64,000 bases of DNA from Peteryoungia aggregata LMG 23059 (GTDB taxonomy: Bacteria; Pseudomonadota; Alphaproteobacteria; Rhizobiales; Rhizobiaceae). Made by a program: the position numbers and the translations under genes. Where the stretch lies: positions 1 to 64,000 of the forward strand of contig NZ_JAUSUW010000001.1 of the NCBI RefSeq assembly GCF_030814435.1. The letters are read 5' to 3'. This document shows, piece after piece, positions 1-64,000 of this stretch (position 1 is its first letter; every line of letters starts with the position of its first letter). The notes under the pieces were generated by a model. The model searched no databases. It was not told the DNA's origin and was given only the letters and a program-made list of their open reading frames with translations.

Positions 1-80
1 CCGGCCCGCGCTGGCGCTCGGCGGCCCGGCCCCCCCGGCCCCCGGCGGCGGGCCCGGCCGCCGCCCGCGCCCCCCCCCCT
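1..80. other. Near-pure G/C low-complexity stretch at the window edge
   Basis: Only three of the first 80 bases are A or T, and there are long C runs, including one immediately before position 80. No neighbouring sequence resembles this. It ends abruptly just before the stop codon of the first gene. The likeliest reading is a low-quality contig end or sequencing artefact rather than biology. Confidence 0.6.
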
Positions 81-94
81 ATGTCGACAGCCTT

Positions 95-1078
95 CTACCC
101 CCACAACCCACGCGGCGGCAGCGGCATCACCGCGCCGTCATAGGCAATCGCTGGCTCGCGATCCCGCGCCAGAAGCAGCGGACCGTCGAGATCGACAAAG
201 GCAGCCCCCTGCCCGATCAGAAAGGCCGGCGCCATGGCAAGCGAGGTGCCGACCATGCAGCCGATCATGATCTCGAAACCGGCTTCAACAGCCGCATCCC
301 GCATAGCAAGCGCTTCCGTCAGCCCGCCGGTCTTGTCGAGCTTGATGTTGACCGCATCATACTTGCCCTTCAGGCCGCCAAGCGAGGCCGCGTCATGGCA
401 GCTTTCGTCGGCACAGACGGGCAGGACACGATCGAGGCCGAGAAGAGCATCATCAGAACCCGCCGGAAACGGCTGCTCGACGAGCTTCACCCCGAGATCG
501 AGAAAGACAGGCGCCAGCGCCTTGTACTGCTCGAGGCTCCAGCCCTCATTGGCATCGACGATGATGGCAGACGTCGGCGCACCCGCCCTGACAGCCCGGA
601 TGCGCTCGACATCCCCCTCACCGCCGAGCTTGACCTTCAGAAGTGGCCGCGAGGCTTCATTCTCCGCCGCCGCCTGCATGCTCTCAGGCGTGCCGAGCGA
701 CAGCGTGTAGGTCACGGACAACGGCTTTGGCTCTGGTAACCCAAGAAGTTGCCAGACCGGCTTGCCTGCCCGCTTGGCCTCCAGATCCCAGAAAGCGCAG
801 TCCAGCGCATTGCGCGCAGCGCCCGGCTTCAGCCGGCTCTGCAGCCCTGCCCGGTCGAGCCCATCAGCCACCTCAGGCACCAGCGCCTTGAGCACCTCGA
901 CCACGCTCTCCACCGTCTCGCCATAACGTGCATAGGGCACGCATTCGCCCTGGCCCGCATGCACGCCATCCGTCAGCCGCACGGTGACCACCTTCGCCTC
1001 GGTCTTCGACCCGCGCGAAATCGTGAAGGTTCCCGCAATCGGGAAGCTTTCCGGCGTGACGGTCATATGGACGGGCAT
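95..1078 (-). CDS. Dipeptide epimerase (L-Ala-D/L-Glu epimerase type, enolase superfamily)
   Basis: 327 aa. Members of this family racemise the second residue of dipeptides such as L-Ala-D-Glu released during murein recycling in the cytoplasm. The capping domain is about residues 1-115 and the barrel follows. The enolase-superfamily residues are visible: the KxK pair K148/K150, metal ligands D175 (VDAN), E201 (EQP) and D224 (ADES), the second base K247 (IKLDK), and the DxD at D296/D298 that grips the dipeptide amino group. The ATG at 1078 is chosen because AGGGAGG lies just upstream; the open frame runs further but has no ribosome site there. It is divergent from mnmA. The exact dipeptide specificity cannot be read from the sequence. 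Confidence 0.88.
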   Translation of the reverse strand: MPVHMTVTPESFPIAGTFTISRGSKTEAKVVTVRLTDGVHAGQGECVPYARYGETVESVVEVLKALVPEVADGLDRAGLQSRLKPGAARNALDCAFWDLEAKRAGKPVWQLLGLPEPKPLSVTYTLSLGTPESMQAAAENEASRPLLKVKLGGEGDVERIRAVRAGAPTSAIIVDANEGWSLEQYKALAPVFLDLGVKLVEQPFPAGSDDALLGLDRVLPVCADESCHDAASLGGLKGKYDAVNIKLDKTGGLTEALAMRDAAVEAGFEIMIGCMVGTSLAMAPAFLIGQGAAFVDLDGPLLLARDREPAIAYDGAVMPLPPRGLWG

Positions 1079-1259
1079 TCTCAAGACCTCCCTGCGGGCA
1101 ATCCCCGCGAATCGCTGCTCTTGCACGAAGAAGCAATCCTTTCTATATCCGTCAACTAAAGGACCGGTACCGGCAGCAGGTGAAAAACCCTGCAGAGCCT
1201 GGCCAAGATCGCCTGAAGCGGCGGGCTGAACGGTCGCATGAAGCACAGAGACGAAGCCC

Positions 1260-2456
1260 GTGAACACGCTGGATTTTGACAAGAGACCGGAAGATACGCG
1301 CGTTGTCGTCGCCATGTCGGGCGGCGTGGATTCCTCCGTCGTCGCCGGCATCCTGAAGCGCGAGGGTTATGACGTCCTCGGCATCACGCTGCAGCTCTAC
1401 GACCATGGCGCCGCCGTCCACCGCGCCGGCTCCTGCTGCGCCGGTCAGGACATCGACGATGCCCGCCGCGTCTGCGAAACGCTCGGCATCCCCCACTACG
1501 TGCTCGACTACGAACAGCGCTTCCGCGACACCGTGATCAACCCGTTCATGGAAAGCTATGTCGCCGGCGAAACGCCGATCCCCTGCGTTGCCTGCAACCA
1601 GACGGTCAAGTTCGCCGACCTTCTGGCGACCGCTCGGGAACTCGGCGCCGATGCGCTGGCGACCGGCCACTATATCCGCTCGAAGTCCGTGCCGCTGGCA
1701 AATGATCCCGGCCACCGCGCCCTCTTCCGTCCGATCGATAGCGAGCGCGACCAGAGCTATTTCCTCTTTGCCACGACGCAGGAGCAGATCGACTATCTGC
1801 GCTTCCCGCTCGGCGCCATGTCGAAGGCGGAAGTCCGCGTGCTTGCCGAAGACATGGGCCTCGTCGTTGCCCAGAAGGCCGACAGCCAGGACATCTGTTT
1901 CGTGCCCCAGGGCAAATATGCCGACGTGATCAACAAGCTGAAGCCGAATGCGGCTCTGGCTGGCGACATCGTGCATCTCGACGGCCGGGTACTCGGCAAT
2001 CACGAAGGCATCCTGCATTACACGATTGGCCAGCGGAAGGGTCTCGGCGTCGCCACCGGCGAGCCGCTCTATGTCATCTATCTCGATGCCCGCTCGCGCC
2101 GCGTCATTGTCGGCCCGAAGGAAGCGCTGGAAACCCACCGCGTCTATCTGCGCGACATCAACTGGCTGGGCGACCGGACGCTGGCGGAAGACGCAAGTGA
2201 CGGGATGCCATGCTTCGCCAAGGTGCGCTCCACCCGCCCGCCGACGCCGGCGGTGCTGCATGCCGACGAAAAGGGCGTCTATGTCGATCTCGAAATCGGC
2301 GAAGCCGGTGTGGCCCCCGGCCAGGCCTGCGTCCTCTATTCGGCACCGGGTGCGGACGCCCGCGTCTATGGCGGCGGCTTCATCGAGCGCTCGGAACGCT
2401 CCGGCACGGCCGAAAGCGCGCTGAAGGCGCTTCTCGCCAGCCCCGTGGCGGCTTGA
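1260..2456 (+). CDS. mnmA: tRNA-specific 2-thiouridylase MnmA
   Basis: 398 aa, starting at GTG. It transfers sulfur to C2 of the wobble uridine (s2U34) of Lys, Glu and Gln tRNAs, using ATP to adenylate the base. The PP-loop SGGVDS is at residues 20-25. The two catalytic cysteines are C112 (in CVACN) and C213 (in DICF), and the ATGHY motif follows in the N-terminal domain. The C-terminal half carries the TIGQRKGL segment and the beta-barrel typical of the family. The protein is slightly longer than the E. coli enzyme because of a short N-terminal extension. A tRNA gene follows about 160 bp downstream. Confidence 0.95.
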
Positions 2457-2615
2457 GGCCAAGGCTTTCGGGCCGCTCTCAAGCTCCTCAGTCAAGCCGG
2501 TGGAAAGCCACGCTGTTTTTGGCCAAACCGCGCTTGACTTTGATCGGAGCCTCGCCTTATAAGCCGCCCATCGCTTCGGACGGCGACGGCCTCAGGGTCC
2601 AGATGTTCGATGTGT

Positions 2616-2692
2616 GGCGGGGTAGCTCAGGTGGTTAGAGCGTGGGATTCATAACCCCAAGGTCGGCGGTTCAAGTCCGCCCCCCGCTACCA
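2616..2692 (+). tRNA. tRNA-Met (CAT anticodon, elongator type)
   Basis: 77 nt with the CCA encoded at 2690-2692. The acceptor arm is 2616-2622 against 2682-2688, starting with a G-U pair. The D stem is GCTC/GAGC, the anticodon loop TTCATAA has CAT at 2650-2652, and the T arm is GGCGG/CCGCC around TTCAAGT. The anticodon stem ends in an A-C mismatch next to the loop. It lacks the three G-C pairs next to the anticodon loop that mark an initiator tRNA. CAT could also be a lysidine-modified isoleucine tRNA, but the stems fit rhizobial elongator tRNA-Met better. Confidence 0.93.
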
Positions 2693-2823
2693 AAAAACTC
2701 CAACTATATTTTGTAATTTCAAAGTATTTCGATCAGTGTCTAAGCCAAATCTGGCTGACATTGTTGTAACGGCATCTTATGCGCCCGTTGGATTGTGATG
2801 TGACGTAGCGCTGGCTGGATTGC

Positions 2824-3642
2824 TCAGCGATAAGTTGCTGCCGATTTCACGACCTCCACCCCACCAAACCCATGTTTGCTAAGAAACGCCTCCACCAAAG
2901 CTTGTGAGGTGTGGTTCTTTGGCCCGATGCAAACCTTACAAATCGGCTGCGGAACGATATCGGTCAATGTTAATGGCCGGTACGCGACAATCGCTGAACC
3001 CCGCGAACGAAATTGGGTACCCGGGTTTGATAAATCACTCCGAAGAATAAGGCGGCTCTCCCTTTCTTCAGAGAAGGCCGGATTTTTAATTAGATAGGGT
3101 ACGTCGTGCAGCATTATCGAAATAGGGCTGGCGCTCGAAACATCACCGCCAATTGATTCAATTATAGCACGCTCGACAGCATCAATCGTGTCTAGATCAA
3201 ACGCCAAGTGTTTCCAGTTTAGTGAGGCAAGCCGCTCGCGAATTAGCTCGATATGCTGATCAGAACTATAGAGCACCTTCTCAATTTTCGCCACGCCGTG
3301 TTCGCTCATGTAACCCATGCGAGAAAAGTAGTCTTCATTGAAGCCTATTGAAAATCCCGCAGCATCATCCGCGTAACCTCGCCACTGACTGAGCATATCG
3401 CCCTGATCTGACAAACAAAATCCGAATGTCTGAAATTTGCTCGAGATCGCGTCCACCTGTAAGGCGATGGTCGGCCATATTGAGTGCTCCTGCGGCGACT
3501 TAGAAGCTAGGCTCATGAGTAGCCTAGTCATCCAGCGCCCCTCTTCACTGTCGTTCGAAGCAGAAAGATCTGAAAGCCAGATAGAACGATTACTGATTAT
3601 GCTCCAGAACGCATGGCTATTGCAGTAATGAAATAGGGGCAT
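2824..3642 (-). CDS. DUF2971 family protein
   Basis: 272 aa. The family has no established biochemical role; members are scattered in accessory regions and are sometimes linked to defence or mobile islands. Family signatures visible are the N-terminal FHYCN segment, the LSQWRGYADDAAGFSIGF-type block in the first half and the FSEERESRLI block near residue 195. AGGAG lies seven bases before the ATG. Its base composition and codons are visibly more AT-rich than the flanking genes, and it starts the first gene region after a tRNA, where islands often integrate. No integrase or repeated tRNA end was seen. Horizontal acquisition is an inference. Confidence 0.75.
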   Translation of the reverse strand: MPLFHYCNSHAFWSIISNRSIWLSDLSASNDSEEGRWMTRLLMSLASKSPQEHSIWPTIALQVDAISSKFQTFGFCLSDQGDMLSQWRGYADDAAGFSIGFNEDYFSRMGYMSEHGVAKIEKVLYSSDQHIELIRERLASLNWKHLAFDLDTIDAVERAIIESIGGDVSSASPISIMLHDVPYLIKNPAFSEERESRLILRSDLSNPGTQFRSRGSAIVAYRPLTLTDIVPQPICKVCIGPKNHTSQALVEAFLSKHGFGGVEVVKSAATYR

Positions 3643-3681
3643 CTACCACTCCTAGTATTCCACGAACCTTTCTACAAACCC

Positions 3682-4323
3682 TCACCGCGCCGCCCAAACC
3701 AGCCCTCTCCGCACAATCTCCCGCATCTGCGGCACGTCGAACTCCGCCGCCTGGTGGCCGAGCGAGGAGTAGAACACCCTGCCCTGCCCGTGGCGGCGCT
3801 TCCACACCACCGGCATCTTATGCCCGTCAATCCAGGCATCATGCTCGCCGGTAAAGGTGGTCGTCGCCAGCACCTCGTTGTTGGGGTCGACATGCATGTA
3901 ATACTGCTCGGAGCGATATGGGAAATCGCCGATGCCTGTCACGAGCGGGTCCTCGGGCTTCACGATATTGACCGTGTAATCATAGATATTGCCGGGATGG
4001 GCGACCCATTGGCCGCCGATCATGTATTGATACTGCACGCAGTCGCGAAAGCTGTCGCCCGCCTGGCCGTGGAAGCCGCCGAGGCCGACGCCGCCGCGCA
4101 CGGCGAGCTCCAGGTTCTCGATCTCGGGCTTCTCGATCCTGGTCATCGTCGACATCGGCACTATCAGGCTGTAGTCGCGGATCGCGGGATCGGCAAAGGC
4201 CGCCGTGCCCGCTTCGACGCGGACGGAAAAGCCTTCCGCCTTGAGCATGTCGGAGACGATGGCCGCACATTGGTCGGGCTGGTGCCCGTCCCAGCCGCCC
4301 CAGCAAATCAGAACCTGACGCAT
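3682..4323 (-). CDS. ThuA-like domain protein (class I glutamine amidotransferase fold)
   Basis: 213 aa. The ThuA family was named from trehalose utilisation in rhizobia, but the biochemical role of most members is unclear. Visible features are the N-terminal strand ending in a WGGWDGHQ segment, the central GGVGLGGFHGQAGDSF block, and the C-terminal HGQGRVFYSSLGH block that is characteristic of the family. The ATG at 4323 is supported by GAGGAAA upstream; a longer open frame exists but runs into repeat-like DNA. It stands alone, with no trehalose transport genes around it, so the trehalose link is not supported by context. Confidence 0.82.
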   Translation of the reverse strand: MRQVLICWGGWDGHQPDQCAAIVSDMLKAEGFSVRVEAGTAAFADPAIRDYSLIVPMSTMTRIEKPEIENLELAVRGGVGLGGFHGQAGDSFRDCVQYQYMIGGQWVAHPGNIYDYTVNIVKPEDPLVTGIGDFPYRSEQYYMHVDPNNEVLATTTFTGEHDAWIDGHKMPVVWKRRHGQGRVFYSSLGHQAAEFDVPQMREIVRRGLVWAAR

Positions 4324-4350
4324 GTAAATTTCCTCGCAAGCCCCCGGCCG

Positions 4351-4485
4351 CTCCCCTGCCGGGAGCGGCAGACTGCGGGCAAAGCGATCCAAGGTCAACG
4401 GCGCGGCAGGCGAAGACTGCGCCGCCCTCGACAGGCATCCCCACCCCCCGATTGGGGGATGCGAGATCCGGGGGCGGTTAAAAAA
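4351..4485. repeat. Intergenic G/C-rich inverted repeats
   Basis: The gap between the ThuA-like gene and the lipoprotein gene holds a hairpin CCGCTCCC...GGGAGCGG near 4350-4370 and a second dyad near 4440-4475 built on CCCCC/GGGGG runs. They resemble degraded copies of rhizobial intergenic palindromes. A short A run follows near 4480. No clear terminator function can be assigned. Confidence 0.4.
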
Positions 4486-4539
4486 ACCTTTCGTTAAATT
4501 TTAATGAATAGAATGGTGGGCCTGTAGCGAGGTTTTGTC

Positions 4540-5124
4540 ATGCGTACCGCTCTTTACTCTGCCCTCGGCGTCATGCTGACGCTGTCGGCCTGCGCCAAGC
4601 CGCCATCCCAGACCCGCAATGCCTGCGCGATTTTCGAAGAGCGCGACGGGCTGTTCAACAACTGGCGCCGCGCCGCCGTCGCCGCCGAACGCGAATATGG
4701 CGTCCCCGTCCCCATCCTGATGGCGACCATCTATACGGAATCGAGTTTCCGCCATAACGCCAAGCCGCCGCGCAAATGGTATCTCGGCTTCATCCCCGGC
4801 AAGCGCGCCTCCTCGGCCTATGGCTATTCGCAGGCCCTCGACGGCACCTGGGAACGCTACCAGCGCGAAACCGGCCGCTGGGGTGCCCGCCGCACCGATT
4901 TCGCCGACGCCATCCGCTTCATTGGCTGGTATCACCGCGAGAGCGCGACGAAGGTCAATATTCCGCTCAACGACCCCTACAAGCTCTATCTCGCCTATCA
5001 CTCCGGCCACACCGGCTATCTGCGCGGCGCCTACAACAAGCGTCCGGAGGCTCTGCGGGGCGCCAAGCGGTTTACCGATATTACATATACTTACGCCCGA
5101 CAGTTGCAGCAGTGCCCGGGTTGA
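4540..5124 (+). CDS. Lytic transglycosylase (SLT-type) lipoprotein
   Basis: 194 aa. It is predicted to cleave glycosidic bonds of peptidoglycan from the periplasmic face of a membrane. The N-terminus is a lipoprotein signal with lipobox LSAC (C18). The SLT domain follows, with the catalytic glutamate E67 in the IYTESSF motif and the AYGYSQALDGTW segment that replaces the usual GLMQ block. The family is small compared with full-length Slt70 and consists of the lytic domain alone. A GAGG sits upstream of the ATG. It is the only gene between two repeat-bearing intergenic regions, so it is probably monocistronic. Confidence 0.85.
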   Translation: MRTALYSALGVMLTLSACAKPPSQTRNACAIFEERDGLFNNWRRAAVAAEREYGVPVPILMATIYTESSFRHNAKPPRKWYLGFIPGKRASSAYGYSQALDGTWERYQRETGRWGARRTDFADAIRFIGWYHRESATKVNIPLNDPYKLYLAYHSGHTGYLRGAYNKRPEALRGAKRFTDITYTYARQLQQCPG

Positions 5125-5173
5125 GGGTGGGGCTTTAGGTTCTTAGGCTGGCGGTTGACGTCGGCGGTTGCGA

Positions 5174-5353
5174 TACCCCCCTCTGCCCTGCCGGGCATCT
5201 CCCCCACACGGGGGGAGAACGGCGCGCGGCACCCTCTCCACATCCCACAACCGTTCTGCTCGTGGTTTCCGTCCTGCTGGTCAGGCGGCCACGGCGGTGG
5301 TGGCCACTCTCCCCCCGTGTGGGGGAGATGTCACGAAGTGACAGAGGGGGGTA
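5174..5353. repeat. Rhizobial intergenic palindromic element
   Basis: A ~45-bp left arm (5174-5218) and right arm (5308-5353) are imperfect inverted copies. Each begins or ends with a CCCCCCTCTG/CAGAGGGGGG block and carries CATCTCCCCCACAC or its complement. About 90 bp of less symmetrical DNA separates them. Elements of this look are common between genes in Rhizobiaceae. Transcription would fold the arms into a long hairpin that could act on the convergent genes. Confidence 0.7.
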
Positions 5354-5381
5354 CCCCGCGCACCAACGTCGACAGCCAAAG

Positions 5382-5413
5382 AAAAAACCTCCCCACCGTA
5401 ACCGATGGGGAGG
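5382..5413 (-). terminator. Rho-independent terminator of the Tim44-like gene
   Basis: On the minus strand an 8-bp stem CCTCCCCA/TGGGGAGG with a 10-nt loop is followed by six T. It lies 25 bp past the stop codon of the gene ending at 5439. Confidence 0.85.
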
Positions 5414-5438
5414 CTTCTTGCATTCAATGACCTAAGGA

Positions 5439-6443
5439 TCAGTTGGCGCTCTGGATCGCCGAGATCTGCCACTGCGTGTTCGGACGGCGGGCGAAGGTCC
5501 AGATCTCGACCGATTCGACCGGCGTGTTCGCATCACCCTCGACGACGTCTCCGCTCTGGCGGTCGACGACATAGTCGATCGCCTCGTAGCGCATCGCGAC
5601 AGTCGCGTATTCCATCTTGTCCTCGGCCCAGCTTTCGGCCACGTCGCCCTGGACGAGATGCACGTCGCGCACCTCGTTCTTGACGCCCTTGGTGGCGTTT
5701 TCACTCAGTTCCTCGGCCAGATAGGACATGGCTTCCGGCGTCGTGACGCGGCGCAGTGAACCATAGTCCTCGGCTGCATAGGCGCGCTGCATCTCCTGCA
5801 GCAGTTCCTCGAAGCGCTCGAGATCCTTCGGCGTGATGCCGAGTTCGTCGGGTTGACCGGACCGACGTGCCGAGGCCGCCGACGCCACACCGCCGCCAAG
5901 CTTCGGGATCTGGAAGCTCGGGCGAGCCTGATCACCGCTCTGGTTGTCACGCGCCATGCCGCCAAAGCCGCCGAAGCCCGGAGGATTGCCGGCGCCAGAC
6001 GTTGCAGCCTGACGATTGGCGAACATGCGCATCGCAAAGCGGATCAGGAAGAAGATCAACAGGCCCTGCAGCAAAAGACCGAGGAAGCCGAAGCCGCCGC
6101 CAAAGCCTGTGCCCATCATCATGCCGAACAGACCGCCGAGCAGCAGGCCGCCCATCAGACCGCCGGCCAGACCACCGAAGAGGCCACCGGGACGGGCTGC
6201 CTGATTGGCAGCGGTCGACGGGTTGGCGCCGGGCTGGTTGGTATTGGTGCGCGGGGTCATGGTCCGCTCGATCGGCGCTGCCGGCGTCGGTGCCGTCCGC
6301 GTTGCCGCCGGTGCGTCGAAGGTGCGCGTGCCACGGCTGCCGAGGCCGCCTGAGGCGCGACGCGCCTCGGCGAAATCGACGGCCACCAGCGTGACCATCA
6401 TGCCGAGCGCGAGTGTCGCGAATGTCTTTGCGTATTGCCGCAT
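5439..6443 (-). CDS. Tim44-like domain membrane protein
   Basis: 334 aa. The C-terminal third (about residues 205-333) looks like a Tim44/MBA1-type domain, which in mitochondria serves protein import; bacterial roles are not settled. The N-terminus is signal-like with a hydrophobic stretch to about residue 22 and AEA before residue 28. A Pro/Thr-rich linker follows, then a very Gly-rich hydrophobic segment (residues 86-116) and a membrane segment at about 118-138. This layout is typical of alphaproteobacterial Tim44-like proteins. A terminator follows the gene and no operon partner is adjacent. The sequence supports an inner-membrane anchor with the Tim44 domain outside the bilayer; its side is not certain. 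Confidence 0.83.
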   Translation of the reverse strand: MRQYAKTFATLALGMMVTLVAVDFAEARRASGGLGSRGTRTFDAPAATRTAPTPAAPIERTMTPRTNTNQPGANPSTAANQAARPGGLFGGLAGGLMGGLLLGGLFGMMMGTGFGGGFGFLGLLLQGLLIFFLIRFAMRMFANRQAATSGAGNPPGFGGFGGMARDNQSGDQARPSFQIPKLGGGVASAASARRSGQPDELGITPKDLERFEELLQEMQRAYAAEDYGSLRRVTTPEAMSYLAEELSENATKGVKNEVRDVHLVQGDVAESWAEDKMEYATVAMRYEAIDYVVDRQSGDVVEGDANTPVESVEIWTFARRPNTQWQISAIQSAN

Positions 6444-6675
6444 AGGTTTTTCCTGTCCTCCTCGAAACGAACTTTCCTGCCCCGTTGGGCTTGGGCCCCA
6501 TATGGAGAGAGCTCTCTTACATTTGAAGAGAGAGCGAGCCGATTTCCATTGAATTTCAAGTGATCGAATTCAGGCCTTGAGCCAAAGCTTGATCATCAGC
6601 CCGACGACGCATTGAGCGAGAAACGGCTAAGAAGCGACAAAATCAGATAACTTTGGTCAAGCTGGGCACCATCAG

Positions 6676-6711
6676 AAAAACGCAAACGGCGCGGATTTGA
6701 TCCCGCGCCGT
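6676..6711 (-). terminator. Terminator of serA
   Basis: A 9-bp perfect stem ACGGCGCGG/CCGCGCCGT with an 8-nt loop lies 30 bp after the serA stop on the minus strand. It is followed by a T-rich tail broken by a short GCG. Confidence 0.75.
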
Positions 6712-6741
6712 CCATGACTGGCAACAATTTCAGGACAAACG

Positions 6742-8337
6742 TCAGTCGACGTTGAAGACCAGCGGCTTGGCCTGCTTGATCGCCGGGTTGGCGCCCAACT
6801 GGTCGAGAACGGCCTGCTCGACGGGACCGTCGACATAAAGAAGCGCGATGGCATCGCCGCCTTCCTTGTCGCGACCGAGCTGGAAGTTGGCGATATTGAC
6901 CTTGGCATTGCCGAGCGTCGTGCCCATGAAGCCGATCATGCCGGGCACGTCGGTGTTGGAGATGTAGATCATGTTCTGACCGACATCGGCATCCATGTTG
7001 ATGCCCTTGATCTGGATGAAGCGCGGCTTGCCGTCGGAGAAGACCGTGCCGGCAACCGAGCGGGTCTGCTTCTCGGTGGTGACGGTGAGCTTGATATAGC
7101 CGTCATAGACGCCGGTCTTGTCGCGCTTCACTTCCGAAACGATGACGCCCTTTTCCTTGATCATGATCGGGGCCGAGACCATGTTGACATCGGCGACCTG
7201 CGGGCGGATGAGACCGGCGAGCAGCGCCGAGGTCAGCGCCTTGGTGTTCATGGTCGAGGTCACGCCGTCATAGAGGATCTCGATTTCCTTGATCGGGTTC
7301 TCGGTCATCTGGCCGGCAAACGAACCAAGGACATCCGCAAGACGGATGAACGGCTTCAGGATCGGTGCTTCCTCAGCCGTGATCGACGGCATATTGATGG
7401 CGTTGGAGACGGCACCCTTCATGAGATAGTCCGACATCTGCTCGGCGACCTGCAGAGCGACGTTTTCCTGGGCTTCCGTGGTCGAGGCGCCGAGATGCGG
7501 TGTGCAGACAACGTTCGGCAGGCCGAAGAGCGGGCTTTCGGTCGCGGGCTCGACTTCGAAGACGTCGAAGCCGGCACCGGCGACATGGCCGGACTTGATG
7601 GCGTCCGCAAGCGCTGCCTCATCGACCAGACCGCCGCGGGCGCAGTTGATGATGCGCACGCCGGGCTTCGTCTTGGCGATGTTCTCGCGGCCGAGGATAC
7701 CGCGCGTCTTGTCGGTCATCGGAACATGCAGGGTGATGAAGTCGGCCTTCTCCAGCAGTTCGTCGAGCTCGACCTTGGTCACGCCCATTTCCTGGGCGCG
7801 CTCGGTGGAGAGGAAGGGGTCGTATGCCAGCACATGCATGCCAAGGCCGATGGCCTTCTTGCAGACGATGCCGCCGATATTGCCGGCACCGATGACGCCG
7901 AGCGTCTTGCCGGTGATTTCGACACCCATGAACTTCGACTTTTCCCACTTGCCGGCCTGGGTCGAGGCATCGGCCTGCGGCAGCTGGCGGGCAACGGCAA
8001 ACATCAGGGCGATGGCGTGTTCTGCCGTCGTGATCGAATTGCCAAACGGCGTGTTCATCACGATGATGCCGCGCTTGGAGGCAGCCGGGATATCGACATT
8101 GTCGACGCCAATACCGGCGCGGCCGATGACCTTGAGGTTGGTCGCAGCCGCGATCAGCTTTTCCGTCGCCTTGGTGGCGGAGCGGATGGCCAGACCATCA
8201 TAGTTGCCGATGATTTCGGCGAGCTTTTCCTTGTCCTTGCCGAGCTTCGGCTGGAAATCAACTTCCACGCCGCGATCACGGAAGATCTGGACAGCGGTTT
8301 CCGAGAGTTCGTCGGATACGAGAACGCGAGGTGCCAT
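6742..8337 (-). CDS. serA: D-3-phosphoglycerate dehydrogenase SerA
   Basis: 531 aa. It oxidises 3-phosphoglycerate to 3-phosphohydroxypyruvate with NAD, the first step of serine synthesis. The nucleotide-binding glycine motif is at residues 150-155. The catalytic triad is R234 (NCARGG), E263 (EVEP) and H281 (TPHLG). The length is that of the long form with an intervening substrate-binding domain (about 320-450) and a C-terminal ACT domain (about 455-531). The ACT domain suggests serine feedback, though this is not certain for long-form enzymes. serC lies upstream on the same strand, separated by a repeat element rather than by a tight operon junction. Confidence 0.96.
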   Translation of the reverse strand: MAPRVLVSDELSETAVQIFRDRGVEVDFQPKLGKDKEKLAEIIGNYDGLAIRSATKATEKLIAAATNLKVIGRAGIGVDNVDIPAASKRGIIVMNTPFGNSITTAEHAIALMFAVARQLPQADASTQAGKWEKSKFMGVEITGKTLGVIGAGNIGGIVCKKAIGLGMHVLAYDPFLSTERAQEMGVTKVELDELLEKADFITLHVPMTDKTRGILGRENIAKTKPGVRIINCARGGLVDEAALADAIKSGHVAGAGFDVFEVEPATESPLFGLPNVVCTPHLGASTTEAQENVALQVAEQMSDYLMKGAVSNAINMPSITAEEAPILKPFIRLADVLGSFAGQMTENPIKEIEILYDGVTSTMNTKALTSALLAGLIRPQVADVNMVSAPIMIKEKGVIVSEVKRDKTGVYDGYIKLTVTTEKQTRSVAGTVFSDGKPRFIQIKGINMDADVGQNMIYISNTDVPGMIGFMGTTLGNAKVNIANFQLGRDKEGGDAIALLYVDGPVEQAVLDQLGANPAIKQAKPLVFNVD

Positions 8338-8379
8338 GGTATGGGCTCCTTAAAGGGGTTCAGACTGAAACCTTTCCGC

Positions 8380-8465
8380 CGTCATGCTCGGGCTTGTCCC
8401 GAGCATCTGCGACCGATCGGTCTTGGTGATGGGATCAGATCCTCGGCACAAGGCCGAGGATGACG
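8380..8465. repeat. Intergenic inverted repeat between serC and serA
   Basis: The left part reads CGTCATGCTCGGGCTTGTCC and continues to GAGCATCTGCG; the right part reads GATCCTCGGCACAAGGCCGA and ends GGATGACG. They form two nested dyads and match the style of a common alphaproteobacterial intergenic repeat. It sits in the serC-serA spacer and would be transcribed if the two genes are co-transcribed. Confidence 0.65.
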
Positions 8466-8485
8466 ATGTCATGCGGTGAAAAAGA

Positions 8486-9664
8486 TCAGACAGCAGCCTT
8501 GGCCAGAGACGCCTTTTGCGTCTCATAGGCGAAGGTGAGCCACGGCATCAGAGCCGCCATGTCGGCAGTCTCGATCGTCGCACCGGCCCAGATGCGAAGG
8601 CCGGCCGGCGCATCGCGGTAAGCGCCGATGTCGAAGGCGACACCCTGCTTTTCGAGGATGCTGGCAATGCCCTTGGCAAAGGCCGCCTGGGCATCGGCAT
8701 CGAGTGCCGTAATCGCCGGGTCGACAATCTTGACGCAGACCGAGGTGTTCGAACGCGTCGCATCGTCGACCGCGAGATTGGCGATCCAGTCGTTCTTGTC
8801 GATGAAGTCGAAGATCACCTTGGCATTGGCATCGGCACGGGCGATCAAGGCTTCGAGGCCGCCGATCGACTTCGCCCATTTCAGCGCATCAATGTAATCC
8901 TCGACGCAGAGCATCGACGGCGTGTTGATGGTCTCGCCGACGAAGATGCCTTCGATCAGCTTGCCGCCGGATGTCATGCGGAAGATCTTCGGCAGCGGCC
9001 AGGCAGGCACATAGGTCGTCAGGCGCTCGACAGCGCGCGGGGACAGGATGATCACGCCGTGACCGCCCTCGCCGCCCAGAACCTTCTGCCAGGAGAAGGT
9101 CGTGACATCGAGCTTGGAGAAGTCCAGGTCCTGAGCAAAGGCAGCAGAGGTGGCGTCGCAGATCGTCAGACCCTTGCGATCATCAGGGATGAAATCGGCA
9201 TTCGCAACGCGCACGCCAGACGTCGTGCCGTTCCAGGTGAAGACGACGTCGCGGTCGAAATCGACGGCGGCGAGATCAGGCAGCAGGCCGTAATCGGCAT
9301 TGAACTTGCGGACATCGGCAAGCTTCAGCTGCTTCACCACATCGGTGACCCAGCCGGCGCCAAAACTTTCCCAGGAGAGCATGTCGACGCCGCGTTCGCC
9401 GAGCAGCGACCACATGGCCATTTCAACGGCGCCCGTGTCGGAGGCCGGAACGATGCCGATGCGGTAGTCAGCGGGAACGTTCAAGATTTCGCGGGTAAGG
9501 TCGATGGCCAGCATAAGCTTTTCCTTGCCGACCTTGGCGCGGTGCGAACGACCGAGCGGGGCATCGGAAAGCGCATCGAGCGACCAACCGGGACGCTTCG
9601 AGCAGGGGCCAGACGAAAAATGAGTATTTGCCGGACGCGCGGCGGGGGCGATCACATCAGCCAT
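8486..9664 (-). CDS. serC: Phosphoserine aminotransferase SerC
   Basis: 392 aa. It converts 3-phosphohydroxypyruvate and glutamate to phosphoserine, the step after SerA; in many bacteria it also serves pyridoxine synthesis. The PLP lysine is K194 in the FSWQK motif, and the D170-AT segment that holds the cofactor ring nitrogen precedes it. The length and the FSSGPC start match the alphaproteobacterial subclass. The ATG at 9664 has GGAAGG about 10 bases upstream; the open frame extends further but across the leader RNA region. A structured leader and a promoter lie immediately before it. Confidence 0.95.
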
Positions 9665-9713
9665 ATAGATACCCTTCCAGGTAATTAGCCTCTCGTTGGG
9701 GAGAGGTGTCCCG
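9665..9713 (-). ncRNA. serC leader RNA (candidate)
   Basis: The ~50 nt before the serC start contain a stem CCTCTC/GAGAGG (9689-9706) with a short loop, preceded by a GACGGCGGGACA segment. Established knowledge: a conserved serC leader motif of about this length precedes serC-serA in alphaproteobacteria, and its last stem lies by the ribosome site. Position, size and the stem fit. I match it from memory, not by a covariance search. Confidence 0.6.
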
Positions 9714-9719
9714 CCGTCG

Positions 9720-9748
9720 GAACTACTCTTGTCGACGACCCCAGTCAA
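9720..9748 (-). promoter_or_regulatory. Predicted serC promoter
   Basis: On the minus strand TTGACT (9743-9748) and TAGTTC (9720-9725) are 17 bp apart. They would start transcription near 9713, right at the proposed leader. Confidence 0.5.
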
Positions 9749-9909
9749 GCGGGGTTGCGTCGCGATGAGCAAAATTTTTGTTCCGTCCGCGCCAGAGATG
9801 GCGCAGCCCCGCTGCAACGACTGTCATCAATCCGTCATCCATCGGGCGCATCTGCCTCAAGACCCACCGCCTCCCCGCCTCCAGTCCCGCCACCACGGAG
9901 CCAGCAACG

Positions 9910-10902
9910 ATGTTTCCCCTGAGCAGCGCGATTCCCGGCCTCGTCTGGGCCTACCGGATCACCCCCGGCATGCGAAGCGAACGACTGCCGGCGGAATGTT
10001 CCATCGAGCAGGCGCAGCCCGGGGATGGCTTCATCTGGCTCCATCTCAACCTAGCGGACGGACGCGTGCCAGCGTTTCTCGAACAGTTTCAGCCCCTGAC
10101 ACCCCCGGCGATCGCAGCGCTCACGACCCATGACACGCATGCAGCACTATCGGTGGACGAAGGCCTGCTGTTTGGCACGTTGATCGATTTTCAGCGCGAG
10201 TTCGATTCGACCACAAGGGACATCGGCTGGCTGCATGTCGCCCTGTCCGGCAACTTCATCATCACGACCCGGCTGCAACCGATCCGCTCGGTCGACAAGG
10301 TCCGCGCTGCGGTGGAAAAGAACGCCGCCCGCTACACTTCACCGCTTCAGATCTTCGAACTTCTCGTGGCCGAGTTTCAACGCGGCCTGATTGCCGTGGT
10401 TCTGGAACTGACGGAAGAGCTGAACCAGATCGAAGACCATGTCTACGGCACGGAAATGCGCGACGAGCGGCGGCGACTGACACCGGTACGGCGGTTGATC
10501 GTCAGGCTGCACAGGCACTTGCGCACCATGCTGCTGGTCATGCGCCGGGCTGCAGCCGCCGACGACGAGGACCTGCCGGAGGAGATGGAGGACAGCCTGG
10601 CGCGTCTCGCAGCAAGGCTAGAAGCCGTCGATCAGGATGTCTATGCGCTGGCCGACCGGGCGAGACTCCTGCATGAGGAACTGGATTCCAAGCAGAGCGC
10701 CGAGACGAACCGGCATCTCTACATTCTCTCTCTGATGACGGCGCTGCTCCTGCCGCCGTCGCTAGTGACAGGCTTCTTCGGCATGAACACCACCGCCCTC
10801 CCCTTTGCGGAAGGTTTGCACGGCACGGCCTATGCCTTCGGCTTCATCCTGATGTCGGTAATGCTGTCCTGGTGGATCCTGCGCAGAACCGGAATTCTGT
10901 GA
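9910..10902 (+). CDS. CorA/ZntB-family divalent metal transporter
   Basis: 330 aa. The family forms pentameric inner-membrane channels for Mg2+ (CorA) or Zn2+ (ZntB). A long cytosolic domain precedes two membrane helices near the C-terminus (about 268-288 and 303-323). The GMN signature is at residues 291-293 in FFGMN, as required for the pore entrance. After GMN the sequence reads TTALPF, closer to ZntB-like members than to E. coli CorA. The ATG at 9910 has GGAG upstream; an earlier start would cross the serC promoter region. It is followed by a strong hairpin. Whether Mg, Zn or Co is the substrate is not visible. Confidence 0.88.
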   Translation: MFPLSSAIPGLVWAYRITPGMRSERLPAECSIEQAQPGDGFIWLHLNLADGRVPAFLEQFQPLTPPAIAALTTHDTHAALSVDEGLLFGTLIDFQREFDSTTRDIGWLHVALSGNFIITTRLQPIRSVDKVRAAVEKNAARYTSPLQIFELLVAEFQRGLIAVVLELTEELNQIEDHVYGTEMRDERRRLTPVRRLIVRLHRHLRTMLLVMRRAAAADDEDLPEEMEDSLARLAARLEAVDQDVYALADRARLLHEELDSKQSAETNRHLYILSLMTALLLPPSLVTGFFGMNTTALPFAEGLHGTAYAFGFILMSVMLSWWILRRTGIL

Positions 10903-10915
10903 TCCCAAATGCGCG

Positions 10916-10940
10916 AAAGGGCCCGAACGGGGCCCTTTCT
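10916..10940 (+). terminator. Terminator between the CorA-like gene and the convergent porin gene
   Basis: A 9-bp perfect stem AAAGGGCCC/GGGCCCTTT around GAACG, 14 bp after the CorA stop. The A and T flanks make it usable from both strands. Confidence 0.75.
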
Positions 10941-10970
10941 GATCTGTGACGTTGGACGTCCGTGTCCGGC

Positions 10971-11816
10971 TTACTTGTAGACCGGCAGTTCCGGCGGCGG
11001 CTCGTAGGCGACGGGGGTTTCGCAGCCGCCGAAGACGTAACGCGCGCCAGCATGCAGGCTGTGGCTATGGAAGCCCTTGTCGTAGCCGGGGCCGCCGTTC
11101 GAGGCATAACCGAACATGTCGCCGCCCATGGTGTGGCGGAAGCGATAGCCGACATCGGCCTTTACGTTGCAGGTGACGTCGATCGAGGCACCGGCCATCA
11201 GCTGATAGGCGAAGCGCCAGCTGCCCTTGCCGCCGTGTTCAACGGTCGGGTCGCAACCAGAACCGTCGTCAGCGCACGACGTGTTGCGCAGCTTGTCCCA
11301 CTTGACGTAGGAGCCGCCGATACCGCCACCGATGTACGGGGTGAAGTAGGCGTATGTGCCGAGGTCGACATAGGCGTTCGCCATAAGGGTGTAGGCCTTC
11401 ATCGCCGAAATGTCTGCTGAAGTACACGCCACGGCGCAGGCGCCAGCACCGGCACCGCCGCCGGTCGTCGAGCCACGGAAGTCGGACTTGAAGAGGTAGT
11501 CGAACGTCAGGTCGGTGCGCAGATAGCTGTTGACCTGATAACCGACACCGCCGCCGACCCAGAAGCTGTCCTTGATCGAGGACGTAGTGAAACTGGCTTC
11601 GTCGGCGTTGGAACCCTGAAAGAATTTGGCACCGCGCAGCTTGTTGAAGCTGTAGCCGAGGTCCCCGCGCAGATACCAGCCGGAGGCTTCGGCAACTGCA
11701 ACTTCAGGGGCATCCACATAAACAGGCTGCGGCTCAGGCTGATACACATCGGCGGCATAAGCGGCCGAGCTCGCAAGCAGGGCAGCCGTTGCCGCGGCAA
11801 GAATGGTTTTCGTCAT
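10971..11816 (-). CDS. Outer-membrane beta-barrel protein (RopB/Omp25-like)
   Basis: 281 aa. It has an N-terminal signal peptide ending at about AYAA (residue 22), a Pro-rich segment, then a GWYLRGDLGYSF strand and alternating amphipathic strands. It ends in a region with PELPVYK rather than the classical terminal phenylalanine. This is the Omp25/RopB-type small barrel abundant in Rhizobiales envelopes. Four cysteines between about residues 130 and 200 could pair. The ATG at 11816 has GGAG upstream. The upstream region carries a TTAA-N7-TTAA box. A structural role is likely; a transport function is not shown. Confidence 0.85.
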   Translation of the reverse strand: MTKTILAAATAALLASSAAYAADVYQPEPQPVYVDAPEVAVAEASGWYLRGDLGYSFNKLRGAKFFQGSNADEASFTTSSIKDSFWVGGGVGYQVNSYLRTDLTFDYLFKSDFRGSTTGGGAGAGACAVACTSADISAMKAYTLMANAYVDLGTYAYFTPYIGGGIGGSYVKWDKLRNTSCADDGSGCDPTVEHGGKGSWRFAYQLMAGASIDVTCNVKADVGYRFRHTMGGDMFGYASNGGPGYDKGFHSHSLHAGARYVFGGCETPVAYEPPPELPVYK

Positions 11817-12169
11817 GACAGGATACTCCAAGTCCCAGCGTTGTCGCGTCAGGCTGTCTCACGCCCGACATCCTGAATTGGGACAGATAATGGAGTGCAA
11901 AGGTTAAGTTGGGATTAACTACAGTTCTTAACTCTAACCTTTACCCCTTTGCTAACCTTGATACTTGGAACAATCCGGGTTCCGAAATGAAAAGACGCAG
12001 TCCCTTGCGGAACGGATCTTTTGTAAACAGGACAAAAGGGTGGAGTTGCCAGGTGAAAGAGCCCTCCGGCCACGCGCTTGCACTCCGCTTCGATGGGTCA
12101 AAAAGGTCGCGGCAACAGGCTGTACCGCCCATATCGACCTGGAAACGACGGAAGACGGCCGTCAGCACA
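11817..12169. other. 353-bp intergenic region between the porin gene and the convergent monooxygenase gene end
   Basis: It contains the promoter side of the porin gene with several GTTAA/TTAAC half-sites at 11900-11960, including the full CtrA-like box at 11904-11918. The rest to 12169 has no convincing gene or terminator. Confidence 0.6.
11904..11918. promoter_or_regulatory. CtrA-type box (TTAA-N7-TTAA)
   Basis: TTAA at 11904-11907 and 11915-11918 with seven bases between, about 90 bp before the porin start. It matches the alphaproteobacterial CtrA consensus exactly and is followed by C. Confidence 0.4.
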
Positions 12170-13177
12170 TCAGGCCGGCTGGGCGACACGCTTCCGCAGT
12201 CCGGCAAAGAGTTCGACCGAGCGGATGCGGGCACCGAGATCATGCACCGGCGTGGACACGATCAGCTCGTCCGGCCCCACCTCGGCGATGAAGTCGTCGA
12301 GCCGGCGCGCCGCCGTCTCGGGCGAGCCCACGATCGCATAGCGCAATGTGTGCTCCACCCCGATCCTTTCGATCTCGGTCCAGTAGTCATCCATACTGGC
12401 GACCGGTCGCGGGAACGGGCGACGGATGTTGCGGCGGAGGTTGACGAACTGCTGCTGGGCAGAGGTGAAGAGATGGGCAGCGATCTCGTCCGTCTCGGCC
12501 ACGGCCGCCATCACCCCGACCATCACATGCGGCTTCTGGAGCCCTGCGGACGGCTGGAAACGTTCCCGATAGATCGCGACGGCATCGAGCAACTGGTCCG
12601 GCGCAAAATGCGAGGCAAACGCATAGGGCAGCCCCAGCGCGGCAGCCAGATGAGCGCTGTAGAGACTGGAACCGAGCAGCCAGATCGGCACATGGCTGCG
12701 CATGCCCGGGACCGAGAGCAGACCCTGCTCCTCATCGGGTTCGCCGAGAAGCCGCTGCAGTTCGAGGATGTCATGCGGAAAGCTCTCGGCCCCCGCCTCC
12801 ATGTTGCGCCTCAGCGCCCTGGCAGTGCGCATGTCGGTGCCCGGTGCCCGTCCAAGACCAAGATCGACACGCCCCGGAAACAGCGCCTCCAGCGTGCCGA
12901 ACTGTTCGGCGATAACAAGCGGCGCATGGTTCGGCAGCATGATGCCACCGGATCCGACGCGGATCGTCTGTGTGCCCGCTGCCACATGCGCGATGACGAG
13001 CGCCGTGGCCGCACTGGCAATGCCTGGCATGCCATGATGTTCGGCAAGCCAGAAGCGACGATAACCGTTGGCTTCGGCCACCTGTGCCAGCCTGCGCGAC
13101 GCGTCCAGCGCCTCGCGCACGGAGTGCCCTTCGGCAACGGGAGAGAGATCGAGGATGGAAAACGGAATCATTGGCAT
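12170..13177 (-). CDS. Luciferase-like flavin-dependent monooxygenase (LLM class)
   Basis: 335 aa. The fold is the bacterial-luciferase TIM barrel, which uses reduced FMN. Visible landmarks are the N-terminal [10 protein letters not shown] segment, [12 protein letters not shown] near residue 43, [14 protein letters not shown] near 75 and the [11 protein letters not shown] block near 105, all typical of the MsnO8-type subgroup annotated in many proteobacteria. The physiological substrate of this subgroup is unknown. The ATG at 13177 has AGGA nine bases upstream; two earlier in-frame ATGs lack a ribosome site. It is divergent from ruvC, with a ~150-bp shared upstream region. Confidence 0.88.
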
Positions 13178-13265
13178 GGATCCTGAACGGGGCATCTCTC
13201 TCATTTAGGCAACGACCTGAAGCGACCCAAGGGGTGATCGTGATATTTTATAACGACACTCGCTT

Positions 13266-13280
13266 GTTTTTGTTTTGTTC
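13266..13280. promoter_or_regulatory. Imperfect LexA-type box upstream of ruvC
   Basis: GTTT-N7-GTTC, one base off the alphaproteobacterial SOS consensus GTTC-N7-GTTC, with a T-rich centre. It lies about 45 bp before the ruvC start, where a repressor would block transcription. Confidence 0.45.
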
Positions 13281-13324
13281 ACATTTCACTGGCACAGATC
13301 CCATCGCTTGCATTAGGGTTAGCC

Positions 13325-13837
13325 ATGACTTCCACGATTCGCATCATCGGCATAGATCCGGGCCTCCGTCGCTGTGGCTGGGGCGTTATCGAGACATTAG
13401 GCAACTCGCTGCGTTTCGTAGCCTCCGGCACGGTCACCTCTGACGGCGACATGGATCTTGCCTCCCGTCTCTGCCAGTTGCATGACGGTCTGGCCGAGGT
13501 GGTTCATACCTACAAGCCGGATGAGGCCGCCGTCGAACAGACCTTCGTCAACAAGGATGCGGTGGCAACACTGAAGCTCGGCCAGGCCCGCGGCATTGCC
13601 ATGCTGGTCCCGGCCCGCGCCGGTCTGCGCGTCGCCGAATATGCCCCGAATGCCGTGAAGAAAGCCGTCATCGGCGTCGGCCACGGCGAAAAGGCGCAGA
13701 TCCACATGATGCTGAAGATCCTGATGCCCAAGGCCGAATTCAAGGGCAATGACGCAGCCGATGCGCTCGCCATCGCCATCTGCCACGCCCACAATCGCGG
13801 CGGGGAACGCATGCGGCAGGTGCTCGCATCCGCCTGA
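13325..13837 (+). CDS. ruvC: Holliday junction endonuclease RuvC
   Basis: 170 aa. It cuts four-way DNA junctions symmetrically as a dimer after RuvAB branch migration. Catalytic acids are visible: D11 in the IGIDPG motif, E71 in AVEQ, and the [11 protein letters not shown] cluster near residues 138-148. The length is normal. It is the first gene of the ruv cluster, but ruvA does not follow directly because a toxin-antitoxin pair with its own promoter intervenes. An imperfect SOS box lies upstream. Confidence 0.96.
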
Positions 13838-13840
13838 TTT

Positions 13841-13855
13841 GTTCTTGACTTGTTC
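13841..13855. promoter_or_regulatory. Exact LexA (SOS) box GTTC-N7-GTTC
   Basis: GTTC at 13841-13844 and 13852-13855 with TTGACTT between. It begins three bases after the ruvC stop. The centre is itself the predicted -35 hexamer of the vapB promoter, so LexA would occlude RNA polymerase. The consensus is established for alphaproteobacteria; binding here is inferred. Confidence 0.65.
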
Positions 13856-13873
13856 CACTTCGTCGCTTAAGTA
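13845..13873 (+). promoter_or_regulatory. Predicted promoter of the first vapBC module
   Basis: TTGACT (13845-13850) and TAAGTA (13868-13873) with a 17-bp spacer. It overlaps both the LexA box and the autoregulatory palindrome. Confidence 0.6.
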
Positions 13874-13892
13874 ATACCGCAGAGGTATTACT
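13870..13892. promoter_or_regulatory. Palindromic operator and ribosome site of vapB
   Basis: Perfect 9-bp arms AGTAATACC and GGTATTACT around GCAGA, ending at the base before the ATG. It covers part of the -10 and the AGAGG ribosome site. Antitoxin operators of AbrB/PIN modules usually have this form. Confidence 0.6.
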
Positions 13893-14153
13893 ATGCGTGT
13901 CACCGAAAAAGGTCAGGTCACCATCCCCAAGGACATCCGCGATCGGCTCGATATCAAGCCCGGGTCGGAAGTAGAATTCGTTGTCGCCGAGGAAGGTGTC
14001 ATGCTGGTCAAGAATGGCGACGCAGCGGATGCGTTCAAGGATTTCGATGCCTGGGCTCGGAGCGTTCAAGGGACCTTCGACACCGCTGGAATGACAGCAG
14101 ACGAGTATGTCGATTGGCTTCGAGGACCACGTGATGACCTCGACCGTCATTGA
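13893..14153 (+). CDS. Antitoxin, SpoVT/AbrB-fold (VapB/MazE type), module 1
   Basis: 86 aa. The first ~45 residues are a swapped-hairpin AbrB DNA-binding domain (start MRVTEKGQVTIP, then RDRLDIKPGSEVEF). The acidic C-terminal part, with a DFDAWARSVQ segment and a DDLDRH end, would wrap the toxin. Its stop codon lies inside the toxin gene (20-bp overlap), the usual sign of coupled translation. It lies between ruvC and ruvA, both on the same strand. It probably represses its own promoter through the palindrome directly upstream. Confidence 0.88.
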   Translation: MRVTEKGQVTIPKDIRDRLDIKPGSEVEFVVAEEGVMLVKNGDAADAFKDFDAWARSVQGTFDTAGMTADEYVDWLRGPRDDLDRH

Positions 14154-14553
14154 CACAAATACGCTGATCGACGTGCTCGGGCCAGCCGGCGCAACGCGCG
14201 CCTGGTCGCTTGATGCAATGAAGCGCTGCTTCCATGAAGGCCCGCTCGTGATCAATCCGGTGATTTGGTCTGAACTTGCAGCCTCGCCCTTGAGCGAGCA
14301 ACAGCTGAGCCTGGCGCTCGATTGGCTCGACCTGAAGAAGGAACCACTATCCTACGAAGTGGCGTTTCGCGCGGGCAAGGCGCACCTGCTCTACAGAAGA
14401 AACGGTGGCCAGCGCGAACGCACCCTGCCGGACTTCTTTATCGGCGCGCACGCAGCCGTTCGGTCGCATCGCCTGCTGACGCGGGATGCTGCGCGCTATC
14501 GCAGCTATTTCCCTGATCTCGACATCATCTCCCCCGAAACCCACCCCCTGTGA
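14134..14553 (+). CDS. Toxin, PIN-domain ribonuclease (VapC type), module 1
   Basis: 139 aa. PIN toxins are Mg-dependent RNases that cleave tRNA or rRNA when freed from the antitoxin. The acidic active site is intact: D7 (VIDTN), E47 (WSELA), D100 ([10 protein letters not shown]) and D118 (TRDAARY). The ATG at 14134 overlaps the antitoxin gene by 20 bp. ruvA begins 17 bp after its stop, so read-through from the vapB promoter should reach ruvA. All catalytic residues being present argues for a functional toxin. Confidence 0.88.
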
Positions 14554-14570
14554 CGCGACGGACTCATCCC

Positions 14571-15188
14571 ATGATCGGCAAACTCAAAGGCACCATCGAT
14601 GAGATCGGCGACGACTATGTCCTCGTCGACGTCCACGGCGTCTGCTACGTCGCCCACTGCTCATCGCGCACGCTCGGCCGGATAGGCTCGGCCGGCGAGG
14701 CAGTCGTGCTGTTCATCGAGACCTATGTGCGCGAGGACCAACTGAAGCTCTTCGGCTTCATGAGCGCGCTGGAACGCGAATGGTTCAACCTGCTGCAAAG
14801 CGTCCAGGGTGTCGGCGCAAAGGTGGCGCTGGCCGTCCTCTCCACCCTCACCCCGTCGGAACTCGCCAACGCCATTGCGCTGCAGGACAAGGCCGCGATT
14901 TCCCGCGCCCCCGGCGTCGGGCCGAAAGTCGCGCTGCGCCTCGTCACCGAACTGAAGAACAAGGCCCCCGCCTTTGCCGGCGAAGCCTCGGCCAATATCG
15001 GCCTCAAGCAGGAACTCGGCGAAGGCGTCGCTTCCGCCCCGGTTGCCGATGCTGTCTCAGCGCTCACCAATCTCGGCTATTCCCGCGATCAGGCGGCCAA
15101 CGCCGTGGCGGCAGCCTTGAAGAACGGCGGCGAAGGGGCAGACAGTGCGAAACTGATCCGGCTGGGGTTGAAGGAGCTTTCGCGGTAG
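14571..15188 (+). CDS. ruvA: Holliday junction DNA helicase subunit RuvA
   Basis: 205 aa. It binds the junction as a tetramer and loads the RuvB motor. The N-terminal OB fold starts [10 protein letters not shown]. Tandem helix-hairpin-helix segments follow ([13 protein letters not shown] near 80 and [13 protein letters not shown] near 115), and the flexible C-terminal domain that contacts RuvB spans about 150-205. It is preceded by the first and followed by the second toxin-antitoxin module, which is unusual: ruvA and ruvB are normally adjacent. The ATG at 14571 matches the family start; a longer frame into vapC is unlikely. Confidence 0.95.
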
Positions 15189-15233
15189 GAATTGGTGCGA
15201 CACCGGAATACTGCTATCCTTAAAGTAGGAATT
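15185..15233 (+). promoter_or_regulatory. Predicted promoter and direct-repeat operator of the second vapBC module
   Basis: TTGGTG (15192-15197) and TATCCT (15215-15220) are 17 bp apart. The direct repeats GTAGGAATT at 15185-15193 and 15225-15233 are 40 bp apart, about four helix turns, and bracket the promoter. The first copy overlaps the ruvA stop codon. Confidence 0.45.
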
Positions 15234-15250
15234 AGTCGAGGAGGTAAGAA

Positions 15251-15532
15251 ATGGGTGCGATGACCGTCATGACCTCCAAGGGTCAGATCACGATCCCGAG
15301 CGAAGTTAGAGACTCATTGAATTTGGCGCCAGGCACACGGTTCTATGTGGCCGCCCGCAACGGCTACGTCGTCGCGATCCCCAAGAACAAGAACCTGATG
15401 GATCTTGCTGGCATGTTCAAAATGCCTCCGGGTGCGAGCTTGAGCCTCGAAGACATGGAGACTGCCGTTGCGGAGGCTGTGTCCGAGGATGACCAGCGCA
15501 TCCGCCGCGAAACCGCAGAGCGATTGAAGTGA
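15251..15532 (+). CDS. Antitoxin, AbrB/MazE-fold, module 2
   Basis: 93 aa. The AbrB domain is at about residues 4-48 (VMTSKGQITIPSEVR, LNLAPGTRFYV). The C-terminal toxin-binding part contains a DLAGMFKMPPG segment and an acidic [15 protein letters not shown] tail, as in VapB antitoxins of the family paired with PIN toxins. A strong GAGGAGG ribosome site lies upstream of the ATG. It overlaps its toxin gene by four bases. It is not a close copy of module 1: the two antitoxins share only the fold, so recent duplication is unlikely. Confidence 0.88.
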   Translation: MGAMTVMTSKGQITIPSEVRDSLNLAPGTRFYVAARNGYVVAIPKNKNLMDLAGMFKMPPGASLSLEDMETAVAEAVSEDDQRIRRETAERLK

Positions 15533-15924
15533 TAGGGGTCGATACCAACGTTCTTGTTCGATTTCTTGTCGAGGACGATCTACTGCAACACGCCCTTGCG
15601 CGCGACTTCTTCTCAAAACGAAGCGCCGAAGACCCTGCTTATGTCAGCGCGATTGTCATCGCAGAGACTGTGTGGGTGTTGCGCCGGAACTTGAAGCTGC
15701 CCTCGTCAACCGTTAGCAACCTCATTCAAAATTTGCTGGCAGCAGATCGCCTCGTCGTGGAGTTTACCGAAGAACTAGACGCCCTGCTCTCTGGAGACCT
15801 GCCCGGAACGGATATCGCGGATTACCTGATTGCCTGGTCCGCGACGCGGGGAGGCTGCGAGAAAACTGTAACCTTCGACAAGACTGCGGCTGTAGCAATC
15901 CACGGCATGGAACTTCTCGCATGA
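15529..15924 (+). CDS. Toxin, PIN-domain ribonuclease (VapC type), module 2
   Basis: 131 aa, starting at a GTG that overlaps the antitoxin stop (GTGA). Active-site acids are intact: D5 (GVDTN), E46 (IAETVW), D95 and D98 (TDIADYL), and D117 (TFDKTA). Its TGA overlaps the ruvB ATG in an ATGA arrangement, so ruvB translation is probably coupled to toxin translation. That makes this toxin an integral part of the ruv operon rather than a passive passenger. Confidence 0.88.
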
Positions 15925-16961
15925 TGACCAACAACCCGATCCTGACGCCTGAAAAGCGCGGCGAAGACCTCGATGCAGCGCTGCGCCCGCAGACGCTCGA
16001 CGACTTTACCGGCCAGGCGGAAGCCCGGGCCAATCTGAAGATCTTCATCGAGGCTGCCAAGAACCGCGGCGAGGCGCTGGATCACGTCCTCTTCGTCGGT
16101 CCTCCCGGCCTCGGAAAGACCACGCTTGCCCAGATCATGGCCAAGGAACTCGGGGTGAACTTCCGCTCGACATCAGGCCCTGTGATCGCCAAGGCCGGCG
16201 ATCTCGCGGCTCTTCTGACCAATCTCGAAGAGCGAGACGTGCTCTTCATCGACGAAATCCATCGCCTGAGCCCCGCGGTCGAGGAAATCCTTTATCCGGC
16301 GATGGAAGACTTCCAGCTCGACCTGATCATCGGCGAAGGGCCTGCCGCCCGCTCGGTGAAGATCGACCTGTCGAAGTTCACACTCGTTGCCGCCACCACT
16401 CGCCTCGGCCTTCTGACGACCCCGCTGCGCGACCGTTTCGGCATTCCGGTGCGGCTGAATTTCTACACCGTCGAAGAACTGGAATCGATCGTCCGCCGAG
16501 GCGCTCGCCTGCTCAACCTGCCGATGACCGAAGACGGCGCCCGCGAAGTCGCCCGCCGCGCCCGTGGCACGCCGCGCATCGCCGGCCGCCTGCTCCGCCG
16601 TGTCCGCGATTTTGCCGAAGTCGCGCGTGCCGAAGCCGTCACCCGCCAGATCGCCGATGAGGCACTCACACGACTGAACGTCGACAACATGGGCCTCGAC
16701 CAGCTCGACATGCGCTATCTCTCGATGATCGCGGTAAATTTCGGCGGCGGCCCGGTCGGCATCGAAACCATCGCCGCCGGTCTCTCTGAGCCACGCGATG
16801 CAATCGAGGACATCATCGAGCCCTACATGATCCAGCAGGGTTTCATCCAGCGCACCCCGCGCGGCCGTGTCTTGACGGCCACCGCCTGGAAGCATCTCGG
16901 CATGACGCCACCGAAGGATCTCGAAGCGGCACAATTCCGGCTGACGCTTGAGGATGATTGA
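15921..16961 (+). CDS. ruvB: Holliday junction branch-migration ATPase RuvB
   Basis: 346 aa. It forms hexameric rings that pump DNA through the RuvA-bound junction. Walker A GPPGLGKT is at residues 60-67, Walker B with D111-E112 in LFIDEIH, sensor 1 near the AATTRLG segment, and the winged-helix domain at the C-terminus. The start ATG overlaps the preceding toxin stop; a second ATG follows at 15924. The downstream Nudix gene overlaps its end. The sequence is full length with no damage from the neighbouring module. Confidence 0.96.
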
Positions 16962-17481
16962 CCCCGTGTCCAAACGCACCCTGATCACCATCAAGGACGG
17001 CAAGCGGCGCTTCAACCATCGCATCGCCGGCCTCGCCTTCCGCGACGGCCATGTGCTGGTCCACCGCGCCACCCACGAAACCTTCTGGACCTTCCCCGGT
17101 GGCCGCGCCGAGATCGGCGAGACATCGACGGAAACGCTGGTCCGCGAGATGCAGGAGGAGCTGGGCGTCGAGGCTAAGGTCGGTGAGCTGCTCTGGATCG
17201 TCGAGAACTTCTTCGACTACGAGGACAAGGCCTGGCACGAGCTCGGATTCTATTACCGGATGGAGATCGCGGACCACTTCCCCTTCCATCCCACCGACAT
17301 CGTCCACCGCAACGAAGACGGCAAGAACAGCCTGGAGTTCAAATGGGTCGCCGCAACGAAGCAGGCGCTGAAAGAGCTCGATATTCCACCCTATTTCATC
17401 GCCGACGAGATCGAGACCTTGCCGACGACACCGAAACACATCGTCTGGCATGACGGCGATCTCGACGAGAAGCAGGGCTGA
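16954..17481 (+). CDS. Nudix hydrolase
   Basis: 175 aa. Nudix enzymes cleave nucleoside diphosphates linked to another moiety. The full Nudix box is present at residues 50-72 (G50, E56, R64, E65, E68, E69, G71). The ATG at 16954 overlaps the last codons of ruvB; a GTG at 16966 is an alternative with a better-placed GAGG. It is likely transcribed with ruvB. A repair-linked role in cleaning damaged nucleotides would fit the context, but the substrate is not readable from the sequence. Confidence 0.87.
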
Positions 17482-17539
17482 GACTGGCTTACCCCTGCGG
17501 ATTCTGCTAGGTGCCGCCAGAAATCAGCGAGGACAGGGC

Positions 17540-17983
17540 GTGGACGAGACAAGATCCATTTCACTTTGCGGCGAGATCCGGGACGACGTGCATCACCTCA
17601 TCCAGCGCGTCTATTATGAGGACACCGATTTCTCCGGCGCCGTCTATCATGCCCGTTACCTGCACTTCATGGAGCGCGCCCGCACCGACTATCTGCGCTG
17701 CCTTGGCGTCGAGCAGTCGGGGCTTTTCGAGACCTCGGACGAAGGGCTCGCCTTCATGGTCCATCGCATGGAGATCGACTTCAAGGCCCCGGCCCGCATG
17801 GATGACATCGTCACGATCCTGACCCGCACCGAGAAGGCGGGCGGCGCCAAGATGATCCTGCAGCAGGAGATACGCCGCGGCGAGCAACTCTTGATTTCGG
17901 CCAAGGTCGTGATCGCCGTCGTCAATCGCAACGGAAGGCCGCGCCGCCTGCCGGAAGATCTCGCCAGACAGTTCCTCGGCTGA
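17540..17983 (+). CDS. ybgC: Tol-Pal-associated acyl-CoA thioesterase YbgC
   Basis: 147 aa, GTG start with GAGG ten bases upstream. It has the single-hotdog fold of the 4-hydroxybenzoyl-CoA thioesterase family. The signature YYEDTD, followed by the VYHARYLHFMERAR block (about residues 25-47), is typical of YbgC. It is encoded before tolQ, as in most proteobacteria, and the E. coli protein associates with phospholipid synthesis enzymes at the membrane. The spacing to tolQ (~250 bp) suggests that tolQ may have its own promoter. Confidence 0.92.
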   Translation: MDETRSISLCGEIRDDVHHLIQRVYYEDTDFSGAVYHARYLHFMERARTDYLRCLGVEQSGLFETSDEGLAFMVHRMEIDFKAPARMDDIVTILTRTEKAGGAKMILQQEIRRGEQLLISAKVVIAVVNRNGRPRRLPEDLARQFLG

Positions 17984-18229
17984 ATTCACAAAGCCCTGAT
18001 TGAAGCGTCCGGTAACACCTTTTTAACCTTAATCGGGTCTTACTCCGAGCTTGGAAGTTTGTGCAGCGCACGCCTTCCTTTGACCAAATTTTCATCCCAG
18101 AAGCACTCTGGGAGCTAAGGCGGGAAAAGGGTTTCGGCGGCTGCGACCGCACAAGTTTTCCACCAGTAAAGCTCATATCGCCGCCCGGTCCAACCCACCG
18201 GGCGTTTGGATTTCGGGGAATTGAAGGCG

Positions 18230-18949
18230 ATGGAACAAGTTGGAATGGCGGCAGCGACCCATGACGTGAGCCTTTGGGGCCTCTTCATGCAGGCGGGCCT
18301 GATCGTCAAGCTCGTCATGATCGGCCTGATGGCTGCCTCCGTCTGGACCTGGGCCATCGTCATCGACAAGTATCTGAGCTACGCCCGCGCCCGTCGCCAG
18401 TTCGACCAGTTCGAACAGGTGTTCTGGTCCGGCCAGTCGCTCGAAGAGCTCTATCGCACCCTTGCCGAGCGCAACAACACCGGCCTTGCCGCCATCTTCG
18501 TCGCCGCCATGCGCGAGTGGAAGAAGAGCTTCGAGCGCGGCGCCCGCTCGCCGATCGGCCTTCAAATGCGTATCGACCGTGCCATGGATGTGACGATGGC
18601 ACGCGAGTCCGAAACGCTAGAATCGCGCCTGTCGTCGCTCGCCACGATCGGCTCCGCCGGTCCCTTTATCGGTCTCTTCGGTACCGTTATCGGCATCATG
18701 ACCTCGTTCCAGGCTATCGCCGGCTCGAACAATGCCAGCCTCGCGGTCGTCGCACCGGGTATCGCCGAAGCGCTGCTCGCAACCGCAATCGGCCTGATCG
18801 CCGCTATTCCCGCGGTCATCGCTTACAACAAGTTCTCCGGCGAAGCGGGCAAGCTCTCGTCGCGCATGGAAGGCTTCGCAGACGAGTTCTCGGCCATCCT
18901 GTCGCGTCAGATCGACGAGAAGCTGCAGCCGCGCCAGGCGGCACAGTAA
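18230..18949 (+). CDS. tolQ: Tol-Pal proton channel subunit TolQ
   Basis: 239 aa. TolQ and TolR form the inner-membrane proton channel that energises TolA during envelope constriction. Three membrane segments are visible: about 15-40, then near 140-165 (IGSAGPFIGLFGTVIGI region) and 175-200 (ALLATAIGLIAAIPAV). The large cytoplasmic loop lies between the first two. The ATG at 18230 has GAAGG upstream. It begins the tolQRAB run. A GC-rich hairpin (CGCCCGGT/ACCGGGCG, near 18180-18203) lies in its leader. Confidence 0.94.
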   Translation: MEQVGMAAATHDVSLWGLFMQAGLIVKLVMIGLMAASVWTWAIVIDKYLSYARARRQFDQFEQVFWSGQSLEELYRTLAERNNTGLAAIFVAAMREWKKSFERGARSPIGLQMRIDRAMDVTMARESETLESRLSSLATIGSAGPFIGLFGTVIGIMTSFQAIAGSNNASLAVVAPGIAEALLATAIGLIAAIPAVIAYNKFSGEAGKLSSRMEGFADEFSAILSRQIDEKLQPRQAAQ

Positions 18950-18973
18950 GGCCCGGAAGGCAGGAGACGCATC

Positions 18974-19426
18974 ATGGGTATGTCGGTCGGATCGGGTAGC
19001 AAGGGTGGCGGACGCCGCGGACGTCGCGGTGGCAAGAAAGCCCTCGTCAGCGAAATCAACGTCACACCCTTTGTCGACGTTGTGCTCGTGCTTCTGATCA
19101 TCTTCATGGTCGCCGCACCGATGATGACCGTCGGCGTGCCGATCGACCTGCCGCAGACCCAGGCCAAGGCGATGAGCAGCGAGAACCAGCCGATCACCGT
19201 CTCGGTCAATCCGGCGGGCGAGATCTACCTGCAGGAAACGGCGATCCCGATCGAGGAAGTCGTGCCGAAGCTGCAGGCGATCGCCACCACCGGCTACAAT
19301 GAACGTATTTTCGTCCGCGCCGATACCGCCGCCACCTATGGCATTGTCATGCAGGTCATGGCGCGGATTTCGTCGGCCGGCTTCACCAATATCGGTCTTG
19401 TGACCTTGCAGGAACAGCAGAATTGA
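18974..19426 (+). CDS. tolR: Tol-Pal channel subunit TolR
   Basis: 150 aa. A basic Gly/Arg/Lys-rich N-terminus precedes a single membrane helix (about 32-50), and a periplasmic domain follows. The proton-relaying aspartate is D35 in the TPFVDVVLVL motif, shared with ExbD and MotB-like stators. It lies 24 bp after tolQ with GGAG before the ATG. The N-terminal basic run is longer than in enterobacterial TolR, as is common in alphaproteobacteria. Confidence 0.94.
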   Translation: MGMSVGSGSKGGGRRGRRGGKKALVSEINVTPFVDVVLVLLIIFMVAAPMMTVGVPIDLPQTQAKAMSSENQPITVSVNPAGEIYLQETAIPIEEVVPKLQAIATTGYNERIFVRADTAATYGIVMQVMARISSAGFTNIGLVTLQEQQN

Positions 19427-19436
19427 TCGGACGGAC

Positions 19437-20465
19437 ATGAAGGGCAGCCTCTTCACATCCTCGTTTCTGCACACACTGGCGCTCTCTGCAGCCCTGGTGA
19501 GCCTCGGCTCGCCTGAAAAGCTGGAGATGGCGCCGATGGAAACCCTCCCCGTCGATATCGTGCCGATCTCGGAATTCACCCAGATCCAGCAGGGCTCCAA
19601 GACGGCACCGCTGGCGGAGACATCCGCACCCGTGCCGACGAAAAAGCCGCCGATCGCCGAACCGGCTGAGAACTTCGGTGACAATGAAGTCGACCTGAAA
19701 TCGCCTCCCACGCCGTCACAGCGCCCTGTCGAGCAGGAAGTTGCCGCAGCACCGAAGAAGGTGGAGACGCCGGCACCGACCCCTGATCCGGAAGTGAATG
19801 AGGTGAAGGAAGTCGTGCCCGAAGAGACGGCACCGCCACCGGAACCCGAAACACAGCCGACCGAAGAGGCCGTGCCGGAAGAAGCCGTCGCCGAAGAGAT
19901 CCCGCTGCCCGAGAAGGCGCCGATCCCGGCTGCCCGCCCGAAACCCGAGATCGCCAAGCCGGCAGAGACGAAGCCGAAGCCTGACGCCAAGAAGGACACC
20001 AAGGCCCAGGAGACCGCGAAGTCGAAGCCGCAGATGGAAAGCGACTTCAACGCCGACGATGTGGCGGCCCTCCTCAACAAGACAGATGCAGCCGGTGGCG
20101 GCGCCAAGCGCTCGACCGCGCCCGAGGCACTCGGCGGCAGCACCAACACCGGTGGCTCGACATTGAGTCAGAGCGAGCTAGACGCGCTGCGCGGCATCAT
20201 CCAGGACAACTGGCTGATCACCCCGGGCATGGCCGATGCCGCAGACGTACGCATCAGGGTGACCTTCCGCCTCGACCAGAACGGTGCGCTTGTCGGCGAG
20301 CCCGAGGCCACAGCGACCGGCGGTTCTCCTCAGGCCCAACAGGTTCTGATGAGCGGCGCCGTGCGCGCCGTACGCAAGTCCGCCCCCTTCACAAATCTGC
20401 CCCCGGACAAATACGACGCTTGGTCTGAAGTTGTCGTCAATTTCGACCCCAGCGAACTGATGTAA
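19437..20465 (+). CDS. tolA: TolA, envelope-spanning Tol-Pal protein
   Basis: 342 aa. TolA links the TolQR channel to TolB and Pal. A membrane anchor lies at about residues 8-25. A long Pro/Glu/Lys-rich periplasmic stretch (about 45-215) replaces the Ala/Lys-rich helix of E. coli TolA. A C-terminal TonB/TolA-like domain (about 235-342) ends in the SEVVVNFDP strand. It lies 10 bp after tolR. Overall similarity to E. coli TolA is expected to be low; the identity rests on position, topology and the terminal domain. Confidence 0.88.
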   Translation: MKGSLFTSSFLHTLALSAALVSLGSPEKLEMAPMETLPVDIVPISEFTQIQQGSKTAPLAETSAPVPTKKPPIAEPAENFGDNEVDLKSPPTPSQRPVEQEVAAAPKKVETPAPTPDPEVNEVKEVVPEETAPPPEPETQPTEEAVPEEAVAEEIPLPEKAPIPAARPKPEIAKPAETKPKPDAKKDTKAQETAKSKPQMESDFNADDVAALLNKTDAAGGGAKRSTAPEALGGSTNTGGSTLSQSELDALRGIIQDNWLITPGMADAADVRIRVTFRLDQNGALVGEPEATATGGSPQAQQVLMSGAVRAVRKSAPFTNLPPDKYDAWSEVVVNFDPSELM

Positions 20466-20486
20466 GAGCTGAAAGGCTTGGTAAGC

Positions 20487-21791
20487 ATGAAAACTCTCCT
20501 CCTCCGAATTCTGCTGGTCTGTGCCGGCATGGCGGGCGCCTTCGTCGCCCCGGCGAATGCGACCGTCGAAATCAACATCAACCGCGGCAACGTCCAGCCG
20601 CTGCCGATCGCGATCACCGACTTCATCTCGGCCGACGGCATCGGCGCCCAGATCTCCGCTGTGGTCGAAGCCGACCTCAAGCGTTCGGGTCTCTTCGCGC
20701 CGGTCAATCGCGCGGCCTTCATCGAGAAGATCCAGAACCCGGACCAGGCACCGCGCTTCCCCGACTGGACGGCTCTCAAGGCCGAAGCACTCGTGGTCGG
20801 TCGGATCGCCCGCGAGCCGGATGGCCGCCTGCGCGCCGAATTCCGCCTGTGGGACACCTTCGGCGGCCAGCAGATGACGGGCCAGCAGTTCTTCACCGAC
20901 CCGAAGAACTGGCGCCGTGTCGCCCACATGATCGCCGACGCCATTTATGAGCGTATCACAGGCGAAAAAGGCTATTTCGATACCCGCATCGTCTTTGTCT
21001 CCGAAAGCGGCCCCAAGACCGACCGCAAGCGCCAGCTCGCGATCATGGACCAGGATGGCGAGAACATGCGCCCCCTCACGAGCTCCAAGGACATCGTGCT
21101 GACGCCGCGCTTCTCGCCAAACCGCCAGGAAATCACCTACATGTCCTTCGAAGGCGACCAGCCGCGCGTCTATCTGCTGCAGCTGGAAACCGGTTCTCGT
21201 GAGGTCGTGGGCAATTTCCCCGGAATGACATTTGCGCCGCGCTTCTCGCCGGATGGCCAGCGGGTCATCATGAGCCTGCAGCAGGACGGAAACGCCAACA
21301 TCTATACGATGGACCTTCGTTCGCGCACCACGACGCGCCTGACTTCGACCGCAGCGATCGACACCTCGCCCTCCTATTCGCCGGATGGCAACCAGATCGT
21401 CTTCGAAAGCGATCGGGGCGGCCGCCAGCAGCTCTACATCATGGGTGCCGATGGCTCCGGCCAGCGCCGCATCTCCTTTGGTGACGGTTCATACTCGACC
21501 CCGGTCTGGTCTCCGCGTGGCGACCTGATCGCCTTCACCAAGCAGTCGGGCGGCAAGTTCTCGATTGGCGTGATGAAGACGGATGGTTCCGGTGAGCGTA
21601 TCCTCACCACCGGCTTCCACAACGAAGGCCCGACCTGGGCTCCGAATGGCCGCGTGCTGATGTTCTTCCGCCAGAACGCCGGCGCAGGTGGTCCTCAACT
21701 CTACTCGATCGACCTGACGGGCTACAACGAACAGCTGGTGAAGACGCCATCCTTCGCCTCTGACCCGGCATGGTCGCCGCTGATGGAATAG
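20487..21791 (+). CDS. tolB: TolB, periplasmic Tol-Pal beta-propeller
   Basis: 434 aa. A cleavable signal peptide ends at about residue 25 (APANA). The N-terminal alpha/beta domain (about 27-165) is followed by a six-bladed propeller built of FSPDG/YSPDG repeats, visible at least four times. TolB binds Pal and the TolA C-terminus. The ATG at 20487 is supported by GAAAGG upstream and the signal peptide; an upstream TTG would spoil it. A terminator follows, so pal is probably also transcribed from its own promoter. Confidence 0.95.
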
Positions 21792-21798
21792 TGATCGC

Positions 21799-21824
21799 AA
21801 AGAGGCGCATTTGCGCCTCTTTCT
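21799..21824 (+). terminator. Terminator after tolB
   Basis: A 10-bp stem AAAGAGGCGC/GCGCCTCTTT with an ATTT loop, eight bases after the tolB stop. Confidence 0.8.
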
Positions 21825-21874
21825 CGCCGCAAACGGCCTTCAGATCCGGCCATACAGGCGTGAATTGATCACTT

Positions 21875-21918
21875 GTTAACCACGATTGTTGGAAGCCGGT
21901 TAACCGCGATTGGTTAAG
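21875..21918. promoter_or_regulatory. Tandem GTTAACC(A/G)CGATTG repeats upstream of pal
   Basis: Two 14-bp copies at 21875-21888 and 21899-21912 differ at one base and are 24 bp apart. A third TTAA follows (21914-21917). TTAACC resembles the CtrA half-site of Rhizobiales. The repeats end about 40 bp before the pal start and are well placed for control of pal. Confidence 0.45.
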
Positions 21919-21956
21919 GTCCGGCAACCCTAACAGAGAATTCAAGGAGACCGGCA

Positions 21957-22493
21957 ATGAGCCGCATTCATTCCCCGGCCACGAGCCGTCTGCAGAAAAT
22001 GGCAACCAACCCGGCCATGGTCGCATTTGCCGTGGCGCTTGCCCTCGCAGGCTGCGCCAACAAGAAGAACCTGCCCAACAGCGCCGGTGAACTCGGTCTC
22101 GGCGCGGGCGCCGGTGCAGCGACCCCGGGCTCGGCCCAGGACTTCACCGTCAATGTCGGCGACCGCATCTTCTTCGACACCGATTCGACGGCAATCCGCG
22201 CCGATGCCGCCCAGACGCTCGACCGTCAGGCACAGTGGCTCGCCCGCTACCCGAACTACGCCATCACCATCGAAGGCCATGCCGACGAACGCGGCACCCG
22301 CGAATACAACCTGGCGCTCGGTGCTCGTCGTGCCGCCGCTACGCGCGACTACCTTGCACAGCGTGGCGTTCCGGCGCAGCGCCTGAAGACCATTTCCTAC
22401 GGCAAGGAACGTCCGGTCGCCGTCTGCGACGACATTTCCTGCTGGTCGCAGAACCGTCGCGCCGTCACCGTTCTCGGTGGCGCCGGCATGTGA
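21957..22493 (+). CDS. pal: Peptidoglycan-associated lipoprotein Pal
   Basis: 178 aa. It is an outer-membrane lipoprotein that clamps peptidoglycan. Lipobox LAGC with C33 follows an unusually long N-region, as in rhizobial Pal. The OmpA-like domain (about 68-175) has the FDTDS segment and the EGHADERGTREYN block that binds meso-diaminopimelate. AAGGAGA lies before the ATG. Terminators on both sides make it a separate unit within the tol cluster. Confidence 0.95.
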   Translation: MSRIHSPATSRLQKMATNPAMVAFAVALALAGCANKKNLPNSAGELGLGAGAGAATPGSAQDFTVNVGDRIFFDTDSTAIRADAAQTLDRQAQWLARYPNYAITIEGHADERGTREYNLALGARRAAATRDYLAQRGVPAQRLKTISYGKERPVAVCDDISCWSQNRRAVTVLGGAGM

Positions 22494-22522
22494 TCGGGCC
22501 CACCGGTTATCACCAGCACGTG

Positions 22523-22548
22523 AAGGCGGTCCTCGGGCCGCCTTTTAC
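22523..22548 (+). terminator. Terminator after pal
   Basis: Stem AAGGCGG/CCGCCTT with an 8-nt loop and a TTTT end, 30 bp after the pal stop. Confidence 0.75.
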
Positions 22549-22654
22549 TTTTCTCCATACTTTGGCCGAACTTGGTTGCTTTTTGCAGGCAATTGGGAAA
22601 ACTCCTGTCGGCGCTGGTTCGGCGCAATTCGTCGCGAAAACAGGAAAAAGGAAC

Positions 22655-23641
22655 ATGAACAAACTTGTGATGGCCGCTCTGCTTGCGACGGCCTCGCTGA
22701 CGGGACTGCCTGGATACGCAAACGCGTTCCAGCTGTTTCCGAACGTCCAGTTGGGCCAGAAGACTGTGCCTGAACATTCGCCAAAGGCAGAGGTCCATCT
22801 CGCCCAGGCAACAGACCCGACCCTGCGTGTCCAGCAGCTTGAGGAAGAGATTCGCGCCCTGAACGGCAGGATCGAGGAAATGAGCTTCCAGCTCCTGCAG
22901 ATGCAGGAAGCCATCCGCAAGCAGCAGGAAGACAACGAGTTCCGTTTCCAGGACCTTGAAAAGAAGAGTGGTTCCCTGACCCGTCCCGCAACGGCCGGTG
23001 GCCAGCAGGATTCGGTCGCTGAGATCATCACCGAAACCCCGGACGTCGGCGAAACCGCCGACGCTTCCGGTCTTGGCCAGTCGCCCGGCACGCCCCCCGG
23101 TGAACAGACGCTCGGTTCGATCGCACTCGACGAGAGCGGCATGCCGGTCACCGCAACGTTAAACGAGGACGCCCTCGGTAACGGATCGACGGCCCTGCCG
23201 GGTGTCACCGCCCCCTCGACGGTGCAACAGGCAGCCCCCCAGCAGACTGCGTCGCTGAATTCCGAAAGCGATGTCTACCAGATCGCCTATGCCCATGTGC
23301 TCTCCGGCGACTATTCGCTGGCCGAGAGCGAATTCCGCGATTTCATCGCCGCCTATCCGAGCAGTGCGAAGATCGCAGACGCGAATTTCTGGCTCGGCGA
23401 AGCACTCTACTCCCAGGGCAACTACAACGAGGCAGCCAAGACCTTCCTCAATGCCCACCAGACCTACAACACCTCCCCCAAGGCGCCAGAAATGCTGCTG
23501 AAGCTCGGCATGTCGCTCGCCGCCCTCGAGAACACCGAGACCGCCTGCGCCACGCTGCGCGAAGTCTCCAAACGTTACCCCAAGGCTTCCCGCGCCGTCG
23601 TTTCCAAGGTCGCGAGCGAGCAGAAGCGCCTCGGCTGCTGA
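22655..23641 (+). CDS. cpoB: Tol-Pal cell-division coordinator CpoB (YbgF)
   Basis: 328 aa. A signal peptide ends near residue 24 (YANA). A trimerising coiled coil follows (about 58-103), then a Gln/Thr/Pro-rich linker and a C-terminal tetratricopeptide domain (about 210-325). This is the arrangement of CpoB/YbgF, which couples peptidoglycan synthesis with Tol-driven constriction in E. coli. AGGAAAAAGGA lies before the ATG. The stop overlaps the start of tilS. The linker is longer than in E. coli. Confidence 0.92.
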   Translation: MNKLVMAALLATASLTGLPGYANAFQLFPNVQLGQKTVPEHSPKAEVHLAQATDPTLRVQQLEEEIRALNGRIEEMSFQLLQMQEAIRKQQEDNEFRFQDLEKKSGSLTRPATAGGQQDSVAEIITETPDVGETADASGLGQSPGTPPGEQTLGSIALDESGMPVTATLNEDALGNGSTALPGVTAPSTVQQAAPQQTASLNSESDVYQIAYAHVLSGDYSLAESEFRDFIAAYPSSAKIADANFWLGEALYSQGNYNEAAKTFLNAHQTYNTSPKAPEMLLKLGMSLAALENTETACATLREVSKRYPKASRAVVSKVASEQKRLGC

Positions 23642-24966
23642 TGGCGGCCCCGCTCGCGGCAGGCACTTCCCTGCCCGAACTTTCGCCAGACGCGGCGATC
23701 TCTGAATTCCTTACCTCTCTCCAGCGACCGATGCGCCTGCTCGTCGCGATATCCGGCGGCAGCGATTCGACCGGCCTGCTCGTTGGTCTGGCCCGTGCCT
23801 TGGAGACGCAGCGCTTTCCGCATCGCCATTCCCTTGTCGCCGCCACCGTAGACCATGGCCTCCGATCTGCCTCGACCGAAGAAGCGCGCATGGTGGGCAG
23901 CCTCTGCCACGATCTCGGCATACCGCACCGGATTTCGCGCTGGACAGGCGAAAAGCCGCAGGCCGGTCTTTCCGCTGCCGCTCGGCTAGCGCGCTACCGC
24001 CTGCTCGCCGAAGCGGCGAACGCTCTCGGTGCCGATGCGATCGTCACGGGCCATACGCGCGACGACCAGATCGAAACGGTCACCATGCGCGCCGACCGCG
24101 CGCCGCAAGCGACCCTCGGTATGGCGGGTATGGCGGACGCCACGCTTTATGATCGCCACCTGTGGATCCTGCGCCCGTTCCTGCATACGCGACGCGCCGC
24201 AATCCGCGACGAGTTGCATGCCCTCGGTCGGCCCTGGATCGATGACCCCAGCAACGAAGACACCCGTTATGAGCGGGTCAGGACCCGGAAGGGCAAGGTC
24301 TCGATCGACATCGCACGGATCGAGGACGCAGCGCGAAGACGCCGGGTCCTCTCGACGGCCGCAGCCGCCTGGCTGACGCGCCATGCCTGGACCTTCCCAG
24401 GCCCCTCCGTAGCCATCACGCTTGATGGTTCACCGTCATGTCCTGCAGACATCAGGGACCATGCGCTCGCGGCACTGATCGCCATTCTCGGCGGCAAACC
24501 TCATCGCCCCTCTGCAGACAGCTTCAACCGACTTGTCGATCGTCTCGACTCGGGCGCCGATTTCCGCCTGACCCTGTCCGGCACGCTGGTGCTGCGCCGC
24601 CGCGACAGGCTGTTTCTGCTGCGCGAGAGGCGCGGTCTTTTGCCGCTGCCCGTGCCAGCGGGAACACGTGCCGTCTGGGATGGTCGTTTCGAAGTCGAGA
24701 ACAAAGGCGTGATCGAGGTCATCGTCGAGGCTGGCCCTGTTCCGGTGATCGACCCCGACCTGCCGGGTCCGGTCCGGGCCGCCATGGCTGGCAATGCGCC
24801 GAAAATCCCCTTTTCCAACGGCTTTTCCGGCAATCTTGCGCCAGAGGTCATGGTGAAGCCGCGACTGTCTCTCTTCGCCGACTTCATGCCGGTCTTCGAC
24901 CAGCCTGTCGCCGATGCAATCGGTCGGCTTTTCGGCCTGGAGCCGACGCCAACCTCTCCGATTTAA
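23641..24966 (+). CDS. tilS: tRNA(Ile) lysidine synthetase TilS
   Basis: 441 aa. It converts C34 of the CAT-anticodon isoleucine tRNA to lysidine. The PP-loop SGGSDS is at residues 38-43. VDHGLR and the TGHTRDDQIET motif follow in the N-terminal domain; the C-terminal part is divergent, as usual. Its start overlaps the cpoB stop by one base, implying co-transcription. ftsH follows after ~120 bp, the usual order in alphaproteobacteria. Confidence 0.94.
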   Translation: MAAPLAAGTSLPELSPDAAISEFLTSLQRPMRLLVAISGGSDSTGLLVGLARALETQRFPHRHSLVAATVDHGLRSASTEEARMVGSLCHDLGIPHRISRWTGEKPQAGLSAAARLARYRLLAEAANALGADAIVTGHTRDDQIETVTMRADRAPQATLGMAGMADATLYDRHLWILRPFLHTRRAAIRDELHALGRPWIDDPSNEDTRYERVRTRKGKVSIDIARIEDAARRRRVLSTAAAAWLTRHAWTFPGPSVAITLDGSPSCPADIRDHALAALIAILGGKPHRPSADSFNRLVDRLDSGADFRLTLSGTLVLRRRDRLFLLRERRGLLPLPVPAGTRAVWDGRFEVENKGVIEVIVEAGPVPVIDPDLPGPVRAAMAGNAPKIPFSNGFSGNLAPEVMVKPRLSLFADFMPVFDQPVADAIGRLFGLEPTPTSPI

Positions 24967-25086
24967 GAGTTATTGACGGAAAACGATCTCAGGCTGCCCC
25001 TTTGCCTTGGCAAGGGCGCGGCGCGATCCTATGTTACGAGGTAATTCTGCGGGGCTTCGTCCCGCACCACAGGTTCGGGGAGTTCA

Positions 25087-27018
<1,932 letters not shown>

Positions 27019-27039
27019 GCGAGACCGCAGTCACTGATC

Positions 27040-27066
27040 AAGGCCACCCTCACGGGTGGCCTTTTT
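27040..27066 (+). terminator. Terminator after ftsH
   Basis: A 10-bp perfect stem AAGGCCACCC/GGGTGGCCTT with a TCAC loop and a T run, 22 bp after the stop. Confidence 0.9.
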
Positions 27067-27265
27067 CGTTCAGCCAGCCCCGCACCGCAGAATCCGGTGG
27101 ACGACATGTGCATCAGTAACGCCATGTAATCGGCTTTTGCGCTATTTTACGTGTTCTCCGGCGCATTCTATGGCATGAGCAGCCAACCGAATGTCCCCAG
27201 GCGATCGCTGAATGATGATTGCAGCCCGCTCCGGGAGACCTCGAAATAGACTTGAAGGACAACAG

Positions 27266-28621
27266 ATGACACGTCGTTACTTCGGCACGGATGGCATTCG
27301 CGGTCTCTCCAACCGCTTCCCCATGACCCCCGACCTCGCAATGCGCGTCGGCATAGCGGCAGGCACAATCTTCCGCAGGGGCGGTCATCGGCACCGTGTC
27401 GTGATCGGCAAGGACACGCGCCTCTCCGGTTACATGCTGGAAAACGCGATGGTCGCAGGCTTCACGGCCGCGGGCCTGGACGCCTTCGTTCTCGGCCCGA
27501 TCCCCACCCCTGCCGTCGCCATGCTGACGCGTTCGCTGCGCTGCGACCTTGGCGTGATGATCTCGGCCTCGCACAATCCCTTTGCCGACAACGGCATCAA
27601 GCTGTTTGGCCCTGATGGCTACAAGCTCTCCGACGAGCTGGAGCTGCAGATCGAAGATCTGCTGGAAAAGGACATTTACGGCCAGCTCGCCGCTCCGAAT
27701 GACATCGGTCGTGCCAAGCGCATCGACGGCGTCCATGACCGCTATGTCGAATTCGCCAAGCGCACCCTGCCCCGCGACGTCACCCTCCACGGCCTGCGCG
27801 TCGCCATCGACTGTGCCAACGGCGCGGCCTACAAAGTGGCTCCGGCAGCCCTGTGGGAACTGGGCGCCGAGGTGGTGACGATCGGCAACGAGCCGAACGG
27901 TACGAACATCAACCTCGAATGTGGCTCGACCCATCCCGAAACGCTGCAGAAGAAGGTGCACGAAATCCGCGCGGACATCGGCATCGCCCTTGATGGCGAC
28001 GCCGACCGCGTGATCATCGTCGACGAAAACGGCACCGTGATCGACGGCGACCAGCTGATGGCGGTCATCGCTGAAACCTGGGCGCAGGACCAGATGCTCC
28101 GCGGCGGCGGCATCGTCGCAACCGTCATGTCGAATCTCGGCCTCGAGCGCTTCCTCGGTGACAAGGGCCTGACGCTGGCACGCACCAAGGTCGGTGACCG
28201 CTATGTCGTCGAGCACATGCGCAGCCACGACTTCAACGTCGGTGGTGAACAGTCCGGCCATATCGTGCTCTCCGATCACGGCACGACCGGCGACGGCCTC
28301 GTGGCCGCCCTGCAGATCCTCGCGGCCGTCAAGCGGACCGGCAAGACCGTCAGCGAGATCTGTCACCGCTTCGAGCCCGTACCGCAGCTCCTGCGCAATG
28401 TCCGCTTCTCCGGCGGCAAACCGCTTGAGGATGCTGCGGTCAAGCAGGCGATTGCCGATGCCGAGTCAGAACTCGCAAAATCCGGCCGCCTCGTCATCCG
28501 CCCGTCCGGCACCGAGCCGCTGATCCGCGTCATGGCCGAGGGCGACGACCGTGCTCAGGTCGAGCGCATCGTCAACGACCTCGTCGATGTGATTGCGAGC
28601 GTCCGCAGCGCAGCAGCCTGA
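27266..28621 (+). CDS. glmM: Phosphoglucosamine mutase GlmM
   Basis: 451 aa. It converts glucosamine-6-phosphate to glucosamine-1-phosphate for UDP-GlcNAc and hence murein and lipopolysaccharide. The N-terminal YFGTDGIRG signature is present. The phosphorylated serine is S102 in the ISASHNP motif, the Mg site is DGDADR at 243-248, and the phosphate-binding RPSGTEP loop is near residue 413. GAAGGA lies upstream of the ATG at 27266; an earlier in-frame start is unlikely. Adjacent to ftsH but separated by a terminator and ~200 bp. Confidence 0.96.
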
Positions 28622-28638
28622 CCCATCAGCCATGGCCC

Positions 28639-28682
28639 AAACGAAAGAGCCCGGCTGGTCAACAGCCGGGCTCTTTCGTTTG
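28639..28682. terminator. Bidirectional terminator between glmM and yebC
   Basis: A 19-bp perfect stem with a 5-nt loop GTCAA; the outer arms are AAACGAAAGAG and CTCTTTCGTTT. It serves the two convergent genes. Confidence 0.9.
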
Positions 28683-28701
28683 ATGCAAGGAAGATCGGTG
28701 A

Positions 28702-29448
28702 TCAGGCCGAGAGCTTCGCCATGACTTCATCCGACACTTCGAAGTTCGAATAGACGTTCTGCACGTCGTCATCATCTTCCAGCGTGTCGATGAGCTTCAT
28801 CAGCGAGGTCGCCTTTTCTTCATCGACTTCGATCGTGTTCTGCGGCTTCCAGATCGCCTTGACCGATTCCGCGCCACCGAGCACGGCCTCGAGCGCCTTG
28901 GACACTTCATTCATGTCTTCGAAGGCGCAATAGACCGTGTGGCCGTCTTCATCGGAAACCACGTCTTCGGCACCGGCTTCGATCGCCGCTTCCATGACCT
29001 TGTCGGCATCGCCGACAGAGGCCTTGTAGGTGATTTCGCCGACATGGTCGAAGGAGAACGACACCGAGCCGGTTTCGCCCAGAGCGCCACCCGCCTTGGA
29101 GAAGGTCGAACGGACGACGGAAGCCGTACGGTTGCGGTTGTCGGTCAGCGTCTCGACGATGACGGCAACGCCGCCGGGGCCGTAGCCTTCGTAGCGGATC
29201 GCGTCATAGGTCTCGGCATCGGCACCGGACGCCTTCTTGATGGCGCGCTCGATGTTGTCCTTCGGCATCGACTGTGCCTTGGCGTTCTGAACGGCGAGGC
29301 GAAGGGCCGCGTTCATGGTCGGGTCAGGTAGACCGGTCTTTGCAGCAACGGTGATTTCGCGCGCAAGCTTGGAGAACATCTTGGAACGGATACCGTCCTG
29401 CTTCCCCTTGCGGTGCATGATGTTTTTAAACTGTGAATGGCCAGCCAT
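28702..29448 (-). CDS. YebC/PmpR-family protein
   Basis: 248 aa. The family has been described as DNA-binding regulators, and more recent work links some members to translation of difficult peptide stretches. Start [14 protein letters not shown] is the family signature, and [12 protein letters not shown] and the EGYGPGG block (residue ~85) are present. Three domains of typical length are complete. In many proteobacteria the gene lies before ruvC; here the ruv cluster is about 15 kb away. A long AGGGG-type ribosome site precedes the ATG. Confidence 0.94.
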
Positions 29449-29610
29449 GGCACCCCTGATCAGGTCTTTATGTTGGGAATGGGCGCCTTATACGGGCGAA
29501 ACCGGCCCTGTTCAAGCCCATCGGACAGGCCTCGACGCTACGCAGCCGCAGGAACAAGTCCGCCGCCAACTCGTTGCCTCCACGATTGAAACGTCAGGGA
29601 GATCGACGAC

Positions 29611-30114
29611 ATGGCAAGCTTCAGCGAAGCCCGCGAAAATCCGGTAGATCAGCTTTGGGACGAAATCGACGACGTGCATGCCGGCATGCTCGGCATCGTC
29701 GGCTCCGACTTCACCATGCGCCCGATGGCACCGCAGGCTGACCGCTCGACGCATATCATCTGGTTCTTCACCAGAACCGACACCGACCTCGTCAAGGCGT
29801 TGCGCCCGGGCAGTCGGGGACAGTTCTGCATCGTCGGCAAGAACCATGACTATCATGCATCCCTGACTGGCAGCCTGACTGCGGTGAAGGACCTGGCCAA
29901 GATCAGCGAATACTGGAACTCCGTCGTCGCCGCCTGGTATGAGGGCGGCAAGGACGATCCCCTCCTCATCATGCTGGCGCTGTCCCTCGACGAAGGCGAC
30001 ATCTGGGCCTCGACCGGCAGTTCGATCAAATTCGGCTGGGAGATCGCCAAGGCCAATCTCAACCCCGAAAAAATGCCTGACATCGGCGTCCACCGTCACG
30101 TCCGCTTTGCCTGA
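29611..30114 (+). CDS. Pyridoxamine 5'-phosphate oxidase-like (general stress protein 26 type)
   Basis: 167 aa. A split-barrel flavin-binding fold is predicted. The region around the TRPM-equivalent (FTMRPMAPQ, near 35) and HIIWFFTRTDTDL (near 48) matches small general-stress PNPOx-like proteins, which bind FMN or F420-like cofactors and are mostly uncharacterised. GGGAG precedes the ATG. It is divergent from yebC and convergent with the next gene. No pyridoxine genes are near, so vitamin B6 synthesis is not implied. Confidence 0.82.
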   Translation: MASFSEARENPVDQLWDEIDDVHAGMLGIVGSDFTMRPMAPQADRSTHIIWFFTRTDTDLVKALRPGSRGQFCIVGKNHDYHASLTGSLTAVKDLAKISEYWNSVVAAWYEGGKDDPLLIMLALSLDEGDIWASTGSSIKFGWEIAKANLNPEKMPDIGVHRHVRFA

Positions 30115-30123
30115 AAGGCAGGC

Positions 30124-30966
30124 TTAGACCCCCTGAAGAACGAGGATCAGCGGCTTTTTCGGCAAGGTTCGCATGGACACGGTGAAGCCGCGGTTCTCGG
30201 ATATCTGGCTATCGAAACCGCCATCGAACATCGACAGGAAGCTTTCGACGGGAGCACCGCGCCGATGCATCGGCAGGATGACGGCCGAGCGTAAGCGCTT
30301 GACGATCCGGCTCATGCTGTCGGCACCGAGCGTCAGTCCACCATCGACGGGCACCATCACGATATCAAGCCGTCCGATCTCGCCGTAATGCGTGTCGGTG
30401 AGTTCGTGATGCAGGTGGCCGAGATGGCCGATGCACAACCCGGCCACCTCGATGATGAAGATCGAGTTGCCGTTCGGCTCCATCGCACCGCCCCAGCTGC
30501 GGATATCCGTGGGGACGTTGCGCACATAGGCGTCGCCGACCACAAGCCGGTGCTGAATGGGCTGGCCGGGCTCGGCCTCGTTCCAACCGTGCAGGACCGC
30601 GCCGATCGCCGGATCGGGAGTGAGCGTGTAGTGGCTGGAATGCGCCTTGTTCATCGTCACCACGTCGGGCGTGCGCGATGTCCTGAGCCAGCCGTTGAAG
30701 TCGGTGGCGATCGAAATGCCGCCCGGCGTATCGATCTGGAAGGTCGAATGCCCGACAAAGGTGATCACAACGTCTTCCTGGACCTGCGCAAGTGTCAGCG
30801 CGGGCGCCCCGGAGGCCGGTGGAGTGAAGTTGGCATATTGCACGTGAGGAAGCCCTTCGGCGATCAGCTGGCACTGGCTGACCTGGGGACGCTCCGACTG
30901 CTGTGAGAATGCGCTACCGGCAAGGGCCGCAAGCGCCATCGTGGACAACACCAGTTTCAGCATCAT
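30124..30966 (-). CDS. Exported MBL-fold (UlaG-like) metallohydrolase
   Basis: 280 aa. A signal peptide spans about residues 1-21. The barrel starts with FVGHSTFQIDTPGG, typical of the UlaG-like branch. The classical HxHxDH motif appears degenerate: the corresponding segment is KAHSSHYT (H109, H112). Other conserved histidines are in IGHLGHLHHEL and LPMHRRG. The metal site may therefore bind one metal or be altered. The periplasmic location follows from the signal. No substrate can be named. Confidence 0.78.
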   Translation of the reverse strand: MMLKLVLSTMALAALAGSAFSQQSERPQVSQCQLIAEGLPHVQYANFTPPASGAPALTLAQVQEDVVITFVGHSTFQIDTPGGISIATDFNGWLRTSRTPDVVTMNKAHSSHYTLTPDPAIGAVLHGWNEAEPGQPIQHRLVVGDAYVRNVPTDIRSWGGAMEPNGNSIFIIEVAGLCIGHLGHLHHELTDTHYGEIGRLDIVMVPVDGGLTLGADSMSRIVKRLRSAVILPMHRRGAPVESFLSMFDGGFDSQISENRGFTVSMRTLPKKPLILVLQGV

Positions 30967-31106
30967 GCCGCTCCCTGCACCGTATCCAGATCTGTGCAGA
31001 GAGAATGGGCCAGCTTCCCTCCGGGGTAAAGCCGAACAGCCTCCCCCGGCGTGTCAAATTGCCGTTATCGCAACAACTCGAAAATCATGGGGGGAGATTG
31101 CCATGC

Positions 31107-31121
31107 TTAATCGATCCTTAA
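31107..31121. promoter_or_regulatory. CtrA-type box upstream of the CZB chemoreceptor gene
   Basis: TTAA-N7-TTAA at 31107-31121, about 72 bp before the chosen start. It is an exact match to the CtrA consensus. Confidence 0.45.
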
Positions 31122-31192
31122 GCGCTGATGGTCAATCCTTGTAACTCGAAGGAACAGAAGTTCCCATGACAACAGGTGGAGAGGAAATACCT

Positions 31193-32548
31193 ATGCCGGC
31201 GGCGCAAGCCATATTCGACCAAGACACACAAACCACCGGCCATGCCCTTCTGGAGTGTATCGAAGCAGCCCTCAAAGACGATTTCAGCAAGTTGCCGTCC
31301 GGCGCGGACGATCTGGAGCGCGCGATTGCGCGCCTGATCACCCGGTGTCAGGAACGGTCCGCAGGCCAGTTGAAGGATGTCGTCGACGTCTCCGTCAATC
31401 TGAACGAGACGGCCACGATGTCGGCCAATCTCCTCTACGACCTGAAGCAGGTCGACCACCGGACGCATGACATTGCAGCCGCCGCAGAAGAGATGGCAGC
31501 CACCGTCGACGAGATCGCCCGCCACGGCGAGGAGATATCCGACGGCACACGCCGGGCAGGTGCCGCCTGCGACGAGGCACGCCAGGCGGCTCTGGAAACC
31601 CGCACGACCATGCAGGGCATCAACCAAGCGCTCGGCGACACCACTGGCAGGATCACCGCGATCCAGTCGCTGGGTTCGCGGATCTCGGAAATCGCTGCCA
31701 ACATCAAGAAGATCGCCTCGCAGACCAATATGCTGGCCATCAACGCTGCCGTCGAGGCGGCGCGCGCAGGGGAAGCCGGCAGGGGCTTCGCCGTCGTCGC
31801 TGCCGAGGTCAAGGCGCTGTCCGATCGCACGGCCAATGCCACGACCGAGATCAGCAAGATCGTTCAGGACCTGGAGCAGGGCTTGAACTCGATGAACGAG
31901 GCGATGTCCGTCAGCCGCTCGTCGGCTGGCGCTGGCACAGAATCGCTGGACAAATTGACGGCAAGGCTCTCCGACGCACTTCGGCAGGTCACCGAAAGCG
32001 CCGACAGCGCGGCACAGATCGCAAGCGGTCTCGTCGAGCAGAAGGCGGCATCTTCCAGCGTCGCGACCGGCATCACCCACATCGCCACGAGTGCCGGCGA
32101 TGCCACGCGGCAACTGGGCCGCGTCATGGACGCTGTCGCACGCGCCCAGTCGGGTCTCGACCGACGGCTGAAGACGCTTGCCGAGGAGGACATCCCCGGC
32201 AAGGTCGTACTCTTGGCACAGTCGGACCACGTGATCTGGAAGCGGCGCCTGGCCAACATGATCGTCGGGCGCGACACGCTTGACGCCCGCGAGCTCGCCG
32301 ATCACAAGAATTGCCGGCTCGGAAAGTGGTATCTCGGGGCCCGGACGACGCCCCTCGGACAGGACACCGATTTCGTAGAACTCGACGAGCCGCATTGCCG
32401 AGTCCACCAGCATGGCATCGAAGCCGTTCGGAGCTTCAATGCCGGCGACATAGGAGCGGCCCTCAAGCAGCTGCAATGCGTCGAGGTCGCATCAGGGGAA
32501 GTGCTGCAGAAGCTCGGCCGCCTGGAGCGCAAGACCTCGCACGGCTGA
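31193..32548 (+). CDS. Cytoplasmic methyl-accepting chemotaxis protein with CZB domain
   Basis: 451 aa. No membrane segment is present, so this receptor is soluble. The MCP signalling hairpin is centred on [20 protein letters not shown] (about 180-200). A C-terminal chemoreceptor zinc-binding domain (about 345-430) has the pattern of conserved H, C and H residues: H353-x-[16 protein letters not shown], and [11 protein letters not shown] domains sense zinc or hypochlorite. The ATG at 31193 is preferred because GAGAGGAAA precedes it; an ATG at 31166 is the alternative. It lacks a CheR-binding tail. Confidence 0.9.
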
Positions 32549-32581
32549 AGCGTCTAGCTTTGCGAGAATAAGATCCCGTTG

Positions 32582-33406
32582 TCAGGACCAGAACGACGGG
32601 ATCGTCTCCGCCAGACGCGGGCCGAGCCTGAGCGGCGCGATCTTTTCGGCAAGCCCCGTTGCATCGGAAATCTCGACGCCAACGCCGCAGATCGTCGCCG
32701 GGCCGCTTGCCGCTTCGAAACGGCCCTTCGGCATCTTCGAAATGAACCGGTTGAGCGGCTCTTCCTTTTCCATACCGAGCGAGGAATCGTAGTCGCCGCA
32801 CATGCCGGCGTCGGACATGTAGGCGGTACCGCCATTCAGGATCTGATGGTCGGCGGTCGGCACATGGGTATGGGTGCCGACGACAAAGCTCGCACGGCCA
32901 TCGACGAAATGGCCAAAGCACTGCTTCTCACTGGTCGCCTCGGCATGGAAGTCGAAGACGATGACATCCGCCTGCTCCTTCAGCGGGCAGGCGGCGAGGA
33001 TCGCCTCGGCCGACTTGAAGGGGTCATCCAGCTCCGGGTGCATGAAGACGCGCCCCATGATATTGGCGACCAGCACGCGCGCGCCGTTGCGGGCATAATA
33101 GAGGCCTGAGCCCTTGCCCGGCGTGCCTGCGGGGTAATTGGCCGGTCGAAGGAACTGGTCGTGCCGGGTGCAGAAGGATACGGCCTCCTTCTGGTCCCAA
33201 ACGTGGTTGCCGGTTGTGACGACATCGGCGCCGGCATTGATCGTTTCCAGATAGATGTCTTCGGTAATGCCGAAGCCGCCGGCAGCGTTTTCACCGTTGA
33301 CGATGACAAAATCGAGCTTCAGGTCGGAGATCAGGCCCGGAAGGCGCTCCCAAACAGCAGTCCGTCCGGTCTTGCCCACCATGTCTCCGAGGAACAGAAG
33401 TCGCAT
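32582..33406 (-). CDS. YmdB-like metallophosphoesterase (TIGR00282 family)
   Basis: 274 aa. The family hydrolyses phosphodiesters; Bacillus YmdB acts on cyclic nucleotides and affects biofilm formation. Metal ligands are visible in MRLLFLGDMVGK (D8), NGENAAGG (N37-E39), TGNHVWD (N67-H68) and the GTHTHVPTAD segment. The gene lies 10 bp downstream of the 5-formyl-THF cyclo-ligase gene, with the same direction, suggesting an operon. This pairing is common in Rhizobiales. Confidence 0.93.
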   Translation of the reverse strand: MRLLFLGDMVGKTGRTAVWERLPGLISDLKLDFVIVNGENAAGGFGITEDIYLETINAGADVVTTGNHVWDQKEAVSFCTRHDQFLRPANYPAGTPGKGSGLYYARNGARVLVANIMGRVFMHPELDDPFKSAEAILAACPLKEQADVIVFDFHAEATSEKQCFGHFVDGRASFVVGTHTHVPTADHQILNGGTAYMSDAGMCGDYDSSLGMEKEEPLNRFISKMPKGRFEAASGPATICGVGVEISDATGLAEKIAPLRLGPRLAETIPSFWS

Positions 33407-33416
33407 TTTCGTCCAA

Positions 33417-33995
33417 TCACTCCATGAATGTTCTAAGGCCGCTCTCGGTCAACACGGCTTCCAGCCGGACGTCATGGGCCTCATTAGGCACTTCTGCCAC
33501 CTCCTGACAGTCGAATGCAATGCCGATCAGCCGCGGATGCCGGCCTTTTTCCCGCAGGCGCGCGATTGCACGGTCATAATGACCGGCACCATAGCCGATC
33601 CGATTGCCCTGTCCGTCGAAGGCCGACAAAGGAACAAGCAGAAGGTCTGGATCGACGACCGCTGCATCCGGCCCCGGTCCCCGAGTGCCGAACCCAGTGT
33701 CCACGAGTTCCGCACCGGTTACGAGTTCGCGAAAGACGATTGTCTCCCGATCGATCACCACCGGCAGGCACAGTCTGGCGCCACGCGCCTTCAGACGCGC
33801 CATCAAGGGCCTGATGTCGGCCTCCGAGCGGATGGGAAGGAAGCCGGACACGATGGCCCCGGGATCGATCGCAATCGCATCCCCCGCATGGTCGGCCATG
33901 CCGAGCCCGTGCTCCAACCTCAGCGCCGGATCCAGCTGGTCCCGTGCTGCCAGTCGCTCCTTGCGGATCAAGGCCTTGAGCTCACGTTTTTCCAT
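33417..33995 (-). CDS. 5-formyltetrahydrofolate cyclo-ligase
   Basis: 192 aa. It converts 5-formyl-THF to 5,10-methenyl-THF with ATP, clearing a folate inhibitor. The substrate-binding N-terminal KALIRKERLAARD segment and the C-terminal GYGAGHYDRAI loop (the ATP/Mg site) are both present. Known as ygfA in E. coli, where it is co-transcribed with 6S RNA. Here 6S RNA and zapA are upstream on the same strand but a chemoreceptor gene on the opposite strand separates them. Confidence 0.94.
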   Translation of the reverse strand: MEKRELKALIRKERLAARDQLDPALRLEHGLGMADHAGDAIAIDPGAIVSGFLPIRSEADIRPLMARLKARGARLCLPVVIDRETIVFRELVTGAELVDTGFGTRGPGPDAAVVDPDLLLVPLSAFDGQGNRIGYGAGHYDRAIARLREKGRHPRLIGIAFDCQEVAEVPNEAHDVRLEAVLTESGLRTFME

Positions 33996-34147
33996 GTCAC
34001 ATCCACTTTTCTTACTCCACCCCGCCAGAATTGGGGGAGCGGACCCGTCTTTTTCCGCTTTTGACGTCCGTCAATCGGCACCTTCAAATACCCTAAAAAA
34101 CTAAGGCTTAACTCAAACCGACTAGACTAACGTTCTATTTATCGAAA

Positions 34148-36184
34148 ATGGGACGCAACCGCATGAAGTTATTCTCGCGCTTCGGCATCACGAAAACAAT
34201 TACCGCGACGACCGTGCTGATCCTGGTCGCGTCGCTTAGCGCGGTCTCCTGGGTGATCTCCGGCAACATTGAACGGCGCATCCAGGAACAGGCGATCGCT
34301 GGCCAGGACGCCAGTCTGCGCACGGCAGCCACCATCATCGAGCGTGACCTCCCGGGCACCAAGGTCACCTGGGCCCAGAACGGCAACGTCGATCGCATCG
34401 TGATGGACTCGATCCCCGCTGAATTCACCGATCATACGATGATCGAAACGATTGGTCGGATGACCGGCCAGACCGCCACGATCTTCGCCTGGGATGCCGA
34501 GAACAAGGACTTCTGGCGGCGCACGACCAACATCATCAAGCCGGATGGCAAGCGCGCGGTGGGCACCGCACTTGGCCAAACGGGCGCCGTCTACCCCTAT
34601 TCGGTCAAGGGTGAAGTGTATCGCGGCGAAGCGATCATCCTCGAGAAGCCCTACTACACGATCTATCAACCGATTTTCTCCCCGACCGGTGACGTGCTCG
34701 GCATTCTCTATGCCGGCGTTCACAAGGAGGAAATCAACGGCATCGCCACGGAGATGACCTATGCGATCGGGACGACCGCCCTGGTCGTGCTGCTGGTCGC
34801 CACGGGCCTTATCGCCCTCTTCGTCCGGCAGATTGTCGGCCCCCTGCCGCGCCTGACAGCTGTTGCCGAACGCCTGGCCTCGGGCCATCTCGATACCGCA
34901 GTTCCGGATCAGGACCTGAAGAACGAGATCGGCGCCCTGGCCCGGGCCATCAACATCTTCCGCGAAAGTGCGATCCAGAAAATCGAAATCGAACGCCGCG
35001 CCACCGAGGCAGCTGCCGAGGGCGAGCGCGAGCGGACCGAACGCGAACGGGCGAAAGCCGAAGACAGCCGCACCGTCCAGGAAGCCGTCGACATTCTCGC
35101 CGATGGCCTGCACAAGCTGAGCGACGGTGACCTTACAGTTCGCATAGAACGCCCCTTTGGCGGCAATCTCGACAAACTGCGCATCGATTTCAACGCCTCG
35201 ATCGAGAAGCTGAACACCACGTTGTCGGAATTGCGCGCAGAGACCTTCGGAATCGAGGCGAGCTCGGGCGAGATGCGGTCCGCCACCGACGATCTGTCGA
35301 AGCGCACGGAACAACAGGCTGCCTCGCTTGAGGAAACTTCCGCCGCTCTGGAAGAAATCACCTCGACGGTGCGCAGTTCCTCCGCCAAGGCGGACCAGGC
35401 GGCGCAGATCGCCCTCAAGGCCCGTCAGAGCACGGAAAGCTCAAGCAAGGTCGTCGCAGACGCGATCGAGGCGATGAGCCGGATCGAGCAGGCCTCAAGC
35501 GAAATCTCCAAGATCATCAACGTGATCGACGAGATCGCCTTCCAGACCAACCTGCTGGCACTGAATGCCGGCGTCGAGGCGGCCCGCGCCGGCGAAGCCG
35601 GCAAAGGCTTCGCCGTCGTCGCCCAGGAAGTCCGCGAGCTGGCACAACGATCCGCCAACGCTGCCAAGGACATCAAGGCGCTCATCAACAAGTCGGGTGA
35701 AGCGGTTGCCGGCGGCGTCTCGCTGGTCCAGCAGACGGGCACGGCCCTCGGCGAGATCTCCAATCAAGTCGCGGTCATCAACGATCATATCTCGTCGATT
35801 GCCACGGCGACCCGCGAGCAGTCGACCGGCCTCAACGAGATCAATGGCTCGGTCAACCACATGGACCAGTTCACCCAGAAGAACGCCGCCATGGTCGAGG
35901 AAGCCACCGCCGTCACCCATCGCCTCGCCGACAGCGCCCGCAACCTCGCAGCACTGATCGCGCAGTTCAGCGTCAACGACGACGGCCGCATGGGGCAGAC
36001 GGCGGCTCCGGCCCGCCAGACAGCCAGCTACCAGCCCAGGGCAGCAGCCCCGCAGCCGGCGGAAGCACGCGCCCGCCCGGTCGCCTCGCCCGCCCGCAAG
36101 ATGGTCGGCACGCTCGCCAAGGCCTTCGGCGGCAATTCCGCTGCGGCAGCGGCGCCGTCGAAGGACAACTGGGAAGAATTCTGA
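34148..36184 (+). CDS. Transmembrane methyl-accepting chemotaxis protein (Cache sensor) with NWEEF tail
   Basis: 678 aa. Membrane helices lie at about 19-38 and 205-227. The periplasmic domain between them looks like a Cache_3/Cache_2 fusion. HAMP follows (about 228-281), then a coiled coil and a second HAMP-like segment (about 305-365), and the MA signalling domain with the [20 protein letters not shown] hairpin near 464-483. The protein ends in NWEEF after an Ala/Pro-rich linker; C-terminal NWETF-like pentapeptides tether CheR and CheB. The start may be the ATG at 34148 or at 34163. It lies between ygfA and 6S RNA on the opposite strand. Confidence 0.93.
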
Positions 36185-36207
36185 TCCCGGAATCAGATCT
36201 GCAAGAC

Positions 36208-36243
36208 AAAGCCGTCGCGAGTGATCGCGGCGGCTTTTTTTTT
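36208..36243 (+). terminator. Terminator after the chemoreceptor gene
   Basis: A 13-bp stem (one G-T pair) from AAAGCCGTCGCGA with a GTGA loop, followed by nine T. Confidence 0.9.
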
Positions 36244-36267
36244 CGTCTGGCCGATGTCCGGAGAATG

Positions 36268-36431
36268 AAGTGCGATCCACGGCAACCGATGGAGATTTAC
36301 GATCCTGGGTGCCTACAAACGTAGGTGGGCGCCATATGTCCGAGCCCACGGGCCCGGCCAGGGACAGCTCCCTTTGGATCGAGTATGGCCCCAGGGATTG
36401 TGGTTCCTGTCGTGAGGCGCAGATCGCAACT
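36268..36431 (-). ncRNA. ssrS: 6S RNA
   Basis: Read on the minus strand, AGTTGCGATC at the 5' end pairs with GATCGCACTT at the 3' end, closing a ~164-nt rod. Inside are the 5' bubble half, the GAGCTGTCCCTGGCCGGGCC arm, CCGTGGGCTC, GCCCACCTACG and GTAGGCACCCAGGAT, which together resemble alphaproteobacterial 6S RNA. It lies directly downstream of zapA on the same strand, the classical zapA-ssrS order. A -10-like CTATAT is at 36435-36440. 6S RNA mimics an open promoter and binds the housekeeping holoenzyme in stationary phase. Ends are estimated. Confidence 0.8.
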
Positions 36432-36482
36432 CAGATATAGGCGCTTCGCGGACACTTAGCCAGTGGGCTTGGCAAATAGTCC

Positions 36483-36863
36483 TCAGGCCTGCGTTTGCGG
36501 AGCCTGGCGCTGGGTGAGCTTGCGAGTGATCCCGTTAAGACGCTCCGCGAGCTCGGTGATCGCATGCACCATGGCTTCCTCCCGGTGATGCACGCCTGAA
36601 AGGACCGTATCGCGCCCGTCGCGGAAACCGGCAAGTTCCGCCTCGGCGGCCGCAAGACGACGGTTGATCTCCGCCATCTCGTCCATGACCATGATCCCGG
36701 CCATGACGGTGATCCTGAGATCACCAATTTCCCCGAACTGTCCCTTGAGGTGACCGACATAGCGATCGAACTGGCTCGCGAGCTCGGTGAGATGGGACTC
36801 CTGCCCCTCCTCGCAGGCCATGCGATAGGCTTTCCCGTCGATCGTCACTGTGACCTGGGCCAT
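36483..36863 (-). CDS. zapA: Cell-division protein ZapA
   Basis: 126 aa. ZapA bundles FtsZ filaments at mid-cell. Start MAQVTVTIDGKAYRMACEEG and the LASQFDRYVGHLKGQFG block are family landmarks. A C-terminal coiled-coil helix follows (about 65-115). GGAAG precedes the ATG. The upstream DUF4164 gene is 70 bp away on the same strand, and 6S RNA follows; this trio is the usual rhizobial neighbourhood. Confidence 0.92.
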   Translation of the reverse strand: MAQVTVTIDGKAYRMACEEGQESHLTELASQFDRYVGHLKGQFGEIGDLRITVMAGIMVMDEMAEINRRLAAAEAELAGFRDGRDTVLSGVHHREEAMVHAITELAERLNGITRKLTQRQAPQTQA

Positions 36864-36932
36864 CGGTCTTCCAACTCTCTCCAACGCACGGCGCTCTCAC
36901 GCCGGAAGAAACAAGCTCGGTTGCCCGAACCC

Positions 36933-37205
36933 TCAGCGATCGAGCACCGCTCGGATCGTCTCCATCGCCGTGACCAGGCGTCGCGACACTTCGCGATTGA
37001 CCTCTTCCAGCCGATTGGCCCGAAACTCCGACTGGTCGAGTTCCTGGGCAAGTCGGGCACGATCGGCATGAACGCGACGAACTTCGCCGTCGATCTCGTT
37101 GTTCTCCCGCTCCGCCTCGAACCGCATGTCGACGGCATTCTCCAGTCCGGCCACCGCCTGACGAAGCGCCACGAGCGCGGCATCGACCGATTTTTCCGTC
37201 GGCAT
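36933..37205 (-). CDS. DUF4164 coiled-coil protein
   Basis: 90 aa. It is almost entirely a predicted coiled coil with charged heptads (ALVALRQAVAGLENAV, then RARLAQELDQSEF). The family is restricted mainly to Rhizobiales and lies next to zapA. Function unknown; a division or ZapB-like role is suggested only by context. AGGAA precedes the ATG at 37205. Confidence 0.85.
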   Translation of the reverse strand: MPTEKSVDAALVALRQAVAGLENAVDMRFEAERENNEIDGEVRRVHADRARLAQELDQSEFRANRLEEVNREVSRRLVTAMETIRAVLDR

Positions 37206-37545
37206 TCTACGTTCCTGCCTCAGTGATGTCTGTTCGCTACACGAATCGTCGTGGCCGCCCGGGTGTTTTGAGGGGGGACAGTAAGCCCCGCGCTTGCCGC
37301 GCGTCAATAAAGCGCAAGCCCTTCCTACAAGCCAATTCTGTGGAAGACGGACCAGTTTTGCTGCTCCGGAAGTCATTCGCAAAAGTCGCACAGGAAACAG
37401 GCAGACCGGCGCTTTCTTGGCTTCGGAAACGCCCGAAGTCCGCCCATTTGTTGACTTGTGCGGTGCACCTGCTAAGGATCACCCCCGTTCAGACGGCCCG
37501 TCCCTTCGGGCCGTGTCTCGAAGCCCCGGAACAAGCGGAAAAGCC
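37206..37545. other. Divergent control region between DUF4164/zapA and tkt
   Basis: 340 bp with no gene. It contains the predicted tkt promoter at 37451-37478 and a stable leader hairpin at 37491-37518 (AGACGGCCCG against CGGGCCGTGTCT) that has no T run. The zapA-side promoter was not located. Confidence 0.6.
37451..37478 (+). promoter_or_regulatory. Predicted tkt promoter
   Basis: TTGACT (37451-37456) and TAAGGA (37473-37478) with a 16-bp spacer, about 70 bp before the tkt start. Confidence 0.5.
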
Positions 37546-39528
37546 ATGATTTCTCCCGAAAAACATCAGCGGATGGCGAATGCGATCCGTTTCCTCGCCA
37601 TGGATGCAGTGGAAAAGGCCAATTCCGGCCACCCCGGCATGCCGATGGGCTGCGCCGATGTCGCGACCGTTCTTTTCACCCGCTACCTGAGCTTCGACCC
37701 GAAGAACCCGCTCTGGCCCGACCGCGACCGTTTCGTGTTGTCGGCAGGTCACGGCTCGATGCTGATCTACTCGCTGCTGTATTTGACCGGCTACGAGGAC
37801 ATGACCATCGAGGACATCAAGTCCTTCCGTCAGCTCGGCGCCAAGACCGCCGGCCACCCGGAATATGGCCACGCCTCCGGCATCGAGACGACCACCGGTC
37901 CGCTCGGCCAGGGCATTGCCACCGCCGTCGGCATGGCACTCGCCGAAAAGAAGCTGGCAGACGAGTTCGGTTCGGACCTGCAGAACCATTATACCTATGT
38001 GCTTGCCGGTGACGGTTGCCTCATGGAAGGCATCAGCCAGGAAGCGATCACGCTGGCCGGCCACCTGAAGCTCAACAAGCTGATCGTCTTCTGGGACGAC
38101 AATGGCATCTCGATCGACGGCGCGATCTCGCTCGCAGATTCGACCGACCAGCATGCCCGCTTCCGCTCGGCCGGCTGGAATACGATTGCCATCGACGGCC
38201 ACGATCCGGAAGCGATCGCAGCAGCCATCGAGACTGCCAAGAAGTCCGACAAGCCTACCATGATCGCCGCGAAGACCGTCATCGGCTTCGGCGCCCCGAA
38301 CAAGGCCGGCACCCACAAGGTTCACGGCTCGCCGCTCGGCGCCGACGAAATCGCCGCCACCCGCAAGGCGCTCGGCTGGAACGAGGAAGCCTTCTCGATC
38401 CCCGCTGACGTGCTGGACGCCTGGCGCCTCGCCGGCCTGCGCTCGACCAAGACCCGCAAGGACTGGGAAGCCCGCCTCGCTGGTACCGACGCCGAGAAGC
38501 GCGCCGAATTCAACCGCCGCTTCGCTGGCGAACTGCCCGGCACGCTCTCCGGCGCTGTTGACGCTTACAAGAAGAAGCTCGCTGAAACCAAGCCGACGGT
38601 CGCAACCCGCAAGGCTTCGGAAGACGCGCTCGAAGTCATCAACGGCGTCGTCACCGAAACGCTCGGCGGCTCGGCCGACCTGACCGGCTCGAACAACACC
38701 AAGACCAGCCAGACCAAGTCGATCACCCCGACCGACTTCTCCGGCCGTTACATCCACTACGGGATCCGCGAACACGGCATGGCTGCTGCCATGAACGGCA
38801 TCGCCCTGCATGGTGGCCTGATCCCCTATTCCGGCGGCTTCCTGATCTTCTCTGACTATTGCCGTCCGTCGATCCGTCTGGCCGCCCTCATGGGCATCCG
38901 CGTCATCCACGTCCTGACCCACGATTCCATCGGTCTTGGCGAAGACGGCCCGACCCACCAACCTGTCGAGCACATGGCAGCGCTCCGCGCCATTCCGAAC
39001 CTGATGATGTTCCGCCCGGCCGACGCCACTGAAACCGTGGAATGCTGGCAGGTGGCGCTCGAAACCAAGGATCGTCCGTCGGGGATCGCGCTCACGCGTC
39101 AGAACCTGATCCCGGCCCGCACCGAATACGAAGAGCGCAACCTCTGCGCTCAGGGTGCTTACGAGCTGATCTCGGCCAGCGACGCCAAGGTTTCGATCTT
39201 CGCCTCCGGTTCGGAAGTCGAGATCGCGATGAAGGCCCAGCAGCAGCTGGAAGCCAAGGGCATCTCCGCCCGCGTCGTCTCCGTTCCCTGCTTCGAACTC
39301 TTCTTCGAACAGGATGCCGACTACCAGGAAGCGATCATCGGCGATGCGCCGGTCAAGATCGCCGTCGAAGCCGGCATTCGCCAGGGCTGGGACGCGATCA
39401 TCGGCTCCACCGGCACCTTCATCGGCATGAAGTCCTTCGGCGCCTCCGGGCCTGCCAAGGAACTCTACAAGCACTTCGGCATCACGGCGGACGCCGTCGT
39501 GGCAGCCGCCGAAGCCAAGCTTGCCTGA
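37546..39528 (+). CDS. tkt: Transketolase
   Basis: 660 aa. It transfers two-carbon ketol units in the pentose phosphate pathway with thiamine diphosphate. N-terminal [10 protein letters not shown] and [14 protein letters not shown] are present. The thiamine motif starts at G155-D156-G157 and ends at N186. The pyrimidine-domain IREHGMAA and [14 protein letters not shown] blocks follow. The ATG at 37546 matches the family start; the longer frame upstream is non-coding. It heads the tkt-gap-pgk-fba carbon cluster. In Rhizobiales without autotrophy this cluster serves glycolysis/gluconeogenesis. Confidence 0.96.
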
Positions 39529-39603
39529 CACAATCCCGCCAGGGCGTCCCCCGGGGCGCCCTGACATTGCCCAAGAGCTCAATATTAAATCGGGAGTGAA
39601 CCA

Positions 39604-40614
39604 ATGACTGTGAAAGTTGCCATCAACGGCTTCGGCCGTATCGGACGTAACGTTCTCCGCGCCATCGTCGAATCCGGCCGCACCGACATCGAAGTCGTCG
39701 CCATCAACGATCTTGGCCCGGTCGAGACGAACGCGCATCTGCTGCGCTACGACTCGATCCACGGCAAGTTCCCGGCCACGGTCAAGGTCGAAGGCGACTC
39801 GATCATCGTTGGCGGCGGCAAGCCGATCAAGGTCACCGCGATCAAGGATCCGGCCACGCTTCCCCACAAGGAACTCGGCGTCGACATCGCCATGGAATGC
39901 ACGGGCATCTTCACCTCGCGTGACAAGGCTGCCCTTCACCTCCAGGCTGGCGCCAAGCGCGTCATCGTCTCGGCTCCGGCTGACGGCGCCGACCTGACGG
40001 TCGTTTTCGGCGTCAACCACGACCAGCTGACCAAGGACCACCTGGTCATCTCCAACGCATCCTGCACGACGAACTGCCTGGTTCCGGTCGTCAAGACGCT
40101 GGATGACGCCGTCGGCATCGACCACGGCTTCATGACCACGATCCACTCCTACACGGGTGACCAGCCGACGCTCGACACCATGCACAAGGACCTGTACCGC
40201 GCCCGCGCCGCAGCCCTGTCCATGATCCCGACCTCGACCGGTGCAGCCAAGGCCGTGGGCCTCGTCCTGCCGCATCTCAAGGGCCGTCTGGACGGCACCT
40301 CGATCCGCGTGCCGACCCCGAACGTCTCGGTCGTCGACTTCAAGTTCGTCGCCAAGAAGAACACCACCGCGCAGGAAATCAACGACGCCATCATCGCCGC
40401 CTCCAACGGCGCGCTGAAGGGCATCCTCGGCTACACCGACGAGCCGCTGGTTTCCCGTGACTTCAACCATGACAGCCACTCGTCGATCTTCGCGCTCGAC
40501 CAGACCAAGGTTCTCGAAGGCAACTTCGTGCGCATCCTGACCTGGTACGACAACGAGTGGGGCTTCTCCAACCGCATGTCGGACACGGCTGTGGCCATGG
40601 CCAAGCTCATCTGA
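39604..40614 (+). CDS. gap: Glyceraldehyde-3-phosphate dehydrogenase
   Basis: 336 aa. It oxidises and phosphorylates glyceraldehyde-3-phosphate with NAD. NAD-binding [10 protein letters not shown] is at residues 7-16. The catalytic cysteine is C154 in NASCTTNC, and H181 acts as base. The C-terminal [12 protein letters not shown] block is complete. A GC-rich hairpin without a T run (39540-39563) lies between tkt and gap, so co-transcription with processing or partial attenuation is possible. Confidence 0.97.
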
Positions 40615-40987
40615 TCTATCGGAAATGATCACGCCTGAGGGCGGGCCAGCGATGGTCCGCCTTTTTGCCTTTTGGGGCATCGACGATAGGGAAGGCAGAA
40701 AACTGTTCCGATCGTGTTCCTGGGTGCAAGTTACACCCTGATCAGGGAACTGCTTTCCGAACCCAGATAAAAACATGTCGGCCGGATTGAAGAATTTCGA
40801 TCCGCCCCACTATCTTCAAGATCTTGTTCCACCCTCTTCAAGCCGTTCGGCAAGCACCACATCTTCCGGTTTGAGAAGGAACCCGTCCCAGGATGGGGAA
40901 CGACCACCTTTCGGTTTGACAGCCGGATGGCGGCAACGGACAGTGGTGGCGTTGCCATTCGGCCGGCATCGGGAAAGGGGAAGAGGA
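40615..40987. other. Intergenic region gap to antiporter
   Basis: 373 bp. It contains the gap terminator (40640-40667), a GGGTG/CACCC dyad at 40722-40738 and a 12-bp perfect palindrome CCCTGATCAGGG at 40736-40747. An open frame runs through much of it in phase with the antiporter, but its composition is not coding-like. Confidence 0.6.
40640..40667 (+). terminator. Terminator after gap
   Basis: Stem GGCGGGCCA/TGGTCCGCC (one G-T pair) with a GCGA loop and five T. Confidence 0.85.
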
Positions 40988-42817
40988 TTGAGTGAATTTT
41001 ATGCGGTCACGCTCGTTGCAACGGCCCTTGTCTTTCTGGCCGCATTTTCGAGCCTGATTGCCTTTCGCTTCGGCGCACCTCTCCTCCTTCTGTTCCTGAC
41101 AATCGGCCTCGGTGCCGGCGTCGACGGTCTCGGGATCGATTTTTCCAACTTTCCCCTCGCCTATGTGGTCGGCTCGCTGGCTCTCGCAGTTGTCCTGTTT
41201 GATTCGGGTTATGGCACGTCGCTGCAGTCATTCCGGCTCTCGGCCGCACCCGCCCTCACGCTCGCGACGCTCGGGGTGTTGCTCACGACACTGCTTGTGG
41301 GCGTAGCCGCGCATTTCCTGTTCGGCTTCAGTTATCTCGAGGGCATGCTGCTCGGCGCGATCCTTGGCTCCACCGACGCAGCGGCCGTCTTCTTCCTGCT
41401 GCGCATAGGCGGCATCAACATCCGCGACAGGGTGCGTTCGTCGCTCGAAGTGGAATCCGGCACCAACGACCCGATGGCGATCTTTCTCGCCATCGCGCTG
41501 GTTGAACTCATCTCCAACGGCAGCGGCGCAGGGGGTCTCTCGCTAGAACTCCTCCGGCTGTTCGTCGAGCAGATGGGCATCGGCCTGGTTCTCGGCCTCG
41601 CCGGCGGTGCCTCGATCGCCTTCATTTTGCGCAGGCTGCATATCGAACAGGGGCTCGCCCCAATCTTCATGCTGGCACTTGCCCTGATGATCTTCGCCTT
41701 CACCGGCATGATCGGTGGCAGTGGCTTTCTGGCGGTCTATGTGGCCGGCATTTATGCCGGTTCGCGCAAGCTGCCCTCCACGGTCGCAATCAAGCGCTTC
41801 CAGGACGGCATGACCTGGCTCGCCCAGATCATCATGTTCCTCGTGCTCGGGCTACTCGCGACACCCTCGCAATTCCCGGAGATCCTGCTGCCAGCCGTTC
41901 TGCTTGCGCTTTTCCTGGTTTTTGTCGCAAGGCCGATCGCCGTCTGGCTCTGCCTGCTGCCCTTCGACTTCACCCAGCGCGAAACGGGCTTCATCGCCTG
42001 GGTCGGCCTGCGTGGCGCGGTTTCCATCCTGCTCGGCATCGTTCCAGTCATCGGCTCAATGGAAAACGGCCAGGTCTTCTTCAACACCGCCTTCATCGTC
42101 GTCATGATCTCGCTCGTCCTGCAGGGCTGGACGATCAAGCCGCTCGCCCGGCGTCTGGGCCTCATCATCCCACCGCGCATCGGTGCGATCGACAAGGTCG
42201 AACTCGACCTGCCCGGCTCTGCCAATCACGAACTCCTCGCCTACCGTGTTGTGGCCGGCTGTCCGGTTCTGCGCGGCGAGCGTATCCCGCGCTGGGCCAT
42301 GCCCTCGTTGGTCATCCGCGACGGCAAGTCGATGCGCTACCAGTATGCCGGACGCCTGCGCGAGAACGACCAGGTCTATCTCTTCATTGCACCCAGCTAT
42401 TCCAGGCTGCTCGACCGCCTCTTTGCCACCGAAGCGCTGGTCGAGGAGGATGACACCGAATTCTTCGGCACGTTCGCCATCTCGCCCGCCACCCATGTCC
42501 ACGATCTTGACGAGGCCTATGGACCATTGTCCATCTCCGACATCGAGCGCGGCAAGACCGTTGCCGAACTGATCACCCAGCGCGTCGGCGGCCGTGCCGA
42601 CTATGCCGACCGGGTCCGCCTCGGCACGATTGTTCTCATCGTCCGGGACATCGACGAAAATGGCCATATCGCCTCCGTCGGAGTCTCGATGGAGCCGGTG
42701 GAGCCCGCAACTACCTGGCCGATCTTCCTCAGCATTCGCGAACTTGCCCGCGCCGCCAGCGATTACCTCCGCCACAAGCGCGCTGCGGCCGGCGGCAAAC
42801 GAACCGGCGAAAAATGA
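40988..42817 (+). CDS. Potassium/proton antiporter (CvrA/NhaP2-like, CPA1 family)
   Basis: 609 aa. An N-terminal CPA1 exchanger of about 12 membrane helices (to about residue 395) carries the LGSTDAAAVF and ESGTNDPMAIF motifs with the ion-binding ND pair. Cytoplasmic TrkA-C-like and C-terminal regulatory domains follow, as in E. coli CvrA (NhaP2/YcgO), which exports K+ for H+. TTG at 40988 is chosen as start: GGGAAGAGG lies right before it and translation then begins at the first helix; the frame open to 40775 is low-complexity. It sits between gap and pgk, an odd place for a transporter. Confidence 0.88.
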   Translation: MSEFYAVTLVATALVFLAAFSSLIAFRFGAPLLLLFLTIGLGAGVDGLGIDFSNFPLAYVVGSLALAVVLFDSGYGTSLQSFRLSAAPALTLATLGVLLTTLLVGVAAHFLFGFSYLEGMLLGAILGSTDAAAVFFLLRIGGINIRDRVRSSLEVESGTNDPMAIFLAIALVELISNGSGAGGLSLELLRLFVEQMGIGLVLGLAGGASIAFILRRLHIEQGLAPIFMLALALMIFAFTGMIGGSGFLAVYVAGIYAGSRKLPSTVAIKRFQDGMTWLAQIIMFLVLGLLATPSQFPEILLPAVLLALFLVFVARPIAVWLCLLPFDFTQRETGFIAWVGLRGAVSILLGIVPVIGSMENGQVFFNTAFIVVMISLVLQGWTIKPLARRLGLIIPPRIGAIDKVELDLPGSANHELLAYRVVAGCPVLRGERIPRWAMPSLVIRDGKSMRYQYAGRLRENDQVYLFIAPSYSRLLDRLFATEALVEEDDTEFFGTFAISPATHVHDLDEAYGPLSISDIERGKTVAELITQRVGGRADYADRVRLGTIVLIVRDIDENGHIASVGVSMEPVEPATTWPIFLSIRELARAASDYLRHKRAAAGGKRTGEK

Positions 42818-42901
42818 CGGCGCTTGCCTTGCGCCGTCACGCAAGCGGTGTAAGGTCCGGCCCGTCAGCCCAGTTCAACAGCATTCAAGACGGGTAGTTT
42901 C

Positions 42902-44101
42902 ATGCCGGCTTTCAAGACACTCGACGATCTCACCGACATCGCAGGCAAGCGCGTGCTTGTCCGCGTCGACCTCAACGTTCCCGTCACCGACGGCAAGGTT
43001 TCCGACACGACGCGCATCGAGCGTGTGGCGCCGACGATCCTCGAACTGTCGGAAAAGGGCGCCAAGGTCATCCTGCTTGCCCATTTCGGCCGCCCGAAGG
43101 GTGAACCCGTGGCCGACCAGTCGCTATCGCTGATCGCGCCCGCCGTCGAGGAAGTGCTCGACCAGCGCGTCGCCTTCGCCTCGGACTGCATCGGAGCTCC
43201 CGCCGCAGACGCCATCGCCAAAATGGAGAACGGCGACATCCTGCTGCTGGAAAACACCCGCTTCCACAAGGGTGAAGAGAAGAACACCCCGGAATTCGTG
43301 GCAGACCTCGCCAAGAACGGCGACCTCTACGTCAACGACGCCTTCTCCGCCGCGCACCGCGCGCACGCCTCGACCGAAGGCCTCGCCCATCACCTGCCGG
43401 CCTATGCCGGCCGCACCATGCAGGCCGAACTTGAGGCGCTCGAAAAGGGTCTGGGACAGCCGACCCGTCCGGTCGTCGCCATCGTCGGCGGCGCCAAGGT
43501 CTCGACCAAGATCGACCTCTTGTCCAACCTCGTGACCAAGGTCGACGCGCTCGTCATCGGCGGCGGCATGGCCAATACCTTCATCGCCGCCCAGGGCATC
43601 AATGTCGGCAAGTCGCTTTGCGAGCACGACCTCGCAGACACAGCCCGCTCGATCATGGAAACGGCAAAGACCGCCGGCTGCGCCATCGTGCTCCCCATCG
43701 ATGGCGTCGTTGCTCGCGAGTTCAAGGCGAACGCTGCAAACGAAATCGTCGACATCAACGCCATCCCCGCCGATGCGATGATGCTCGACGTCGGCCCGAA
43801 GTCGGTCGAGCTGATCAACGGCTGGATCGAAAAGGCAGCGACCCTGGTCTGGAACGGCCCGCTCGGCGCCTTCGAAATCGCCCCCTTCGACAAGGCGACC
43901 GTCTCGGCCGCTCTCCATGCAGCCGAACAGACCAAGGCTGGCAAACTCGTCTCCGTCGCCGGTGGTGGCGATACGGTCTCGGCGCTGAACCATGCCGGTG
44001 TTGCCGGCGACTTCTCCTATGTCTCGACGGCGGGCGGTGCCTTCCTCGAATGGATGGAAGGCAAGGAACTGCCAGGCGTCGCTGTCCTCACCAAGGGCTG
44101 A
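42902..44101 (+). CDS. pgk: Phosphoglycerate kinase
   Basis: 399 aa. It interconverts 1,3-bisphosphoglycerate and 3-phosphoglycerate with ADP/ATP. RVDLNVP near residue 20, AHFGRPKG near 61, and the C-terminal GGGDTVSAL loop are the family marks. Full length. It follows the antiporter gene by 84 bp and may depend on that promoter. A strong terminator separates it from fba. Confidence 0.97.
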
Positions 44102-44133
44102 TCTCGGCGGCAAGCCGACTGGACAATACCGAA

Positions 44134-44162
44134 CCGCGCGCCTCCCGGGCGCGCGGTTTTTT
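44134..44162 (+). terminator. Terminator after pgk
   Basis: A 9-bp stem CCGCGCGCC/GGCGCGCGG with a 5-nt loop and six T. Confidence 0.9.
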
Positions 44163-44318
44163 CGTGCGCATCGTCATTTGGCCGTCAGCCCAGACATGTT
44201 AATATATACCTGAGGGGAACCTTGGTCCGGTCGAAGGGTTGTGATTTCCGGAGGCTGGCGGTGTGACGGTCGCAGATCGGCTGCCGATTGAACCGCATTT
44301 AAAAATCTTTGAATTTTC

Positions 44319-44345
44319 AAACGATTGAAATCATTTCAATCGTTT
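44319..44345. promoter_or_regulatory. 27-bp perfect palindrome, candidate operator of fba
   Basis: Arms AAACGATTGAAAT and ATTTCAATCGTTT are perfect 13-bp inverted copies around a single C. Flanking TTTCAA (44315-44320) and TTTCAA (44343-44348) add half-sites, giving a ladder of TTTCAA/TTGAAA elements. It lies about 175 bp before the aldolase start. The half-site resembles those of LacI/GntR-type sugar regulators, but no regulator is encoded nearby. Confidence 0.55.
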
Positions 44346-44518
44346 CAATAGGTTAGCAGGCCATTTTCCGTTCGGGCAAGTTCTGTTATCGCCGAAGTCA
44401 TCGCGGTCTTGAAGACCGAAGGCGGTCACGGACTGATCGGGGCGGCTGGGCCGAACGGTCAAGAGAGCAAAGAAGTGGTCGGCGCCTGGCGCGCCATGTT
44501 CAGGGATAGGAGTGAGAT

Positions 44519-45433
44519 ATGGTGGACGCGAAGATGTTGAACACGATGACCTCGGCACCGGGGTTCATTGCAGCGCTGGATCAGAGCGGCGGTTCGACAC
44601 CCGGCGCCCTGCGTCTCTATGGCATCGCAGAAACCGACTACCAGGGCGACGATGAGATGTATCGCCTGATCCATGCCATGCGCGTGCGCATCATGAAGGC
44701 GCCAGCCTTTACCGGCGACAAGGTGATCGGCGCGATCCTCTTCGAACGCACCATGGATGGTGACGTCGACGGCCTGCCCGTTCCGTCCTTCCTCTGGGAG
44801 AAGCGCGGCGTCGTTCCTTTCCTGAAGATCGACAAGGGCCTGCTCGAAGAAGAGAACGGCGTTCAGATGATGAAGCCGATGCCCGACCTCGACGCCCTGC
44901 TGATCCGCGGACGCGAGAAGGGCATCTTCGGCACCAAGATGCGCTCGGTCATCGCCCATGCCGACAAGGCCGGCATTGCAGCCGTGGTCAAACAGCAGTT
45001 CGAAGTGGCCCGCCAGATCATTGGCCAGGGGCTGGTTCCGATCATCGAGCCGGAAGTCTCGATCAAGAGCCCGACCAAGGTCGAGGCTGAAGCCATCCTG
45101 CGCGACGAGATCGCGGCTGAACTCGACAAGCTGCCATCAGGCGACAAGGTGATGCTGAAGCTCACCATCCCGACGGTCGCCGATTTCTACGCCCCGCTGA
45201 TGTCCCACAATGCAGTCGTCCGCGTTGTGGCTCTCTCCGGCGGCTACAGCACGATGGATGCCTGCGACAAGCTGAGCCGCAACCACGGCATGATCGCGAG
45301 CTTCTCGCGGGCGCTCGCCGAACAGCTGCGGGTGAGCATGAGCGACGCGGAGTTCAATGCCAGCATCGCGAAGACCATCGACCAGATCTACGCCGCAAGC
45401 GTCGTGAAGGTCGGAGCCATGGCGGCCGAGTAA
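44519..45433 (+). CDS. Class I fructose-bisphosphate aldolase
   Basis: 304 aa. It cleaves fructose-1,6-bisphosphate through a Schiff base, without metal. Candidate catalytic residues are K214 in VMLKLTIP (Schiff-base lysine), E177 in PIIEPEV and K140 in GTKMRS. The length is short compared with animal aldolases and matches the bacterial class I branch found in rhizobia. GGAG precedes the ATG. It has its own control region and terminator, so it is regulated separately from tkt-gap-pgk. Confidence 0.93.
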   Translation: MVDAKMLNTMTSAPGFIAALDQSGGSTPGALRLYGIAETDYQGDDEMYRLIHAMRVRIMKAPAFTGDKVIGAILFERTMDGDVDGLPVPSFLWEKRGVVPFLKIDKGLLEEENGVQMMKPMPDLDALLIRGREKGIFGTKMRSVIAHADKAGIAAVVKQQFEVARQIIGQGLVPIIEPEVSIKSPTKVEAEAILRDEIAAELDKLPSGDKVMLKLTIPTVADFYAPLMSHNAVVRVVALSGGYSTMDACDKLSRNHGMIASFSRALAEQLRVSMSDAEFNASIAKTIDQIYAASVVKVGAMAAE

Positions 45434-45475
45434 GCGGCAGCCCCAATTGAACCGAAACTTGTCATCAGGACACGA

Positions 45476-45500
45476 AAGCCCGGCATCTGCCGGGCTTCTT
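45476..45500 (+). terminator. Terminator after the aldolase gene
   Basis: Stem AAGCCCGGCA/TGCCGGGCTT with a 2-nt apex (in practice a 4-6 nt loop) and a CTTG tail. Confidence 0.75.
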
Positions 45501-45536
45501 GCTTTAAGGGAGAAGGCAACGATTCCGGGAGCCCTT

Positions 45537-46460
45537 ATGCCGACCGTTGCACACACCATCCCTTTCATCACCGTCGATGTCTTCACCGATACCCGCTTTG
45601 CCGGCAATCCTCTGGCCGTCATCACCGATGCGCGGGATCTGAGCGAGGCGGACATGCAGCGGATCGCCGCAGAGTTCGGCTATTCCGAGACAACTTTCGT
45701 CCTGCCACCGCAGAACCCCGAGAACACGGCCGAAGTCCGCATCTTTACGCCGGTCACCGAAGTGCCCTTCGCAGGCCACCCGAATGTCGGCACCTCGCAT
45801 GTGCTGGCGGCATCAGGCAGTATCTTCGGCAGGCCCGTCGGCGACACCATTCGTTTTGAGGAAAAGGCGGGGCTCGTCGAGATCTCTGTCCAGCGCGATG
45901 CAAGGGGCGCTGTGACCAGCACGACCATCCGCGCACCGGGACCTCTCACGATCGGCGCCAAGATACCGGCCAACATCATCGCGCCCTGCCTGAGCCTGAA
46001 CGAGAAGGACATCGAAACACGCCGCCATGAACCGGTCTTTGCCTCCGTCGGCCTGAAATTCATCCTTGTTGAGGTGAAGGACCTGGATGCCCTTGGACGG
46101 GCCAGCTCCCGGATCGAGCCGCTGACAGTGCTCCGCGACGCCCATGCTGGCGAAGGTTCCGACTGCGCCACGTTTCTCTACACATGGGTTGGTCCTGACC
46201 ATGTTCGGGCCCGCATGTTCGCCCCCTTCGACAATGTGGCGGAAGATCCGGCCACCGGCAGTGCCTCCGGCGCTCTAGGCGCATTTCTGACGACGCTCGG
46301 AAACGCCCCGGCCGAAAGGCAGATCCTGATCGAACAGGGCGTGGAAATGGGCCGCCGCAGCCTTATCCACCTGGATGTTCGATCACAGGGTGGAGGCTTC
46401 GATCACGTCACCATCACCGGCGCCTCGGTGGAAGTCATGCGCGGGACGATCCTGATCTGA
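45537..46460 (+). CDS. PhzF-family isomerase-like protein
   Basis: 307 aa. The fold is that of diaminopimelate epimerase; PhzF itself isomerises a phenazine precursor, but most homologues have unknown substrates. FITVDVFTDTRFAGNPLAV at the start, the catalytic-glutamate segment SETTFV near 52, the FTPVTEVPFAGHPNVG block and DPATGSASGALGA near 240 are visible. No phenazine genes are near. GGGAG precedes the ATG at 45537; the frame upstream runs through the aldolase terminator and is not coding. Confidence 0.9.
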   Translation: MPTVAHTIPFITVDVFTDTRFAGNPLAVITDARDLSEADMQRIAAEFGYSETTFVLPPQNPENTAEVRIFTPVTEVPFAGHPNVGTSHVLAASGSIFGRPVGDTIRFEEKAGLVEISVQRDARGAVTSTTIRAPGPLTIGAKIPANIIAPCLSLNEKDIETRRHEPVFASVGLKFILVEVKDLDALGRASSRIEPLTVLRDAHAGEGSDCATFLYTWVGPDHVRARMFAPFDNVAEDPATGSASGALGAFLTTLGNAPAERQILIEQGVEMGRRSLIHLDVRSQGGGFDHVTITGASVEVMRGTILI

Positions 46461-46583
46461 GGCAGCGGAGGAGCTTTGCGCCTTGCCGGCGGCGATGCGT
46501 GGCCCTATATCGCGGTGGAGGACGACCTCACCACCTTGGCCATCACTGCGGGACGACCCGCCTGTTTTCCCGGAGGGAAAGAC

Positions 46584-47027
46584 ATGCGCAGCGTCGCAGA
46601 CCGCATCCGCCACGCAGTGAGTTTCGAGCTGATTGGGCTCGCGATGATCACGCCCCTCGGCGCCTGGGTCTTCGCGATACCGATGCACGATATCGGTGTC
46701 GTGGGCATCGGTGCCGCCACACTCGCCACGGGCTGGAACTATCTCTACAATCTCGGTTTCGACCACCTGTTGCGCCGCTTCACCGGCACGACGCTGAAGA
46801 CGGTGCCCATGCGCATCTTCCATGCCCTGCTGTTCGAGGTCGGCCTGCTGATGATCCTGATGCCCTTCATCGCCTGGTATCTGGGCATCACTCTCTGGCA
46901 GGCCTTCGTCATGGACGTGGCCTTTGCCCTGTTCTACCTGGTCTACGCCTTCGTCTTCAACTGGGCCTATGACCGGCTCTTTCCCCTGCCCGAATGGCAA
47001 ACGGAGAAGGCTGGCGCCGCGAACTGA
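46584..47027 (+). CDS. PACE-family (AceI-like) multidrug efflux transporter
   Basis: 147 aa with four membrane helices in two repeated bacterial transmembrane-pair units. Start MRSVADRIRHAVSFELIGL and the PMRIFHALLFEVGLL repeat are typical: each unit has an R/H-x-x-HA-x-x-FE motif, and the glutamates E15 and E86 would be proton acceptors in the first and third helices. The family exports chlorhexidine and short-chain diamines; diamines are probably the physiological substrates. GGAGG precedes the ATG. Confidence 0.9.
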   Translation: MRSVADRIRHAVSFELIGLAMITPLGAWVFAIPMHDIGVVGIGAATLATGWNYLYNLGFDHLLRRFTGTTLKTVPMRIFHALLFEVGLLMILMPFIAWYLGITLWQAFVMDVAFALFYLVYAFVFNWAYDRLFPLPEWQTEKAGAAN

Positions 47028-47039
47028 CGCGGTGCCAAC

Positions 47040-47195
47040 TCATGGCCTGATCAACAGCGTGATCGACCAGGTGACGAAGGCGACCACCGCCAGTTTCCAG
47101 AAGTCGCTGCGTCGCTTCAAGCCCGGCAGGCCGAGCGGCTTGATCACCTGGACGATCATCGCGAGAATCAGAAAGGCGGAGATGGCCTTGGTCAT
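47040..47195 (-). CDS. Small predicted membrane protein
   Basis: 51 aa. Two hydrophobic stretches (about 3-19 and 35-49) flank a basic loop, GLKRRSDFWK. AGGAAATT precedes the ATG. It overlaps no other gene and is convergent with the PACE gene. Not recognised. The codon pattern and clear ribosome site favour a real gene, but short hydrophobic frames occur by chance. Confidence 0.5.
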   Translation of the reverse strand: MTKAISAFLILAMIVQVIKPLGLPGLKRRSDFWKLAVVAFVTWSITLLIRP

Positions 47196-47402
47196 CGAAT
47201 TTCCTTGTGGAGCCCGCACGGAATGTCGCACTGGCGGCTCTTGATACGGCGACGCAGCCACATCACTGTCACTTTTGCCCGCCAGAAGGTAATCCTGCAA
47301 GCACCAAGGTCGTATTCAGACAACGGTAGGAACATCCGGCTACAGTGAATTCGTCGTGCACCTCCGTTCCGGGCGCCACCCACACCAATCGACAAGAATG
47401 CC

Positions 47403-48698
47403 ATGAGACGTAATCTTCTGCCGGTAATGGCCCTGCTTCTGGGCACGCTTTTCCTGTTCCTCGGAAACGGCCTGCACGGGCTGCTGCTCCCGGTGCGCGG
47501 CGCAGCCGAAGGCTATTCCAACGAGGTTCTCGGCCTGCTCGGCACCACCTGGGCCGCCGGCTTCGTGCTCGGCTGCTTTGTGGCACCTAAGCTGGTCATG
47601 CGCGTCGGCCATGTCAGGGCCTTCTCCACCTTCGTCTCGCTGATTTCGGTCAACGCACTTTTGACCGGCATCATCGTCGATTCGACCTGGTGGGTAGCGC
47701 TGCGCGTCATCACCGGATTCTGCACCGCCGGCACCTCGATGATCATCGAGAGCTGGTTGAACGAGCGCGCCACCAACGAGAGCCGGGGCATGATCTTCTC
47801 GCTCTACATCTCGATCACCCTGATTGGCGTCGTGGCGGGGCAGATGCTGGTGGGCCCGCTTGACCCTCAGACCACCGTTCTCTTCATGGTCTGCGGCATC
47901 GTCTATGGCTTTGCCGTGATGCCGACGCTGATGTCGACCGCAGCCACGCCGCAGCCGCTCCGATCGATCAAGCTCGACCTGCCACTGCTCTATCGCAACT
48001 CGCCAGTCTCTTTCGTCGGCATCCTGATGATCGGCATCGCCAATGGCGCCTATGGCACGCTGGGCGCCGTCTTCGGCGCCCGCACCGGCCTCGATGCCTC
48101 GACCATTGCCCTGCTTCTGTCGGTGACGATCTTCCTCGGTGCCATCATGCAGTTCCCGGCGGGGAAGCTCTCCGACCGCATCGACCGTCGCTACGTGCTG
48201 GCCGCACTCTCGGCACTTGCCGCCTTTGCCGCCCTTGGCCTTGTCTTCCTGACGCCCACCGATCCGCTCTGGATCTTCATTTTCGTCGGCATCTATGGCG
48301 CTGCCGCCAACGCCCTCTATCCGATCGCCGTTGCCCATGCCAACGACTTCGCCAAGCCGGATGAGTTCGTCAAGGTTTCAGGCGGCCTGCTGCTGCTCTT
48401 CGGCATCGGCACGATCATCGGCCCGACGCTTGGCGGTCCGGTCATGACCGCCGCCGGCCCCTATGCCCTGTTTGCGGTCACGGCAATCTCGCATCTCCTG
48501 ATCTCGGCCTATGCGATCTATCGCAGCCGCCTGCGCGCCGCGATCCCGGCTGCCGATCGCGAGAATGTTCCGAACCTGCCGATCTCGGCCTCGCCGATGA
48601 GCAGCACGCCGGAAGGCCTCAGCCTCGATCCGCGTGCAGCGCCTCTGCCGGACCAGGAGCCGTATGACGAACAACAGCAGAGGGAGGCGCGCGCATGA
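47403..48698 (+). CDS. MFS transporter
   Basis: 431 aa, about 12 membrane helices. It resembles the YcaD-like branch, with the SWLNERATNESRGMIFSLY motif in the loop after helix 4 and GKLSDRIDRR after helix 8 (the DRxxRR loop of the superfamily). The C-terminal ~55 residues are hydrophilic and acidic. The stop overlaps the DUF1192 start in an ATGA. The substrate is unknown. Confidence 0.88.
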   Translation: MRRNLLPVMALLLGTLFLFLGNGLHGLLLPVRGAAEGYSNEVLGLLGTTWAAGFVLGCFVAPKLVMRVGHVRAFSTFVSLISVNALLTGIIVDSTWWVALRVITGFCTAGTSMIIESWLNERATNESRGMIFSLYISITLIGVVAGQMLVGPLDPQTTVLFMVCGIVYGFAVMPTLMSTAATPQPLRSIKLDLPLLYRNSPVSFVGILMIGIANGAYGTLGAVFGARTGLDASTIALLLSVTIFLGAIMQFPAGKLSDRIDRRYVLAALSALAAFAALGLVFLTPTDPLWIFIFVGIYGAAANALYPIAVAHANDFAKPDEFVKVSGGLLLLFGIGTIIGPTLGGPVMTAAGPYALFAVTAISHLLISAYAIYRSRLRAAIPAADRENVPNLPISASPMSSTPEGLSLDPRAAPLPDQEPYDEQQQREARA

Positions 48699-48889
48699 TC
48701 ATCGACGAGGAACCCCGCAAGCGCGGCACGAGCCATGAACTGGGTTGTGATCTCTCCGCCATCTCTGCCGACGAATTGCGGCACCGAATCACGCTGCTCG
48801 AAAGTGAGATTGAACGGATCAAGGGCGAGATCGGTCGCAAGGAGGCTGGCCGCAAGGCCGCCGACAGTCTCTTCGGCCCCAAAGTATAA
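48695..48889 (+). CDS. DUF1192 small protein
   Basis: 64 aa. A short coiled-coil protein: ISADELRHRITLLESEIERIK is the family core. Function unknown; mostly found in alphaproteobacteria. Overlaps the MFS stop by four bases, so translation is coupled. Confidence 0.85.
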   Translation: MIIDEEPRKRGTSHELGCDLSAISADELRHRITLLESEIERIKGEIGRKEAGRKAADSLFGPKV

Positions 48890-48978
48890 CGGGTAATTTC
48901 TACAGGAATGGCGGCGAAAGAACCATTTCTCATGTTTCCGTTTACTTCACGTTAAGCCTTCTGCGCGAAACTATGGGT

Positions 48979-49074
48979 ATCCAGAGCTCCTGGATTCAGG
49001 CGATTTCCTTATTGTAGGTCGATCTGATTTTCTCCCTGTTTTACCTTGAGAGCCGCATTTGCGGCTCTTTTTTT
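48979..49074 (+). ncRNA. Candidate trans-acting small RNA
   Basis: A 6-bp hairpin ATCCAG/CTGGAT (48979-48995) is followed by ~50 unstructured bases with a TCTCCCTG segment, and then the strong terminator AGAGCCGC-ATTT-GCGGCTCT (49049-49068) with a T run. A single-stranded CU-rich patch before a terminator is typical of Hfq-binding sRNAs. The terminator is 160 bp past DUF1192, further than usual for a gene end. Promoter evidence is weak. Confidence 0.35.
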
Positions 49075-49075
49075 G
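49049..49075 (+). terminator. Rho-independent terminator
   Basis: An 8-bp stem AGAGCCGC/GCGGCTCT with ATTT loop and a run of seven or more T. It ends either the MFS-DUF1192 transcript or the candidate sRNA. Confidence 0.9.
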
Positions 49076-49110
49076 TCCAAAGGGGCAAAGGTTTCACGAA
49101 GGTGTGGGAA

Positions 49111-49125
49111 TTAACCCTTCCTTAA
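49111..49125. promoter_or_regulatory. CtrA-type box upstream of rcdA
   Basis: TTAA-CCCTTCC-TTAA, an exact TTAA-N7-TTAA match, 117 bp before the rcdA start. In Caulobacter rcdA transcription is CtrA-controlled. Confidence 0.6.
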
Positions 49126-49241
49126 GTTTCGCCTTGCGGATTTGGGCTATTGGTAGCATCGTAGCTTCACAAGATGCGGCAGGAACAAGTTCGTAGCGCT
49201 GCCGTTACATGCCTAAGTGATGCGTTTACAGGGAAACACTC

Positions 49242-49760
49242 ATGTCTGAACTCGGTGTGAATACGGTTAGCTTCGCCGGTCGTGTGGCAGCGTCCAGCCA
49301 GTTCAAGGCGACCTATGCCGAAGGCATGGGATTGGTTGAAGAAACCGCCGCCTATCTCGACGGCTCCGGTCGCGCAGCCGCAAAGGTTCTGCCGCGCCAG
49401 GCATCGGTTCTGTATGCGGCCGAGTCGATGCGCCTGACCACCCGACTGATGCAGATGGCCTCGTGGCTTCTGCTCCAGCGCGCCGTCAACAATGGCGAAA
49501 TGAGCCGCGACCAGGTTCTGTCGGAGAAGAGCAAGGTTCGTCTCGACGGTTTCAACGTCGATCGCTCGGCACCGGGCTGGAACGATCTGCCGGAAGCCTT
49601 CCGCGACCTCGTGGAGCGTTCCCTGCGCCTCCAGAACCGCATCGCCCTGCTCGACCGCGAGATCTATCGCCCGGCCACCGAAGATGACTTCCAGCCGGAC
49701 AACGAAAACAGCGTACAGGCTCAGCTGAACCTGCTTCGGACCGCATTCACCGCCGGCTGA
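49242..49760 (+). CDS. rcdA: RcdA (DUF1465), adaptor for CtrA degradation
   Basis: 172 aa, close to Caulobacter RcdA in length. It is predicted to be helical: the AESMRLTTRLMQMASWLLLQRA helix and VERSLRLQNRIALLDREIY are family marks, with an acidic C-terminal segment. In Caulobacter RcdA joins CpdR and PopA to deliver CtrA to ClpXP during the cell cycle. In Rhizobiales it is conserved and needed for cell-cycle progress. It is monocistronic, with a CtrA box upstream and a terminator behind. Confidence 0.85.
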   Translation: MSELGVNTVSFAGRVAASSQFKATYAEGMGLVEETAAYLDGSGRAAAKVLPRQASVLYAAESMRLTTRLMQMASWLLLQRAVNNGEMSRDQVLSEKSKVRLDGFNVDRSAPGWNDLPEAFRDLVERSLRLQNRIALLDREIYRPATEDDFQPDNENSVQAQLNLLRTAFTAG

Positions 49761-49784
49761 TCACGCCGCAAGCACCACCTTTCA

Positions 49785-49815
49785 CCCGGCCAGCGATTGC
49801 TGTGCCGGGTTTTTG
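49785..49815 (+). terminator. Terminator after rcdA
   Basis: ACCCGGC/GCCGGGT outer stem extended by an inner CAGC-GATT-GCTG hairpin, with TTTTT. Confidence 0.85.
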
Positions 49816-49905
49816 TTGTGGTGCGGGCGCCTCTAAACCTAGTGAACCCCTGGGGCAACGACGCCCTTCACGGTCGCACTGATGCAGAGGCAGGCGACGG
49901 CAGGA

Positions 49906-51357
49906 TCAGCCTGCCCGTCGCAGTCTTTGCCCGTGCGATGCGGACGCAGAGCCAGGCTTGGCAGAGAGCTTGAATTGGCTCACCAGCGAACGCAGACGTC
50001 CGGCCTCCTGGGCGAGCCCTTCGGAAGCAGCCGTCGCCTCTTCCACCATCGCAGCATTCTGTTGCGTGGTCTTGTCCATGTCGTTCACGGCACGATTGAC
50101 CTCCGCCAGGCCCGTCGATTGCTCGGAAGCGGAGCTGGCAATCTTGTCCATGAACTGGTTGATTTGGGAGACATAGCCTCCGATCGTGCTGAGTGCGACA
50201 CTGGTGTCGCGCACGAGCTTCACGCCACTATCGACCTGGCTTGAGGAGTTCTGGATCAGCCCCTTGATTTCTTTCGCCGCATTGGCGGAACGCTGAGCAA
50301 GCTCGCGCACCTCTTGAGCGACAACCGCGAAGCCCTTGCCGGCCTCTCCGGCCCGCGCCGCTTCGACACCCGCGTTGAGCGCAAGGAGGTTGGTCTGGAA
50401 GGCGATCTCGTCGATCACGCCGATGATGTTGGAGATCTGCTGAGAGCTCTCCTCGATGCGGCGCATGGCGTCTTCCGCATTGGCAACGACTTCGGCCGAC
50501 CTTGCTGCATCCTGATTGGCCACCAGCGCGATCTTGCGCGCCTGGTCGGTCGTGTTGCTGGCAGAGGTGACGCTGGACGTGATCTGGTCCAAAGCCGCAG
50601 CGGTCTGTTCGAGGGATGCGGCCTGCCGCTCGCTGCGCGTAGACAGGTCATTGGCACTTTGCGTCAGGTCCTGCGTGCCCTCATCGATGGTCGCGGCTGT
50701 GGATAGCACAGAGGCAAGAACCGCGGACAATTGCTCGACCGAGAGATTGAAGTCCTGACGAAGCGGTTCGTAATTCTGGTTCAGCGGCTGCTCGAGGCGG
50801 TGCTCCAGATCCCCTTCGGCGAGGCGCTTCAACCCGCCCCCGATGGATGAGACGGCGACCTTGAGATGTTCCGCCTCCTTCTGGAGCAAGAGATCACGCT
50901 CACGACGCTCCTCCTCCATCTGCTCCTGGCCTTGCTGAAAAAAGTGGTTCATCGCAACCGCGACATCGCTGAAGACGGCACGCATCAGAGTGAGCAACAA
51001 CTCATCCCGCTTCGACTTGTTCTTCCACCGGACTTTATCGACGAGCGCGCAGATGAGGCCACTGCTGTAGTGGGCATAACCACTGAGGTAATCGACATAG
51101 TCCACCTGCGAGGCAATGTTGCGTGCAATCACTGCCTGCTCGTCGAAATAGCCTTTGGAGAAGTCGCCAATCGAAATGCTTCGGAATTTTCTCTCTTCCT
51201 GACTGTACAGGGCGTCCGGCAGTGGGCTGACGCCGATGGACTTGTAGGCACGCTCCAGCACGCCCCGAAGTTCCGGCAGGATCGCGTCGCGGACAACCTC
51301 ACCCTTGACCTTGTCCGCTGCATTCCAAGACTTCAGTTTCGCTTCGATGTCGATCAT
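49906..51357 (-). CDS. Cytoplasmic methyl-accepting chemotaxis protein with globin-like N-terminal sensor
   Basis: 483 aa with no membrane helix. Residues ~1-165 form a helical sensor whose spacing ([18 protein letters not shown], then [16 protein letters not shown]) resembles globin-coupled sensors. The expected proximal haem histidine appears to be absent: the aligned segment reads NIASQV near residue 80, and the only histidines are H96 and H138. It may be a non-haem globin-fold sensor. A HAMP-like region (about 165-225) and the MA domain with the [20 protein letters not shown] hairpin follow. A 14-bp palindrome lies before the gene. Confidence 0.85.
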
Positions 51358-51387
51358 GCGCGCAACCCGCTCCGAGTTTTGGGTTAG

Positions 51388-51401
51388 AATATGCGCATAT
51401 T
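51388..51401. promoter_or_regulatory. Perfect palindrome AATATGCGCATATT
   Basis: A 14-bp perfect dyad 30-44 bp upstream of the soluble chemoreceptor gene (minus strand), overlapping where its promoter would be. Confidence 0.4.
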
Positions 51402-51554
51402 GAGGTATTCATACTGAACAACCTGTTAACTTGGACGAGGACGGACAACGCCAGCTGCAGCCCAACAAGCGGCGGGCAGTTCGAATGAATTCAGGCATCG
51501 AAAGCTCGACCGTGACGCGGACAGGATGAAGTCGGCAGAGCGCGCCAACAACGC

Positions 51555-51582
51555 AAAAGCCCGGCACAGAGGCCGGGCTTTT
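51555..51582 (-). terminator. Terminator after rpmE
   Basis: An 11-bp perfect stem AAAAGCCCGGC/GCCGGGCTTTT with a 6-nt loop, 24 bp after the stop. Confidence 0.85.
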
Positions 51583-51605
51583 GGTATTCAATATCGTTCG
51601 AACGA

Positions 51606-51827
51606 TCAGAGGCCGAGGCCGCCGAAACGCTTGTTGAACTTCGAAACGCGACCGCCGCGGTCCAGCAGCTGCTGGTTGCCACCGGTCCAGGCCGGGTGCG
51701 AGCTCGGGTCGATTTCCAGGTTCATGACGGCGCCAGCCGAACCCCAGGTCGAACGCGTCTCATATTCGGTGCCATCGGTCATGACGACTTTGATGACGTG
51801 GTAGTCGGGATGGATGTCAGCCTTCAT
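51606..51827 (-). CDS. rpmE: 50S ribosomal protein L31 (cysteine-free form)
   Basis: 73 aa. Start [10 protein letters not shown], then the SSHPAWTG and [10 protein letters not shown] blocks of L31. The protein contains no cysteine, so the zinc-ribbon CxxC pairs of the zinc form are missing; this is usual in alphaproteobacteria. AGGA lies upstream of the ATG. The divergent ABC transporter gene shares the control region. Confidence 0.96.
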
Positions 51828-52015
51828 CGCTCTATTCCTGCTGTGCCGTGGGGTCCATATGCCGCAATTGCCTCGGCAGAACCTATTCAATAGATGAAGC
51901 CGCAGTCCGTCTGGGCTACGGCTTCCCAATTCGATGCCGTGCCTATACATGAAGGGCGCAGGGATAACAAGTGCCATGGCGCGAAAGCCCGTAAGCACTG
52001 AAGGAGCATGACAGA

Positions 52016-53818
52016 GTGACCTCGGAAGCAGATACCACAGACAAGAAGCGCCGCTCTCTGAAGCCTCTGACCAGCCTTTTTCCCTATCTGAGGAACTACC
52101 GGGGACTGGTTGCCGGCGCCCTCGTCTTCCTCTGTCTGGCAGCGGCAACCACGCTCGCCTTGCCGATCGCCATCCGCCGCATGCTGGACCATGGCTTCCA
52201 GGCAGCCGACAGCGCCTTCATCAACAAGTATTTCGCCATGATGATCGTCATGGCGCTCGTGCTCGCCGTGGCAAGTGCCCTGCGCTACTACTATGTCATC
52301 ACCATTGGTGAGCGCGTCGTGGCCGACCTTCGCCGCGATGTCTTCGCTCATGTCACGCGGCTCTCGCCCTCCTTCTTCGACATCAACCAGTCAGGCGAGA
52401 TTGTCTCGCGTCTCACCGCCGACACGACTCAGCTGAAATCCGCCGTCGGCGCGACCGCCTCGCTTGCATTGCGCAACACCATCCTCTGTCTGGGCGCCGT
52501 GGCGATGATGATCGCCACCAGCCCGAAGCTCTCGATCATGGTGCTGGCGGCCATCCCGGTCATCGTCTTCCCGCTGGTCGGCTTTGGCCGATCGGTCCGC
52601 CAGCGCTCGCGCACCGCCCAGGACACACTCGCCGGAGCCTCGTCCTATGCAGGCGAAGTCATCAGCGCCGCCCGCACGCTACAGGCCTTCAATGCCGAGG
52701 AAGCCGCCCGTGGCCGCTACTTCTCCGCAGTCGAAAGCGCCTACGAAGCCGCCCGCTCCGCCATCCGCTCGCGCGCCCTGCTGACCGGTGTCGCCATCGC
52801 GCTCGTTTTCGGCAGCGTTGTCGGCGTGCTCTGGTACGGCGCCCAGAGCGTACTCGCCGGCTCGATGAGCGGCGGCACGCTCGGCCAGTTCCTGCTCTAT
52901 TCGCTGATCGCGGCCGGCTCGCTCGGCACCCTCTCGGAAGTCTGGGGGGAACTCTCCCAGGCCGCCGGTGCGGCCGAACGCCTGCATGAACTGCTGGCCG
53001 AACATCCCGCCATCGCGGCCCCGGCCGTACCCAAGGCCCTGCCAGAACCAGCCCAGGGCAGCCTGACCTTCGACAACGTCCACTTCACCTATCCGTCGGC
53101 GAAGACGAAATCAGCGCTGAACGGGCTCTCCTTCTCGGTCGCCCATGGCGAAACGGTCGCAATCGTCGGCCCCTCGGGTGCGGGCAAGAGCACGATCTTC
53201 TCCCTGATTCTGCGCTTCTACGATCCGGCATCCGGCACGATCAGGCTCGACGGCGTCGATATTCGCGAAGCAGATCCGCAGGCCGTTCGGGCACGCATCG
53301 CGATCGTGCCGCAGGACACGACGATCTTCGCCTCGTCGATCCACGACAACATCGCCTTCGGCACCCCCAATGCCTGCCGCGGCATGGTCGAGTCGGCAGC
53401 GGAATCGGCCCAGGCCAGCGAATTCATCAGCAAGCTGGAAAACGGCTTCGACACCATCGTCGGCGAACGCGGCGTGACGCTCTCCGGCGGCCAGCGCCAG
53501 CGCATCGCGATTGCCCGCGCCCTCTTGCGCGACGCGCCGCTGCTTCTTCTCGACGAAGCGACGTCGGCGCTCGACGCGGAAAGCGAGACCCTCGTGCAAA
53601 AGGCCCTCGACGGACTGATGCGCGACCGCACCACCATCGTGATTGCCCACCGGCTGGCAACCGTGCTGAAGGCCGACCGCATTCTGGTGCTCGACGACGG
53701 CCGGATCGTCGAGGAAGGCACGCATCAGAGCCTCATCCAGCAGGGCGGCCTCTACGCCAAGCTCGCCCGGCTGCAATTCGAGACCGGTGGCCGCGACTTC
53801 ACCGCAGCAGCGCAGTAG
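52016..53818 (+). CDS. ABC transporter, fused membrane and ATPase domains (MsbA-like exporter)
   Basis: 600 aa, GTG start with GGAG upstream. Six membrane helices lie in the first ~320 residues. The nucleotide-binding domain has Walker [10 protein letters not shown] at 385-393, the LSGGQ signature at 489-493, and Walker [13 protein letters not shown] after it. A half-transporter of this type dimerises. The divergent rpmE neighbour is conserved in Rhizobiales. The substrate is unknown; lipids or drugs are typical of the MsbA-like branch. Confidence 0.9.
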
Positions 53819-53834
53819 CGCTCGCCCCACACCC

Positions 53835-53885
53835 GTGATGGGTGGAGATCCACCCCTCAGAAGGCGTCAAATGGGTGGATTTCCA
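53835..53885. repeat. Short GGGTGGA.TCCACCC dyads
   Basis: GGGTGGAGATCCACCCC (53839-53855) and GGGTGGATTTCCACTC (53873-53888) are two similar small palindromes after the ABC gene. They may form a weak terminator or be remnants of a repeat. Confidence 0.4.
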
Positions 53886-54031
53886 CTCACTCGATGCCAC
53901 CGCTCCTCACCCAGGACCAATGACGCACGGCCTCTGGTTGAACCCGTCCGCATGCCTGCCACACTTACGCTCGTTGCCGGAGCTGGAGGAGCAGCGTCGG
54001 CGGACATTCGACACTGGATGGAGGAGTAGTC

Positions 54032-55003
54032 ATGTCGTTCACCAAATCCCTTTTTGCCGCCGGTCTGAGTGCCGGCCTTCTGCTGGCTGCCCAGGCACAG
54101 GCAGCCTTTCCCGAGCGTCCCGTGACGCTCGTCGTGCCCTTTGCCGCAGGCGGATCGACCGACGTCGTCGCCCGCGTGATTGCCGAGAAAATGTCGGAGG
54201 ATCTCGGCCAGCAGGTGATAGTACAGAACGTGGCAGGTGCCGGCGGGAGCCTCGGCGCCGGCAATGTCGCCCGGGCCGAGCCGGATGGCTACACGATCCT
54301 GATGGGCACGGTCGCCACCCACGCGCTCAATCCACTGATCCTGAAGAACAAGCCCTATGACGCCGAGGCGGATTTCGCCCCCGTCTCGCTGCTGGTGCTG
54401 GTGCCGAACGTGCTGGTCGTCAATCCCGAACTGCCGGCAAAATCGGTCGAGGAGCTTCTGGCGCTCCTGAAGGCCGAGCCGGACAAATGGAGCTACGCAT
54501 CCTCCGGCAATGGCACGCCTCTGCACCTGTCGGGAGAGCTGTTCAAGTCCATGGCCGACGTGACCATGGAGCACATCCCCTACAAGGGATCGGGCCCTGC
54601 GCTCAACGACCTGCTCGGCAACCAGGTATCGGTCATGTTCGACAACCTCCCCTCCTCGTCTGCCCATATCAAGGCGGGCACGCTGAGGGCGCTCGCCGTG
54701 ACCACGGCCGAACGGGCGCCATCCTTCCCGGATATACCGACCATGGCCGAGGCAGGCCTGCCGGGCTACGAAACCTATACCTGGAACGCGCTCTTTGCCC
54801 CGAAGGACACGCCGAAGGAGGTCGTCGACCGGCTGAACGCCGCAGCCGTCAAGGCCATGGCCGACCCCGGTGTCGCCGAGCGGATGAAGGAATTCTCCGC
54901 CACAATCGTTGCCTCGACCCCGGACGAACTTGCCACGCATGTGAAGGCCGAAGTCGCGAAATGGACGCCGGTCGTCAAGGACGCGAACGTCCAGATGGAC
55001 TGA
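54032..55003 (+). CDS. Bug-family periplasmic solute-binding protein
   Basis: 323 aa. The Bug (tripartite tricarboxylate transporter, TctC-like) family binds carboxylates in the periplasm. A signal peptide spans residues 1-24. FPERPVTLVVPFAAGGSTDVVAR is the family start, and the PYKGSGPALNDLLGNQV block around 180-197 shapes the binding cleft. The partners TctA and TctB are not encoded beside it, so it is an orphan receptor. GAGGAG precedes the ATG. A terminator separates it from the convergent FAD enzyme. Confidence 0.92.
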   Translation: MSFTKSLFAAGLSAGLLLAAQAQAAFPERPVTLVVPFAAGGSTDVVARVIAEKMSEDLGQQVIVQNVAGAGGSLGAGNVARAEPDGYTILMGTVATHALNPLILKNKPYDAEADFAPVSLLVLVPNVLVVNPELPAKSVEELLALLKAEPDKWSYASSGNGTPLHLSGELFKSMADVTMEHIPYKGSGPALNDLLGNQVSVMFDNLPSSSAHIKAGTLRALAVTTAERAPSFPDIPTMAEAGLPGYETYTWNALFAPKDTPKEVVDRLNAAAVKAMADPGVAERMKEFSATIVASTPDELATHVKAEVAKWTPVVKDANVQMD

Positions 55004-55023
55004 GCCGAAACCGGCACGAACGG

Positions 55024-55050
55024 AAAAGGGCGGCACGCGCCGCCCTTTTT
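55024..55050. terminator. Terminator between the Bug gene and the convergent dehydrogenase gene
   Basis: An 11-bp perfect stem AAAAGGGCGGC/GCCGCCCTTTT with ACGC loop and T run. Confidence 0.9.
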
Positions 55051-55069
55051 ATTCGGCCTCTGCGCCTGA

Positions 55070-56716
55070 TCAGCGCCCGACGCTTCTCCCTGCCACCCGG
55101 CCGGAGAACAGGCAGCCCCCGAGGAAGGTGCCTTCCAGCGCGTTGTAGCCATGCATGCCGCCGCCGCCGAAGCCGGAGACCTCGCCCGCCGCATAAAGCC
55201 CCGGCACCGGCTTGTTCTCGCGGTTCAGCACGCGCCCGTCGAGATCCGTATGCAGCCCACCCAGCGTCTTGCGGGTGAGGATATGCAGCCTGACGCCGAT
55301 CAGCGGACCGGCTGCCGGATCGAGTAGCCGGTGTGGCTTGGCCGTTCGCATCAGCTTGTCGCCGAGATAGTTGCGTGCGCCGCGAATGGCGACAACCTGC
55401 GCATCCTTGGAAAAGCTGTTGCTCATCTCACGGTCGCGGGCCTCAATCTGGGCACGCACATGATGCACGCCGAGACGATGCTCGCCTGAAAGCTCGTTCA
55501 TCCCGGCGACGAGGTCTTCCAGATTGTCACGAACGACGAAATCCTCGCCCTTGTCCATGAAGGCCTGCACCGGCCCCGGCGGGTTCTTGCCGAGACGCTT
55601 GAGGAGCAGCGGAATATTCTTGCCGGTCAGGTCGGGGTTCTGCTCGGAGCCCGAGAGTGCGAACTCCTTCTTGATGATCGCCTTGTTCAGGATGAACCAG
55701 GAATAGTCATGTCCGCGGGAGCGGATCGCCTTCAGCGTCGCGAGCGTGTCGAAGCCCGGCATCGCCGGAGCCGGGAAACGATTACCCTCGGCATCGCACC
55801 AGAACGAAGACGGTCCCGGCAGGATGCGGATGCCATGGTTTGGCCAGATCGGATCCCAGTTCTTGAGGCCCTCGGTATAGTGCCACATCCGGTCGCCATT
55901 GATGATCTCGCCGCCGGCACCTTGCGTGATCGCGAGCATGCGACCATCGACATGGGCGGGAACGCCGGCCACCATGTGTTTCGGGGCCGGTCCGAGGCGA
56001 TCAATCGGCCAGCTCTTGCGGACGAGGTCGTGATTGCCGCCGATGCCACCGGAGGCCACGATGACCGAGCCCGCTCGAACCTCGAAATCACCGACCACGT
56101 TGCGCGAACTCGATCCACCGCGCGGTGTCGCATCTCCGGCGAGAATCATGCCGGACGCGCCGGTGACGGCACCATCGGTCACTGTCAGGCGGTCGACCTG
56201 ATGGCGAAAGAGGAAGGTGAGTTTGCCCGTGGCCGCCGCAGCCTCCGCGCGCTGGACGAAGGGCGCAAGTACGCCGGGGCCCGTCCCCCAGGTCACATGG
56301 AAGCGCGGCACCGAATTGCCGTGACCGTCCGCGTGACCACCGCCCCGCTCCGCCCAGCCGACGACCGGGAACCAGCGCACGCCCTGCTCTCTCAGCCAGC
56401 CGCGTTTTTCTCCCGCAGCAAACTGCAGATAGGCTTCGGCCCATTGCCGAGGCCAGAAATCTTCCGTGCGATCAAAGGCCGCCGACCCGAACCAGTCCTG
56501 CCGCGCCAGCTCTAGGCTGTCGCGAACCCCCATGCGTCGCTGCTCCGGGCTGTCGATGAGGAACAGACCGCCGAGCGACCAGAAGGCCTGGCCTCCCAGG
56601 TTTTGCGCGCCTTCCTGGTCGATCAGGCAGACTTTCAGACCGCGATCGACCGCCTCCGTGGCAGCCACCAGTCCAGCGAGACCGCCGCCGATGACGATGA
56701 CGTCGAATTCCTGCAT
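55070..56716 (-). CDS. FAD-binding dehydrogenase (fumarate reductase/KsdD-like flavoprotein)
   Basis: 548 aa. The N-terminal dinucleotide fold is IGGGLAGLVAA (G10-x-G12-x-x-G15) with an acidic residue ending the second strand (LIDQE). The C-terminal FAD loop GLYAAGEVSGFGGGGMHGYN, and LEGTFLGGCLFSGRVAG at the end, are typical of the FAD_binding_2 family. This branch is annotated as an FAD-binding dehydrogenase of unknown substrate, distinct from succinate dehydrogenase. The orphan Bug receptor gene converges on it. A steroid or carboxylate substrate is only a guess. Confidence 0.88.
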   Translation of the reverse strand: MQEFDVIVIGGGLAGLVAATEAVDRGLKVCLIDQEGAQNLGGQAFWSLGGLFLIDSPEQRRMGVRDSLELARQDWFGSAAFDRTEDFWPRQWAEAYLQFAAGEKRGWLREQGVRWFPVVGWAERGGGHADGHGNSVPRFHVTWGTGPGVLAPFVQRAEAAAATGKLTFLFRHQVDRLTVTDGAVTGASGMILAGDATPRGGSSSRNVVGDFEVRAGSVIVASGGIGGNHDLVRKSWPIDRLGPAPKHMVAGVPAHVDGRMLAITQGAGGEIINGDRMWHYTEGLKNWDPIWPNHGIRILPGPSSFWCDAEGNRFPAPAMPGFDTLATLKAIRSRGHDYSWFILNKAIIKKEFALSGSEQNPDLTGKNIPLLLKRLGKNPPGPVQAFMDKGEDFVVRDNLEDLVAGMNELSGEHRLGVHHVRAQIEARDREMSNSFSKDAQVVAIRGARNYLGDKLMRTAKPHRLLDPAAGPLIGVRLHILTRKTLGGLHTDLDGRVLNRENKPVPGLYAAGEVSGFGGGGMHGYNALEGTFLGGCLFSGRVAGRSVGR

Positions 56717-56804
56717 GCCGCCCTCCCGATGCCAATTTCCTTACCTTTACGCGCACGTAAGACTTCAGGCAAGTTGTCTGACGGGCAAACAATTCCGCAT
56801 GGGC

Positions 56805-57836
56805 TCAGCGCTCGGTCAGCTTGAGCTCGATGCGCCGGTTCTGGGAGAGGACTTCGGGCGAATCGCCCTCGGCAATTGGCTGAAACTCGCCGAAGCCGGC
56901 CGCCACGAGGCGGTTGGCAGGCACACCACGGGAAATCAGATACTTGACCACGGAGGTGGCACGGGCGGACGAAAGCTCCCAGTTGTCGCGGTAACGACCC
57001 GTGCCGGTGAGAGGGGAAGCATCCGTGTGACCGTCGACGCGAAGCACCCAGTTGATCTCCGGGGGAATTTCCTGGGCGAGTTCAAGCAGGGCCGCAGCAA
57101 GCTTGTCCATCTCCGCCTGCCCTGCAGCATCGAGATCAGCCCCACCGACGGGGAAGAGGACTTCCGACTGGAAGACGAAGCGGTCGCCGACGATCCGGAT
57201 GTTTTCGCGATCGGAGAGGATCTCGCGCAGCCTCCCGAAGAAGTCGGAGCGGTAACGGTTCAGTTCCTGGACACGCTGGGCAAGCGCCACATTGAGACGG
57301 CGTCCAAGATCGGCAATCCGGGCCTGGGACGACTGACCCTTGGCCTCGGACGCCTGCAGAGCCTCCTCGACCGCCGCGATCTGCGCCCGCAGAGCAGCGA
57401 TTTGCTGGTTGAGCAGCTCGATCTGGCTCATGGCGCGAGCGCTGACCTGCTTTTCGGTATCCAGGGCATCGGTCAGGCGCCCCACCTTTTCGTTGGCCAC
57501 ATCGGCAGATCCTGCCCCGCTGTCGAGGAGCTGTTGCAGCCGCGACCGATCGGCTTCCGATGACGCAAGAGAGGATTGCAGGGACGCCAGGGTATCCTCG
57601 AGATCCTGCTTGCCGCTCTTTTCAAGCGCCAGCAACTGCGTCAGTTCCGCGATCTGGCTGTTCAGCCGGTTGAGCACCTCGTCCTTGCCCGAGATCTCGC
57701 GGCCAAGGATGAACTGCGCAACGACGAAGACCGTGAGCAGGAACATGATCGCGAGCAGAAGGGTCGACAGGGCATCGACAAAGCCCGGCCAATAGTCGAT
57801 GCCGCGCTCGCGGCGCCGGTTGCGCCCCAGCGCCAT
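56805..57836 (-). CDS. MotB/OmpA-type peptidoglycan-binding stator protein
   Basis: 343 aa. One membrane helix (about 20-43) is preceded by a basic tail; it contains D21 in WPGFVDALSTLLLAIMF, the place of the proton-carrying aspartate in MotB, TolR and ExbD. A long coiled coil (about 50-205) follows, then an OmpA-like domain (about 225-343) with the VDGHTDASPL and NWELSSARA motifs that bind peptidoglycan. The upstream partner gene abuts it with no gap. Together they look like a 5:2 ion-driven stator of unknown output. It is not the flagellar MotB by context. Confidence 0.87.
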   Translation of the reverse strand: MALGRNRRRERGIDYWPGFVDALSTLLLAIMFLLTVFVVAQFILGREISGKDEVLNRLNSQIAELTQLLALEKSGKQDLEDTLASLQSSLASSEADRSRLQQLLDSGAGSADVANEKVGRLTDALDTEKQVSARAMSQIELLNQQIAALRAQIAAVEEALQASEAKGQSSQARIADLGRRLNVALAQRVQELNRYRSDFFGRLREILSDRENIRIVGDRFVFQSEVLFPVGGADLDAAGQAEMDKLAAALLELAQEIPPEINWVLRVDGHTDASPLTGTGRYRDNWELSSARATSVVKYLISRGVPANRLVAAGFGEFQPIAEGDSPEVLSQNRRIELKLTER

Positions 57837-58871
57837 TTACTTGTTGCTCCCGCTGATCTTGTCGTTCAGCCGGTCGAGCGTCTTGCGCATGGCACGCGCA
57901 TCCTCCTGTTGCGCCTCGATCCAGTCACGCAGCATCTGCTGTTCGTTGCGCATGTTCTTGACCAGCCCCTGAATACCCTCGGCCAGGCCCGCAATCGCGG
58001 CCACCGAGCGATCATTGCCCTCACGGCTGGCGAGCTTCTGAATCTCTACCACCAGAAGGCGGACATCTTCTCCAGCAACCGCCCCAGACGCATCCGTGAC
58101 CACCGGACGTTCGGAATCGAGATCGGTCACCGAGGACAGCCAGTTTTCCAGCTCCGTGTAGAAACGGTTCTGCGCACGACCAGCCTGGAGGTCGAGGAAG
58201 CCCAGGATCAGCGAGCCCGAAAGCCCGAGCAGGGAGGACGAAAATGCGGTGCCCATGCCGGCGAGCGGTGCCGTCAGGCCCGATTTCAACGATTGCAGGA
58301 TGTCATTGCTGTCACCGGAGGCCGGATCCAGCGACTGGATCACCGCGTTGATCGAGCCGATCGTTCCGATCAGGCCCCAGAAGGTACCAAGCAGGCCGAG
58401 AAAGACGAGGAGGCCGATCAGATAACGGCTGGTGTCACGCGATTCGTCGAGCCGTGTGCCGATCGAATCGAGAATGGAACGCAGCGCGGTGGTCGAGATC
58501 GCCATCGAGCGGCGACCGCCGATCAGCGCCCGCATCGGCGCAAGGAGACGCGGATCGCGGCCCACCCGAGCGGCATTGTCGCCAGCTGCACGGAACGAGT
58601 TGAACCAGCGCACCTCCGGCCGCAGCGCAAGCACCTGGCTGAACACCAGGATGATGCCAATGGCGAGAACACCCAGGATCAGGCCGTTCAGGCCGGGATT
58701 GGTGATGAAGGCGGCGTGTGCCTGCCGATAGAGGATGGCGGCGATGAACGACACGATGATCAGGAAGATCACCATCGTCGTGAAGAAGGGCATCGGGCTG
58801 GAGAGCTTCTGACCGTATTCTCCTGTCGGCGTTCCGGCCGCCTCCAGGTCCTCCAACTTCACTTTCGCCAT
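57837..58871 (-). CDS. MotA/TolQ/ExbB-type proton channel protein
   Basis: 344 aa. Four membrane segments: about 29-48, 62-84, 150-172 and 200-227. The GLLGTFWGLIGTIGSI and LAGMGTAFSSSLLGL helices are typical of the MotA/TolQ/ExbB channel domain. A cytoplasmic loop lies between helices 2 and 3 and a C-terminal helical tail of ~115 residues ends the protein. It precedes its OmpA partner with direct abutment. It was probably an ancient duplicate of the Tol system encoded about 38 kb away, but with a peptidoglycan anchor on its partner. Confidence 0.87.
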   Translation of the reverse strand: MAKVKLEDLEAAGTPTGEYGQKLSSPMPFFTTMVIFLIIVSFIAAILYRQAHAAFITNPGLNGLILGVLAIGIILVFSQVLALRPEVRWFNSFRAAGDNAARVGRDPRLLAPMRALIGGRRSMAISTTALRSILDSIGTRLDESRDTSRYLIGLLVFLGLLGTFWGLIGTIGSINAVIQSLDPASGDSNDILQSLKSGLTAPLAGMGTAFSSSLLGLSGSLILGFLDLQAGRAQNRFYTELENWLSSVTDLDSERPVVTDASGAVAGEDVRLLVVEIQKLASREGNDRSVAAIAGLAEGIQGLVKNMRNEQQMLRDWIEAQQEDARAMRKTLDRLNDKISGSNK

Positions 58872-58970
58872 AATACACTCGACCTCCGGGGAATCTTGGA
58901 CCGGAGGCTAGTGGAAAATTGAGACGAATTGAAGCCGCAGACTTTGGGAAAATTTTCCCCTGCCTGCCAA

Positions 58971-59771
58971 TCAGGCGTGCGGCACCGGCCGATTCACAAC
59001 CTCTTCCAATGCCTTGCGGATATATTCGTTGCCGGCGAGCACGGTGCCGTTCTCGAACATGTCCTGACCACCCTTCATGTCGGACACGAAGCCACCGGCC
59101 TCCTTGATCAAGAGAATGCCGGCTGCGATGTCCCAGGCGTTGAGCTGTGCTTCCCAGAAGCCATCGAAGCGACCGGCAGCGACATAGGCGAGATCAAGAG
59201 CAGCCGCGCCGATGCGACGTACTCCGGAGACTTCGCCCATGACATGGCGCAACTCGACGAGGAACTTGCCATGCTGGCCCCGGCCGAGATGCGGCATGCC
59301 GCAGCCGATGACACAATCGGAGAGCACCTTGCGGGCGCCGACGCGGATGCGGCGGTCATTGAGGAAGGCACCGCCGCCCTTCTCCGCCGTGTAGAGCTCA
59401 TCGGTCGCCGGATTGAAGACGACGCCGGCGACGATCTCGCCATTGCGCTCAAGCGCGATCGAGACGGCAAACTGCGGAATGCCATGCAGGAAGTTGGTCG
59501 TGCCGTCGAGCGGATCGACGATCCAGCGATGCGCGCCGTCGGTGCCCTTGATCTCCTCGCCTTCCTCACCGAGGAAGCCGTAAGTCGGACGCGACTTTAG
59601 CAGTTCTTCCCGGACGATCTTCTCGGCCCGGAAATCAGCCTGCGAGACGAAGTCGCCCGGTCCCTTGACCGAGACCTGCAGGTTCTGCACTTCGCCGAAA
59701 TCTCGCGAAAGCGACTTGCCGGCTTTGAGCGCGGCCTGGACCATGACGTTAAGAAGGGCGGAGCGGGCCAT
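58971..59771 (-). CDS. suhB: Inositol-1-monophosphatase family protein (SuhB-like)
   Basis: 266 aa. It is a Mg-dependent sugar phosphatase. The metal site is E69-E70 (LGEE), the VDPLDGTTNF motif (D86, D89) and WDIAAG near residue 217. SuhB of E. coli also acts in rRNA antitermination. AAGGAA precedes the ATG at 59771; the longer frame is not supported. The stator gene pair is next downstream on the same strand, ~100 bp away. Confidence 0.92.
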   Translation of the reverse strand: MARSALLNVMVQAALKAGKSLSRDFGEVQNLQVSVKGPGDFVSQADFRAEKIVREELLKSRPTYGFLGEEGEEIKGTDGAHRWIVDPLDGTTNFLHGIPQFAVSIALERNGEIVAGVVFNPATDELYTAEKGGGAFLNDRRIRVGARKVLSDCVIGCGMPHLGRGQHGKFLVELRHVMGEVSGVRRIGAAALDLAYVAAGRFDGFWEAQLNAWDIAAGILLIKEAGGFVSDMKGGQDMFENGTVLAGNEYIRKALEEVVNRPVPHA

Positions 59772-59910
59772 AGATCGAATTCCTTGAAACTGGGAGGCGC
59801 CGGAAGGCGGCGACCGGGGCAGCGCGCGATGGCGGCGGCGTTTGGCGGGTTCAAGACCACAAATGCCGCCGGAATTCAAGGGGGATGGCTGAAAGCGCCA
59901 TGCGGCAGCG

Positions 59911-61176
59911 TCAGAGCAGACCCGCGCCAAAGGTGACCAGGACCCCCGCGAGCATGGCCGCCAGCGACGCGATGGCGACGCGGAGCGAAAAAGCTGGACT
60001 GCCGGCAGCGGCTGCATACAGGATCTTCGCACACATGTTGGCGATAACCGCAATGCCGATCGCCCGGGTGGCGACGTCGCTGGTCAGTTGCGGCACCATG
60101 CCGGTGACCGTGACTGTTGCCGCGTCGACATCGGCAAGCGCCGAAAGCGCCGAAACCACATAGAGCCCACCATTCCCGAAGATCTCGGCCGACGCACGCG
60201 CCAGGAAGGCGATGACGGTGATCAGCAGTGCCATCTTGATGACTTCACTGAGCTCGAAGGGGTTGGCCGGTGCGGCAACCTCGCTGCCGAGGCCGCCGCG
60301 CCGCACGAAGAGCAGGGCAGCAGCAGCCATGACCCCGCCGCCGATCAGCAGGCCCGGCAGCAGCACGCCGGCAATGGCAGGCGCAAGCCCGGCCAGCAAG
60401 ACTCCGGTCCGCACCAGCGAGACGCCACCGGCCGCAACCGCTCCAGCAGCCGCACTCGCCGCCCCCGTCCCGACACGGCTCTGCCGCGCCATGGCAAGGG
60501 TCGTGGCGGTTGAGGAGACGATGCCGCCCACCGCTCCGGCAATGAGATCGCCCTGGCCGCCCCCGATCAGGCGGACAACGACATAGCCGACATAGGAGAT
60601 CGAGGCGAGCATGATGACCAGCATCATCAGGCTGCGCGGCGAAACCCCGCCGAACGGACCATAGGGGGCAGCCGGAATCAGGGGCAGGAGGACGAAGCTC
60701 ATGGCGAGCAGAACCACCGCCGAGCGCAGCTCGACCCAGGTGAGCCGCCGGATCGCGCCGTGCAGGAACTCCCGGCTGGCGAGCACAGTCACCATGAAGG
60801 CCCCGCCGGCGGAAGCGACCGCCATGTCACCAAGCACCGCGAGCGCGCCAAGGCCGAAGGTCGCGATCGACGCAATGACAGTGGTCGCGCTGAAGGAGCC
60901 CTCGGCGCGTGCCTCCATCAGGCCGAAACGGAGCATCACGAGGGCGATCATGATCAGGAAGCTGGCGAGAACAAGGCCTGAAAACCCGCCCGGCATCAGT
61001 GCTCCATCAAGGAGGCCGGCGAGCCCGCCGGTCATGCCGATCAGCGTAAAGGTACGGATCCCGGCAATCCGAGCCCCTTCCGGCTCGTCTCGTTCGCGCC
61101 AGTGGCGCTCAACCCCGACGGCGGCACCGATCGCCACCGCAAGCCCGAGACGTTGAAATATGTCGATGAGATCCAT
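59911..61176 (-). CDS. MgtC/SapB family, DUF4010 membrane protein
   Basis: 421 aa. The N-terminal ~130 residues form the MgtC-like membrane domain, with the GAAVGVERHWRERD motif; the rest is the DUF4010 domain of about eight helices. MgtC relatives affect Mg homeostasis or ATP synthase in pathogens; no function is known for the DUF4010 fusion. It is very rich in Ala, Gly, Leu and Val, as expected of a membrane protein. Confidence 0.88.
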   Translation of the reverse strand: MDLIDIFQRLGLAVAIGAAVGVERHWRERDEPEGARIAGIRTFTLIGMTGGLAGLLDGALMPGGFSGLVLASFLIMIALVMLRFGLMEARAEGSFSATTVIASIATFGLGALAVLGDMAVASAGGAFMVTVLASREFLHGAIRRLTWVELRSAVVLLAMSFVLLPLIPAAPYGPFGGVSPRSLMMLVIMLASISYVGYVVVRLIGGGQGDLIAGAVGGIVSSTATTLAMARQSRVGTGAASAAAGAVAAGGVSLVRTGVLLAGLAPAIAGVLLPGLLIGGGVMAAAALLFVRRGGLGSEVAAPANPFELSEVIKMALLITVIAFLARASAEIFGNGGLYVVSALSALADVDAATVTVTGMVPQLTSDVATRAIGIAVIANMCAKILYAAAAGSPAFSLRVAIASLAAMLAGVLVTFGAGLL

Positions 61177-61215
61177 GACCGCCGCCCTCCCCCGAAGCGG
61201 CAGAGCCGGGCTTTG

Positions 61216-62406
61216 TCAGGTTCGCCGGAACCGGTTGGCGAGATCGATGGCCTGTTTCTGCTGTTCTTCGTTCAGGCCGAGATAGAAGTCTTCAAGCGCC
61301 GGATCCGTAAGCCCCGCGCGGCGAGAGAGAACATACCACTTGGCCGCTTCGACCGGATTGGGCGCGGTACCAAGCGCGTTGATATAGAGATGCGCGATCC
61401 GGTTCTGCGCCACCACGTTGCCGCGCTTGGCCGCGATGCTCAGCCACCGATAGCCGGCCTCGTAGTCGCGCGGGCCGTTATAACCGTTGACCAGCCACAG
61501 TCCGATGTCCAGCTGGGCGGTGTCGAAGCCCGCACGCGCCGCCCGCGTCATCCATTCCCGCGCCCGCGCCTTCTTCTCTTCCGGCACGTCCTTCAACGCC
61601 GAATAGACCTGCGCCAGCGCATATTGCGCATCGGCGATCCCCTGCTCGGCCGCCTTCTCGTAGTAGGGCATGGCCATCGTCAGACCGCGCACACCGGGAT
61701 TGTCGGAAACGAGGATCTGCGCCCAGTTGAACTGCGCCGACCCATTGCCGGCGTCCGCCGCGCGGCGCATGTACTCGTCGGCCTTCGCCTTGTCCTGCGG
61801 GACGTCACGCCCCTCCATCATCAGCAAGGCATATTTGAACATGGCCGAGGGATCTCCGCCCTGGGCCGCCTGGCCGTACCAGAAGGCCGCGCCCTTCAGG
61901 TCACGCTTGACCCCGAGGCCACGCGACATGACCTCGGCCAGCAGCGTCTGCGCCGCCGGATCACCCAGTTGCGCGCGCGGCAGGGCCTTGTCGACGGCAG
62001 TCAGGAAGAGGCCGCGCTGGAAGGCACCATAGGCCTCGTCCGGCTCGCCCTCAAAGGGCTTCTCCGGCGGCAGCTCCGGCAAGGGCGTCCCCATGCGCAG
62101 ATAGATGTTGATGCCCTGGAGTTCGTCGGACCGGTCACCCTTGCTCGGCTTGCCTCCCTTGGTCACGGGAGGAGTGGAATCGAGGTCACCACGATCGAGC
62201 CTGTTGGCATCACCGGTGGTGCTGCTTTCGCGCGCGCCGCGCTCGATCTCCGTTGCAGCCGACGGATCCGCCGGGATGATCGCGGGAGCCTCGCCGATGG
62301 CGAGCCCATCCTCACCGTCCTGAGCAACGGCCGGCATCGCTGCCGCAAGGCAGGACACGGCAAGCGCGGCGAGAATCAGACGATGAGGTGACGGGTTCAA
62401 ACGCAT
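61216..62406 (-). CDS. Exported Sel1-repeat protein
   Basis: 396 aa. A signal peptide ends near residue 29 (AVAQ). A low-complexity region is followed by at least five Sel1-type helical repeats (about 130-365), such as AAFWYGQAAQGGDPSAMFKYALLM. Such proteins act as scaffolds; in rhizobia ExoR is a periplasmic Sel1 protein, but this one is not obviously ExoR. The ATG at 62406 is preferred; a TTG at 62418 would overlap the upstream stop by four bases. Co-transcribed with the ThiE-like gene. Confidence 0.85.
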   Translation of the reverse strand: MRLNPSPHRLILAALAVSCLAAAMPAVAQDGEDGLAIGEAPAIIPADPSAATEIERGARESSTTGDANRLDRGDLDSTPPVTKGGKPSKGDRSDELQGINIYLRMGTPLPELPPEKPFEGEPDEAYGAFQRGLFLTAVDKALPRAQLGDPAAQTLLAEVMSRGLGVKRDLKGAAFWYGQAAQGGDPSAMFKYALLMMEGRDVPQDKAKADEYMRRAADAGNGSAQFNWAQILVSDNPGVRGLTMAMPYYEKAAEQGIADAQYALAQVYSALKDVPEEKKARAREWMTRAARAGFDTAQLDIGLWLVNGYNGPRDYEAGYRWLSIAAKRGNVVAQNRIAHLYINALGTAPNPVEAAKWYVLSRRAGLTDPALEDFYLGLNEEQQKQAIDLANRFRRT

Positions 62407-62414
62407 ATGGCGGT

Positions 62415-63062
62415 TCAAGCCCCAAACCGTGGCGCTTTTTCGTCAAGCTCCGCATTCACCCGTGTCACAATGGCAGCAGCCTGCGCTGGATCGGCAAACA
62501 CGGCCTTGCCGAGCGCCACGAATTCCACGCCGCCTTCAGCGACGACGAGCGCCGAGGCAGGGTCCGCCCCACCCATGACAATGGCGGGGATCTCGATCAT
62601 CGCCGACCACCATTCGCCAAGCGCGATGTTCTTCGAATGCGCCTCCAGTTTGATATCCCCGTCAAGCTTGCCGAAGAAGATGTAATCCGGCTGGATTTCC
62701 CCGATTTCGAGTGCATGGTGCCGGTCCATGGCATTGCCGCCGCCGACGATCAGCTTCGGCGTGTGCTTCTCGACGGCCTCGGCAAGTGCCGCGGCATTGC
62801 CCGAGATATGCAGGCCATCCGCCTTGACGCGGCCGGCGACGCGGCTGTTGTCGACGACGAGGGCAGCAGCACCCGCTTCCTGGATCACGGGAACGAGCAT
62901 TTCGGCATGCTTCTGGAAAACGGAGTCATCCGCATCGTATTGCGGGATGATCACCGAGGCGACATCCCCGCCGCGCAGAGCATTGCGCAGCACTTCGGCG
63001 CACTCGGCGGGATCGGCGATCTCGGGAACGATGAGGACGAGGCGGCAGCGGTCTTCGGTCAT
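62415..63062 (-). CDS. ThiE-like (TMP-TENI) protein
   Basis: 215 aa with a TIM-barrel of the thiamine-phosphate synthase family. The phosphate-binding part has GGGNAMDRHHAL and a C-terminal VALGKAVF segment; the usual ThiE DGVHLG motif is replaced by DGLHISGN. The paralogue lies apart from other thi genes, so an activity in thiamine synthesis is uncertain. GGAA precedes the ATG at 63062. The TauE-like gene is divergent, with ~105 bp between. Confidence 0.8.
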   Translation of the reverse strand: MTEDRCRLVLIVPEIADPAECAEVLRNALRGGDVASVIIPQYDADDSVFQKHAEMLVPVIQEAGAAALVVDNSRVAGRVKADGLHISGNAAALAEAVEKHTPKLIVGGGNAMDRHHALEIGEIQPDYIFFGKLDGDIKLEAHSKNIALGEWWSAMIEIPAIVMGGADPASALVVAEGGVEFVALGKAVFADPAQAAAIVTRVNAELDEKAPRFGA

Positions 63063-63167
63063 GCGCGATGTTTCCGTGTGCGGGACGGGTCCGTATCTCG
63101 CGGATTTCGTCCTCGTTTTCTCTGGGTAAATCCGATAGACCGCTCTTCCGAAAGGATCAACCGCGCA

Positions 63168-63944
63168 ATGCTGACAGACCTGAACTTCTATGCCGTCGCC
63201 ATTCCCGCGGTTGCGCTTGTCGGCCTTTCCAAAGGCGGCCTTGGTGGCGCATTTGCTCTGATCGGCGTGCCGCTGCTGGCCATCGCCGTACCGCCCATGC
63301 AGGCCGCTGCGATCTTCCTGCCAATCCTCCTGGTCATGGATGCCGTTGCCCTCTGGGCATGGCGCCGCCACAACAACCGACCGACGCTTCTGGCCATGCT
63401 GCCGGGCGCCGTGATCGGCATCGGCCTCGGCTGGGCAACCTCGACCTATGTCTCCGCCGACGCCATGCGTCTTGTGCTGGGCGGCATATCGATTGTCTTT
63501 GCCTTGCGTTACGTCCTCGAAAGCTGGGCCGCCAGCAAGGGGCAGGAAACGGCACCGGCCGCGGAACGCCCCGTCGCCGGGTCCTTCTGGGGATCGCTTG
63601 CGGGTTATGCAAGTTTTGTCGCCCATGCCGGTGGTCCACCTTTTCAGATCTATGTCCTGCCTCTGAAGCTCGACCCGCTCACCTATACCGGCACCTCGAC
63701 CCGCTTCTTCGCCATCCTGAATGCGATCAAAGTAATTCCCTATTTCGCCCTTGGCGAACTGGATGCGACCAACCTCAGCCTGTCCGGTGCCCTGTTGCCG
63801 GTGGCGCTCCTGTCGACGATTGCCGGGGCACGCCTCGTCCACTTTCTCAAGCCACAGATCTTCTATCCTCTGATGTATGGCATGGTTCTGATTGCGGGCA
63901 GCAAACTGCTGTGGGATGGAAGCCGCGGGCTGCTGGGCATCTGA
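63168..63944 (+). CDS. Sulfite exporter TauE/SafE family permease
   Basis: 258 aa with about eight membrane helices. The signature VGLSKGGLGGAFALIGVPLLA lies in the first helix region, and its second copy begins near FVAHAGGPPFQIYVLP (about 150). The family exports organosulfonates, sulfite or sulfoacetate in some bacteria; the substrate here is unknown. AGGA precedes the ATG. The gene is complete, ending 56 bp before the window end. Confidence 0.88.
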   Translation: MLTDLNFYAVAIPAVALVGLSKGGLGGAFALIGVPLLAIAVPPMQAAAIFLPILLVMDAVALWAWRRHNNRPTLLAMLPGAVIGIGLGWATSTYVSADAMRLVLGGISIVFALRYVLESWAASKGQETAPAAERPVAGSFWGSLAGYASFVAHAGGPPFQIYVLPLKLDPLTYTGTSTRFFAILNAIKVIPYFALGELDATNLSLSGALLPVALLSTIAGARLVHFLKPQIFYPLMYGMVLIAGSKLLWDGSRGLLGI

Positions 63945-64000
63945 CCTCCGCTTCGCCCTGGCAGAACCCCTTGTTGCGCCGCACATCCGCGCTTGCCGCT

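What the first reader, a model, noticed from the sequence alone, without database searches (positions are those of the whole stretch)
44313..44348. Long compound palindrome upstream of class I aldolase
A perfect 13+1+13 palindrome with extra TTTCAA half-sites on both sides is rare in a GC-rich genome and lies in the aldolase control region. Several overlapping pairs (TTTCAA-N4-TTGAAA and TTGAAAT-C-ATTTCAA) could serve two dimers. A sugar-responsive regulator encoded elsewhere is implied.
Basis: partly seen in the sequence, partly recalled or inferred. Interest (0 to 1): 0.55.

Follow-up and report, generated by a model that had tools for sequence, protein, structure and literature searches.

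The report
Twin operators for carbon-metabolism regulator PckR
The long palindrome is a pair of neighbouring binding sites that best fit PckR, a known switch of carbon metabolism in rhizobia, and the same pair also sits at the lysis gene of a phage-like gene transfer particle, which could tie DNA transfer between cells to their carbon supply.

Summary
In detail: a perfect 13+1+13 palindrome at 44319-44345, absent from 60 random windows. It is not one unit but two tandem 16-mers, TTTCAAACGATTGAAA (44315-44330) and TTTCAATCGTTTCAAT (44334-44349), centres 19 bp apart, upstream of fbaB. The 19-bp pair is kept in 79 of 80 named relatives; the perfect mirror in only 31 of 80 fbaB loci, window included. 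Motif, gene and number of sites match what papers report for PckR at fbaB. Similar sites precede pckA, an eda and eno here. A conserved LacI protein 16 kb from eda is the probable PckR. Unexpectedly, the only other strict 19-bp pair in this genome lies at the endolysin gene of an RcGTA-like gene transfer agent cluster. Among fetched loci the pair precedes 37 of 37 GTA-context endolysins in the genus and 0 of 7 other homologues; in other genera 10 of 20 and 0 of 13. It lies close behind a CtrA-type box in 35 of the 37. PckR control of GTA lysis is the bold reading; binding and sign are untested, and this genome's own GTA cluster looks damaged or incomplete.

The parts
44319..44345 (.). perfect 13+1+13 palindrome (inner part of the operator pair)
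44315..44330 (.). operator 1, TTTCAAACGATTGAAA, core AAACGATT
   Evidence: core kept in 79 of 80 relatives at 19 bp from operator 2; PWM score 25.4
44334..44349 (.). operator 2, TTTCAATCGTTTCAAT, core AATCGTTT
   Evidence: as operator 1; PWM score 23.4; these two are the only places in the window scoring 8 or more
44363..44391 (+). candidate fbaB promoter, ATTTTC (44363-44368), 17 bp, TTATCG (44386-44391) with TG before it
   Evidence: conserved at fixed distance from the pair in 80 aligned loci; reading as a promoter is inference, a generic scan found none
44519..45433 (+). fbaB, class I fructose-bisphosphate aldolase, presumed target
42902..44101 (+). pgk, upstream neighbour
44132..44162 (+). 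GC-rich 11-bp hairpin followed by a T run, probably the pgk terminator
   Evidence: not flagged by the terminator scan

Best explanation
The palindrome is a tandem operator of two CG-centred sites, 19 bp apart, for the LacI-family regulator PckR, upstream of fbaB. SHOWN here: the two sites, their constant spacing in relatives, conserved blocks downstream of them, similar sites before pckA, an eda gene and eno in this genome, and a conserved LacI protein near eda. FROM PAPERS (passages read, not the original PckR study): PckR core TNNAANCGNTT; two sites at fbaB and pckA, one at zwf, mgsA and eda2; less fbaB and pckA transcript in an R. leguminosarum pckR mutant; PEP as effector. INFERRED: P0002 is PckR; two PckR dimers bind side by side upstream of the fbaB promoter and activate it when PEP does not hold PckR in its other state. 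The 13+1+13 mirror arises because two near-palindromic sites of opposite orientation mirror each other about their midpoint.
For: 79 of 80 named relatives keep two AANCGNTT cores exactly 19 bp apart. In a family sample 43 of 151 genomes have a strict version of the pair, with 2 control matches; of 29 such loci not seen before, 26 lie beside pgk and/or fbaB. Core and two-site count fit the PckR description; fba, pckA and eda are in the predicted PckR regulon; fbaB and pckA fall in a pckR mutant. Sites before pckA, eno, a PfkB kinase gene and 14 bp before an eda open frame. P0002 has a match in 143 of 151 family genomes, listed orthologues 92 to 50% identical and listed paralogues 40% or less, and lies 16 kb from eda, as pckR RL4145 lies near eda2 RL4162.
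Against: No binding or expression data. P0002 was not aligned with S. meliloti PckR; its naming rests on position and conservation. Single sites are little above control genome-wide: 10 against 6 for the reversed pattern, 7 against 2, and five of those places were left without an explanation. The PWM scan covered the window and chosen loci, not the genome. PMC4052901 predicted repression, not activation, of fba, and the two later papers differ on the group to which mgsA belongs. L080, the one relative without the pair, was not followed further. Three of the 143 genomes have only weak P0002 matches (best E 1e-30 to 1e-43).
Confidence: 0.8

Rival explanations
1. Another LacI-family protein of the AglR/ThuR kind is the main occupant of the pair, for example the one at G000:C6:339713 that has a matching site beside it.
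For: Its gene is flanked by ATTCAAACGATTTAAA. PMC8877191 says that ThuR and PckR motifs overlap. The genome has 19 LacI proteins.
Against: Published work ties fbaB and pckA to PckR. I did not test how conserved the other LacI proteins are.
Confidence: 0.12
2. The inverted repeat acts as an RNA hairpin or cruciform in the fbaB leader.
For: The RNA of 44305-44360 folds better than all 200 shuffles (-11.8 kcal/mol, z -3.5).
Against: Mirror pairing is perfect in only 31 of 80 fbaB loci and 0 of 44 GTA loci while cores and spacing stay; a stable fold is expected from any long palindrome. The candidate promoter lies downstream, so the repeat may not be transcribed (inference).
Confidence: 0.05
3. 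For the GTA copy only: the pair belongs to a regulator of the GTA system or an unknown factor with a similar site, not to PckR.
For: GTA promoters have their own activators, GafA or GafYZ with IHF (passages). GTA half-sites often differ from fbaB ones (CTCTAAACG), and a 20-bp spacing occurs in 4 loci.
Against: Same core and in most loci the same 19-bp spacing as fbaB; the two strict pairs of this genome are fbaB and GTA.
Confidence: 0.4
4. Chance or neutral sequence.
For: None beyond the local AT-richness.
Against: No 13-base-arm palindrome in 60 random windows; 79 of 80 conserved; 84 against 11 control matches in 40 genus genomes.
Confidence: 0.01

Closest known systems
PckR operators of Sinorhizobium meliloti and Ensifer (fbaB, pckA two sites; zwf, mgsA, eda2 one), as cited in PMC8877191
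   Same: Core TNNAANCGNTT, gene fbaB, two sites
   Different: The fixed 19-bp spacing and its depth of conservation are measured here; the original study was not held, so its spacing is unknown to me. The GTA copy is not mentioned in the passages read.
FruR/Cra operators of enterobacteria
   Same: LacI-family control of central carbon genes with a CG-centred palindrome; PMC4052901 calls PckR a partial functional replacement
   Different: Different regulator and sequence; the Cra motif itself is recalled, not searched
RcGTA and CcGTA promoters (GafA/CtrA in Rhodobacter; GafYZ, IHF, RogA in Caulobacter)
   Same: Phage-type head genes; in R. capsulatus endolysin expression needs CtrA; here a CtrA-type TTAA-N6-GTAA box precedes the pair in 35 of 37 genus loci
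   Different: Here an endolysin gene lies between terminase and portal and carries a metabolic-type tandem operator; none is described in the passages read

Membership tests
PckR operator | Core TNNAANCGNTT | tested here: met
   Both sites fit the core quoted in PMC8877191
PckR operator | Two sites upstream of fbaB | tested here: met
   expected number from the passage
PckR operator | Same motif at other regulon genes (pckA, eda, zwf) | tested here: inconclusive
   pckA and an eda yes; zwf and mgsA not examined; single sites near control level
PckR operator | pckR orthologue in the genome | tested here: inconclusive
   P0002 by position near eda and conservation; not aligned with SMc02975
PckR operator | PckR binds the DNA | not testable with these tools
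   Needs EMSA or ChIP
RcGTA-like gene transfer agent (second site) | Ordered terminase, portal, protease, capsid, adaptor genes | tested here: met
   Met in relatives L161 and L158. In the window's own genome only partly: terminase frame interrupted, no GTA-type capsid found
RcGTA-like gene transfer agent (second site) | Inherited with the host genome rather than as a mobile prophage | tested here: inconclusive
   Terminase in 118 of 151 family genomes, mostly one match; identity follows that of P0002, r 0.75 over 74 genomes; no tree, no check for integrases
RcGTA-like gene transfer agent (second site) | Particles that package random host DNA | not testable with these tools
   Needs particles

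The most novel reading that the evidence does not exclude
PckR, the central-carbon regulator of rhizobia, directly controls lysis and particle genes of a gene transfer agent. The tandem operator of fbaB recurs at the endolysin promoter inside RcGTA-like clusters, with a CtrA-type TTAA-N6-GTAA box starting exactly 34 bp before it in 35 of 37 genus loci, so that carbon status (PEP) and cell-cycle control (CtrA) would meet at one promoter. By position the pair should repress (it lies over or just after the likely promoter, whereas at fbaB it lies upstream); the published rule that two-site promoters behave like fbaB would predict the opposite sign, so the sign is open.
Probability: 0.5. Interest if true: 0.8.

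Novelty: new member of a known kind. Interest (0 to 1): 0.55.

Why it matters
At fbaB the work identifies an unexplained palindrome as a known kind of operator and shows that spacing and cores, not symmetry, are what relatives keep. At the GTA promoter it would give a direct route from carbon metabolism to a host-controlled programme of lysis and DNA transfer. GTA production is said to be inducible by carbon depletion (abstract of PMC9765227); a named candidate regulator with a defined site at one promoter makes that testable in laboratory rhizobia.

Tried and rejected
Single long palindrome as the unit: TTGAAATNATTTCAA with up to 2 mismatches gave one exact place and eight weak ones, so I moved to the CG-centred core. 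RNA hairpin: a good fold, but mirror pairing decays while cores stay. PckR autoregulation: in one genome (G098, L186) a pair-like match lies directly before the P0002 orthologue, but many other genera carry a different palindrome there (TTTAAAC-N-GTTTAAA), so I do not count it. I first took the C19 site for prophage noise; the genus search showed that it recurs. Sites before the terminase in clusters whose lysin lacks the pair: in the 30 terminase loci I saw none that I could assign so. PDB and NCBIfam searches of P0002 gave general LacI-family relatives; no NCBIfam model reached its cut-off. A mention of GTA genes in the pckR-mutant paper: none in the main text; its supplements were not available. 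A generic promoter and terminator scan of the gap found nothing. No structure prediction was run.

Full report
OBSERVATION. The pgk-fbaB gap of the window holds AAACGATTGAAAT-C-ATTTCAATCGTTT at 44319-44345. With a spacer of 0 or 1 it is the only perfect palindrome in the window with arms of 9 or more; 60 Markov windows gave a mean of 0.95 such palindromes and none with arms of 13. The inner string TTGAAATNATTTCAA has one exact place in the genome. A GC-rich hairpin with a T run after pgk (44132-44162) suggests that fbaB has its own promoter; the terminator scan did not flag it.

ANATOMY. The palindrome resolves into two CG-centred 16-mers, 44315-44330 and 44334-44349, centres 19 bp apart. One genome-contig scan with the aldolase returned the best 80 of 459 loci that encode a relative. 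In 79 of these 80, two AANCGNTT cores lie exactly 19 bp apart, between 113 and 246 bp before the start codon. The exception is L080, the least similar relative (79%), which has no such pair in the stretch upstream. The 13+1+13 mirror is perfect in 31 of 80 loci (window plus the 79), whereas the cores define the set and the spacing is constant. So the unit is a pair of sites; the long palindrome is what two near-palindromic sites of opposite orientation make.

REGULATOR. The papers were seen as passages. PMC4052901 predicts a LacI-family PckR regulon in Rhizobiales that includes fba, pckA, eda and zwf, with fba predicted as repressed. PMC8877191 quotes the PckR core TNNAANCGNTT, two sites at fbaB and pckA and one at zwf, mgsA and eda2, and a model in which PEP sets the direction. 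PMC11406972 reports lower fbaB and pckA in an R. leguminosarum pckR mutant. The original study was not held. In this genome the core pattern has 10 places against 6 for the reversed control, and a longer one 7 against 2: single sites are thus weak evidence, the pair is not. Sites lie before pckA, before eno (two), before the probable start of a PfkB kinase gene, and between a LacI gene and a solute-binding protein gene; a PWM scan of chosen loci adds one 14 bp before an eda open frame. Five further places (C4:206589, C5:241919, C8:163081, C1:412298, C4:87612) were left unexplained. Of 19 LacI proteins, P0002 (C1:160698-161744) lies 16 kb from that eda gene; in R. leguminosarum pckR and eda2 are RL4145 and RL4162. 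P0002 has a match in 143 of 151 family genomes; listed orthologues run from 92% to 50% identity and listed paralogues are 40% or lower, three genomes have only weak matches, and 7 of the 8 genomes without a match are of 2.0 Mb or less. I name it PckR by inference.

HOW fbaB CONTROL LIKELY WORKS. Aligning 80 loci on the pair shows conserved blocks within 8-10, 18-24 and 33-49 bp downstream. Read as ATTTTC-17 bp-TTATCG with a TG before the second, they put both operators upstream of the promoter, an activator position, in line with the mutant data and against the prediction. The promoter reading is mine; a generic scan found none.

THE SECOND PAIR. With core-N11-core, the 40 genus genomes sampled give 84 matches against 11 for the reversed control; 40 of 40 have at least one and 38 of 40 at least two. 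I classed one locus per genome for 30 of them: 13 lie at pgk/fbaB, 16 beside a terminase gene and an endolysin gene, 1 at neither. In this genome the second pair is C19:60511-60537, between terminase and endolysin frames. The endolysin matches PHROG 181 and Pfam Glyco_hydro_19, and in relatives the cluster continues with portal, head protease, capsid, adaptor and head closure, as in RcGTA (order recalled).

HOW SPECIFIC IT IS. In the genus sample 39 of 40 genomes have an endolysin match. I class a locus as GTA context if terminase or portal is found in it. Of the fetched loci, 37 of 37 in GTA context (one per genome) have the 19-bp pair, about 105-240 bp before the matched start, and 0 of 7 elsewhere do (Fisher p 2.6e-8). 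Dropped: L208 (contig end), G018 (no match), and weaker or partial matches that I did not fetch. L293 (G026) has the pair beside terminase and portal but no lysin that I could recognise. In other genera 10 of 20 GTA-context lysins have a pair (6 at 19 bp; 4 at 20 bp, two of these with three cores) and 0 of 13 others; L238, with the pair but only a Dabb gene recognised beside it, is left out, as are unfetched weaker matches. Where the gap could be measured, lysins without the pair lie closer to the terminase (5-282 bp in 7 of 8, 1047 in one) than those with it (297-878 bp, 10 loci; Mann-Whitney p 0.003). All these loci are related by descent, so the p-values are descriptive.

POSITION AT THE GTA PROMOTER. 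In 34 aligned GTA loci conservation is upstream of the pair, not downstream. TTAA-N6-GTAA starts exactly 34 bp before the pair in 35 of 37 genus loci, but at that place in 0 of 10 pair-bearing loci of other genera. It resembles the CtrA site TTAAC-N6-GTAAC of the gafA promoter in PMC6363796, where CtrA is also needed for endolysin expression (passages). A promoter in that block would put the pair over or just after the start site, a repressor position; the two-site rule would instead predict the same sign as fbaB. In L130, L132 and L167 the portal match starts about 20-80 bp after the lysin match, so head genes may share this transcript.

LIMITS. There are no binding, start-site or expression data here. 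In the window's own genome the GTA terminase frame is interrupted, and the only Phage_capsid match is a 33% relative on another contig; contig C19 ends inside the region, so the argument rests on relatives. A search for papers holding both 'gene transfer agent' and 'PckR' found none in the held library. Searches of gene transfer agent with LacI (16 papers), with rhizobial terms (20 of 20, 15 of 58 and 15 of 29 papers listed) and with PEP carboxykinase and repressor (1 paper) showed nothing on such control in the titles and abstract starts listed. Subscription papers are not covered.

Noticed in passing
G000:C19:60511-60537 (L119:10512-10538), outside the window: Second strict 19-bp operator pair, at the endolysin gene of an RcGTA-like cluster; recurs across the genus and in part of the other genera sampled.
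   Followed up: yes
G000:C19:58633-59956: The GTA terminase reads as two pieces in different frames, the first with a stop; no GTA-type capsid gene was found in the assembly, so this strain's cluster may be degraded or cut by the contig end.
   Followed up: partly
37 genus endolysin loci (L193-L221, L281-L291), 34 bp before the operator pair: TTAA-N6-GTAA at a fixed place in 35 of 37, a CtrA-type box.
   Followed up: partly
L256, L257, L266-L268, L271-L273, L277 and others, upstream of P0002 orthologues: A conserved TTTAAAC-N-GTTTAAA-like palindrome, perhaps an autoregulatory site of a slightly different form.
   Followed up: no
L128, L129, L138, L143 and others, after the endolysin gene: A Dabb (stress-responsive A/B barrel) gene follows the endolysin gene inside many of these phage-like clusters.
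   Followed up: no
G000:C5:355622-355677 and G000:C2:462319-462334: PckR-like sites before eno (two, 40 bp apart) and before a PfkB-family kinase gene, possible regulon members.
   Followed up: partly
window 44381-44391: A strongly conserved TTCTGTTATCG block at fixed distance after the operator pair in fbaB relatives; read here as part of a promoter, but it could be another element.
   Followed up: partly
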